Counted from the stretch's first letter, positions 1 through 42,257 are shown. The stretch: 42,257 nucleotides of DNA from an uncultured Pseudomonadales bacterium (GCA_949430125.1 CASQMQ010000061.1:1-42257); one strand, 5' to 3'. Program-made: numbers and translations. Notes: generated by a model not told the origin, from the sequence alone.

Positions 1-806
1 GTAGTAAATGTATAAACTAGCTGCAACCCGTTATCGTTAAGCTCAAGTTCGTAGTCGGCCATACTTTCGGGTACAGCGCTCAGCTGATCACAGAGATCGA
101 GGATCAATTGCTTTTTGCCAAGCTTCGCCATCAGCTTTTCTTTGTTTTCCATCAGAATGATCTCGCCATTGTTAATCACTCCAATTCGGTCCGCTATCTC
201 TTCAGCCTCTTCGATATAGTGTGTGGTTAAAATGATCGTTACGCCTTCAGCTTTTAGTTCTTGCACGATCTCCCACATGTCTTTCCTAAGATTGACATCC
301 ACACCCGCCGTCGGTTCGTCGAGGAACAATACAGCCGGCTCATGGGAGAGCGCCTTTGCGATTAATACGCGACGCTTCATGCCTCCGGACAACGTCATGA
401 TCATATCGTCTTTCTTGTTCCACAGAGACAAAGAGCGAAGTACTTTCTCGATATGCGCAGCATTCGGTGGCTTACCAAACAGGCCGCGACTAAACCCGAC
501 AGTATTGAATACAGTTTCGAAGGAGTCGGTGGTGAGCTCCTGCGGAACTAACCCGATGATTGAACGTGTCTTGCGGAAATCTTTAATGATGTCGTAGCCA
601 TCTACGCTCACTGTCCCTGAACTAGGATTCACGATACCGCAAACGACAGAGATAAGAGTTGTCTTGCCAGCACCATTTGGTCCGAGTAGAGCGACAATTT
701 CCCCTTTCTCAATTTCGAGGTTTATATCTTTGAGCGCCTGAAAACCGCCCGGATAGAATTTATTCAAGCCGTTGATACGAAGAATAGGTTTTTCGTCAGA
801 GTTCAT
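1..806 (-). CDS. ABC transporter ATP-binding protein (C-terminus truncated by window edge)
   Basis: Reverse-strand reading from the ATG at 806 gives [57 protein letters not shown] (Walker A), then [32 protein letters not shown] (signature and Walker B). ORF runs off the left edge, so it is absent from the ORF track. Confidence 0.93.
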
Positions 807-896
807 GGGCTGAGGAGTATGAACACTGTCACATACAAATACAACTTACGTTGTGGATGGATTATAACCGGCATCGCAGCTGCCTATACTGGCGCC

Positions 897-1545
897 ATGT
901 CAGAAGAACTCCATCTGCAGATTGATCGAGCGATTCCCTGGGTCGACGCTATTGTCGCTGCAGTACCTGATTCTATTTAAGCTGGGTACTATTCAACTTA
1001 TGGTACGAGCCGATAGCCTGGAATGATGGCAATTGGGTACGACTGGGCGCTGTTCAAATTCATCTTGCTACACTCAAGCGCTTTCATGGCCAGCATACTC
1101 AACCAGCAACAGGACACTAAAAATCAAATAAAAGTATCTGTCGGCCTTCTCACGTTCTATTCACTTATGATGTGGGCTTTCGAAGTGTCTCTAGATACAC
1201 CTGGCGCTGCTTTGAGTTTTCGCCGGCATCATTTTGGGACGCCGCCTCAATCTACTACTAAACTCGCAAGACTGCAAAAAAGCGATTGTGGCGAGATCGG
1301 GCATTGGCGTGCTACTTTACCTGCTCGTCGTATCTGGCACACTGTTTCTACCGATACCTGAACTCGGTATCATCGGCACGGTATTGGACGAGGTATATCC
1401 AGATAGAGGCGGTGGCCTCTGGGAAAAAGAGCCAGAACGTGCAATCGCAGTCGCTGCACTCTACTTCTTCCTCATTGGCCTCGCCGAGATCACCGTGCTG
1501 CGACCATCGAGTAAACAGAGCAGCGGCAATGCTCCGAATGAATAA
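897..1545 (+). pseudogene. Probable multi-pass membrane protein split over several frames (frameshifted)
   Basis: MSEELHLQIDRAIPWVDAIVAAVPDSI (897-980), then FYLSWVLFNLWYEPIAWNDGNWVRLGAV in another frame, FKFILLHSSAFMASIL...LMMWAFEVSLDTPGAALSF (ORF 1023-1361), and GRRLNLLL...GIGVLLYLLVVSGTLFLPIPELGIIG...AVAALYFFLIGLAEI (ORF 1234-1545). Consecutive frames read as one hydrophobic protein. Confidence 0.5.
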
Positions 1546-1572
1546 ACCTGCTATCAAGATGAGAAGACGCTA

Positions 1573-2923
1573 ATGAACCGATTAACCAGCAACGCCACAC
1601 ACTCGAAGCTTTTACAGATGTTGAATGTAATGAAACTGAGAGCAACATCTCTACTTTTATTGTCCGTATTCTTTTTCACGTTGTCTGGATATGCGCAGGA
1701 TACTGTTGAGCCCTCACTCAATACCGAAGAGATTGAACTCACTTCCTGGCTGGATTCGCAGGAAGAAAATATGCTCGAGATGCTCGAGCGGATCACCAAT
1801 ATTAATTCAGGGAGTCTCAACAAGCAGGGCGTCAATGAACTCGCTTCGATATTTGGCGAGGAATTACGCCAGCTAGGTTTTTCACTCTCAACCCTGCCCG
1901 GAGAAGTCATCGAGATGCCGAGCTGTCCAGGAAGCGATTACAATGTCGACGTCGCCGACCATATTCTTGCTAGCAAGAGTGGCAGTGGCTCAAAACTATT
2001 AATGATGGGCCATCTGGATACGGTGTTTCCTCCTGGGCAGCCCGTTCCAAGAATTTAGTCGCGAAGGTGACACTATGTATGGACCTGGCGTATCCGACAT
2101 GAAAGGCGGTTTGGTCGTGATGCTGTATGCACTCAAGGCACTGAACGAAAGCGGCGAGCTAGGGGATAAGTCTATTACCGTGCTACTCAATAGCGACGAG
2201 GAAATCGGCTCGCTCTCGTCCAGAAAGTATCTCGAAGAACAGGCGCTACTGCATGACTGGGGCCTAGTGTATGAATCATCTGGTAATAATCGGCTCACCA
2301 GAGAACGCAAGGGGTTGGGTCAGGCACGGTTCGTCGTGCACGGTAGAGCGTCTCATGCAGGTGGCGCTCACGAACAAGGCAGGTCGGCGATCAAAGAGCT
2401 AGCCTACAAAATAGTACAGATTGAGAACATTACAGACTATGAGACCGGAGTAACCGTCAACGTGGGCGTGATTAGCGGCGGAGAAGCACGCAATACAATA
2501 GCCCCCTGCGCAGAAGCACTAATAGATCTGCGCTATCCAGAAGCGCAGCAAGGTATTGATGCAGTCGCCCAGTTCGAAGAAATTTTCGGTAGCGTCTTTA
2601 GCTACCCAGTAAATTCCGGAGAAATCACAACTGAAAGTTGGAGCAATCTACATCGCCCAGCAAAGATAGCCACACCTGAGTCGGACTACCTATTAAACAA
2701 GACCATCGCCATTGGCCGCCTGCTAGGACAGGAGCTAGGTGTAGGTGATTCCGGCGGGGGAACCGATGGATCGCTTACTCAGGCAGTTGGGCTGCCGACG
2801 CTAGATTCCCTAGGCAGCGCCGGCACCGGCGCCCACTCCAATAGGGAGCAGGGCCGAGTGAGCTCACTGGTAGAACGCGCAAAACTCAGCGCGGTACTTA
2901 TCCGTAGACTGGCAGCGGAATAA
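1573..2923 (+). CDS. M20-family metallopeptidase (glutamate carboxypeptidase-like), secreted; one internal frameshift near 2035-2045
   Basis: Signal-peptide-like N-terminus (MKLRATSLLLLSVFFFTLSGYAQ), GHLDTVF and [11 protein letters not shown] metal-site motifs, DSGGGTDGS and GTGAHS near the C-terminus. Removing one G at CCTGGGCAG restores [33 protein letters not shown]. Confidence 0.88.
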
Positions 2924-3025
2924 ATGTTTTGATGCTATACATCGAAGTCCAGTCAATGAACTGGGCTCTTAGTGCCGGTTGGATTCTTTCCTGACCCGAA
3001 AAAAGAATAACGCTGAGGACAGCGA

Positions 3026-4381
3026 ATGACTGCGAACACCGATAGTAACTCCGAAAACACTTCCGAAGATTCAGCATCCAACTTATCGCCGGAAAAAGTA
3101 GCTGCCGCCAAGGCCTACCAGAACCCTTATTACCGCTATCTAGTGTTAGGCATACTCACAGCCGCCTATGTCTCCAATTTCGTAGACAGGCAGGTCATCA
3201 ATGTTCTCGCCCAGTTCATCATCGACGACCTGCAGATTAGCGATGGTCAATTTGGCATGCTATCCGGTCTCGCCTTCGCATTGATCTACACAACCCTCGG
3301 CATACCCATCGCGCGTTTGGCCGACATCAGTAACCGACGTAATATTATTGCTATATCAATTACCATATGGAGCATAATGACCGCTCTCTGTGGAGCGGCA
3401 AATAATTTCTTTCAGCTATTCATGGCTAGGTTTGGCGTCGGCGTCGGAGAAGCAGGAGGATCGCCTCCAGCTCACTCCATTGTCTCCGATATTTTCCCAG
3501 CAGCCCAACGAGCCACGGCTTTATCCATTTATTCTCTCGGAGTATACGGCGGCATTCTGGTCGGTACGGTCGGCGGCGCCTATCTCGTTCAATATTTCGA
3601 TTGGCGTACTGCTTTTGTAGTAGTTGCTATCCCTGGAATATTTCTCGCGCTACTCGTTAGATTCGTAATCAAAGAGCCGCCGCGCGGCATGGCTGAATCA
3701 CGCAAAGACGTGGCGCCACCGGGCTTCCTGCGTGTGCTGCATTTCCTTTGGGATAGAAAATCATTTAGACATCTTTCCTTTGCCTGCGCACTACATGCCT
3801 TCGTTACCTATGGCATGGGCAACTTTATGCCGCTATTTCTAGGTCGCGTCCATGGTATGCCAATTCTAGATGTGGGTTGGTACTACGGTATGATTGCGGG
3901 TATCGGTGGCTTGGCTGGCACGTTCTTTGGTGGTTGGATGTCAGACCGTATGGCAAACAAGACTGGGGACAAGACTTGGTATATATGGATTCCCTTCATC
4001 TCCACAATATTGGCAATTCCATTGGGACTAGTTACTTTTCTGCTGATGCCCAACGGATATAGCGCGGCATTCTCCTACTTTCTGCCGGTATTCTGTGGCG
4101 GATGGTATCTTGCGCCCTGCATTGCATCCACTCACTTCTTGGTTGGCATTCGCATGCGCGCCATGGCATCGGCGATCTTGCTATTCATGTTAAATCTAAT
4201 TGGCTTAGGGCTAGGCCCGATGCTAACTGGCTTCATGAGCGACTTTTTCGAACCAACTTACGGCTCTGATTCGCTGCGCTATGCGATGTCGATTACGCTG
4301 CTGGTGAATTTTTGGTGTGCCTTCCACTATTGGAAAGCGTCCCGCACGATTAGCGCAGATTTCGATAGGGCTCCAGACTAA
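3026..4381 (+). CDS. MFS transporter (Spinster-like)
   Basis: 451 aa intact ORF with about 12 hydrophobic segments; NFVDRQVINVLAQFIIDDLQISDGQFGMLSGLAFALIYTTLGIPIARLAD and ARFGVGVGEAGGSPPAHSIVSDIFP. Confidence 0.92.
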   Translation: MTANTDSNSENTSEDSASNLSPEKVAAAKAYQNPYYRYLVLGILTAAYVSNFVDRQVINVLAQFIIDDLQISDGQFGMLSGLAFALIYTTLGIPIARLADISNRRNIIAISITIWSIMTALCGAANNFFQLFMARFGVGVGEAGGSPPAHSIVSDIFPAAQRATALSIYSLGVYGGILVGTVGGAYLVQYFDWRTAFVVVAIPGIFLALLVRFVIKEPPRGMAESRKDVAPPGFLRVLHFLWDRKSFRHLSFACALHAFVTYGMGNFMPLFLGRVHGMPILDVGWYYGMIAGIGGLAGTFFGGWMSDRMANKTGDKTWYIWIPFISTILAIPLGLVTFLLMPNGYSAAFSYFLPVFCGGWYLAPCIASTHFLVGIRMRAMASAILLFMLNLIGLGLGPMLTGFMSDFFEPTYGSDSLRYAMSITLLVNFWCAFHYWKASRTISADFDRAPD

Positions 4382-4422
4382 GCAGATCACGAATAGAGTG
4401 CTAGCTTAGTTGCTAGGATGCT

Positions 4423-5802
4423 CTAGATCGCCTCGAGAGCCTGAGTGATCTTGCTTACGCCGATTACCTCGAGCCCTGGAATCTTGTTCTTCGGCGCATT
4501 CGCCTTCGGTACGATAGCTCTAGTGAAGCCATGTTTGGCTGCCTCCTGCAATCGTTCCTGCCCACCGGGCACAGGTCGAATCTCACCGGCTAAGCCCACC
4601 TCTCCGAACACGACCAGATCCTTGGGCAGGGATTTATCCTGAAAGCTGGATACGATCGCGAGCAACAATGCCAAGTCGGCACTTGTCTCGGTCACTTTGA
4701 CCCCGCCCACGACGTTAACGTAGACATCCTGATCCGCCATATACAATCCGCCATGACGGTGCAGAACTGCTAGCAGCATGGCTAAGCGGTTCTGCTCGAG
4801 ACCGACTGCCACTCGACGAGGGTTACCTAATTGACTGCCATCGACCAGGGCTTGAATCTCCACCAGCAGAGGGCGCGTGCCCTCCCATAACACCATGACT
4901 ATCGAGCCGGGTGTGTCTTCTTCGGTTCGCGCCAAGAATATCGCAGAGGGGTTCTTAACTTCTTTGAGCCCAGTTTCCGTCATGGCAAACACGCCTAGCT
5001 CGTTGACTGCTCCGAAGCGATTCTTCTGCCCACGTAGGATGCGATACTTACTGTCGTTGCCGCCCTCCAACATGATGAAGCAATCGATCATATGTTCCAG
5101 CACTTTGGGGCCCGCCAGATTGCCATCCTTCGTCACGTGACCAACCAGAAATAAAACCGTGTTGGTCTGCTTCGCATACTGAATAAGATAGGCGGCGCAC
5201 TCGCGCACCTGAGAGACACTGCCTGGTGCCGACGCCACGTCGCCGCTATGCATGACCTGAATCGAGTCCACAACCAACAGCTGTGGCTGGTGCTCCTGGG
5301 CCGCCTTACAAATCTGCTCGACATTAGTCTCGGCCAGCATCTTTAAATTCTTCTGGGGCAGATTCAAACGCTTTGCGCGCATGCCAACCTGCTGCAAGGA
5401 TTCCTCTCCAGTGACATACAGGGCTGGCTTTCCGGTATTTGCTAACAGGCACATTATTTGCAGTAACAGCGTACTCTTGCCCGCGCCTGGATTGCCACCG
5501 ATCAGAATGGCCGACCCCGGCACCAGACCACCGCCGAGAACGCGATCCATCTCATCGATGCTGCTGCTAAAACGCGGGAGGGCCTCTAGGTCTATGTCGG
5601 AAAGATTCTGTACATTAGATTTATCGCCGGAGTAACCCTGCTTGCGGAAGTCGGCTTTGGTTGCTGGCGAGGTGCTACTGCTATTGCCTAGGTTAATCTG
5701 CGATAGCGTATTCCATGCCTTACAGGAGGCACATTGCCCCTGCCATTGACCGTGTTCAGTGCCACAGTCTGTGCAGACGAATGCGATTTTGTTTTTAGAC
5801 AT
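4423..5802 (-). CDS. radA: DNA repair protein RadA
   Basis: N-terminal CxxC zinc motifs (FVCTDCGTEHGQWQGQCASCKAW), Walker A GGNPGAGKSTLL, KNRFG motif (GQKNRFGAVNELGVF), Lon-like C-terminus. Confidence 0.97.
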   Translation of the reverse strand: MSKNKIAFVCTDCGTEHGQWQGQCASCKAWNTLSQINLGNSSSTSPATKADFRKQGYSGDKSNVQNLSDIDLEALPRFSSSIDEMDRVLGGGLVPGSAILIGGNPGAGKSTLLLQIMCLLANTGKPALYVTGEESLQQVGMRAKRLNLPQKNLKMLAETNVEQICKAAQEHQPQLLVVDSIQVMHSGDVASAPGSVSQVRECAAYLIQYAKQTNTVLFLVGHVTKDGNLAGPKVLEHMIDCFIMLEGGNDSKYRILRGQKNRFGAVNELGVFAMTETGLKEVKNPSAIFLARTEEDTPGSIVMVLWEGTRPLLVEIQALVDGSQLGNPRRVAVGLEQNRLAMLLAVLHRHGGLYMADQDVYVNVVGGVKVTETSADLALLLAIVSSFQDKSLPKDLVVFGEVGLAGEIRPVPGGQERLQEAAKHGFTRAIVPKANAPKNKIPGLEVIGVSKITQALEAI

Positions 5803-5867
5803 ACTCTGTATTCAGCTTTTCTGTAGTTTGCTTTGTTAGAAATGGGTGAGGAAAAGTGCATCCCAAG

Positions 5868-7021
5868 TCACTCATCAGTATAGACAAATTCAACTCGCTT
5901 GGTGACTTTGCAGAACAATTCGTAGGAGATTGTATCTGCATAGCGGGCTACCTCATCGGCCGAAAGCCCATCTCCCCATAGCACAGCGTCATCGGCTATC
6001 TTTACCGTATCGAGTCCAGTCAGGTCGATCGCAATCGTGTCCATAGACACTCGACCTAGTAGTCCAGCGCGGCGTGGCCCCTGCTTAGTATTGACCAGAA
6101 CTGGCGTACCATTCTTCGCCGAGCGCGGATAGCCATCGGCGTAACCTATGGAGACGATCCCTACCCGCGTGTATTGTCTACAACGATGGGTCGCGCCGTA
6201 GCCTATAGTGCCGCCAGCCTCAACGTTGTTGATAGCAATGATCTTCGCGCGCAGCGTCATGACTGGCAGCAGCCCTATTTCCTCGCGCAGTGCGGTTCGT
6301 AAAAGGCGATCCGCCATACAACATAAACCCGGGCCGCACGAATTGATGATGCGTTTGGGGAAGTGACAATATGCCGGCCGAAGCGGCGAGGCTTGCCTGC
6401 ACCGGCCCCTGAGTCGAGTTAGCGATCTGCTGTTTAAGCGAGTCGAACTCCGCTATCTGCCTTTGTGTGAAGTTCCACCGCGGATTGACTCTCGGGATCG
6501 TCGGCGCTGGCGAGATGAGACATGAATACGACCTCTGTCTCCGGGTGCCGGTGCAAGTCTCCATAGACTCGCAAGGCCTGTTCTTTGTCGAGGCCGAGTC
6601 GATTCATGCCGCTATTGAACTTCACCCAAACTCTGCCAACCCCGTGAGAGATTTCGGTTTCCAGATATTTATCGATTTCCTCAAACTGATACATCGAATG
6701 AATCACAGGCTCAATCTTGTGATTGAGACAGAGATCCATTTCCACTTTGTCACGAAACCCAGAAAGGAGGAGGATTGGAGTACTAATGCCGAGGGTACGC
6801 AGCTGAATGGCTTCTTCCATAGAAGCCACAGCAAGGGCTGCAAATTTTCTGTGCATCGCATTCAGCGCCAACGCCACTTTTTCGACGCCATGGCCATAGG
6901 CATTCGCCTTTATCACAGGAACGATTTGTGATTCGGGACAATGAGCGCTTACTTGTGAGAGGTTTTTCTTGAGCGCACGTAGGTCTATCGTAGCCCGAGC
7001 TCTAAATGAGGAGTCAATCAT
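5868..7021 (-). CDS. alr: Alanine racemase, split into three frames by two single-base insertions
   Basis: MIDSSFRARATIDLRALKKNLSQV..VPVIKANAYGHG (PLP Lys), ..RQIAEFDSLKQQIANSTQGPVQASLAASAGILSLPQTHHQFVRPGFMLYG, then ..ALREEIGLLPVMTLRAKIIAINNVEAGGTIGYGATHRCRQYTRVGIVSIGYADGYPR. Both frame changes are +1; candidate sites are homopolymers near 6462-6464 and 6301-6304. Confidence 0.93.
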
Positions 7022-7048
7022 GATCGATCCGGATCAGTTGCGGCGTGA

Positions 7049-8454
7049 CTATCCATGGGTGTAGCTGTCGTCGTACCTCGGTTGTGCATGATTCTCGAAG
7101 CGAGTGTACTTACCAACGAAACTCAGCCTTACTGTGCCGATCGGACCGTTACGGTGCTTACCAATAATCACTTCGGCTACTCCCTTGTCCGGCGAATCCT
7201 CATTGTAGACCTCGTCTCGGTAGATGAACGAGATAATATCGGCGTCCTGCTCGATCGCACCCGATTCACGCAGGTCCGACATTACGGGCCGTTTGTTTGG
7301 TCGTTGCTCGAGGCTACGATTGAGCTGCGACAGTGCTATAACTGGACACTCGAACTCGCGCGCCAACAACTTCAGTGATCGTGATATCTCAGAGATCTCT
7401 CCGACGCGATTGTCGCCAAAGCCTTTGATTTGCATTAGCTGTAAATAGTCCACTACCACCATACCGAGGCTGCCATGCTCGCGCACGATTCTGCGTGCCC
7501 GCGCTCGCATCTCCATCGGACTCAATGCTGCACTGTCATCGATGAAAAGGGGTCGGTCTTTAAGTTTCGCCACGGCGTTGTTAAAGCCCGGCCAATCTTC
7601 TTCAGTTAGTTTCCGGTACGCAGTTTGGTCTGATCTAGCTTGCCGATCGAAGAGAGCATACGAAAGATGAGGCTCTGTGCTGGCATCTCGAGACTGAAGA
7701 CCAGTACTGGCTCGTCAGAGCTCATCACTGCATTCTCAACCAGATTCATGGCAAATGCCGTCTTACCCATCGAGGGCCTTCCGGCGACGATAACCAAATC
7801 CGATTTCTGCCAGCCGGAGGTCATCTCATCAAGATCGGTAAAGCCAGTGGACAGGCCAGTGAGGCTGCCATCTAAGCCCGCAAGTTCATCGATTCTATCC
7901 ACGGCCTTGCTGAGCAAGGGATTGATAGGGACGGGGCCCTGATCCTGCGGTCGCTCATCCGCAATGCTAAAGACTTCTTGCTCTGCCTCGTCCAAGACGA
8001 CGGCGGCCTTCTTGCCACCGGTGTTGTAGCCGCTGTTGGCAATACCGTTGGCGACACTGATCAACCGGCGCAGGATCGCCCGCTCGCGAATGATCTCGGC
8101 GTAGGCATGTATATTTGCCGTGCCTCTGGCATTGTCTGTCAACTCGCTAAGGTACTCGATGCCTCCAGCACTTTCTAATTCGTTCAAGCTATTAAGGGAT
8201 CCCATCAATGTCACGACATCGATAGGACTGCGGTCTTCGCTTTGCTGTGACATTACTCGGAAGATGATCTGATGCTCAGGGCGATAGAAATCTTCGGGAA
8301 GCAGCACATCTGCCAGATTGTCCCATTCTGTGTTGTCCAGCATCAGACCGCCCAATACCGCCTGCTCCGCATCGACTGAATGAGGGGGCACTTTCAATGC
8401 CGCTACATTACTAATTGCACGGTTCTGAGGACTATGAGGGGTATCAAAAGACAT
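7049..8454 (-). CDS. dnaB: Replicative DNA helicase DnaB, with a single-base deletion near 7610-7612
   Basis: ORF 7606-8454 (PPHSVDAEQAVLGGLMLDNTEWDNLADVL.., GRPSMGKTAFAMN) continues in ORF 7049-7573 (DRPLFIDDSAALSPMEMRARARRI..VVDYLQLM..). Adding one A to GGAAAC gives TGKLTEEDWPGFNNAVAKLKDRPLFIDD. Confidence 0.95.
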
Positions 8455-8497
8455 CTTTTGCTTCTATTTGATTGAGATTTGTTCTTAGAAAGAGGCG

Positions 8498-8529
8498 AAA
8501 AAAAACACCAACTGAGTGAACAGATGGTG
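8498..8529 (-). terminator. Rho-independent terminator downstream of rplI
   Basis: Minus-strand CACCATCTG-TTCACT-CAGTTGGTG (one T-T mismatch) followed by TTTTTTTT, between rplI and dnaB. Confidence 0.8.
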
Positions 8530-8605
8530 CTTGATGAAGATAGATTGGTCAAGGGCTAGAAACAGACTCCTCTAGCCTTAGGCGATTAAACCTAGAGATT
8601 CAATC

Positions 8606-9184
8606 TTAGTCTTCCTTTGTCTCTACTTTCTCTTCCTCGGCTTGCTCAGCTTCTTCCTTCGCAGCCACTTCAGCAGCCTCGGCCTCTTCTATCTCTTCGA
8701 TCATGCTGCCGTCAGCGCTGACGCCTGCAGCGGCATCAAGCCCTTGAACTGCAAGATTGATAGTCGCAGTAACTGAGTAGCCAAGATCCAATACGACCTC
8801 AAAGCTGCCCAACTCGCGAATAACACCGTTTGGCAGCAATACTTCTGCCTTAACGATATCGGAGCCGCATTGCGCGTTCAATGCATCCGCAATATTCTGC
8901 GTACCAACAGAGCCGAATAGCTTGCCTTCATCGCTCGCATTTACCTGCATGCTAAGCGAAGCATCAGCAACGACAGCCTGACGCTTCTGCGCGGCGGCTA
9001 CGTTGGAATCGTGAGCTGCCATTAGTTCTGCTCTACGACCTTCAAAATCGGCCAGGTTCTGCTTTGACGCAGGTATCGCTTTTCCCTTTGGGAACAGAAA
9101 GTTGCGCGCAAATCCAGATTTCACATTAGCGGTATCGCCGATTTCACCCAGGTTTGCCATTTTCTCAAGCAAGATAACGTTCAT
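8606..9184 (-). CDS. rplI: 50S ribosomal protein bL9
   Basis: MNVILLEKMANLGEIGDTANVKSGFARNFLFPKGKAIPA; long acidic C-terminal tail; synteny. Confidence 0.97.
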   Translation of the reverse strand: MNVILLEKMANLGEIGDTANVKSGFARNFLFPKGKAIPASKQNLADFEGRRAELMAAHDSNVAAAQKRQAVVADASLSMQVNASDEGKLFGSVGTQNIADALNAQCGSDIVKAEVLLPNGVIRELGSFEVVLDLGYSVTATINLAVQGLDAAAGVSADGSMIEEIEEAEAAEVAAKEEAEQAEEEKVETKED

Positions 9185-9241
9185 TGGTTCTTCCTCATCT
9201 CTAATTCTTATCTAGCATTGACTGCCAGTGCTTCATTCTGT

Positions 9242-10069
9242 TTACGCCGGCTTCTGCAGGCGCGTTCTAAAATCGTACCAGCTATCTAGTAGTGCAAGCA
9301 GCACGATCATATTCGCTATTAATGGCAACACGATTATCGCATACAGCACGGCTAACCAGAGGCTCGATAACTTCTTCGCCGCCACCACCGCATGTACTAG
9401 GGCAAGCCCGGAGAACATCAGCGGTAAAACCAAATACAGCATCCAACTTTGCGGGATTAGTATCCCAAAATTTGCCAGCATCATTGAGCCGACTAGAAGC
9501 AGTGCCACTTTCTGTTCTACCCGGAGTCCATGAAATTCTTTTTGAAATCCACCGGGATTAAACACTGCAGCCTGCATCCAGCGAGAAAGCATCAGCAGGA
9601 CTATGGCGAGAAACATATAGACCGCGCCCATAAAGCTGGTCATAACATTTCTCAACGAATCCAGTTGCTCGCCTTGTATGCCGTTTGCATCGAAGTAGGG
9701 CTGCATCTGAAGAAAGATCAAATCCAACACTGCCGGCTGCAAACGCAAGTAAATCTCTACGCAAAGACCAACGACGATTGACCCTAGCAGAGTAAATTCC
9801 CAAGACTCTGATGCTCTCAGTAGTCCTGCCAATCCGGTAATTCCCAACAACATAATCAAGGGAACTGGATCGCCTGCTATGGCCCACCCGCCTATCGGGA
9901 AAATGGCCCAAACTAAAACCTGCGTGGCCTCGGTCAAACCTTTGCGTAATACGACTAAGCCAACTACTACCGGACTTAGAAAATTTACGATGGGTATCAG
10001 GCCTAATAGCAGTACTGCCATTATGGCCTGCTTGCGTCCCTTCATTACGAATTCAGCAAGGCCGCGCAT
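9242..10069 (-). CDS. DUF2232-type membrane protein of the rpsR-rplI interval
   Basis: 275 aa polytopic membrane protein between rpsR and rplI; family call rests on position and hydrophobicity. Confidence 0.75.
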   Translation of the reverse strand: MRGLAEFVMKGRKQAIMAVLLLGLIPIVNFLSPVVVGLVVLRKGLTEATQVLVWAIFPIGGWAIAGDPVPLIMLLGITGLAGLLRASESWEFTLLGSIVVGLCVEIYLRLQPAVLDLIFLQMQPYFDANGIQGEQLDSLRNVMTSFMGAVYMFLAIVLLMLSRWMQAAVFNPGGFQKEFHGLRVEQKVALLLVGSMMLANFGILIPQSWMLYLVLPLMFSGLALVHAVVAAKKLSSLWLAVLYAIIVLPLIANMIVLLALLDSWYDFRTRLQKPA

Positions 10070-10081
10070 GGTTATAACCTT

Positions 10082-10312
10082 TTAAACCTGATGGCTATCC
10101 GTGTAAGGAATCAACGCCAAGTAGCGCGCACGCTTAATTGCAGTTGAAAGCTGACGCTGATAACGAGCCTTTGTGCCGGTGATTCTGCTAGGGACAATCT
10201 TACCCGTCTCAGAAACATACGCTTTCAAAGTTTCAAGATCTTTGTAATCTATTTGTACTGTACCTTCTGCAGTGAATTTGCAGAATTTACGCCGTCTAAA
10301 ATAACGAGCCAT
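10082..10312 (-). CDS. rpsR: 30S ribosomal protein bS18
   Basis: [74 protein letters not shown]. Confidence 0.98.
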
Positions 10313-10373
10313 AATTTTTATCCTGTCTGTCTATCTCTATTCTTACTAGGAAAGGGTTCGGATTCGCAGTGAC

Positions 10374-10944
10374 TTAGTCCTGCTTCTCTGCGTCAGGAGC
10401 AGTAGCTTCTTCAGCTGGTGCTTCCGGTGCAGCTGCAGGCACTTCTTCAGCTGTTGCATCCGGTGCAGCTATCTTCAGGGGCTTCTTCTACAGGAGCCTC
10501 TTCAGCAGGAGCGGCAGCTTCTTCCGCGGCTTTCGCTGCAGCTGCTTTTGCTGCAGACGCTGCGGCTGCGTCATCTTCCATCTTGCGCTTCTGCTCGGCA
10601 CGTTGCTTGCGCTCTTTGCCTTCGCGCTCGCCCTTCAGAATAAAAGTTTCTTCCGTTACAGGCGCCTTTGTCTTAATAACAAGGTTACGAATAACCGCAT
10701 CATTGAAGCGAAATAGAGTAGTAAGCTCTTCCAAAGCTTCACCGTTGCACTCGATGTTCATGAGTACGTAGTGCGCTTTGTGGATCTTATTTATTGGGTA
10801 GGCGAGTTGGCGTCTGCCCCAGTCTTCCAATCGGTGAATCTGCCCACCGCTATCGGCCATCAACTGAGTATAGCGCTCGATCATCCCGGCGACCTGCTCT
10901 GACTGGTCGGGATGCACCAAGAATACAATTTCATAGTGTCTCAT
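10374..10944 (-). CDS. rpsF: 30S ribosomal protein bS6 with Ala/Pro/Glu-rich C-terminal extension; single-base frameshift near 10468-10474
   Basis: [25 protein letters not shown]..; after correction the tail reads [37 protein letters not shown] and stops at 10374. Confidence 0.95.
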
Positions 10945-11012
10945 AGAGACTCCTTCTGGGTTAATGCCTTCCATCAGCACTGATGTGCGCGGTAAGACAA
11001 GGAGTTATGTAG

Positions 11013-11033
11013 CTGCGGAAACTAGTCCCGCAG
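11013..11033 (-). promoter_or_regulatory. rpsF leader hairpin with CCG on the 3' arm (candidate S6:S18-type autoregulatory element)
   Basis: Minus-strand CTGCGG-GACTAGTTT-CCGCAG, about 70 nt upstream of the rpsF start. Confidence 0.35.
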
Positions 11034-11142
11034 ATAAAAACGAGGGGGAATTCTAGGGATTCTGAGTGGGGGATGCAAGCTTTACTCATACTTAGAGAGG
11101 CTAAATCACGATTAATAGGCCGTTTCTTTCTATTTCTAACCA

Positions 11143-11174
11143 ATACTGAAAAGTCATGCATGGCTTTTCAGTAT
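11143..11174. repeat. 32-bp near-perfect palindrome in the rlmB-rpsF intergenic region
   Basis: ATACTGAAAAG-T-CATGCATG-G-CTTTTCAGTAT; only the T/G pair is non-complementary. Confidence 0.8.
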
Positions 11175-11271
11175 ATCGCGCGCCAAAAGCTGGCGTAAAA
11201 ATTTAATTTTACTTGCTATTGGCACACTCGCATTGGCCTTAGCGGGCAATGGTTGCACATCCCTGTGCAAC

Positions 11272-12033
11272 TCAGTCGATACTAATTCGCTGCCTACGGG
11301 CCTCATACAGACAGACTCCCGTCGCCACGGATACGTTTAGACTGCTGAGCGCGCCCGCCATAGGTATAGATATCAGAAAGTCGCAACTCTTGCGCGTTAA
11401 ACGGCGTAGACCCCTGCCCTCCGAGCCCATGATCAGCGCTATCGCGCCGCCTAAATCTTGATCATACAGAGAGCTGTCAGCCTGATCGGCGGCACCCACC
11501 AGCCAAATGCCTTCTTCCTTCAGCTTGTCCAAACAACGAGCTAGGTTCGTCACCGAGGCGAGATTAACCGTCTCAGCAGCCCCGCAGGCCACCTTGCGCA
11601 CTGTAGCGTTCAGGCCCACTGAGTTATCTTTGGGGATGATCACGGCATCGACGCCCGCCGCATCCGCGCTGCGTATGCAGGCCCCCAGGTTATGAGGATC
11701 GGTAACGCCATCCAGTATCAGCAATAAAGGCGGATGATCTAGACCCTTTAGCAGCTCAAACAGACTATTTTCCGACAGAATGCTGTTTTCGAATTCCGCG
11801 ATGGCAGCGACACCCTGATGCACGCCCTCGAATTCTCTCTCGAAGGCTTCCTTGCTGAGTTCTTCTACCGTGACATTCCCAGCAGCCGCTAGCTCTCGAA
11901 GCTCATTGATGCGCTTGTCGTTTCTACCAAGCTGGATTAGCAGCCGGCTTACAGACCCAGGTCGCTGAACGAGTAGCTCGGAGACCGCATGTATGCCAAT
12001 TACTTTTCCTTGATTGTCTTTTTCGTTCTTCAT
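11272..12033 (-). CDS. rlmB: 23S rRNA (guanosine-2'-O-)-methyltransferase RlmB (SpoU family)
   Basis: GIHAVSELL, LILDGVTDPHNLGACIRSADAAGVDAVIIPKD, MGSEGRGLRRLTRKSCDFLISIPMAGALSSLNVSVATGVCLYE. Confidence 0.97.
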   Translation of the reverse strand: MKNEKDNQGKVIGIHAVSELLVQRPGSVSRLLIQLGRNDKRINELRELAAAGNVTVEELSKEAFEREFEGVHQGVAAIAEFENSILSENSLFELLKGLDHPPLLLILDGVTDPHNLGACIRSADAAGVDAVIIPKDNSVGLNATVRKVACGAAETVNLASVTNLARCLDKLKEEGIWLVGAADQADSSLYDQDLGGAIALIMGSEGRGLRRLTRKSCDFLISIPMAGALSSLNVSVATGVCLYEARRQRISID

Positions 12034-12089
12034 GATGATCGTTGTTATTCTTGTTAAGACCCTGTTTGCACTCAGGGCTAAGCTCGCAG

Positions 12090-14627
12090 TTACGCTTTGG
12101 GCTTCGCGTTCGGTTTCTTGCTGCGTCTGGACGAAGGTTTCTTTTTAGGCTTTCCAGGTTCCGCACTAGCCTTCTTTCCAGGAGACTTTGTCGCAGTAGA
12201 TGTTCCCTTTCCAGATTTAGACTCCGCATTGGCTTGGCGTTTCTTGTGCTTCAATTTCTTAGAGGGCTTCGGCTTCTTCGAAGAATCAATTTTCTTCTTG
12301 GCGTGTTTTTCTTTTTTCGATTGCGGCTTTTTAGAATCAGGCTTTTTCGCTTTCGACTTGCCGAATTTTTTGGCCGACTGCTTCAGGCCAACCATCTGCA
12401 GGTCGATCTTCTTTTCATCCAGATCAACGCGCACAACTTTAACTTCAACGCTGTCACCCAGACGATAGGTCTTCTGGCTGCGCTCACCACTCAGGCTATG
12501 ATGCACTGGATCGAAGTGGTAGTAATCGTTGCTAAGCTCGCTAATATGCACCAAGCCTTCAACGTAAATTTCATTCAGCTCTACAAACAAACCAAAACTC
12601 GTCACCGAGGTAACAGTACCTATGAACTCGTCTCCCACTCGATCCTGCATGTATTCGCATTTCAACGCATCAATAACGCTATAGCTCGCCGCATCAGCGC
12701 GACGCTCAGAAGTGGAACAGATCTCGCCTAACTCAACCATCTGCTTTAAGTCGAATGGGTAAATTGTTTTCTTTGCAAGATCAGCCGCTCCAGGATGCTT
12801 CTTAACATGAGCTCCGGGCTTGTTACGAACTAGGTAACGGATGGCGCGATGCACCAACAGGTCTGGGTAACGACGAATGGGCGAAGTGAAATGCGCATAA
12901 GCGTCATAGCCCAAACCGAAATGCCCTAGATTTTCAGGCGAATAGACGGCCTGCATTAAGGAGCGAATCAGCATCGTCTGCAATAAAATACGGTCGGGAC
13001 GACCCGCCATCTGCTTCAGAACATACTGGTAGTCCGCCGGCTCTGGCTTGTCTCCACCGGGAAGATGCAGGTCCAACTCCTTGAGGAACATGCGCAGATT
13101 CTCTAGCTTCGCCGGATTAGGACCTTCATGCACACGGTACAGAGCGGGCAATTTGGAGTCTTCCAAAAGGCGTGCAGCCGCTACGTTCGCGCACAGCATG
13201 CATTCTTCGATCAAGCGATGCGCGTCGTTGCGAAACACCGGGACGATCTCTCGTATCTTTCTGTCTTCGCCGAATACGATGCGCGTTTCCGTCGTGTCGA
13301 AGTCCATGGCGCCGCCACTATCTCTTACTGCTCTTAGCGCATGAAAAAGAGAATATAGATTCTCGAAGTGCTCAATGAGGGAGTCATGACGCTTTTTAAT
13401 AGTTTCCTGTATGCTTTTCTGGGCATCATTCTCGGCAAGTTCGACTATGTCGGAAACTTCGTTGTAAGTCATGCGCCCATGAGAATGAATAACTGCTTCA
13501 TAAAAACTGTAGTCAGTCATCTCACCACTTTCCGAGATCTCCATCTCGCACACCATCGTCAGTCTGTCGACTTTGGGCTTCAAGGAGCAGAGGCCATTGG
13601 AAAGTTTTTCGGGCAACATGGGAATCACGTGGCCTGGAAAATAGACAGAGGTGGCTCGTGTGATAGCTTCTTCATCTAGCGCGCTGCCGATCTTCACGTA
13701 GTGTGAGACATCGGCGATCGCAACAAAGAGTGTCCAGCCGCCCTCTTTATGCTGACGTGCAAACACGGCATCATCGAAATCCTTCGCGTCTTCGCCATCG
13801 ATAGTAACGAATGGAATATCGCGTAAATCTGCGCGTCCTTGAAGATCGGCTTCACCGACCTCTTGCGAAAAGCGGTAAGTTTCTTTTTCTACGGCGGAAG
13901 GCCAGACATGGGGAATGTCGTGACTGCGCACTGCTACTTCTATTTCTAGACCAGGAGTCGTGCTGTCGCCAAGAACCTCGACAATCTTCGCGACAGCCTT
14001 GCGTCTCTTGCTAGGGTATTCGGTAATCTGCGCAACGACGAACTGACCATCTTCAGCGCTGCCCGCATTCTGGTCAGGAATTAGAATCTCATGGCTCACA
14101 CGCTTGCTATCAGGAACCAGAATGCCGAATCCATCTTCACGATAGTAGCGACCTACTATTTGCTCGAAGCGGCGCTTGAGTATCTCGACGATCATCCCTT
14201 CGCGCCGGCCACGGTTATCAAAACCGGAATGCCGCGCAAGCACCTCATCGCCATCGAAAAGCTTCTCCATCTCCCGCGTACCGAGGAACATATCGCCGGA
14301 GCCGTCTTCAGGAATGAAGAATCCATAGCCGTCCTTATTACCCTGAATACGACCCTTGATCAGATCCATATGCGCAGCCAAGCCGAATAGGCCCCGCCGG
14401 TTGCTGATGATCTGACCATCACGACTCATCGCGATTAGTCGCCGGCGTAACGCCTCAATCTGCTCCTCGGAAGTTAATTTCATCTGCTCACACAGCGCTA
14501 GGTGGCCGATTGGCTCACCGATCTGCTCTAACAGTTGAAGAATAAATTCCCGGCTGGAAATGGGATTGGCGTAGTTTTCAGCCTCACGCTGCGCGTGAGG
14601 ATCTTTGGATTTTGGGGTTTTAGGCAT
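12090..14627 (-). CDS. rnr: Ribonuclease R with long Lys-rich C-terminal tail
   Basis: 845 aa; RNB motif DAKDFDDAVFARQHKEGGWTLFVAIADVSHYV, S1 domain (GTVTSVTSFGLFVELNEIYVEGLVHISELSNDYY); about 100-aa basic tail. Confidence 0.97.
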   Translation of the reverse strand: MPKTPKSKDPHAQREAENYANPISSREFILQLLEQIGEPIGHLALCEQMKLTSEEQIEALRRRLIAMSRDGQIISNRRGLFGLAAHMDLIKGRIQGNKDGYGFFIPEDGSGDMFLGTREMEKLFDGDEVLARHSGFDNRGRREGMIVEILKRRFEQIVGRYYREDGFGILVPDSKRVSHEILIPDQNAGSAEDGQFVVAQITEYPSKRRKAVAKIVEVLGDSTTPGLEIEVAVRSHDIPHVWPSAVEKETYRFSQEVGEADLQGRADLRDIPFVTIDGEDAKDFDDAVFARQHKEGGWTLFVAIADVSHYVKIGSALDEEAITRATSVYFPGHVIPMLPEKLSNGLCSLKPKVDRLTMVCEMEISESGEMTDYSFYEAVIHSHGRMTYNEVSDIVELAENDAQKSIQETIKKRHDSLIEHFENLYSLFHALRAVRDSGGAMDFDTTETRIVFGEDRKIREIVPVFRNDAHRLIEECMLCANVAAARLLEDSKLPALYRVHEGPNPAKLENLRMFLKELDLHLPGGDKPEPADYQYVLKQMAGRPDRILLQTMLIRSLMQAVYSPENLGHFGLGYDAYAHFTSPIRRYPDLLVHRAIRYLVRNKPGAHVKKHPGAADLAKKTIYPFDLKQMVELGEICSTSERRADAASYSVIDALKCEYMQDRVGDEFIGTVTSVTSFGLFVELNEIYVEGLVHISELSNDYYHFDPVHHSLSGERSQKTYRLGDSVEVKVVRVDLDEKKIDLQMVGLKQSAKKFGKSKAKKPDSKKPQSKKEKHAKKKIDSSKKPKPSKKLKHKKRQANAESKSGKGTSTATKSPGKKASAEPGKPKKKPSSRRSKKPNAKPKA

Positions 14628-14785
14628 TAAGGAAGGATACTAGAATTAAGAAGGTAGTATTATACACCCAGCAATGCCCAAATGTATGTGACAACAGTCA
14701 CTAGGAACTGTGGAAACCTTGGTATTGACAGGCTCAGTGGCTATAGATAGAGTTGCGATCCGGTGATTTCAACGCCGCAATTATT

Positions 14786-14872
14786 GCCCAGGTGGTGGAA
14801 TTGGTAGACACGCTAGCTTCAGGTGCTAGTGATCGCAAGGTCGTGGAGGTTCAAGTCCTCTTCTGGGCACCA
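14786..14872 (+). tRNA. tRNA-Leu (anticodon CAG), CCA encoded
   Basis: GCCCAGGTGGTGGAATTGGTAGACACGCTAGCTTCAGGTGCTAGTGATCGCAAGGTCGTGGAGGTTCAAGTCCTCTTCTGGGCACCA; anticodon arm CTAGC-TTCAGGT-GCTAG, T-arm GGTTCAAGTCC, long variable arm. Confidence 0.96.
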
Positions 14873-15002
14873 CTCTATAGTCCGAATCAAGTCATAATCG
14901 CAGTTAGCCTTAAAAGCATTATTCCTGATTACTAATAATCCTTCCCATACATCGCAAATACCTTTGTAAATATTTTCAACCTTTTACCTCTAATTGTGGG
15001 TT

Positions 15003-15028
15003 TAGAGCCTTATCAAAATAAGACTCTA
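15003..15028. repeat. Intergenic hairpin of unknown function
   Basis: TAGAG-C-CTTAT-CAAA-ATAAG-A-CTCTA. Confidence 0.6.
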
Positions 15029-15081
15029 CTGATCAGAAGTTTAAAGCTTCGAATCGGGTACGGCCCCTTAATATGTCAAAG

Positions 15082-15459
15082 CTAGCTACGGCGAGTCATT
15101 GTCCAGGGTACTTCAGTTCCCATGGCGCTGGCGCTTCCGATAATGCTATCACCCTCGACGGTGGCTGACATATCGTAGACCATCGGCGAACCGTCACGGT
15201 CAAGACGGAAGGAGATCTCGTTGCCCTCGGCTACGCCTTCGTCGATCGGCCAGGTGCGGCCGTCACCCAGATCAAAGGATCCAGTCAATGTATCGCCCTC
15301 GGCCGTCATAATAACCGTGGCGGTTAGTGCTCCAAAGGGGCTGCTCATGGTGAAATCCCAGGTTCCATCTGCCGGAGACGAGCTTGCATTCGTTGCGCAG
15401 GATGTGAGTGCGATAAGTATTGTTGAAAAGAAAAAGGCAGAGTAGAAATTTCTGTTCAT
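15082..15459 (-). CDS. Small secreted lipoprotein, function unknown
   Basis: Signal peptide with lipobox (LIALTSC); beta-rich GTWDFTM..LTATVIMTAEGDTLTGSFDLGDG repeats. Confidence 0.7.
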   Translation of the reverse strand: MNRNFYSAFFFSTILIALTSCATNASSSPADGTWDFTMSSPFGALTATVIMTAEGDTLTGSFDLGDGRTWPIDEGVAEGNEISFRLDRDGSPMVYDMSATVEGDSIIGSASAMGTEVPWTMTRRS

Positions 15460-15792
15460 TGGGTTCTCCCTAGTGATCCGATTTTTTCGTTGAACTGCTG
15501 AGCTTTTATATGAAGCTTTTTAAACGCTGGAATAGCCGAATTGGATCAGCCCCGGTAGTTGTTTTCAATCAGCTGGAGATAATATGCGAGCTATTCAATT
15601 ATACTTAAAGACACAACCTCGATGGACTGAGAAGAACCACATAGAACTATCTAAAGCTGAATCCCACAACGTACTTTGCCGCGGCAAATTATATTCAGAC
15701 ATCCTCAGGCAGACTTGATCATACTTCAAGAAGTCTTACCCGCTTTGAGCATCTAAGGTTAAGCTGAAGGGCGGACCCTAAATCAGTTATGG

Positions 15793-16179
15793 TTAACGAT
15801 CGGTCGCGACATAAAATCGATAGGAACCTTCGTGGACAGTAGAGTCTTCTCCGATCACGGCCGACCAATCGACCACATATTCTCCATCCGGAATCGATGG
15901 ATTGGTGATTTCTATCATGAGATCGTCGGATCCCATGGTGTGAAAACCGCGTAAATCGTAATTCCCATCTGGGCCCGTAAGCGTAAGACCGCTATTTGGC
16001 ACATCTGGTAACGCGTCATAGAAGAGCCGCAAATTACGTGGGGCACGATTTAATACTGAATCTGCGGCAGGCTCAGCACGCAGAAAAGGTGAGTAACCAG
16101 TGCTACTAGCACAACTAACAAGAGAAGCTGCTACTACAAATAGCGCTAATAAGGATTTGAGTCTTCTGTTGCCCAGCAT
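15793..16179 (-). CDS. CopC-like domain lipoprotein (ORF may extend to 16251)
   Basis: Lipobox-like LVSC after the signal peptide; RAEPAADSVLNRAPRNLRLFYDALPD..LTLTGPDG..DGEYVVDWSAVIGEDSTVHEGSYRFYV resembles the CopC fold pattern. Confidence 0.65.
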   Translation of the reverse strand: MLGNRRLKSLLALFVVAASLVSCASSTGYSPFLRAEPAADSVLNRAPRNLRLFYDALPDVPNSGLTLTGPDGNYDLRGFHTMGSDDLMIEITNPSIPDGEYVVDWSAVIGEDSTVHEGSYRFYVATDR

Positions 16180-16408
16180 GTCGAACTTCCTTCTTGGGAT
16201 TTCACTGACTAGCGAATGCAAAATCCACGCGTGTAAGTAGATTGATTTCATGGGTCCAGTGTAACGCTTTGAAGGCCTAAATTCATCGACAGAATTTCAT
16301 CTGCAGCAATATGACGCGCAGCCTTAACTTGGATTTGGAACGAATTGCGAAGGGGGTGGGCGCTGGGATCTGAACGCGCCTTGGGATAATAAGTAGTAGG
16401 TTTAGTGC

Positions 16409-16597
16409 CTAGTGTTGATCTCGCTGCTTCTTCACCTGAGAGAGTTCTTTGGCAAATTGGTCGAGTCTCATGCGGATTTCGTCTTCTTTCTGCTTTTTAA
16501 GAAAATTCAGATCGCTATCTGCTTTCGCTTCTTGAATAGCTTCCGCTATGGCATCTGATATTGGCTTTTCTATTGCTGCTTCAGCAGATTTTTTCAT
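16409..16597 (-). CDS. Small charged coiled-coil-like hypothetical protein
   Basis: 62 aa, heptad-like KKQKEDEIRMRLDQFAKELSQVKKQRDQH; no recognised family. Confidence 0.45.
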   Translation of the reverse strand: MKKSAEAAIEKPISDAIAEAIQEAKADSDLNFLKKQKEDEIRMRLDQFAKELSQVKKQRDQH

Positions 16598-16964
16598 TCG
16601 CTTATAACTCCAGCTAATGTGCGATTTCTAAGTAGGACTAGTTTCGGTTTATTCTTGTTTTACTACCTGCCCAGTAAATTATCGGAGAAGAATCACGTTT
16701 GAGACGATCAAACCACCAATTCTAAACAGGCTTACTACTTCAAAAAGCTAATAATTTAGCTACCTCTATTGAGCGCAACATATAGTGTACGTCGGCCAAA
16801 GTCAAACAATATATAGTGCTTTCAACTGCTTACAGATGCTTTTCCGACCCCCAAAATACATGATATATCTGGCCCCTTGCCCCTGTGCCACTGCATTCGC
16901 AGCCCAATAAACTTAATGATTTCTTACACTTAGCCCCAGGATGCAATGTCTGAATTCATCATAG

Positions 16965-17003
16965 TAAGGATCACCTAATTTTATAAATAAGGACACCCAA
17001 TTT
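16965..17003. repeat. Two imperfect direct repeats (TAAGGATCACCTAATTTT / TAAGGACACCCAATTT)
   Basis: Copies at 16965-16982 and 16988-17003, on the 3' side of the RAYT gene. Confidence 0.6.
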
Positions 17004-17205
17004 AACTATTAATTGTTCAAACTAAGCTATCGACACGACGAATTGTCAATGAGATTGAAATTTCACCAGCAGCGTAGCGGGATTGTTAGGAATTCGAGTT
17101 ACTGAACGGAAATCAGCGAGGCCAAAAGCAGCTTTCCCGCTATGGGAGACATCGAGGATGAACTAATAGGTTTTCGTGAATGCAATTATGAAGGAGAGTT
17201 GGTAG

Positions 17206-18303
17206 CTAAGTACTGCCGTATAACAATCGGGAGGAATTTATTCCCCTAATCCATTTGCGCGGGTGTTTTAAACTCACCCCTGACTTGATCCTGCTTTCAT
17301 GAAAATGAATGAGTGCCGATTCGGAACCCGCCGCCACTGAATAGTGGCGATGAAACGTTGTGACACTCTTGAGCCAAGATTCTGCACTTATTCCCAGTTC
17401 ATTTAACAATCTGTTCTTCTCATCCAGGGTATCGGTAATTCGGTGCGCCAAATACTCTTCTGGGTGCAGCGCTTTGCAAGTGACCTCTAACAGATCGAAG
17501 TAGCTTTGCGGCGTGATGGACAATCCCTCCTCGGCTACCCCTTCCATTTCGGACATAAGCCGAAGCTTCGCCTGCTTGCCTCCAGACTGGCGGCCCACGA
17601 GGTGCTTGGTAGTGCGTCGTTTAAGCAGACGATGCTGACGATAGCTTCTATTTTTGACTTTCTTAGCGTGATAAATTAGCCGCTCTTGAATCGACGTGAA
17701 GTCGCTATTCTCAAGAGAGTCCGTTATACCCGCTCGAATAGGGTTTAGATCCACATAAGCCATGCAGGTAACAAGTGCTTTCTCATCGAGAAGAGCCTGA
17801 CTCTTGAACCGTCCTTCCCAGAAACGTCCGCTGCATTCGTCTTCTCGGTTAGCTTGCCGTGCCACAATCTCGTTTACGCAGCGCATGAACCAACTAATAT
17901 CCATTAGTCGTTCGCGCCATAGGCTGATCTGTTGTTGCAGGCGCTTCTGCGCCGCCTTGCTCGATTTGTTTTTCTGCAGAGTTGCTATTAGAGCTGCGTT
18001 GCGAGGAAAGAGTGCTGTCCAGCGCTTGACCACCTCAGAGTCATCCCATTCTCCAGCCTGCTGCTCATTGACGAACAGTACGAGGTGATAGTGATTACTC
18101 ATGATGGCATAGGCACAGATGTCGATCGAAAACTGTGCAGCCAGCGTCTTAATTCGAGACACCAACCACTGCTTGCGATGATCGAAATTCTTACCAGTAA
18201 CAGGGTCGTCACCACATAGATAGGCGCGACGAACACAGCGTGAGATACAATGGTAGTAGGGCGTGTCTTGCAGCGACACTTGTTGGTATCTGGCTCGGGT
18301 CAT
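17206..18303 (-). mobile_element. REP-associated tyrosine transposase (RAYT, Y1/TnpA family)
   Basis: HUH-type motif AIMSNHYHLVLFV, YYHCISRCVRRAYLCG N-terminus, AYVDLNPIRAGI. Confidence 0.9.
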
Positions 18304-18491
18304 CGAACTTTTCTATCTAGCTCTGGTCATTTTTATTGCTGTGTCCAGTCAGATCGCCTCGAGATTTACGCCAAGACAAAATGCAAGCGGACCGCAGATT
18401 CTAGAGGGTTTGTAGTACTATGCAAGGCGAAATTAAAATCTGCTAAAGTAGCAGTGACACAACAAGCAGCAGAATTGCATTGAGGTAGTAA

Positions 18492-19409
18492 ATGAGAATT
18501 GGAGTCGACCTAGGCGGAACAAAGATTGAAGGCATATTGCTCTCACCTGACGGTAGGGTAGCCGATAAAATTCGTGTGGATACGCCTGCGCAAAAATATC
18601 TCGAGACTGTTGATGCACTATGCGCTGTGATCGAGCAGCTGCAGCAACTGTCTTCATCGAAGAAGTGTTCTGTTGGAATTGGGACTCCTGGCGCCTTATC
18701 TCCTTCGAATGAACACGGTCTCGAACTGATGAAGAACTGCAATTCGATCTGCCTCAATGGCGAACCGTTGAAAGTCGATATTGAAAACCGCCTTGGCTAT
18801 GCGACGCGTGTCGAGAACGATGCGAATTGCTTTGTCCTTTCAGAAGCCTGTTACGGTGCGGCGATGTCCGCCAAAACAGTATTTGGGGTAATTCTAGGCA
18901 CGGGAACCGGTGGCGGCATCGTCATAGACAAGCAACTGCACACAGGCCCGAACCGAATCGCCGGTGAATGGGGACATAACTGCATTCCAAGTTCTGTCCG
19001 CGACCTAATCACCCAGGACCGGCAATGCTACTGCGGCAGAACGAACTGCAATGAGACTGTTCTTTCTGGGCGGGGCTTGAAACAGAGCCATTTCGAAAGA
19101 TCCGGAACCGAGCTGGAGGCTTCGGAAATAGCGAGCTTGGCAACTAGCGGAGATGTTGAATCCAGCGAAAGTATTCAGATCTACTGCGAGCAATTGGCGC
19201 GCTGCCTCTCTACGGTGGTGAATCTTATGGACCCAGATATGATTGTGTTAGGAGGTGGTCTATCGAATATTTCGCAGCTGTATGAGCAGGTTCCAAGCCT
19301 CATGAATGAGCATGTATTCACAGATGACATGCTTACCATGCTTGCAGCACCGATGTTCGGCGATGCAAGCGGTGCCATCGGTGCCGCCTGCTTGTGGCCA
19401 CTGGATTGA
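18492..19409 (+). CDS. ROK-family sugar kinase (fructokinase / N-acetylhexosamine kinase type)
   Basis: MRIGVDLGGTKIEGILL, GVILGTGTGGGIVIDKQLHTGPNRIAGEWGH, zinc motif CYCGRTNCNETVLSGRGL. Confidence 0.93.
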   Translation: MRIGVDLGGTKIEGILLSPDGRVADKIRVDTPAQKYLETVDALCAVIEQLQQLSSSKKCSVGIGTPGALSPSNEHGLELMKNCNSICLNGEPLKVDIENRLGYATRVENDANCFVLSEACYGAAMSAKTVFGVILGTGTGGGIVIDKQLHTGPNRIAGEWGHNCIPSSVRDLITQDRQCYCGRTNCNETVLSGRGLKQSHFERSGTELEASEIASLATSGDVESSESIQIYCEQLARCLSTVVNLMDPDMIVLGGGLSNISQLYEQVPSLMNEHVFTDDMLTMLAAPMFGDASGAIGAACLWPLD

Positions 19410-19433
19410 AGTTAAGCACAGAGCGTAACTTCA
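19407..19433. terminator. Hairpin in the ROK/purA convergent interval, overlapping the ROK stop codon
   Basis: TGAAGTTA-AGCACAGAGCG-TAACTTCA (8 bp perfect stem); no U-tract. Confidence 0.4.
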
Positions 19434-19446
19434 GTTAAACTATCCA

Positions 19447-20748
<1,302 letters not shown>

Positions 20749-20776
20749 CTACTCAATATCTTATTCAAAACAAACA

Positions 20777-21970
20777 CTACGTTAAGTTTTCAACTATCCA
20801 CTTGCCATCAACTAGCTGTAGTTGCCGATCGCAATTTAGATCTTCCAATTCCTGCTCCGCTAGTTCGCTCTCCAGCAGATTAGTAATTACAATCTCGCCA
20901 CTGGCGCGCAGTTCAGCTATCGTGCTCAGTAAGTCAGCATCATTTCCACTTGGCGCGATGATCACTGTCTTTTGAACAAACGTTTTACTGCTCAGTCTAG
21001 CGATAGTCTTTAGATCGCTGTCAAAACCTGACGCCGGCCGCGAGCGACCAAAGACTTCACCGATGTGGTCATAACGACCGCCTTTTGCTACCGCTCTGCC
21101 GTAGTCCGGTGTATAGGCAGCGAATACGATGCCCGTATGATATTCATAACCACGCAGTTCGCATAGGTCGAAGCAGAGAGTCATCTCGGGATGACGTTCC
21201 TTGACTCCTTCCACTATCAATACCAGTTCGAGCAGTTCTTTCTTTACTGAGTTGGGAGCATATTCGAAAACTGTTATGGCCTCTTGCAGTATTGCCTCGT
21301 CACCACTCAGCCGCGTTAGCTGCCTCAACATGGAATGCAAGGTTGCATCTTTCACGGCAGCATCCAAGACGACATCGATCTCATCATAAGCTTTACGCTG
21401 CACGGCATCGAATAAAGTTGATTCGATGTCCGCATCTATCGCGGCTTCTTTGACGAGCGCACGGAAGATACCAACGTGCCCTAACACGATAGATATGTTT
21501 TCAATTTCCGCCGCATTCAAGGTGGCATACATAAGACAAATTAGTTCTATGTCACAGTCCACACCGGCGTGACCGTACATCTCAGCGCCGATACGAATGG
21601 GTACCCGCGAGGCAAGCAGACCCCGTGGCTTTGTATGCAAAACGTTGTCTGCGTAGCACAGACGCACCGGACCTTCTCTGTTCATACAGTGTGCGTCGAT
21701 ACGCGCAGCCTGCGGAGTAATGTCTGCACGGATGCCCATCATGCGCCCGCTAAGCTGGTCGGTAATCTTGAACGTGTGCAGTTCCAAATCATGTGACGAG
21801 CCGACTAGTAGCGAATCCAGATACTCGATAAGTGGAGTGATAACTAGCTGATAGCCCCAGGATTCATAGAGATCCAGAAGCTGACGACGCAAGTATTCTA
21901 ACTTGCTCGCCTCTAGGGGGAGAATTTCCTCGACACCATCGGGAAGTAACCAGCGTTTTGCAGAAGTCAT
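20777..21970 (-). CDS. hisZ: ATP phosphoribosyltransferase regulatory subunit
   Basis: HisRS-like; WLLPDGVEEILPLEASKLEYLRRQLLDLYESWGYQLVITPLIEYLDSLL; position between purA and hflC. Confidence 0.93.
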   Translation of the reverse strand: MTSAKRWLLPDGVEEILPLEASKLEYLRRQLLDLYESWGYQLVITPLIEYLDSLLVGSSHDLELHTFKITDQLSGRMMGIRADITPQAARIDAHCMNREGPVRLCYADNVLHTKPRGLLASRVPIRIGAEMYGHAGVDCDIELICLMYATLNAAEIENISIVLGHVGIFRALVKEAAIDADIESTLFDAVQRKAYDEIDVVLDAAVKDATLHSMLRQLTRLSGDEAILQEAITVFEYAPNSVKKELLELVLIVEGVKERHPEMTLCFDLCELRGYEYHTGIVFAAYTPDYGRAVAKGGRYDHIGEVFGRSRPASGFDSDLKTIARLSSKTFVQKTVIIAPSGNDADLLSTIAELRASGEIVITNLLESELAEQELEDLNCDRQLQLVDGKWIVENLT

Positions 21971-22027
21971 GTTTATTTATTTTTCACTCATCAAACTTTA
22001 AAAATTTATTCGTAAACTTACGACGAT

Positions 22028-22213
22028 CTAATTAATCATCAACAGCAGAACCGTTCCGGTCAGCATGCTTCCTAAACCAATAATGCGCATGGTGTTGTCG
22101 TCTATTTGATCCAACACGAGCAACATCTTTCGCCACCTACCTGGGCTGATGAAGGGAATAATCCCCTCTATTACAAGCATCAGACAAAATGCAACAGCCA
22201 GCTCGTGCCACAT
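22028..22213 (-). CDS. DUF2065 small inner membrane protein
   Basis: 61 aa, LAVAFCLMLVIEGIIPFISPGRWRKMLLVLDQIDDNTMRIIGLGSMLTGTVLLLMIN; syntenic position. Confidence 0.88.
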   Translation of the reverse strand: MWHELAVAFCLMLVIEGIIPFISPGRWRKMLLVLDQIDDNTMRIIGLGSMLTGTVLLLMIN

Positions 22214-22261
22214 AATCTCGCCTCTTCTTGTGAGCCACTAGCTGACAGCTATGCGCGCAGC

Positions 22262-22302
22262 AAAAAAGTAAACCTGAATCGCTAAACGCGATTCAGGTTT
22301 AC
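22262..22302 (-). terminator. Strong Rho-independent terminator after hflC
   Basis: Minus strand GTAAACCTGAATCGC-GTTTA-GCGATTCAGGTTTAC (15-bp perfect stem) followed by TTTTTT. Confidence 0.93.
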
Positions 22303-22350
22303 GGTTGTTAACTTATCTGGTTTTCAAAAAGCCTATTGATTAACTAGAGC

Positions 22351-23217
22351 TTACCGCGAGATCCCGCTCTTAAGATACTTGAAGTAGTCGCTGTCTGGAT
22401 CAAGCAAGAGCACGTCACCTTTCGAACTGAACGTCTCTCTATATGAATTCAGGCTGCGGGTAAACGCATAGAACTCAGGGTCTTTGTTGTAGGCATCAGC
22501 ATAGATTGCCGTTGCTGTTGCGTCACCCTCACCGCGTAGTTGCTCAGCATCTCTGTAAGCCTCTGCACGAAAAATTGTCGCCTGACGATCAGCGTCGGCA
22601 CGAATACCAATCGCGAGCTCTTCACCGAAAGAACGTAACTCCTGCGCCTCTCTGTTTCGCTCGGTGATCATACGCTCATAAACAGAAGAGCGTACGTCTT
22701 CGGGTAGATCGATTCGCTTCACGCGTACGTCGATGATCTCTATACCTAGGTCCGCCGCCGTAGTCTCATTGAGATCGGCTGTCAGAGCGAGCATCATCTG
22801 ATCTCTCTCTCCAGCGACAACTTCTGCAAGAGTACGGTCACCAATCTGGTCACGCAGACCGTCGTTGATACGTTCTGCAAGCAGGCTGCCGGCTGTAGTC
22901 GTGTTGCCGCGTGTAGAGATGTAGAACTGGCCCACGTCGACGATACGCCACTTCGCGTAGGAATCGACTTCCAGCGCCTTCTGCTCCAGCGTCAGGTAGC
23001 GACGCCGAGGCGCGTCTTCAGTCAAGATCCGCGCGTCAAATTTACGCACATTATTAACCCAAGGAATTTTGACATGCAGACCTGGGTCGATGGAATCTTG
23101 AACCAATTCACCAAATTGCAGCATCACTGCGCGTTCTGTTTCCTTAACGACGAAAAGAGAATTGCTAGCGACTATGACGACTAGAAAAATAAGACCTACC
23201 GCTATAAAATTTTTCAT
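22351..23217 (-). CDS. hflC: HflC, FtsH protease modulator
   Basis: SPFH protein: NSLFVVKETERAVMLQFGELVQDSIDPGLHVKIPWVNNVRKFDARIL; TAATG overlap with hflK stop. Confidence 0.97.
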   Translation of the reverse strand: MKNFIAVGLIFLVVIVASNSLFVVKETERAVMLQFGELVQDSIDPGLHVKIPWVNNVRKFDARILTEDAPRRRYLTLEQKALEVDSYAKWRIVDVGQFYISTRGNTTTAGSLLAERINDGLRDQIGDRTLAEVVAGERDQMMLALTADLNETTAADLGIEIIDVRVKRIDLPEDVRSSVYERMITERNREAQELRSFGEELAIGIRADADRQATIFRAEAYRDAEQLRGEGDATATAIYADAYNKDPEFYAFTRSLNSYRETFSSKGDVLLLDPDSDYFKYLKSGISR

Positions 23218-24443
23218 TATCGATTTCCCCGTCCCGTAGTAGGTAGTCGCGAACGATCTACACTGTTTGTACTATTTGATCCCGGTAAAAATGGCGCCAA
23301 CTGGTCTGCCAAATTTCTGAGGTCTGTCGTAGTATTATTCGAATTGATGCTTGAATTGCTCTGCTCCATAAGCTTGTCCAATGGCAGGAACAACATATTG
23401 TTGCCGCCTTCGACATCTACCATGATCTTGCTACTCGCCGTCATCACGTCTTCGATCGAGTCGATATAGAGTCGCTGTCGAGTCACCTCAGGAGACTTCA
23501 AGTATTCCGTTAACAACTGGTCGAAGCGAGACGCATCACCCGTTGCTTCAGCCACGACTTCTGCGCTGTAAGCGTTTGCCGCTTCGATTCGCCGCTGTGC
23601 TTCACCGCGAGCCTCAGGAATAATCTGATTCGAATATTGCTGGGCCTGGTTCTGCACACGTTGCTCGTCTTCTCTGGCGCGGATCACGTCATCGAAGGCG
23701 GGACGAACAGCATCAGGTGGCTGAGCATCGACCACGTTAACCTGGCTTACAAAGATACCGGTATTGTAAGCATTCATATAATCCTGCAGACGCTCCTGCA
23801 CATCGGCGGCCATTCGATCGCGACCCGTGGTCAGAATTTGATCCATGAAGTTGCCACCAACTACGTGGCGAATTGCAGATTCGGACGCGTTATCCAGACT
23901 AAGCTCTGGGTCCTGCACAGCGATCACATACTTCACTGGATCCTGAATCAGATACTGCACGGTGACTGCGATGTCGATGATGTTTTCATCGGTAGTCAGC
24001 ATCGCGCGATTTTCATAGGTCTTCGCGTTTAACTCGGAAACGTTAACCAGGCTAACTTCATCAACGACCGGTGGATTCCAGTGCAAACCCGGCTGCACTG
24101 TCAAATCCATCACCCTACCGAAGCGCAAGACGACGCCGCGTTCGGCTTCGTCCACGATATAGAAACCCATGAATCCCCAGATGACAGCTACCACGGCTAA
24201 TAGTCCTGCGATTAGACCCGCGGACAAACCACCACCGCCGCTTGACGAAGAACCAGTGGAACTAGAACCACCGCTGCCCCCGCCGAACAGATTATTGAAT
24301 TTTTTGGTCAGATTGCGCACAACCTCATCGATATCAGGAGGGCCCTGGTCGCCGCCCTTACGACCTCCACCCCAAGGGTCTTTGTCTTTGTCGTTTCCAT
24401 TTCCGTTATTTCCAGGTTCGTTCCAAGCCATTGGCTTCTCCAT
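23217..24443 (-). CDS. hflK: HflK, FtsH protease modulator (true start probably MAWNEPG, about 24431)
   Basis: MAWNEPGNNGNGNDKDKDPWGGG..; GFYIVDEAERGVVLRFGRVMDLTVQPGLHWNPP. Confidence 0.97.
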   Translation of the reverse strand: MEKPMAWNEPGNNGNGNDKDKDPWGGGRKGGDQGPPDIDEVVRNLTKKFNNLFGGGSGGSSSTGSSSSGGGGLSAGLIAGLLAVVAVIWGFMGFYIVDEAERGVVLRFGRVMDLTVQPGLHWNPPVVDEVSLVNVSELNAKTYENRAMLTTDENIIDIAVTVQYLIQDPVKYVIAVQDPELSLDNASESAIRHVVGGNFMDQILTTGRDRMAADVQERLQDYMNAYNTGIFVSQVNVVDAQPPDAVRPAFDDVIRAREDEQRVQNQAQQYSNQIIPEARGEAQRRIEAANAYSAEVVAEATGDASRFDQLLTEYLKSPEVTRQRLYIDSIEDVMTASSKIMVDVEGGNNMLFLPLDKLMEQSNSSINSNNTTTDLRNLADQLAPFLPGSNSTNSVDRSRLPTTGRGNR

Positions 24444-24543
24444 AACTTTCTAAACACGTAGAAGGTCGATTTTAGCTAATAATTGTTCATTTACACAGCA
24501 ATTTGCACTTTCAAAAGGCTATTTGATGCGATCAAGCGGTTGG

Positions 24544-25869
24544 TCACTTAATCTCGACTGCCAAATTAATCTGCTCCTGCACTGCAATAGTGTGACTTAT
24601 AACTTCTGTACCGCTTTGTTTGAGAATACGATCGAGGTCTGTGCGCGGCAATTTGATCCGCAGCTCATAGAAACCTTCCTCGTCTATATGTTCTTCCTCG
24701 ATGAATCCGCTATCGTAAAGCTGACTACGAAGCTTCGTCTGGCTCGGCGAGACTCTCAGAGTCTCGACAGCCATATTACCAGCAAGCAGCTCGCTCATCG
24801 CGCCCTGCAATAGATCCATCCCGGCGCCAGTCTTTGCAGATACCCAAACCTTTATAACCTTACCTTTCTCATTGCGTTGAATATGTGGCTCGACGCCTGG
24901 AAGCAGGTCGATCTTGTTAAATACCAGCAGCTGCGGCACGGACTTCGCGCCTATTTCTGCCAAGACCTTATCGACTTCAAAAATGTGATCTGGATGAAAT
25001 TCATTCGCCGTGTCCACGACATGGATAAGCAGATCCGCTTGAGCCGTCTCCTCAAGCGTAGCACGAAACGCCTCAACCAGTTGATGCGGCAGATGGCTAA
25101 TGAAACCTACCGTATCGGCGATGACCACCGGTCCATAGTTCTTCAGGGTAATACGGCGTAGCGTCGAATCCAACGTGGCAAACAATTGGTCCGCTGCATA
25201 AGTATGCGCACGGGCCATCTTATTAAATAGTGAGGACTTACCGGCGTTGGTGTAGCCAACCAGAGATATCGTTGCTACCTCCGAACGACGCCTAGAGCGG
25301 CGCCCTTGGTCGCGCTGTCCACGCACCTTCTCTAGGCCTTTGTTGATGGCCTTGATTCGCTGCCCAATCATGCGCTGGTCGAGTTCCAACTGCTTCTCAC
25401 CCGCGCCACGCATGCCGATGCCACCCTTCTGTCTATCCAGGTGAGTCCATCCACGTTTCAAGCGTGTGCTCAGGTGTTGCAACTGCGCCAACTCTACCTG
25501 CAGCTTACCTTCGTGGCTGCGCGCGCGTTGCGCGAAAATATCCAGAATTAATCCAGTACGATCGAGTACGCGACACTTGAGTTCGGCCTCTAGGTTACGT
25601 TCCTGACTCGGAGAGAGTGTGTGATTGAACAGAACTAGCCCTGCTTTATGTGCGAGCACGGCGGCTCGAATCTCTTCAAGTTTGCCTGATCCGATAAAAA
25701 GGTTTGGTGAAGGAGCCTTTCTAGAGCCTGTGATGAAGTCCACCGGCTGGGCGCCGGCAGAGATTGCCAATTCTTCAAATTCGGCTGGGTCCTCCCGTTC
25801 ACTCTCTGAATCTATAATGAGGTGAACGAGGATAGAGATCTCGCCGGAATCGGGTCTGTCAAAAAACAA
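24544..25869 (-). CDS. hflX: GTPase HflX
   Basis: GGIGMRGAGEKQLELDQRMI, VGYTNAGKSSLFN, DTVGFISHLPHQLVEAFRATLEE. Confidence 0.97.
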   Translation of the reverse strand: MFFDRPDSGEISILVHLIIDSESEREDPAEFEELAISAGAQPVDFITGSRKAPSPNLFIGSGKLEEIRAAVLAHKAGLVLFNHTLSPSQERNLEAELKCRVLDRTGLILDIFAQRARSHEGKLQVELAQLQHLSTRLKRGWTHLDRQKGGIGMRGAGEKQLELDQRMIGQRIKAINKGLEKVRGQRDQGRRSRRRSEVATISLVGYTNAGKSSLFNKMARAHTYAADQLFATLDSTLRRITLKNYGPVVIADTVGFISHLPHQLVEAFRATLEETAQADLLIHVVDTANEFHPDHIFEVDKVLAEIGAKSVPQLLVFNKIDLLPGVEPHIQRNEKGKVIKVWVSAKTGAGMDLLQGAMSELLAGNMAVETLRVSPSQTKLRSQLYDSGFIEEEHIDEEGFYELRIKLPRTDLDRILKQSGTEVISHTIAVQEQINLAVEIK

Positions 25870-25891
25870 TCAATTTCCTCACTGAGAAATG

Positions 25892-26173
25892 CTAAACCGC
25901 GTTACCCGGCTCATCAGCGTCATCTTCGACTGCTTCAGCCCCTTCGCCTGGATTCTGCATGGGCACTTTTACCATGCGCGAGGGTACTACTGTTGAAATC
26001 GCGTGCTTGTAGACCATCTGGCTAACAGCGTTCTTGAGCAGAATCACAAATTGGTCAAATGATTCGATCTGACCCTGCAACTTAATTCCACTAACCAGGT
26101 AAATGGCCACCGGGATTCGCTCCTTGCGAAGCACGTTCAAAAACGGATCTTGTAATGTATGCCCTTTAGACAT
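25892..26173 (-). CDS. hfq: RNA chaperone Hfq
   Basis: [66 protein letters not shown]. Confidence 0.99.
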
Positions 26174-26306
26174 TATTTATTCCCCTTACAATCGACAATC
26201 ATTAAAACTGAGTTTTTGCCGTCTCGAAATCGAGTCTGGCGGAACCGGTTTAATATCTGTGGATCTTCCTATAAAAATTTAACGAACTCTCTACCTTCCA
26301 TACTGT

Positions 26307-27260
26307 CTATATAGAGATGGTATCCATGTATTTCAAGACATGTCGTACGGATTGAGTGGAAGAATTACTCAAACTTTGCAGGCTTGGCCAACTACGCAGC
26401 CAAGTAAACTGCCGCTTAGCGAGTTGCCTGGTAGCAATAATACTCTTTTCCACCATACCATCATAGTCAATTTCGCCGTCCAAATACTGCCAGACCTGTC
26501 TGTATCCTACTGATTTTATTGAAGGAAGTAGGCGATTGAGATCACCTCGAGAGCGTAAAGCCTGCACCTCGTCGACTAAGCCCTCATTAAGCATCTGTCG
26601 GAAACGTGTCTCTATCTGATCGTGTAATACGCCGCGATCTTCTGGTTGGATCGCGAAGAAATGTAAATTGTATGGGAGCAGGGCCTTTTGCTGCGCCTGC
26701 ATCTCGGCGTGAAAGCTAGTCATTGTCTTGCCTGAGACCCTATATACCTCCAATGCCCGTTGTATTCTTTGCGGATCGTTAGGGTGAATCCTGGCTGCTG
26801 AATCCGGATCGACTGCCGCAAGTTGCTGATGTACTGCCTCCCAGCCCTGTTCCTGTGCCAACATCTCGATCTCAGCACGTATTTCTGGATCGGCATGAGG
26901 CATGTTTGCGAGGCCGTCTCGCAAGACGCGAAAATACAACATCGTGCCGCCAACAAGCAGCGGGGTGTCGCCAACGTCTAGTATCTCGTCGATTTCCCTA
27001 AAAGCATCCGCCCTGAATTGAGAGGCCGAATACGGCACAGCTGGATCGATAAAATCGATCAAGCGATGGGGCGCGATATCTAAAACCCCTTTCTGGGGCT
27101 TGCCTGTGCCAATATCCATCTGCCGATAGATCTGCGCCGAATCCACGCTGACGATCTGAAACGGATGCTGCTGCACCAGGTCGACGGCAAGAGAGGTTTT
27201 GCCCGATGCGGTCGGGCCCATCAGGCAGATCACGTTGGGTTTGGAGGAGGACGAATTCAT
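26307..27260 (-). CDS. miaA: tRNA dimethylallyltransferase
   Basis: [57 protein letters not shown]. Confidence 0.98.
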
Positions 27261-27303
27261 AGTGGAGATTGTACGCGACTAGAGAGGAAGTTCGTTCTCG
27301 ATC

Positions 27304-29187
27304 TTACTGCCCACGAAGAAAGAGTTTATCCAGCTCATCCAGACCCTGATACACCCATGTTGGTCTACCATGATTGCACTGACCGCTGCGCTCGGTAGTT
27401 TCCATGTCGCGCAGCAACGCATTCATCTCTGGGATAGTTAAGTGACGATTGGCGCGGACCGAACCATGACATGCCATGGTGGAGAGTAGCTCATCCTGAT
27501 GCGCTTGGATGCGATCACTGCTACCGTATTCGAGAACATCGGACAGCACATCGCGCACCAGTTGTTCGATATTAGCGTTACGCAAAATCGAGGGGACCTG
27601 CCTTACTACTATCGATTCCGCCGCGGCTCTCTCTAACTCGATTCCAATACTAAGCAACGCTTCTCGTTCAGTCTCCGCGCAGTCTGCTTCTGATTGACTC
27701 ACCGCGATAGACAAAGGTACGAGCAAGGGCTGCATCTTCAATTCTTCATTCTGGCAGGCTGTTTTCATGCGCTCGTAGGTGATGCGTTCGTGTGCCGCAT
27801 GCATGTCCACGGTAATCAGCCCTTCCTTATTCTGCGCAAGAATATAAATTCCATGCAGTTGTGCTATGGCGTATCCCAGCGGTGGCACTTCTGAATCGTC
27901 GGCAGTGAGCTTCGCGAAATTTTCCAATTGGCTTTGTATCGCACCGGCAGCAGGTTGCCCTGTGCTCGGTCTGTAGGAATAATTATTCGAAGCCGGTCCC
28001 GCAAGTGACAGACTACTCTGATCGCTGAAGTTTCCCGCTGCAAAGTTTGAATCTGGGTTAGCTGCAAAATTTCCTGCAGCGCTACCGCTGCGCATAGCTA
28101 CAAACGGATCGCCCTCGTGTCCATTGTTCTGTGCGTTATCTGCGAGCCGATCGGACGGCCTCAGTTCTGCTAACGCCTTGTGCAATGAACTAAAAAGAAA
28201 GTCATGCACTAGGCGGCTGTCGCGAAAACGTACCTCATGCTTCGTTGGATGCACGTTCACATCAACTGCTGATGGCGCCAACTCCAGATACAACACATAG
28301 GCAGGATGACGTCCATGAAACAACACATCACGATAGGCTTGCTTTACTGCGTGTGTCACCAGTTTGTCGCGAATGATCCGGCCGTTCACATAGAAGTATT
28401 GCAAGTCTGCCTGAGAGCGCGAAAAGGTCGGTAGACTGACCCAACCCCAGAGACGTAGACCCTGCCCTTCCATTTCTACGAACACAGAGCTTTCGACAAA
28501 GGCAGGACCGCACACCAGAGCGACGCGTCGCTGTTTTTCCTGATCGGACTTTGCTGGAAGCAATTTACGAATCGCGCGCTGATTGTGAGTAAGTGAAAAC
28601 TGCACATCGAAGCGACTCAGCGCGATACGTTTTAGAACCTCATCGATGCGCGAGAATTCCGTTTTCTCTGTTTTCAGAAATTTCTTGCGCGCAGGCGTAT
28701 TGAAGAATAAGTCTCGCACCTCGACCGTGGTTCCGCGCGAGTGTGCGGCGGGTGAAAGTATGACATCCATCTCCTGCCCCTCGGCGATGACCTTCCAGCC
28801 GCTATTGTCGCCACTAGCTGCGGCTACATCGTCGTCTGCCTTTGAGGTCATAGTCAGGCGTGAGACCGAACTGATACTGGCTAGCGCCTCGCCACGAAAG
28901 CCCAGGCTGGCGATGTTTTCTAGGTCTTCGAGGTCGGTGATTTTACTGGTGGCATGCCGGCTAAGCGCCAACTCTAAGTCCTGCTTATGAATGCCTAGCC
29001 CGTCGTCCTTGACCTTGATTTGTTTCGTGCCGCCCTGCTCAACTTCGATCTCTAGTCGACTAGCGCCGGCATCCAGAGAGTTCTCCATTAACTCCTTGAC
29101 GACCGAGGCGGGGCGCTCGACGACCTCGCCCGCGGCAATCTGATTCGCGAGGCGTTGACTGAGAAGATTAATCCGTGACATTGGCAA
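27304..29187 (-). CDS. mutL: DNA mismatch repair protein MutL
   Basis: [54 protein letters not shown]-terminal [40 protein letters not shown]. Confidence 0.98.
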
Positions 29188-29278
29188 GTAGCAGTAAAGA
29201 GAATGGGGCTAGCATTGTAGCACCAACCACAGAGCAAAACTATGGGAACCAACACAGAAGAAGCCAACTAAACTAGAG

Positions 29279-30834
29279 CTAGGATGCGGGTATTTTTAGA
29301 ATTTGCCCGACCATGATGCGATCGTTAGTGATGTTGTTTACCTGGCGCAAACTACCCAGACTAACTTGATACCGCTGCGCGATCTCGGAGAGCGTTTCCC
29401 CGCGACGAATCGTGTGTTCTTCCTGCTCCCCTGCGCCGACTCCCGGAATAGTAAGTTCCTGACCTACGTGAATCGTGTTCGAAGAAATTTTATTAGCCGA
29501 TTTTAATTCCGCTAGACTAACGTTGTAGCGCTGCGCGATTACCGAAAGGCTATCACCTCTCTTCACCATATAGATGCCAGGCATGGGCACGATGCCGTTT
29601 GCCTTCTGCCAGGCGACAAGAGAACCCTGGGGGGGCGCATCGTAGAAATAATTCATCACGCCCTGCGCGATGCCGCGCGCAAGCTTCTGCTGGAATGCAG
29701 ATGTGTTAAGCCTTCTGGCTTCATCAGGGTTCGTGAGATAACCAGTTTCGATAAGCATCGAAGGTATGTCCGGCGACTTCAACACTTCTAACGATGCCTG
29801 CTGCACCTTGTCACGGCGCAGACGTGTCATGCCATCCAAGGATTCCAAAACACGAGTACCCGCGATCAGACTCTGCTCCATGCTCCAAGCCATCTGCAGT
29901 GAGACGAGCGTAAGCGCGACATCGTCGTCCCAGGAACTGAGATCAAGATCGCCGCCCACGCCGCCTAGTAAGTCCGCAGTTATTTTCCTTCTGCGCGACA
30001 CGACGAGAATTTTCTCGGTCGGCTCTATCACCCGATAGCGCATAAATAGTCAGGCCATTGGCACGGCTAGTACGATACCAATCGGTATGCACCGCGACGA
30101 AGAGGTCAGCGCGCTTCTCGCGGGCGATTTCAGAACGGCGCTGTAATTCAACATAGTAGTCACCATCACGAATCATGATTGGCGTGTAGCCGGGCATTCT
30201 TTCAAGTTGATTGAATAAGAGCGCGCGCTATTTTTAGCGTGATGTTCTTCTCTCTTAGCTTGCCATCAAATCCGATGCCGCCGGGATCTTCACCGCCGTG
30301 TCCTGCCGAGATCGCAACGATTATATTACGACGCTCATCGCTACGGGGAGCACTAGTAGAATTCGAGGATACGGTGCTGGTGTTTTTCGGCTCATCAGCA
30401 GATGGCGACTCGCCATAAAGATCGACAACCAGACGATCGCCTTGTTCGCTATTCGGTGCGAGCGTAAAACTACGCGGCTCAACCTCAGTAACAAGATCGA
30501 TCACCATGCGCAGAGTGTCGCCATCTCGAATCGCACTGCGTATGCCGCTAATCGGACTCTCATTAAAATCGAGTCTAGACAAATCGCCACCCAAGGACGA
30601 GCCTTCTATGTCGATAACCACACGAGCTGGGTTCTCGAGCGTGAACAGCTTGTATTCCACCTCGCCGGACAGATCAAAAACGAGACGAGTATGGTCCGGC
30701 GCACGCCACACCCTTACCTCTTCCACATCAGCAGCAGACACAGCAAAACTCACCAGCAGCGTACAAACTGCTAGAGCGAGGGTAAGACAGCGATTGCTGC
30801 CCTCAATACTGCTTAGATTGTGTTGTGATTTCAT
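29279..30834 (-). CDS. amiC: N-acetylmuramoyl-L-alanine amidase (AmiB/AmiC type) with AMIN domain and two LysM domains; split by two single-base insertions
   Basis: AMIN domain (ORF 30202-30834, ISAGHGGEDPGGIGFDGKLREKNITLKIAR); middle frame MPGYTPIMIRDGDYYVELQRRSEIAREKRADLFVAVHTDWYR; C-terminal frame LLGGVGGDL..VLKSPDIPSMLIETGYLTNP plus two LysM repeats. Confidence 0.92.
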
Positions 30835-30879
30835 GACAAATTCTTTGAGACATACTTCACGTTGTCTAATACAACGGCC

Positions 30880-31395
30880 TCAGGGCCATAATCTTTTGGC
30901 AATTATGGCGCCTTTCTCCGTGAGACTTTGACAAGTAAGACACCGACCCGTTCCCTGATCGGCCATATCGATCACCAAATCCGCGCCAGGAAGCCATTTC
31001 ACGCCCTTCTCGGCCCACTCCACGAGGCAGAGATTCGACTCTGCGAAATACTCATCAGTACCGAGATAGGCCACCTCCTCGGGATCAGAGAGGCGGTAGA
31101 GATCGAAGTGATAGATGTTACAGAACTCGAATTCGTAGGGCTCTACCAACGTATAGGTAGGGCTTTTAACCGCGCCGGTGTAGCCGAAGGCACGCATGAA
31201 GCCCCGGGACAGGGTTGTCTTGCCTGCGCCTAGGTCGCCTTGGAGATAGATCATGCCGCCTAAGTGGGGGATACCCATCCCTTCAAGGACTGCATCGCCC
31301 GCCCTGCTTTCCCGGAATGTTGCGGCAGCTAGTTCAGCACCAAACTCAAGAGTGGCTGCCTCATCTGATAAATTTATTTGGTTCACTGGCCTCAT
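30880..31395 (-). CDS. tsaE: tRNA threonylcarbamoyladenosine biosynthesis ATPase TsaE
   Basis: IYLQGDLGAGKTTLSRGFMRAFGYTGAVKSPTYTLVEPYEF; HFDLYRLSDPEEVAYLGTDEYF. Confidence 0.96.
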   Translation of the reverse strand: MRPVNQINLSDEAATLEFGAELAAATFRESRAGDAVLEGMGIPHLGGMIYLQGDLGAGKTTLSRGFMRAFGYTGAVKSPTYTLVEPYEFEFCNIYHFDLYRLSDPEEVAYLGTDEYFAESNLCLVEWAEKGVKWLPGADLVIDMADQGTGRCLTCQSLTEKGAIIAKRLWP

Positions 31396-31471
31396 AGCTA
31401 CAAGTATAAAGCAGAAAGGCTTATTGGCGGGAGTTGCTGTGGCTTTCAGAATAAATTTTTAACGAATAAAG

Positions 31472-31528
31472 ATAAATGGGTCCAGTATAAATATACGTTA
31501 TCGTACATTTATCCTGGAGCCCATTTAT
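31472..31528. repeat. Long imperfect hairpin (about 26 bp arms, 4-nt loop)
   Basis: Left arm ATAAATGGGTCCAGTATAAATATACG; reverse complement of right arm ATAAATGGGCTCCAGGATAAATGTACG; loop TTAT. Confidence 0.85.
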
Positions 31529-31550
31529 TTACTTCCCAATTGAATACAAA

Positions 31551-31582
31551 AAAAGCCAAGGCACCCACATGCCTTGGCTTTT
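31551..31582 (-). terminator. Rho-independent terminator after the TonB-dependent receptor gene
   Basis: AAAAGCCAAGGCA-CCCACA-TGCCTTGGCTTTT (13-bp perfect stem) followed by a T-run on the minus strand. Confidence 0.88.
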
Positions 31583-31631
31583 CCTGCGGCAGGACTGAAA
31601 ACCAACATCAGCCTGCCGATTAGCAACGCTT

Positions 31632-34546
31632 TTATCCGCCGGGAGTAAAATCGATGGACACGAAGAATTGACGATAAAAGTTATTGATCAACCTAGACTC
31701 AAAGCCTCCTATTTGCCCAGTCAACGTAGGCTTGTAATCCAGGAGATTGTTCACTCCAGCAGACAGGGTAACTGCGCTGTTGAAGAAATCGTCAATGAAA
31801 TACGAGTAGCGCACATCGATGATAGGGTCCTCATCAATTTCACTAGGGGCCACAAACTGCCCATCAAATTGGTACAAGTCAACTATCTGGGCGTCATGAT
31901 CAACAGCACTAAACCAGCTTACCGACATTGACGCACTGTGATTGTTGCGGAACCAATTGTTTTGCCATGCCATTTTTACTTTCGGAATTGGGGGGGCGAT
32001 ATTAGTCCGCGCGTTCTGTTTTCCGAGAACATCTACAGGATTACCTTTCTTGTCTGTAAAGAGATAATCTGTATAGACCGTGGCATTGAGGCGTGTGTTG
32101 AATGTTCCCCAGTCACCTGGACTAAAAGAGTATTCCGCTTTCATGTCGAACAAGCTGACATCAAATTGTGCTACGTTGGCTGACTGAATCAGCACAAGTG
32201 ACACACGGCCATCAGGGTCGCGGAAGATATTCCCGCCGGCACCACCAACAGGCTGGGCACCCAGCCAGGCATCGGCGGCCTTTCGAGAGGCTGAGCCGGG
32301 AGTGGAGTCATAGGACCCTTCACTTTGGCCAGTATCCCGAAGCATAGAAGCGAACTGGTTCCGAGTTACGTCATCCTCAGTTAGAGTACGAATTCGGTCA
32401 GTATATTCAATTTCCTGATAGTCCATGGACAACTCAAAGCCTTCAAGCCTGCCCTCTGCCTGCCAAGTGAATCCGACATTAAGAATCTCTGCCTGTTCTG
32501 GGCCGAGATTTGGATTGCCCGATTGACATTTCAGTCCGCCAAGCAGCAGTTGCCCGCTGAAGTCGTCACTGCCGCTGTACATATCACCGCAGTTTTCGTT
32601 CGTAGTGGCCGCTCGGGTCTGGAATGAGGTCGGTGCCAAGAAGCTTTCGCCCCAAGACGCTCTCAGTGCTAGTCCAGGAATTATTTCATACCGCGCGGAA
32701 ATCTTGGGTGTAGTAGTCGACAGACCTTGGTCAGTAAATTGCTCACTCCGCACCGCAGCCTTGATAGCCAGATTCTCTAAGATAGGAACTTCTATCTCAG
32801 CAAACACTGAGCGGACTGCAGAGTTAAATACTTCGTCGCCTGCTATAGGCTCGCCATTCACTCCCCAGATGAAATTCTCTCCTGAAGCTTCGAATGGCTC
32901 TTGAAAAGTGCGCTCTTCCAAGTCACGCCATTGAAAGCCAAAGGCCATCTGCACAGCGCCGGCCGGAACATCAAATACTTCGCCCGTGAGCATAGTTTCA
33001 AAAACATCCAGAGCTTTACGTGAATTTTCCTGGTTTGGATTCTGGTACTGCATCCAGTTATTTAGTTCTCTGGGATTTTCGAATCCCGGCTCATGATAAG
33101 GAGATCGAGGGTCTCGAGAGCCGAAGGGATTAAACCACTGATCACCGGAGGCGCCACCTTCCCCGCGAAGAGCTAACTGCAGGCGGGATGCGTAGACACC
33201 TGAAACATCGCGTTTACTGGAGCTATCTTGCTTGGTGTAGTAGGTATAACCAGACCAACTAGTGTTGCCGAGGTCATAATCTGCAGACAGCTTGACGCGA
33301 TTGGTTTGATAGATCCCGTCGAACTGGCGAGATGTGTCAGTATTAATGCCATCAGGGAGGTACTGCGGCAGGGGATGAGTATAAATTCTCCACAGATCAG
33401 GGGCCACGTCAAACCCATAAGGGTTGGCAGGGTGCTCCTCTGGGATCACTAGCATTGATCGGTTATTAGCCGGATTAGGCGAAGCAAATGTGCTTCTGTC
33501 TTGGTTAACACGCGCATGGTTATTCATCATGAAGCCAAAACTCAACCAGTCGGCAGCTTCCCATTGAAGGTTGTTATAAACGTTATATTCTTGTTGCTGC
33601 AGAACCACTTCAGCCTGAGCGCTGTACTCAAAAGTACAGAAGTTGCCACTGTGTGCGGTTCCAGATGGCAGGGGAGAGGGCCCGTAGCCATGGGTTGGAG
33701 TGCCTTGGTTAAACGTTCCGCATGAAGGGTCTAGCAAGCGGGGACCCGTCAGTGTAGCCCCGCTCTTTCCTCTTAATGGAAGGGTGCTAAGGTCGTCAGG
33801 GACCCCCTCAAGCTGCTTAAATGATCCAGGGTTTCCGGAACTGGAGGTGCCTCGGGATACATTGTGTTCGCGTCCGCGCTCGTACCACATAAGGGGTGTG
33901 CGCTGATAGGTTTCGGCGGATCCGACATAACTGAGACCGTTGTCCCATGACTTACCCCATAACGCGGAGATACGCATTTCTTCCATCTTTCCATCTTCAG
34001 GCCTCTGATAAAAAGTACGGAATTTAACTCCGTCGTATTCCTTGATGGGAATCAGGTTGACCACGCCGGCCACCGCGTCGGACCCATACAGCGCGGAACC
34101 ACCATCCAACACCAGTTCCATCCGTTCCATCGCGATGTCCGGGAAGGCGGTATTCAAGCGCGAATCGATTGTACGTACACCATCTACCAGGGTCAGAGTG
34201 GAGTTTTCACCCAGGCCACGTAGGTTGAAACTGGCCCCTTAGAGCGGTTTGTGGGCCGTCCTGGCTACCAAGTACAACGTCGACAATATCAACGTTCTGA
34301 ACATAGCTCAGCTCGCGTATGTATTCCGACATGTTCGGCGTGCCTGATGCTGAGAAGGTCCGCACCCGTGACTGTATCTGCCGCTGTATCCTGCGAGAAC
34401 GCACTGTTCCTAATGTAGGAGCCTGTGACGACAATTTCTTCAACCTCGTCATCTTGGGCTTGGGCTATTACCGGCGCTACAAGTGAAGACATGAGAGCCG
34501 TATGAATGAGATATGAAAGCTTCTTACGTCGAAATTTATTGGGCAT
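31632..34546 (-). CDS. TonB-dependent receptor, N-terminus split by two single-base insertions
   Basis: Signal peptide and TonB-box-like EEIVVTGSYIRN (34289-34546), plug domain in a second frame (SASGTPNMSEYIRELSYVQNVDIVDVVLGSQDGPQTALRG), then ASFNLRGLGENSTLTLVDGVRTIDSRLNTAFPDIAMERMELVLDGGSALYGSDAVAGVVNLI and an 841-aa barrel. Confidence 0.95.
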
Positions 34547-34725
34547 TTACCCTCTCCTTGGCTGCACGTTGGAGGCTTAAAATCCGGCCTCAAGTGCTGC
34601 TCGTAATTTTAATAAGTACTCTCTGAGTAAGTTTCCCTGCATCTCCATGACAACAATATTGAGCGAGCAGTATGGTCCCTTAGAAATAAAACTAGCATAT
34701 AGTAATATAACATTAAAGTGTTTTT

Positions 34726-34753
34726 AAAGGTTTATAAGCTTTATAGGTTATGG
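34726..34753 (-). promoter_or_regulatory. Candidate shared regulatory element upstream of the TonB receptor (copy A)
   Basis: Minus-strand CCATAACCTATAAAGCTTATAAACCTTT; matches copy B at 39372-39399 at about 23 of 28 positions with one gap. Confidence 0.5.
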
Positions 34754-35041
34754 TGCTTGGTGGAACATATGCATATCGAAGATAGCGCGCTTATAGCAGG
34801 GGCGCCGCAATGCCCGCAGGTAGGACCCTCGCGGTGCATGCAGTAATTCAAATCGGCGGTAGGGGGACCCGGCACAATGCTGTATAAACACACATCCCGC
34901 CGGTTACAATTTATTACAATCTAGAGCGATATTCAGTATCAACTGACAACTATCTATATCTTTCGCCACGTATCTTTGCGCCCGGAGAAATCTAATTTTT
35001 TTAGAGCTAACTTATCAATGCCATTTAATGTATTTATTATT

Positions 35042-35962
35042 TCATTGTGTAACACGAACACGCTGGTAAGCGTTGCTCCAACAGCACTGATCTAGGCCAT
35101 CGCTATCAGAGGAGTTCCAATTATCCAGCCGGGCGCGAATCATATACTCACCAGGTTCAGTGAAGGTAGCCATAACCCTCGCCGGGCCCTTGCCAGCAGG
35201 TATTGAAACTCTAGATGCAGCTGCCGGTATCATTCCGCGGGTTGATCGAGCTGGAGTTGTGATGAAAGGCGTAGAAGCATGTTCAGTAAAACTCACTTCA
35301 CCAGGACCCTGATGCTTGTACCATATGACGCGGGAGTCAAGGGGCTTGGCAAAGAGAGGATTTGAAGGATCACGCACGGACGGATCTTCGGTCTCAACTC
35401 CCAAAGTAAGCGGAACGCCGACGGAAATTGTTCTAGTATTGGCCGCTACGACACCTTCAGGACCAGATCCACGATTTTCATTTTCAAACCAAATAAATGG
35501 TTGAACACTGCCCTGTGGCCGTGGGTTTCTATCAAGCTCATACGCACTCGACCCGCGCTCGCCAGGCACTTTAAGCTCTTCTAGGTTGTCGGTTTTGATG
35601 TGCCACCAAACAGACTCATCCTTCATTGATTCTGGAATAGTGACCCCAAAGACTCCAGGATGTCGGCCTGAAAAATAAATATCAGGCTGCATCCCGTCCA
35701 ACTGGGCAGGCTCAACGCGATTATTCTCACCCAATGGGACAATTACATCTTCAGCATTTCTGTTGTGGTACCCAAACGAGACAGTGACAGTGCCGTCCTC
35801 GTTAGCATACCAGCCTTCCATAAAAGGAATTATTGGTATGCCTGCCGGGGAAGGCGGACGTAAAGGTCTTACTGCTTGCTGTGCATCAGCAGAAACTACC
35901 ATTACAACATTTACTAGTAACGCCAAAGCTACACTGGCCACAGCTGGCCTAACACTTCTCAT
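35042..35962 (-). CDS. Secreted protein of unknown function
   Basis: Signal peptide (ASVALALLVNVVMVVSADAQQ); 306 aa beta-rich (EGWYANEDGTVTVSFGYHNRNAEDVIVPLGENNRVEP; C-terminal FTEPGEYMIRARLDNWNSSDSDGLDQCCWSNAYQRVRVTQ). Confidence 0.8.
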   Translation of the reverse strand: MRSVRPAVASVALALLVNVVMVVSADAQQAVRPLRPPSPAGIPIIPFMEGWYANEDGTVTVSFGYHNRNAEDVIVPLGENNRVEPAQLDGMQPDIYFSGRHPGVFGVTIPESMKDESVWWHIKTDNLEELKVPGERGSSAYELDRNPRPQGSVQPFIWFENENRGSGPEGVVAANTRTISVGVPLTLGVETEDPSVRDPSNPLFAKPLDSRVIWYKHQGPGEVSFTEHASTPFITTPARSTRGMIPAAASRVSIPAGKGPARVMATFTEPGEYMIRARLDNWNSSDSDGLDQCCWSNAYQRVRVTQ

Positions 35963-36018
35963 GAATATCAGTCTCCAATATTATTAGATCTATAGCGGGA
36001 GTTGTATTGTGTAACTTA

Positions 36019-37383
36019 CTAATCTCCAGATGGTAGCTGGGACTGCTTGTTACTTTCTCGCGCTTCAGCAAGTTCCTGATAAGTTTCATCATCAAGATGA
36101 CTTATGGCTATCCAGGAATGAGACATCTCGTCTGCTGTACGTTGGCCCCAGCCTACCCACTGCCTAGGGTCAGGGTTGTTGGGGTTATTGGCCGTATTGT
36201 CATACCACTGCTTGGTTATGAGAACGGCTCCTGTCGGCAATAGTGGAGCTGTATCTGGCTCATACAGATGACTATGATGCCAAGTGGCACTCCAATTGGA
36301 TATCATACTGACCAATTCAGTGCGGCCGGTTTCTGGATAGAAAATCTCCAATGAAGCAGCATTCATGCGCAGATGCCCATGGGGTTGGTAGCTGTCGATG
36401 CGAACCGGGTGATCAAAGGAGTGGAAGCCCTGAGTCATAGCCAATCCATGAGGCGGGATAAATAGATCGCCCTGGTCTAACTGGTAAGATGCCAGGTCCT
36501 GAGTGATTTTGGCTTGATACCCTTTCGGATGAAGCCAGATACCCAACTCCACTACGTTGTCCTTAACCACTGCGTTTGGTGCAGTCCCGCCCAAGCCGCC
36601 GGGATACATATGGATGTCCCATTGAATCGTGCTGTCTTCAAAAGCTGTACGGCAAACACCTTCCGGTACGACTTCGCCCCACTTACCCATGGCATATTCA
36701 GTAACGGGCTTTCTATCGACACTGCCGTCCTCTTTTACCTCTGCAAAATACGTGTTGGCGTGATGGACTACTGTCTTCGCAACGCCGCGAGGCTTGACCT
36801 GAAGAGCCTTGATGCAACGGTCTTCGGTGATACCACTTTCAATAAAATGCTTGTCCCACAGGTCGTTGCCATTAGCAGGTACATCGATCGGATTGGATGC
36901 GACCACGATATCTGGCTGGCCGAATTGAGCAGAGAAATTCCAATCATCAATAGCTCGCAGTTTTGGTGGGGCAGGCAGTTCTTCAAGATTTCCCAAGGGA
37001 GAGCCCTGATTAACCCACGCCACAACGGTATCGATATCTTCCTCAGAAAGGCGCCAATCTGCCTGAAGGTTTTGATTGCCGATATCATGGTCATAGGCGT
37101 AAGGGGGCATTTCTCGGTTTGCCACCTTCATCTGAATCAAGGGCGCCCAAGGGCGCACTTGATCATAGCTACTCAGTTCCATAGGCCCAATGCCACCTTC
37201 ACGGTGACAGACCACGCAATTCTCATTAATAATACTGGCTACGTGGCCTGAGTAAGTCACGGATTCTTCACTATTTGCTGTGTTCGCAGCAATCACCGTT
37301 TGTGCCTGAAACCCCAAAAAAGTAACAACCGCAATGCCAGCTCCAAGATGTGGCAACTTATTCAATTTCTGCAAAATACTCAT
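36019..37383 (-). CDS. Secreted cytochrome c domain fused to a PHM-like copper type II monooxygenase-type domain
   Basis: Heme motif ENCVVCHREGGIGPMELSSYDQVRPWAPLI; copper-ligand-like pattern VVHHANTYF, WDIHMYP, QPHGHLRM and DNTANNPNNPDPRQWVGWGQRTADEMSHSW. Confidence 0.82.
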   Translation of the reverse strand: MSILQKLNKLPHLGAGIAVVTFLGFQAQTVIAANTANSEESVTYSGHVASIINENCVVCHREGGIGPMELSSYDQVRPWAPLIQMKVANREMPPYAYDHDIGNQNLQADWRLSEEDIDTVVAWVNQGSPLGNLEELPAPPKLRAIDDWNFSAQFGQPDIVVASNPIDVPANGNDLWDKHFIESGITEDRCIKALQVKPRGVAKTVVHHANTYFAEVKEDGSVDRKPVTEYAMGKWGEVVPEGVCRTAFEDSTIQWDIHMYPGGLGGTAPNAVVKDNVVELGIWLHPKGYQAKITQDLASYQLDQGDLFIPPHGLAMTQGFHSFDHPVRIDSYQPHGHLRMNAASLEIFYPETGRTELVSMISNWSATWHHSHLYEPDTAPLLPTGAVLITKQWYDNTANNPNNPDPRQWVGWGQRTADEMSHSWIAISHLDDETYQELAEARESNKQSQLPSGD

Positions 37384-37409
37384 TAGCCTCTCCTAATTAT
37401 TTGGGTAAG

Positions 37410-37562
37410 TTAGAAAACTACAAAACTGAGAGACGCCAATTCACAGTTGGTCAGTTGCATCGAGGCGATACCGGTTTCACGGTGGCTGACCACGTATTTT
37501 CCTTCTAGAATTGCTACGGCGCAGCCATTGCAAGCGACATCGAGCTGCTCAGCAGCCAACAT
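37410..37562 (-). pseudogene. Degenerate remnant (or small ORF) similar to the cytochrome c segment of the neighbouring gene
   Basis: MLAAEQLDVACNGCAVAILEGKYVVSHRETGIASMQLTNCELASLSFVVF; VVSHRETGIASMQL aligns with VVCHREGGIGPMEL; about two thirds nucleotide identity over about 57 nt by eye. Confidence 0.55.
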
Positions 37563-37631
37563 GGTCCTGCTGAGAAATCACTGAGCCAGCGTCAGGCCGA
37601 CAATCATTGGTGAGCGCTGCGGCGCCATAGT

Positions 37632-37651
37632 TTGTCTATACAAATTTAGAC
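37632..37651. promoter_or_regulatory. Inverted repeat, possible operator
   Basis: TGTCTA-TACAAATT-TAGACA. Confidence 0.35.
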
Positions 37652-37797
37652 AGGGGGACAATCCAAGGCGCTATAACATATACAACGTTTGGACTTTAAT
37701 GTTTCTAAAGACATTTGTCCAATGGCTTTTCTCGGAAATAGAGCGATCTTTCAAGCCCTAGCTGAGGTGCAGTCAGCCACTTTTTGGGCTTGTCTGA

Positions 37798-38535
37798 TCA
37801 GGTGACCTTGCTGGTCGCTTTCGCTAGATCTGCCGCATGCTGCAGATGGGTCAGCCGGCCGAGCTGTTGTAATGACGTCAAGTGTGAATAAATCAGGGGC
37901 AGTAATCCCCGTTCGCGCAGTTCCTGAAATTCATCATTACTGAGTTTTTCAAGCGCATCCTCATCTATCATATACATTCCCTCCACTTCATATTTTGGGG
38001 AGCTCTCTGTATGTTGCAGTTTAAGTGGGCGCGAGGTGAGCAGTCGTTTTTCGGCCAGGTAGCGGCACAGTGCAATAGACTGCACGGATTGCTGAGTTAC
38101 TCTGACCACGTGATCAATACGCTTATTTAAGTAGTCTGTCGGCAGACCATCGCTCCGGTACAAGGGTTCGCCGACGGTTTCACTCAGCAGCGGACTCTGT
38201 TCATCGATGGCTATATCTGCCTCGTTGCTGTCAGGATCCAGTCGACTCACGGATAGCGGCGCAAGGGTGAAACTTGCTGGTATGAAAACCGGCTGCCATT
38301 CGAGTGTCTGACAATAGAGATTAACGCCCTTGTTCAAGCCCATCATAGCGCCCGGCACAAAATCTCCGGTCTTCTTGTTTCTGATAAAAACCAGCGGGAA
38401 CTCCGTAGCCAACTCATAGAATTCTTGGAACACCACTGGAACAAAATTCTCTGCTTTATGGCTTGTGAAATCTTTTGGCTCGCTCAAGCAAAGCTTGCCG
38501 TGTTTCTCGAAATTAAGAAGAACCGGTTCAGACAT
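37798..38535 (-). CDS. SapC-family protein
   Basis: ENFVPVVFQEFYELATEFPLVFIRNKKTGDFVPGAMMGLNKGVNLYC..WQPVFIPASFTLAPLSV; typical SapC-family pattern. Confidence 0.87.
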   Translation of the reverse strand: MSEPVLLNFEKHGKLCLSEPKDFTSHKAENFVPVVFQEFYELATEFPLVFIRNKKTGDFVPGAMMGLNKGVNLYCQTLEWQPVFIPASFTLAPLSVSRLDPDSNEADIAIDEQSPLLSETVGEPLYRSDGLPTDYLNKRIDHVVRVTQQSVQSIALCRYLAEKRLLTSRPLKLQHTESSPKYEVEGMYMIDEDALEKLSNDEFQELRERGLLPLIYSHLTSLQQLGRLTHLQHAADLAKATSKVT

Positions 38536-38584
38536 GTTAGTAATCAGCCTTTTGTGTTTGATCTACGGTCCACTTGAAACTTCT

Positions 38585-39300
38585 TCACGCGCTCAGTAAC
38601 CGATGGGGTTTTTGTTCAAGCCTGAAAAAAGATGCGACTGAAAGCCTACCTTTAGAGGTGTCACTATCGAGGCTGTCTGGCGACGAGAGCATGGCGCAAT
38701 GTAGCAAATTTGAAGGGTATAGTACCAGTCGATTCAATCTGGCCTTGACCACCAGCTCCTGCTTGAACAGGTTGTGTCGCCGTTCAGGTAGCCTAAGTGC
38801 TCGGCTGGGTGACTCCGCACGTTTTCAATCATCTCATCCATAACACCGCGATCATCACGCCTTATCTTGACTAAGTTACGTGGACGATAACGATAAATTG
38901 CCGTGCCCCCATGTGGCTCACCACAGAGATAATGTACGGCAGCATATTGATCATCACTGAACGCATCGACGTGCGGCATCTTTTGGGCTGCACTCAGTTG
39001 TGTCGGCTGGAGAGTAGTCAATGAAATCATGCTGCGATGGACTACAGGGTTGTGGAAACCGTATACCAGTTCTATGACCTTACCCATGGCCTCATCATAA
39101 GAGCTTGGCAGACGATCACGAATACCCGGGTAGGCTGTGCCGTCATCGCCAACATTACCGAAGTAGGCTTTTTCCCGCGCATACTCGACTAATACCTCTG
39201 GATTCGCTAAAAAATTATCGACGACATACACCGAAATCTCAGGATCCGTATGCTGAATTTTCTCGACGTTCATTGCTTGATTAAGTATAAACTCTAGCAT
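38585..39300 (-). CDS. DUF6445-type protein, one frameshift near 38771-38778
   Basis: ISVYVVDNFLANPEVLVEYAREKAYF..YPGIRDRLPSSY..MPHVDAFSDDQYAAVHYLCGEPHGGTAIYRYR. After the frame change the tail reads NLFKQELVVKARLNRLVLYPSNLLHCAMLSSPDSLDSDTSKGRLSVASFFRLEQKPHRLLSA. Confidence 0.8.
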
Positions 39301-39371
39301 GGTTAGCGGTACTTACTTATTGCCTGCACTTAGAATGATGTTCTCTGGTTTGAGCGAGCCGCCCAAATATT

Positions 39372-39399
39372 CCATAAACCTATAAAACATATAAAACAT
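39372..39399 (+). promoter_or_regulatory. Candidate shared regulatory element in the DUF6445/halogenase divergent region (copy B), containing two tandem ATAAAACAT units
   Basis: CCATAAACCTATAAAACATATAAAACAT; ATAAAACAT at 39382-39390 and 39391-39399. Confidence 0.5.
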
Positions 39400-39523
39400 A
39401 TCAGATTGAATAATGTAAGCTCCGGAATGTCAACCCGGAAGTATCATTGCGGACTTGGGCGGTGACGGCAGCATGAAGGCAAGTCTTTATTAAACTTGGT
39501 GAATTCAACGAACGAATCCAGTA

Positions 39524-41093
39524 GTGCATCGCCAATATACCAATTGGCAGCTGACAGAAAAGAAAGGGATTTCCGTGGACAATAACAATATCAAACACAT
39601 AGTAATCGTTGGGGGCGGCACGTCGGGTTGGATGTCAGCAGCCGCCCTGAGCCGCATCGTCGGTACGCAAGATTGCAAGATCACCTTAGTCGAATCCGAA
39701 CAGGTAGGTACGGTAGGCGTCGGTGAAGCGACGATTCCACCCATTGTAGAGTTCAATAACCTGCTTGGTATCAATGCCGACGAAATGCTAAGTGCGACAC
39801 AAGGCACGTTCAAGCTCGGTATTGAATTCACAAACTGGGGCAGAATAGGTGACGCCTACATGCACCCTTTCGGAGTCTTTGGGCGCACCATTATGAATGT
39901 CAGTTTCTGGCACTATTGGAAAAAGGCCTATGAACTCGGCCTTTCGCCTCCACTGGATGCTTACTCGCTGAATTGGCTTGCGGCAAAGCAGAACCGATTT
40001 TTACGTAGTGGTAATGTCCCCAACTCGCCACTATCCAAGGTGCACCACGCCTATCACTTTGACGCCAATCTTTATGCGCGTTTTCTCCGCGAGTTCAGTA
40101 CTGGCCTTGGTGTAAATCGAATTGAAGGGCTCGTAGAACAAGTAATTCAGGATCCACAGTCAGGCTTTATCAAAGGCATCAAGCTTCAGGATAGTACTAT
40201 TGTCAATGGGGACTTCTTCATAGACTGCACAGGGTTTCGGGGTTTACTGATAGAGCAATGCCTAGAAACTGGCTATGAGGATTGGAGTCACTACTTGCCC
40301 TGCAACAGTGCCCAGGCCGTGCCAACGGCAGCGCTAAGCCAGAAAGCAGCCTTATACCAAATCTATTGCGCACTCCAACGGCTGGCAATGGCAAATTCCT
40401 CTACAGCACAGAACAGGCAACGGCATTGTCTACAGCACCGAATTTGCCAGTGACGAACAGGCGCAGGAGATGCTGTTGGCGAACTTGCCCAGTACAGCGC
40501 TTGCGGAGCCTAGGCAGCTTCGTTTTGTGACAGGAAAGCGCAAGAAGAGTTGGAATAAAAACTGCCTCGCTGTTGGTCTTTCCAGTGGCTTTATGGAACC
40601 GCTTGAATCGACTAGTATTCATCTCATCCAATCAACAATCATGAGATTCCTTTCCCTGTTTCCACGCCGCGACAATTTTGATATTGAAATGAATCGCTTC
40701 AATAATGACGTCGATCGAGAATTCCGGACGGTCCGCGACTTTCTCATTCTGCATTACAAGGCGACGCAGCGTGATGACTCTGAGCTATGGAATTATTGTC
40801 GCAACATGGAGATTCCAGATTCCTTGCAGGAAAAACTGGATCTTTATCAATCAGGTTCCTGGCTTGAGAGAGATAAACAAGAGTTATTTGGTGTCGACAG
40901 TTGGTTGGCAGTACTCAATGGTCAGCACGTTAGAGCCGAGAGCTATAGTCCCCTGGTTGATAGTTTGCCTAAGGACAAGCTTGAAAGCATACTGCGAGAA
41001 ACTCGCGAAGTTATCGCGCAATGCGCGACAGCCATGCCTTCTCATGAAGATTTTATCCGCAAACATTGTGCCGACCCGACCCTGCATCAGTGA
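39524..41093 (+). CDS. Flavin-dependent tryptophan halogenase-family protein, one frameshift near 40343-40345
   Basis: IVIVGGGTSGWMSAAALSRI (FAD GxGxxG), VGVGEATIPPI; removing one A gives [38 protein letters not shown] with the WxWxIP motif; C-terminal SSGFMEPLESTSIHLIQ. Confidence 0.93.
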
Positions 41094-41260
41094 TGCATAA
41101 CTGAGTAAATCAGGGCCCTCTAGCTCTTTGTTTCGATTGACTTCACTAAAGGGGGACAGAATAGGCTTTCTGCTTAATACAAGGTAAGGGTTTGCTTAGT
41201 CGCAAAAAGCCAAGGCAGCTTCCATTTTTTATGCAAGGGTTTCAATCTATTTATTGTTGG

Positions 41261-42060
41261 CTAATTGCGAGGCAATGTACCGAGACTATTGTCGCGTTGT
41301 CCGGTGAATTCGAAGCCACGTTCTGGCCAGGAACGAATTAATTTTGAACGCTTCTTCCAGGCACTTATAGCTTTATCCTTGTCTTTGCTCAGGACGGCTT
41401 TAGCAAAGCTGATCCTGCTGGCGTGGTTGGATACCATAATTTCTTTATTCCCCTCGAAAGTGCCGGAGAAGCGACTCAGACTGACTTGGTTCCAGAGGAT
41501 TCCGAGAAATAGCTCCAGCAGGATATTGTTCGACATCCGGGCAAGCAAAGCCATTAAATCATGCTGACACTTTGAACGAATATTCATGAGGCAGCTGGGT
41601 ATTATCGCTACTCTCATGCTTCCCCCCTACAAACAATCTAAGTTCATTTATCAGCCCCTCGTCTTTGCATTTTACCGCGGCTTTTAGAGCCTGGATCACC
41701 ATCGGATCGGCTACATCCATGAATGTGGCGTTACTGATCAAAACTTTGGAAGCCAAAAACTGGCTAGCTGACTTCATGGCAGTTTCTATAGTAGGCCGAC
41801 GCGTGAAATAGCCTCCTCCTTTGCCTGGCTTGATCGTAAGCAGCTCCTCGTATTCCAGCATGCGAGCGGCTTGCCGTAATGTGGGCAGACTGACACCGAC
41901 TTCTGCCGCTAGGTCGGCTTCCGAACCCATATACGCCTCTTCTTCCATGATCAAGATACGTTCACGCAAGATAATTGCGACACGATCAGCTGTCGAGCTT
42001 GATTTTACTAATGGTGGTCTTTTAGCTTTCACTATAGCCCCCCCCCGGCGGCAATTTCAT
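41261..42060 (-). CDS. GntR-family transcriptional regulator (FCD-like C-terminus), frameshifted near 41572-41574 and probably at the G9 tract
   Basis: wHTH ADRVAIILRERILIMEEEAYMGSEADLAAEVGVSLPTLRQAARMLEYEELLTIKPGKGGGYFTRRP; C-terminal frame QHDLMALLARMSNNILLELFLGILWN...LSKDKDKAISAWKKRSKLIRSWPERGFEF. ATG at 42060 has AGGTG upstream. Confidence 0.85.
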
Positions 42061-42140
42061 TTTTCACCTACATCTATTGTACGTTATGACAGTAAAAAAT
42101 CAGAATAATTCGCCTGCTCTGAATCTTTTATGCAAGGAGC

Positions 42141-42257
42141 TCAAGCTATGTTGCGATTTCTGGTTAGGTCGAAACCGCGTTTTGGGCAGGAACGAAGAAA
42201 CTTTGAGCGTTTCCTCCAGGCACTTAGGGCTTTATCCTTGTCTTTGGCCAGGACAGC
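42141..42257 (-). CDS. C-terminus of a second, paralogous GntR-type regulator (cut by window edge)
   Basis: Reverse reading AVLAKDKDKALSAWRKRSKFLRSCPKRGFDLTRNRNIA* aligns with AVLSKDKDKAISAWKKRSKLIRSWPERGFEFTGQRDN of the upstream gene. Confidence 0.8.
   Translation of the reverse strand, partial: AVLAKDKDKALSAWRKRSKFLRSCPKRGFDLTRNRNIA

Follow-up and report, generated by a model that had tools for sequence, protein, structure and literature searches.

What is the AT-rich sequence that recurs upstream of a TonB-dependent receptor gene and again between a tryptophan halogenase-family gene and a DUF6445 gene, and what might act through it? The locus lies in a window of 42,257 nucleotides (the whole stretch of DNA that was analysed) from the 1.95 Mb draft genome of an uncultured Pseudomonadales bacterium (G000), in a cluster of nutrient-uptake and halogenase genes of a marine bacterium (Table 1). 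An earlier note had described an approximately 28-bp element common to the two upstream regions. Both 28-mers were located, at 34753-34726 on the minus strand and at 39372-39399 on the plus strand, and by hand count they are identical in 23 of 28 columns with one gap. Moreover, the best local alignment between the receptor and halogenase intergenic regions scores 31, whereas dinucleotide shuffles score 20.4 on average and only 3 of 1000 of them come up to 31, which bears out the claim that sequence is shared.

Where the earlier description did not stand is in treating that sequence as a single element: the shared 28-mers are arrays of 9-bp direct repeats, not one 28-bp site. In particular, the repeat unit at both the receptor and the halogenase promoter is TATAAAnCw, which reads GGTTTATA or GTTTTATA on the opposite strand, and an exact core of two repeats, TATWAANCWTATWAA, is found at 34731-34745 in the receptor array and at 39381-39395 in the halogenase array. 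The receptor array terminates in an opposed ATGTTATA half-site. In the window, self-match at lag 9 is 16/18 for the halogenase array (p=0.002) and 13/18 for the receptor array (p=0.016), and among lags 7 to 12 only lag 9 is significant in both regions; across genomes, lag 9 is significant for the receptor array in four, for the halogenase array in four and for a further array, at the cytochrome-c-domain gene, in three.

Table 1 Genes, repeat arrays and candidate promoters of the cluster, in window coordinates
Feature	Position	Strand	Basis or sequence
TonB-dependent receptor	31632..34546	minus	PF00593; orthologues 74-94% identical
Receptor-promoter array	34710..34753	minus	CCATAACC, TATAAAGCT (34745-34737), TATAAACCT (34736-34728), TTAAAAACA (34727-34719), CTTTAATGT (34718-34710)
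306-aa protein	35042..35962	minus	syntenic in relatives; no Pfam match
454-aa protein, N-terminal cytochrome c domain	36019..37383	minus	PF00034, 21.4 bits vs cut-off 21.3
Third array, cytochrome-c-domain gene promoter	37671..37703	minus	AACATTAAAGTCCAAACGTTGTATATGTTATAG, GTTATA-type repeats, 9-bp pitch
Candidate cytochrome-c-domain gene promoter	37693..37721	minus	TGGACA-N17-TAAAGT, read by eye from alignment
SapC-family protein	37798..38535	minus	PF07277
DUF6445 protein	38734..39300	minus	PF20043
Halogenase/DUF6445 intergenic array	39372..39416	plus	CCATAAACC (39372-39380), TATAAAACA (39381-39389), TATAAAACA (39390-39398), TATCAGATT (39399-39407), GAATAATGT (39408-39416)
Candidate DUF6445-sapC promoter	39391..39419	minus	CTTACA-N17-TTTTAT, read from sequence and alignment
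Tryptophan halogenase-family gene	39575..41100	plus	PF04820 in both pieces
GntR-B, FadR-type GntR regulator	41261..42032	minus	PF00392; orthology and tree
GntR-A C-terminal end, second FadR-type GntR, cut by contig end	42144..42257	minus	89% identical to G102 GntR-A

The distances to start codons were much as had been described: the receptor array ends 180 bp from the receptor ATG (34546, minus), and the halogenase array ends 125 bp from the first in-frame GTG (39524) or about 175 bp from the homologue-supported GTG (39575). The orientation that the arrays share relative to these two genes may not be the functional one, because the halogenase/DUF6445 array overlies a plausible divergent promoter for DUF6445-sapC; this array may serve either or both of the divergent genes. 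(Note that in this assembly the reading frame appears broken near 34157 in the receptor gene, near 40450 in the halogenase gene and near 41560 in GntR-B; the receptor and halogenase frames are intact in relatives, and the halogenase orthologue at L110 8171-9682 has 503 aa.)

The earlier note had named random occurrence at AT-rich sites across the genome as the outcome that would count against its element. When TATWAANCWTATWAA was searched without mismatches in 84 congeneric genomes, exactly two matches each were found in G000 and in the related genomes G059 and G102 (2.8 and 3.6 Mb), all at the receptor and halogenase/DUF6445 promoters; because the window itself supplied the pattern, its matches in G000 are there by design, and the test lies in the rest of the 1.95 Mb and in the related genomes. 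G035 has a single match, at the halogenase promoter, as does G013, at the receptor promoter. Matches in other genomes are mostly isolated and without an array, and several of those in genomes that lack the regulators discussed below are apparently in coding DNA. A three-unit profile run over both strands of 1.09 Mb of loci gave top scores confined to this cluster, and 22 promoters of paralogous receptors showed no lag-9 excess (1/22 at p<=0.02). The 9-bp-pitch core had replaced CCATAAMCTATAAA with two mismatches, a genome-wide probe that proved too loose (20 matches versus 31 for the reversed control).

Six relatives share, in synteny, the block that runs from the halogenase gene and DUF6445-sapC through the cytochrome-c-domain and 306-aa genes to the receptor; G099 has it in rearranged form. 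In the syntenic relatives the arrays are conserved upstream of the orthologous receptor genes, halogenase genes or both, so that the second outcome named by the earlier note as counting against its element, a lack of such conservation, did not occur either. G000, G102, G035, G013 and G059 have the halogenase array; at the halogenase promoter of G099 the lag-9 test found none. The receptor array is present in G000, G102, G013 and G059, degenerate in G035 and diverged in G019, where it reads TTTAAACCT TTTAAAGGT TATAAATCC TTAAAACCT. Repeats of the halogenase array vary in concert (TATTAAACA repeated in G035; an ACT ending in G013), despite flanks that are 92-96% identical between close genomes, which reflects either homogenisation of the repeats or drift together with a regulator. 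(A match between the letters of the receptor and halogenase arrays at unit 1 looked suggestive, but it fails in G102 and was therefore dropped as evidence.)

The predicted regulon appears to be wider than these two sites, taking in at least the cytochrome-c-domain gene. Although the array before this gene is weak in the window itself (lag-9 p=0.399, not significant), it reads AAGGTTATA AACGTTGTA AATGTTATA in G059 (lag-9 14/18, p=0.002) and TAAAGTTGT TAAAGTTGT in G099 (p=0.004), and lag 9 is also significant in G013 (p=0.010). A separate pattern, GTTRTANNNGTTRTA, matched in the window by GTTGTATATGTTATA at 37672-37686 within the array, picks out the cytochrome-gene promoter and adds a fourth to the set: in G013, G102, G035 and G059, a gene whose 323-aa product looks secreted is preceded by a promoter of the same layout. 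In relatives, then, this gene may also belong to the regulon. In 12 checked GntR-less genomes, copies of the 323-aa gene that are 71-87% identical have an unrelated promoter with no site, and since members of this family are numerous some of these copies may be paralogues; nor was a site found at the 70% identical copy in G019, where GntR is present. (Note that a GTTRTANNNGTTRTA match at 33573-33587 and its equivalents, which fall inside the receptor gene, were rejected as a product of coding constraint on codons for Y-N-[VL]-Y-N.)

Which protein might bind these arrays? The proposal that a local GntR protein could do so fits the distribution of the genes. Of 84 congeneric genomes, seven have FadR-type GntR genes, one or two beside the cluster, and all seven carry the cluster; GntR and arrays are both missing from the eighth cluster genome, G063 (only 84% complete). 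The genomes with arrays are closely related, and shared ancestry among the seven confounds this co-occurrence. Tandem GntR-A and GntR-B genes adjoin the halogenase gene in G102, G013 and G059, and G099 has two GntR copies, one within the cluster. GntR-A, GntR-B and the copy in G099 all score above the PF00392 cut-off and so have the N-terminal GntR winged helix-turn-helix. For PF07729 (FCD), the G099 copy passes the cut-off, GntR-B stays below threshold and GntR-A is not listed; the model of GntR-A has a helical C-domain and matches FCD-family folds. The candidate regulators thus have the all-helical C-terminal domain of the FCD/FadR type. When an AlphaFold2 model of GntR-A (mean pLDDT 67, which is modest) was compared with all PDB chains, the best matches were to NanR, in its DNA complex (6wfq) and in 6on4; other FadR-family regulators came next. 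The TM-score is about 0.42 and the identity to NanR about 19%, and with TM-scores near 0.4 the search ranks relatives and does not prove likeness. Similarly, the best NCBIfam match of the G099 GntR is NanR, at 27.5 bits versus a cut-off of 260, so that by score and by identity the candidates are not NanR orthologues.

Taken from sequence comparison, the arrays are quite probably operators of a small local regulon that is bound cooperatively, and probably repressed, by the linked GntR proteins. Dimers of the FadR-subfamily proteins GntR-A and GntR-B would sit side by side along the 9-bp-pitch repeats (GGTTTATA or GTTTTATA at the receptor and halogenase promoters, GTTATA at the cytochrome gene). 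Their occupancy would cover or abut the promoters, probably repressing the receptor, halogenase, DUF6445-sapC and cytochrome-c-domain genes and, in relatives, the gene for the secreted 323-aa protein. Release of the regulators would come from a small molecule, presumably one with a relation to the substrate that the receptor takes up, and the whole would work much as E. coli NanR does on its GGTATA repeats.

Repression is the direction to which the placement of the arrays lends support at two promoters. Sigma-70 consensus scans gave no convincing promoter at the arrays. In the alignment of the cytochrome-gene promoter, a candidate -35 (TGGACA) is invariant, the -10 reads TAAAGT, TAAAAT or TAAGGT, and the array starts at this -10. 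At the candidate DUF6445-sapC promoter, which is tentative because the consensus scan lists no promoter there, the -10 falls inside the halogenase/DUF6445 array. No clear -35 is recognisable at the receptor promoter, where a conserved TATATGCTA-like -10 closely follows the array, an arrangement that would allow activation there. The idea that the arrays serve as activator sites ahead of weak promoters, so that GntR would activate and not repress the receptor gene, strikes us as unlikely: at the cytochrome gene, whose promoter has good -35 and -10 sequences, and at the candidate DUF6445 promoter, the array is on or after the -10, which is where a repressor would bind.

Repression by the linked proteins also has to be weighed against a second reading, in which the arrays are operators of some other, unlinked regulator and the GntR genes are mere neighbours. 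In keeping with that reading, neither GntR-A nor GntR-B has a clear array before it in the main clade (autoregulation was set aside on this ground; the G099 GntR has a weak array upstream, lag-9 p=0.046), and for most FadR-type regulators the site is a palindrome and not a set of direct repeats (PMC4494728). We nevertheless consider an unlinked regulator decidedly improbable, given that the presence of GntR follows the arrays over the 84 genomes, including their joint absence in G063, and that the best structural match, NanR, is a binder of direct repeats. That the arrays are neutral slippage tracts or AT-rich promoter DNA (an UP element or curved DNA) with no specific regulator is very hard to credit, for although the tracts are AT-rich and their letters shift together between close genomes whose flanks are 92-96% identical, as slippage would give, the same pitch and related units recur at four promoters of one functional set, and the arrays are specific genome-wide and absent from the orthologous promoters of regulator-less genomes.

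Both the operator layout and the best structural match of the low-confidence model point to a NanR-like mechanism for the proposed GntR-bound operators. In a NanR operator GGTATA occurs three times, with 2-3 nt between repeats (PMC3658417), and three NanR dimers bind there cooperatively, at least two repeats being required (PMC8012715). E. coli NanR, whose (GGTATA)3 operators serve nanATEK, nanCMS and yjhBC and whose releasing ligand is Neu5Ac, is likewise a FadR-type GntR protein; its operators consist of several AT-rich direct repeats, nearly identical and with a pitch of 8-9 bp, and its targets are several dispersed operons, one outer-membrane uptake protein among them. Read on the opposite strand, the arrays of the window (AGGTTTATA-AGCTTTATA-GGTTATGG and TGTTTTATA-TGTTTTATA-GGTTTATGG) come close in form to NanR sites. 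They differ in that their units, GGT(T)TATA/GTTTTATA at 9-bp pitch, are related and non-identical, GGTATA itself being unused here; unlike the E. coli system, moreover, the cluster genomes mostly have two paralogous regulators, and no sialic-acid genes were seen in the cluster. The NanR N-terminal extension is 32 residues long (PMC8012715); the stretch ahead of the GntR domain measures about 28 residues in GntR-A and in the copy of G099 and about 14 in GntR-B, although the starts are uncertain.

Most FadR-subfamily operators are TKGT-N3-ACMA palindromes, NanR being among the exceptions with direct repeats, and some FadR-family palindromes have additional half-sites 7-12 nt off the site centre (PMC4494728). 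The regulators of the classical operators (PdhR, LldR and FadR) are of the same family, whereas the half-sites here mainly repeat in one direction, and no TKGT-N3-ACMA palindrome was found at the four promoters when the arrays were read directly. In the alignment, the recognition-helix arginine of the FadR-subfamily 'GRSTIREA' is a leucine here, in 'SLPTLRQA'. BldC also forms cooperative multimers on direct repeats, but it is a 68-residue MerR-like protein (PMC5859096), and the cluster showed no gene of this kind.

Genomes with a single regulator type suggest how the two paralogues might divide the arrays. The tree puts the regulator of G019 beside GntR-A (97/92) and that of G035 beside GntR-B (100/99). 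G035, with the B type only, has a near-perfect halogenase array (17/18) and a degenerate receptor array; G019, with the A type only, has retained its receptor array in diverged form and lost the halogenase array. On the basis of these two loss events, GntR-A may read the receptor and cytochrome-gene arrays and GntR-B the halogenase/DUF6445 array, with repeat letters drifting along with the regulator, a division that we put forward tentatively and with the chances against it. GntR-B is the best candidate regulator for the halogenase/DUF6445 array.

A defined operator with a linked regulator would join the receptor, halogenase, DUF6445, SapC and cytochrome-c-domain genes in one predicted regulon, and the pair would offer a direct route to the imported substrate, by way of the molecule that releases GntR. 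It would also be a second, diverged case of NanR-like tandem-repeat control, with a duplicated regulator, suited to the study of operator-regulator co-evolution. In the literature searched, no single paper named all three of SapC, tryptophan halogenase and TonB-dependent receptor; here and in relatives, the SapC, DUF6445 and halogenase genes adjoin the TonB receptor gene.

The receptor, halogenase and GntR-B genes, all intact in relatives, each carry an apparent frame break in the window, and an amidase gene is represented by two open reading frames instead of one; together, these features suggest indel errors in the draft assembly.

Coordinates of the features described here
Feature	Sequence	Position
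Receptor, apparent frame break	window	34157-34546
Halogenase, apparent frame break	window	40450-40470
GntR-B, apparent frame break	window	41557-41565
Amidase gene, two ORFs	window	29279-30834
14-bp direct repeat	window	39412-39439
Tandem duplication	G013, locus L080	9150-9650
Second cytochrome-c-domain gene and rearranged cluster	G099, locus L110	12840-13325 and 9680-9940

The secreted-looking 323-aa protein, which has no Pfam match, is one of a large, expanded family with up to 23 matches per genome, at many places in genomes G000-G104. Promoters of its gene in genomes lacking GntR (loci L209-L230) share a motif different from the array, GGCGTAGTTT/GGCGTAATTT, located ~60-75 bp upstream of the gene and possibly a binding site for another regulator. 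The G019 promoter of this gene also has the motif.

Directly downstream of the halogenase array lie adjacent copies, AATGTAAGCTCCGG AATGTCAACCCGGA, of a 14-bp direct repeat (lag-14 match 18/28, equalled in 1 of 400 shuffles). G013 alone carries a tandem duplication of a segment of ~200 bp that lies upstream of the receptor gene, immediately preceding the array. In G099 the cluster is rearranged and there is a second cytochrome-c-domain gene; the 9-bp arrays at the G099 promoters are weak or diverged.
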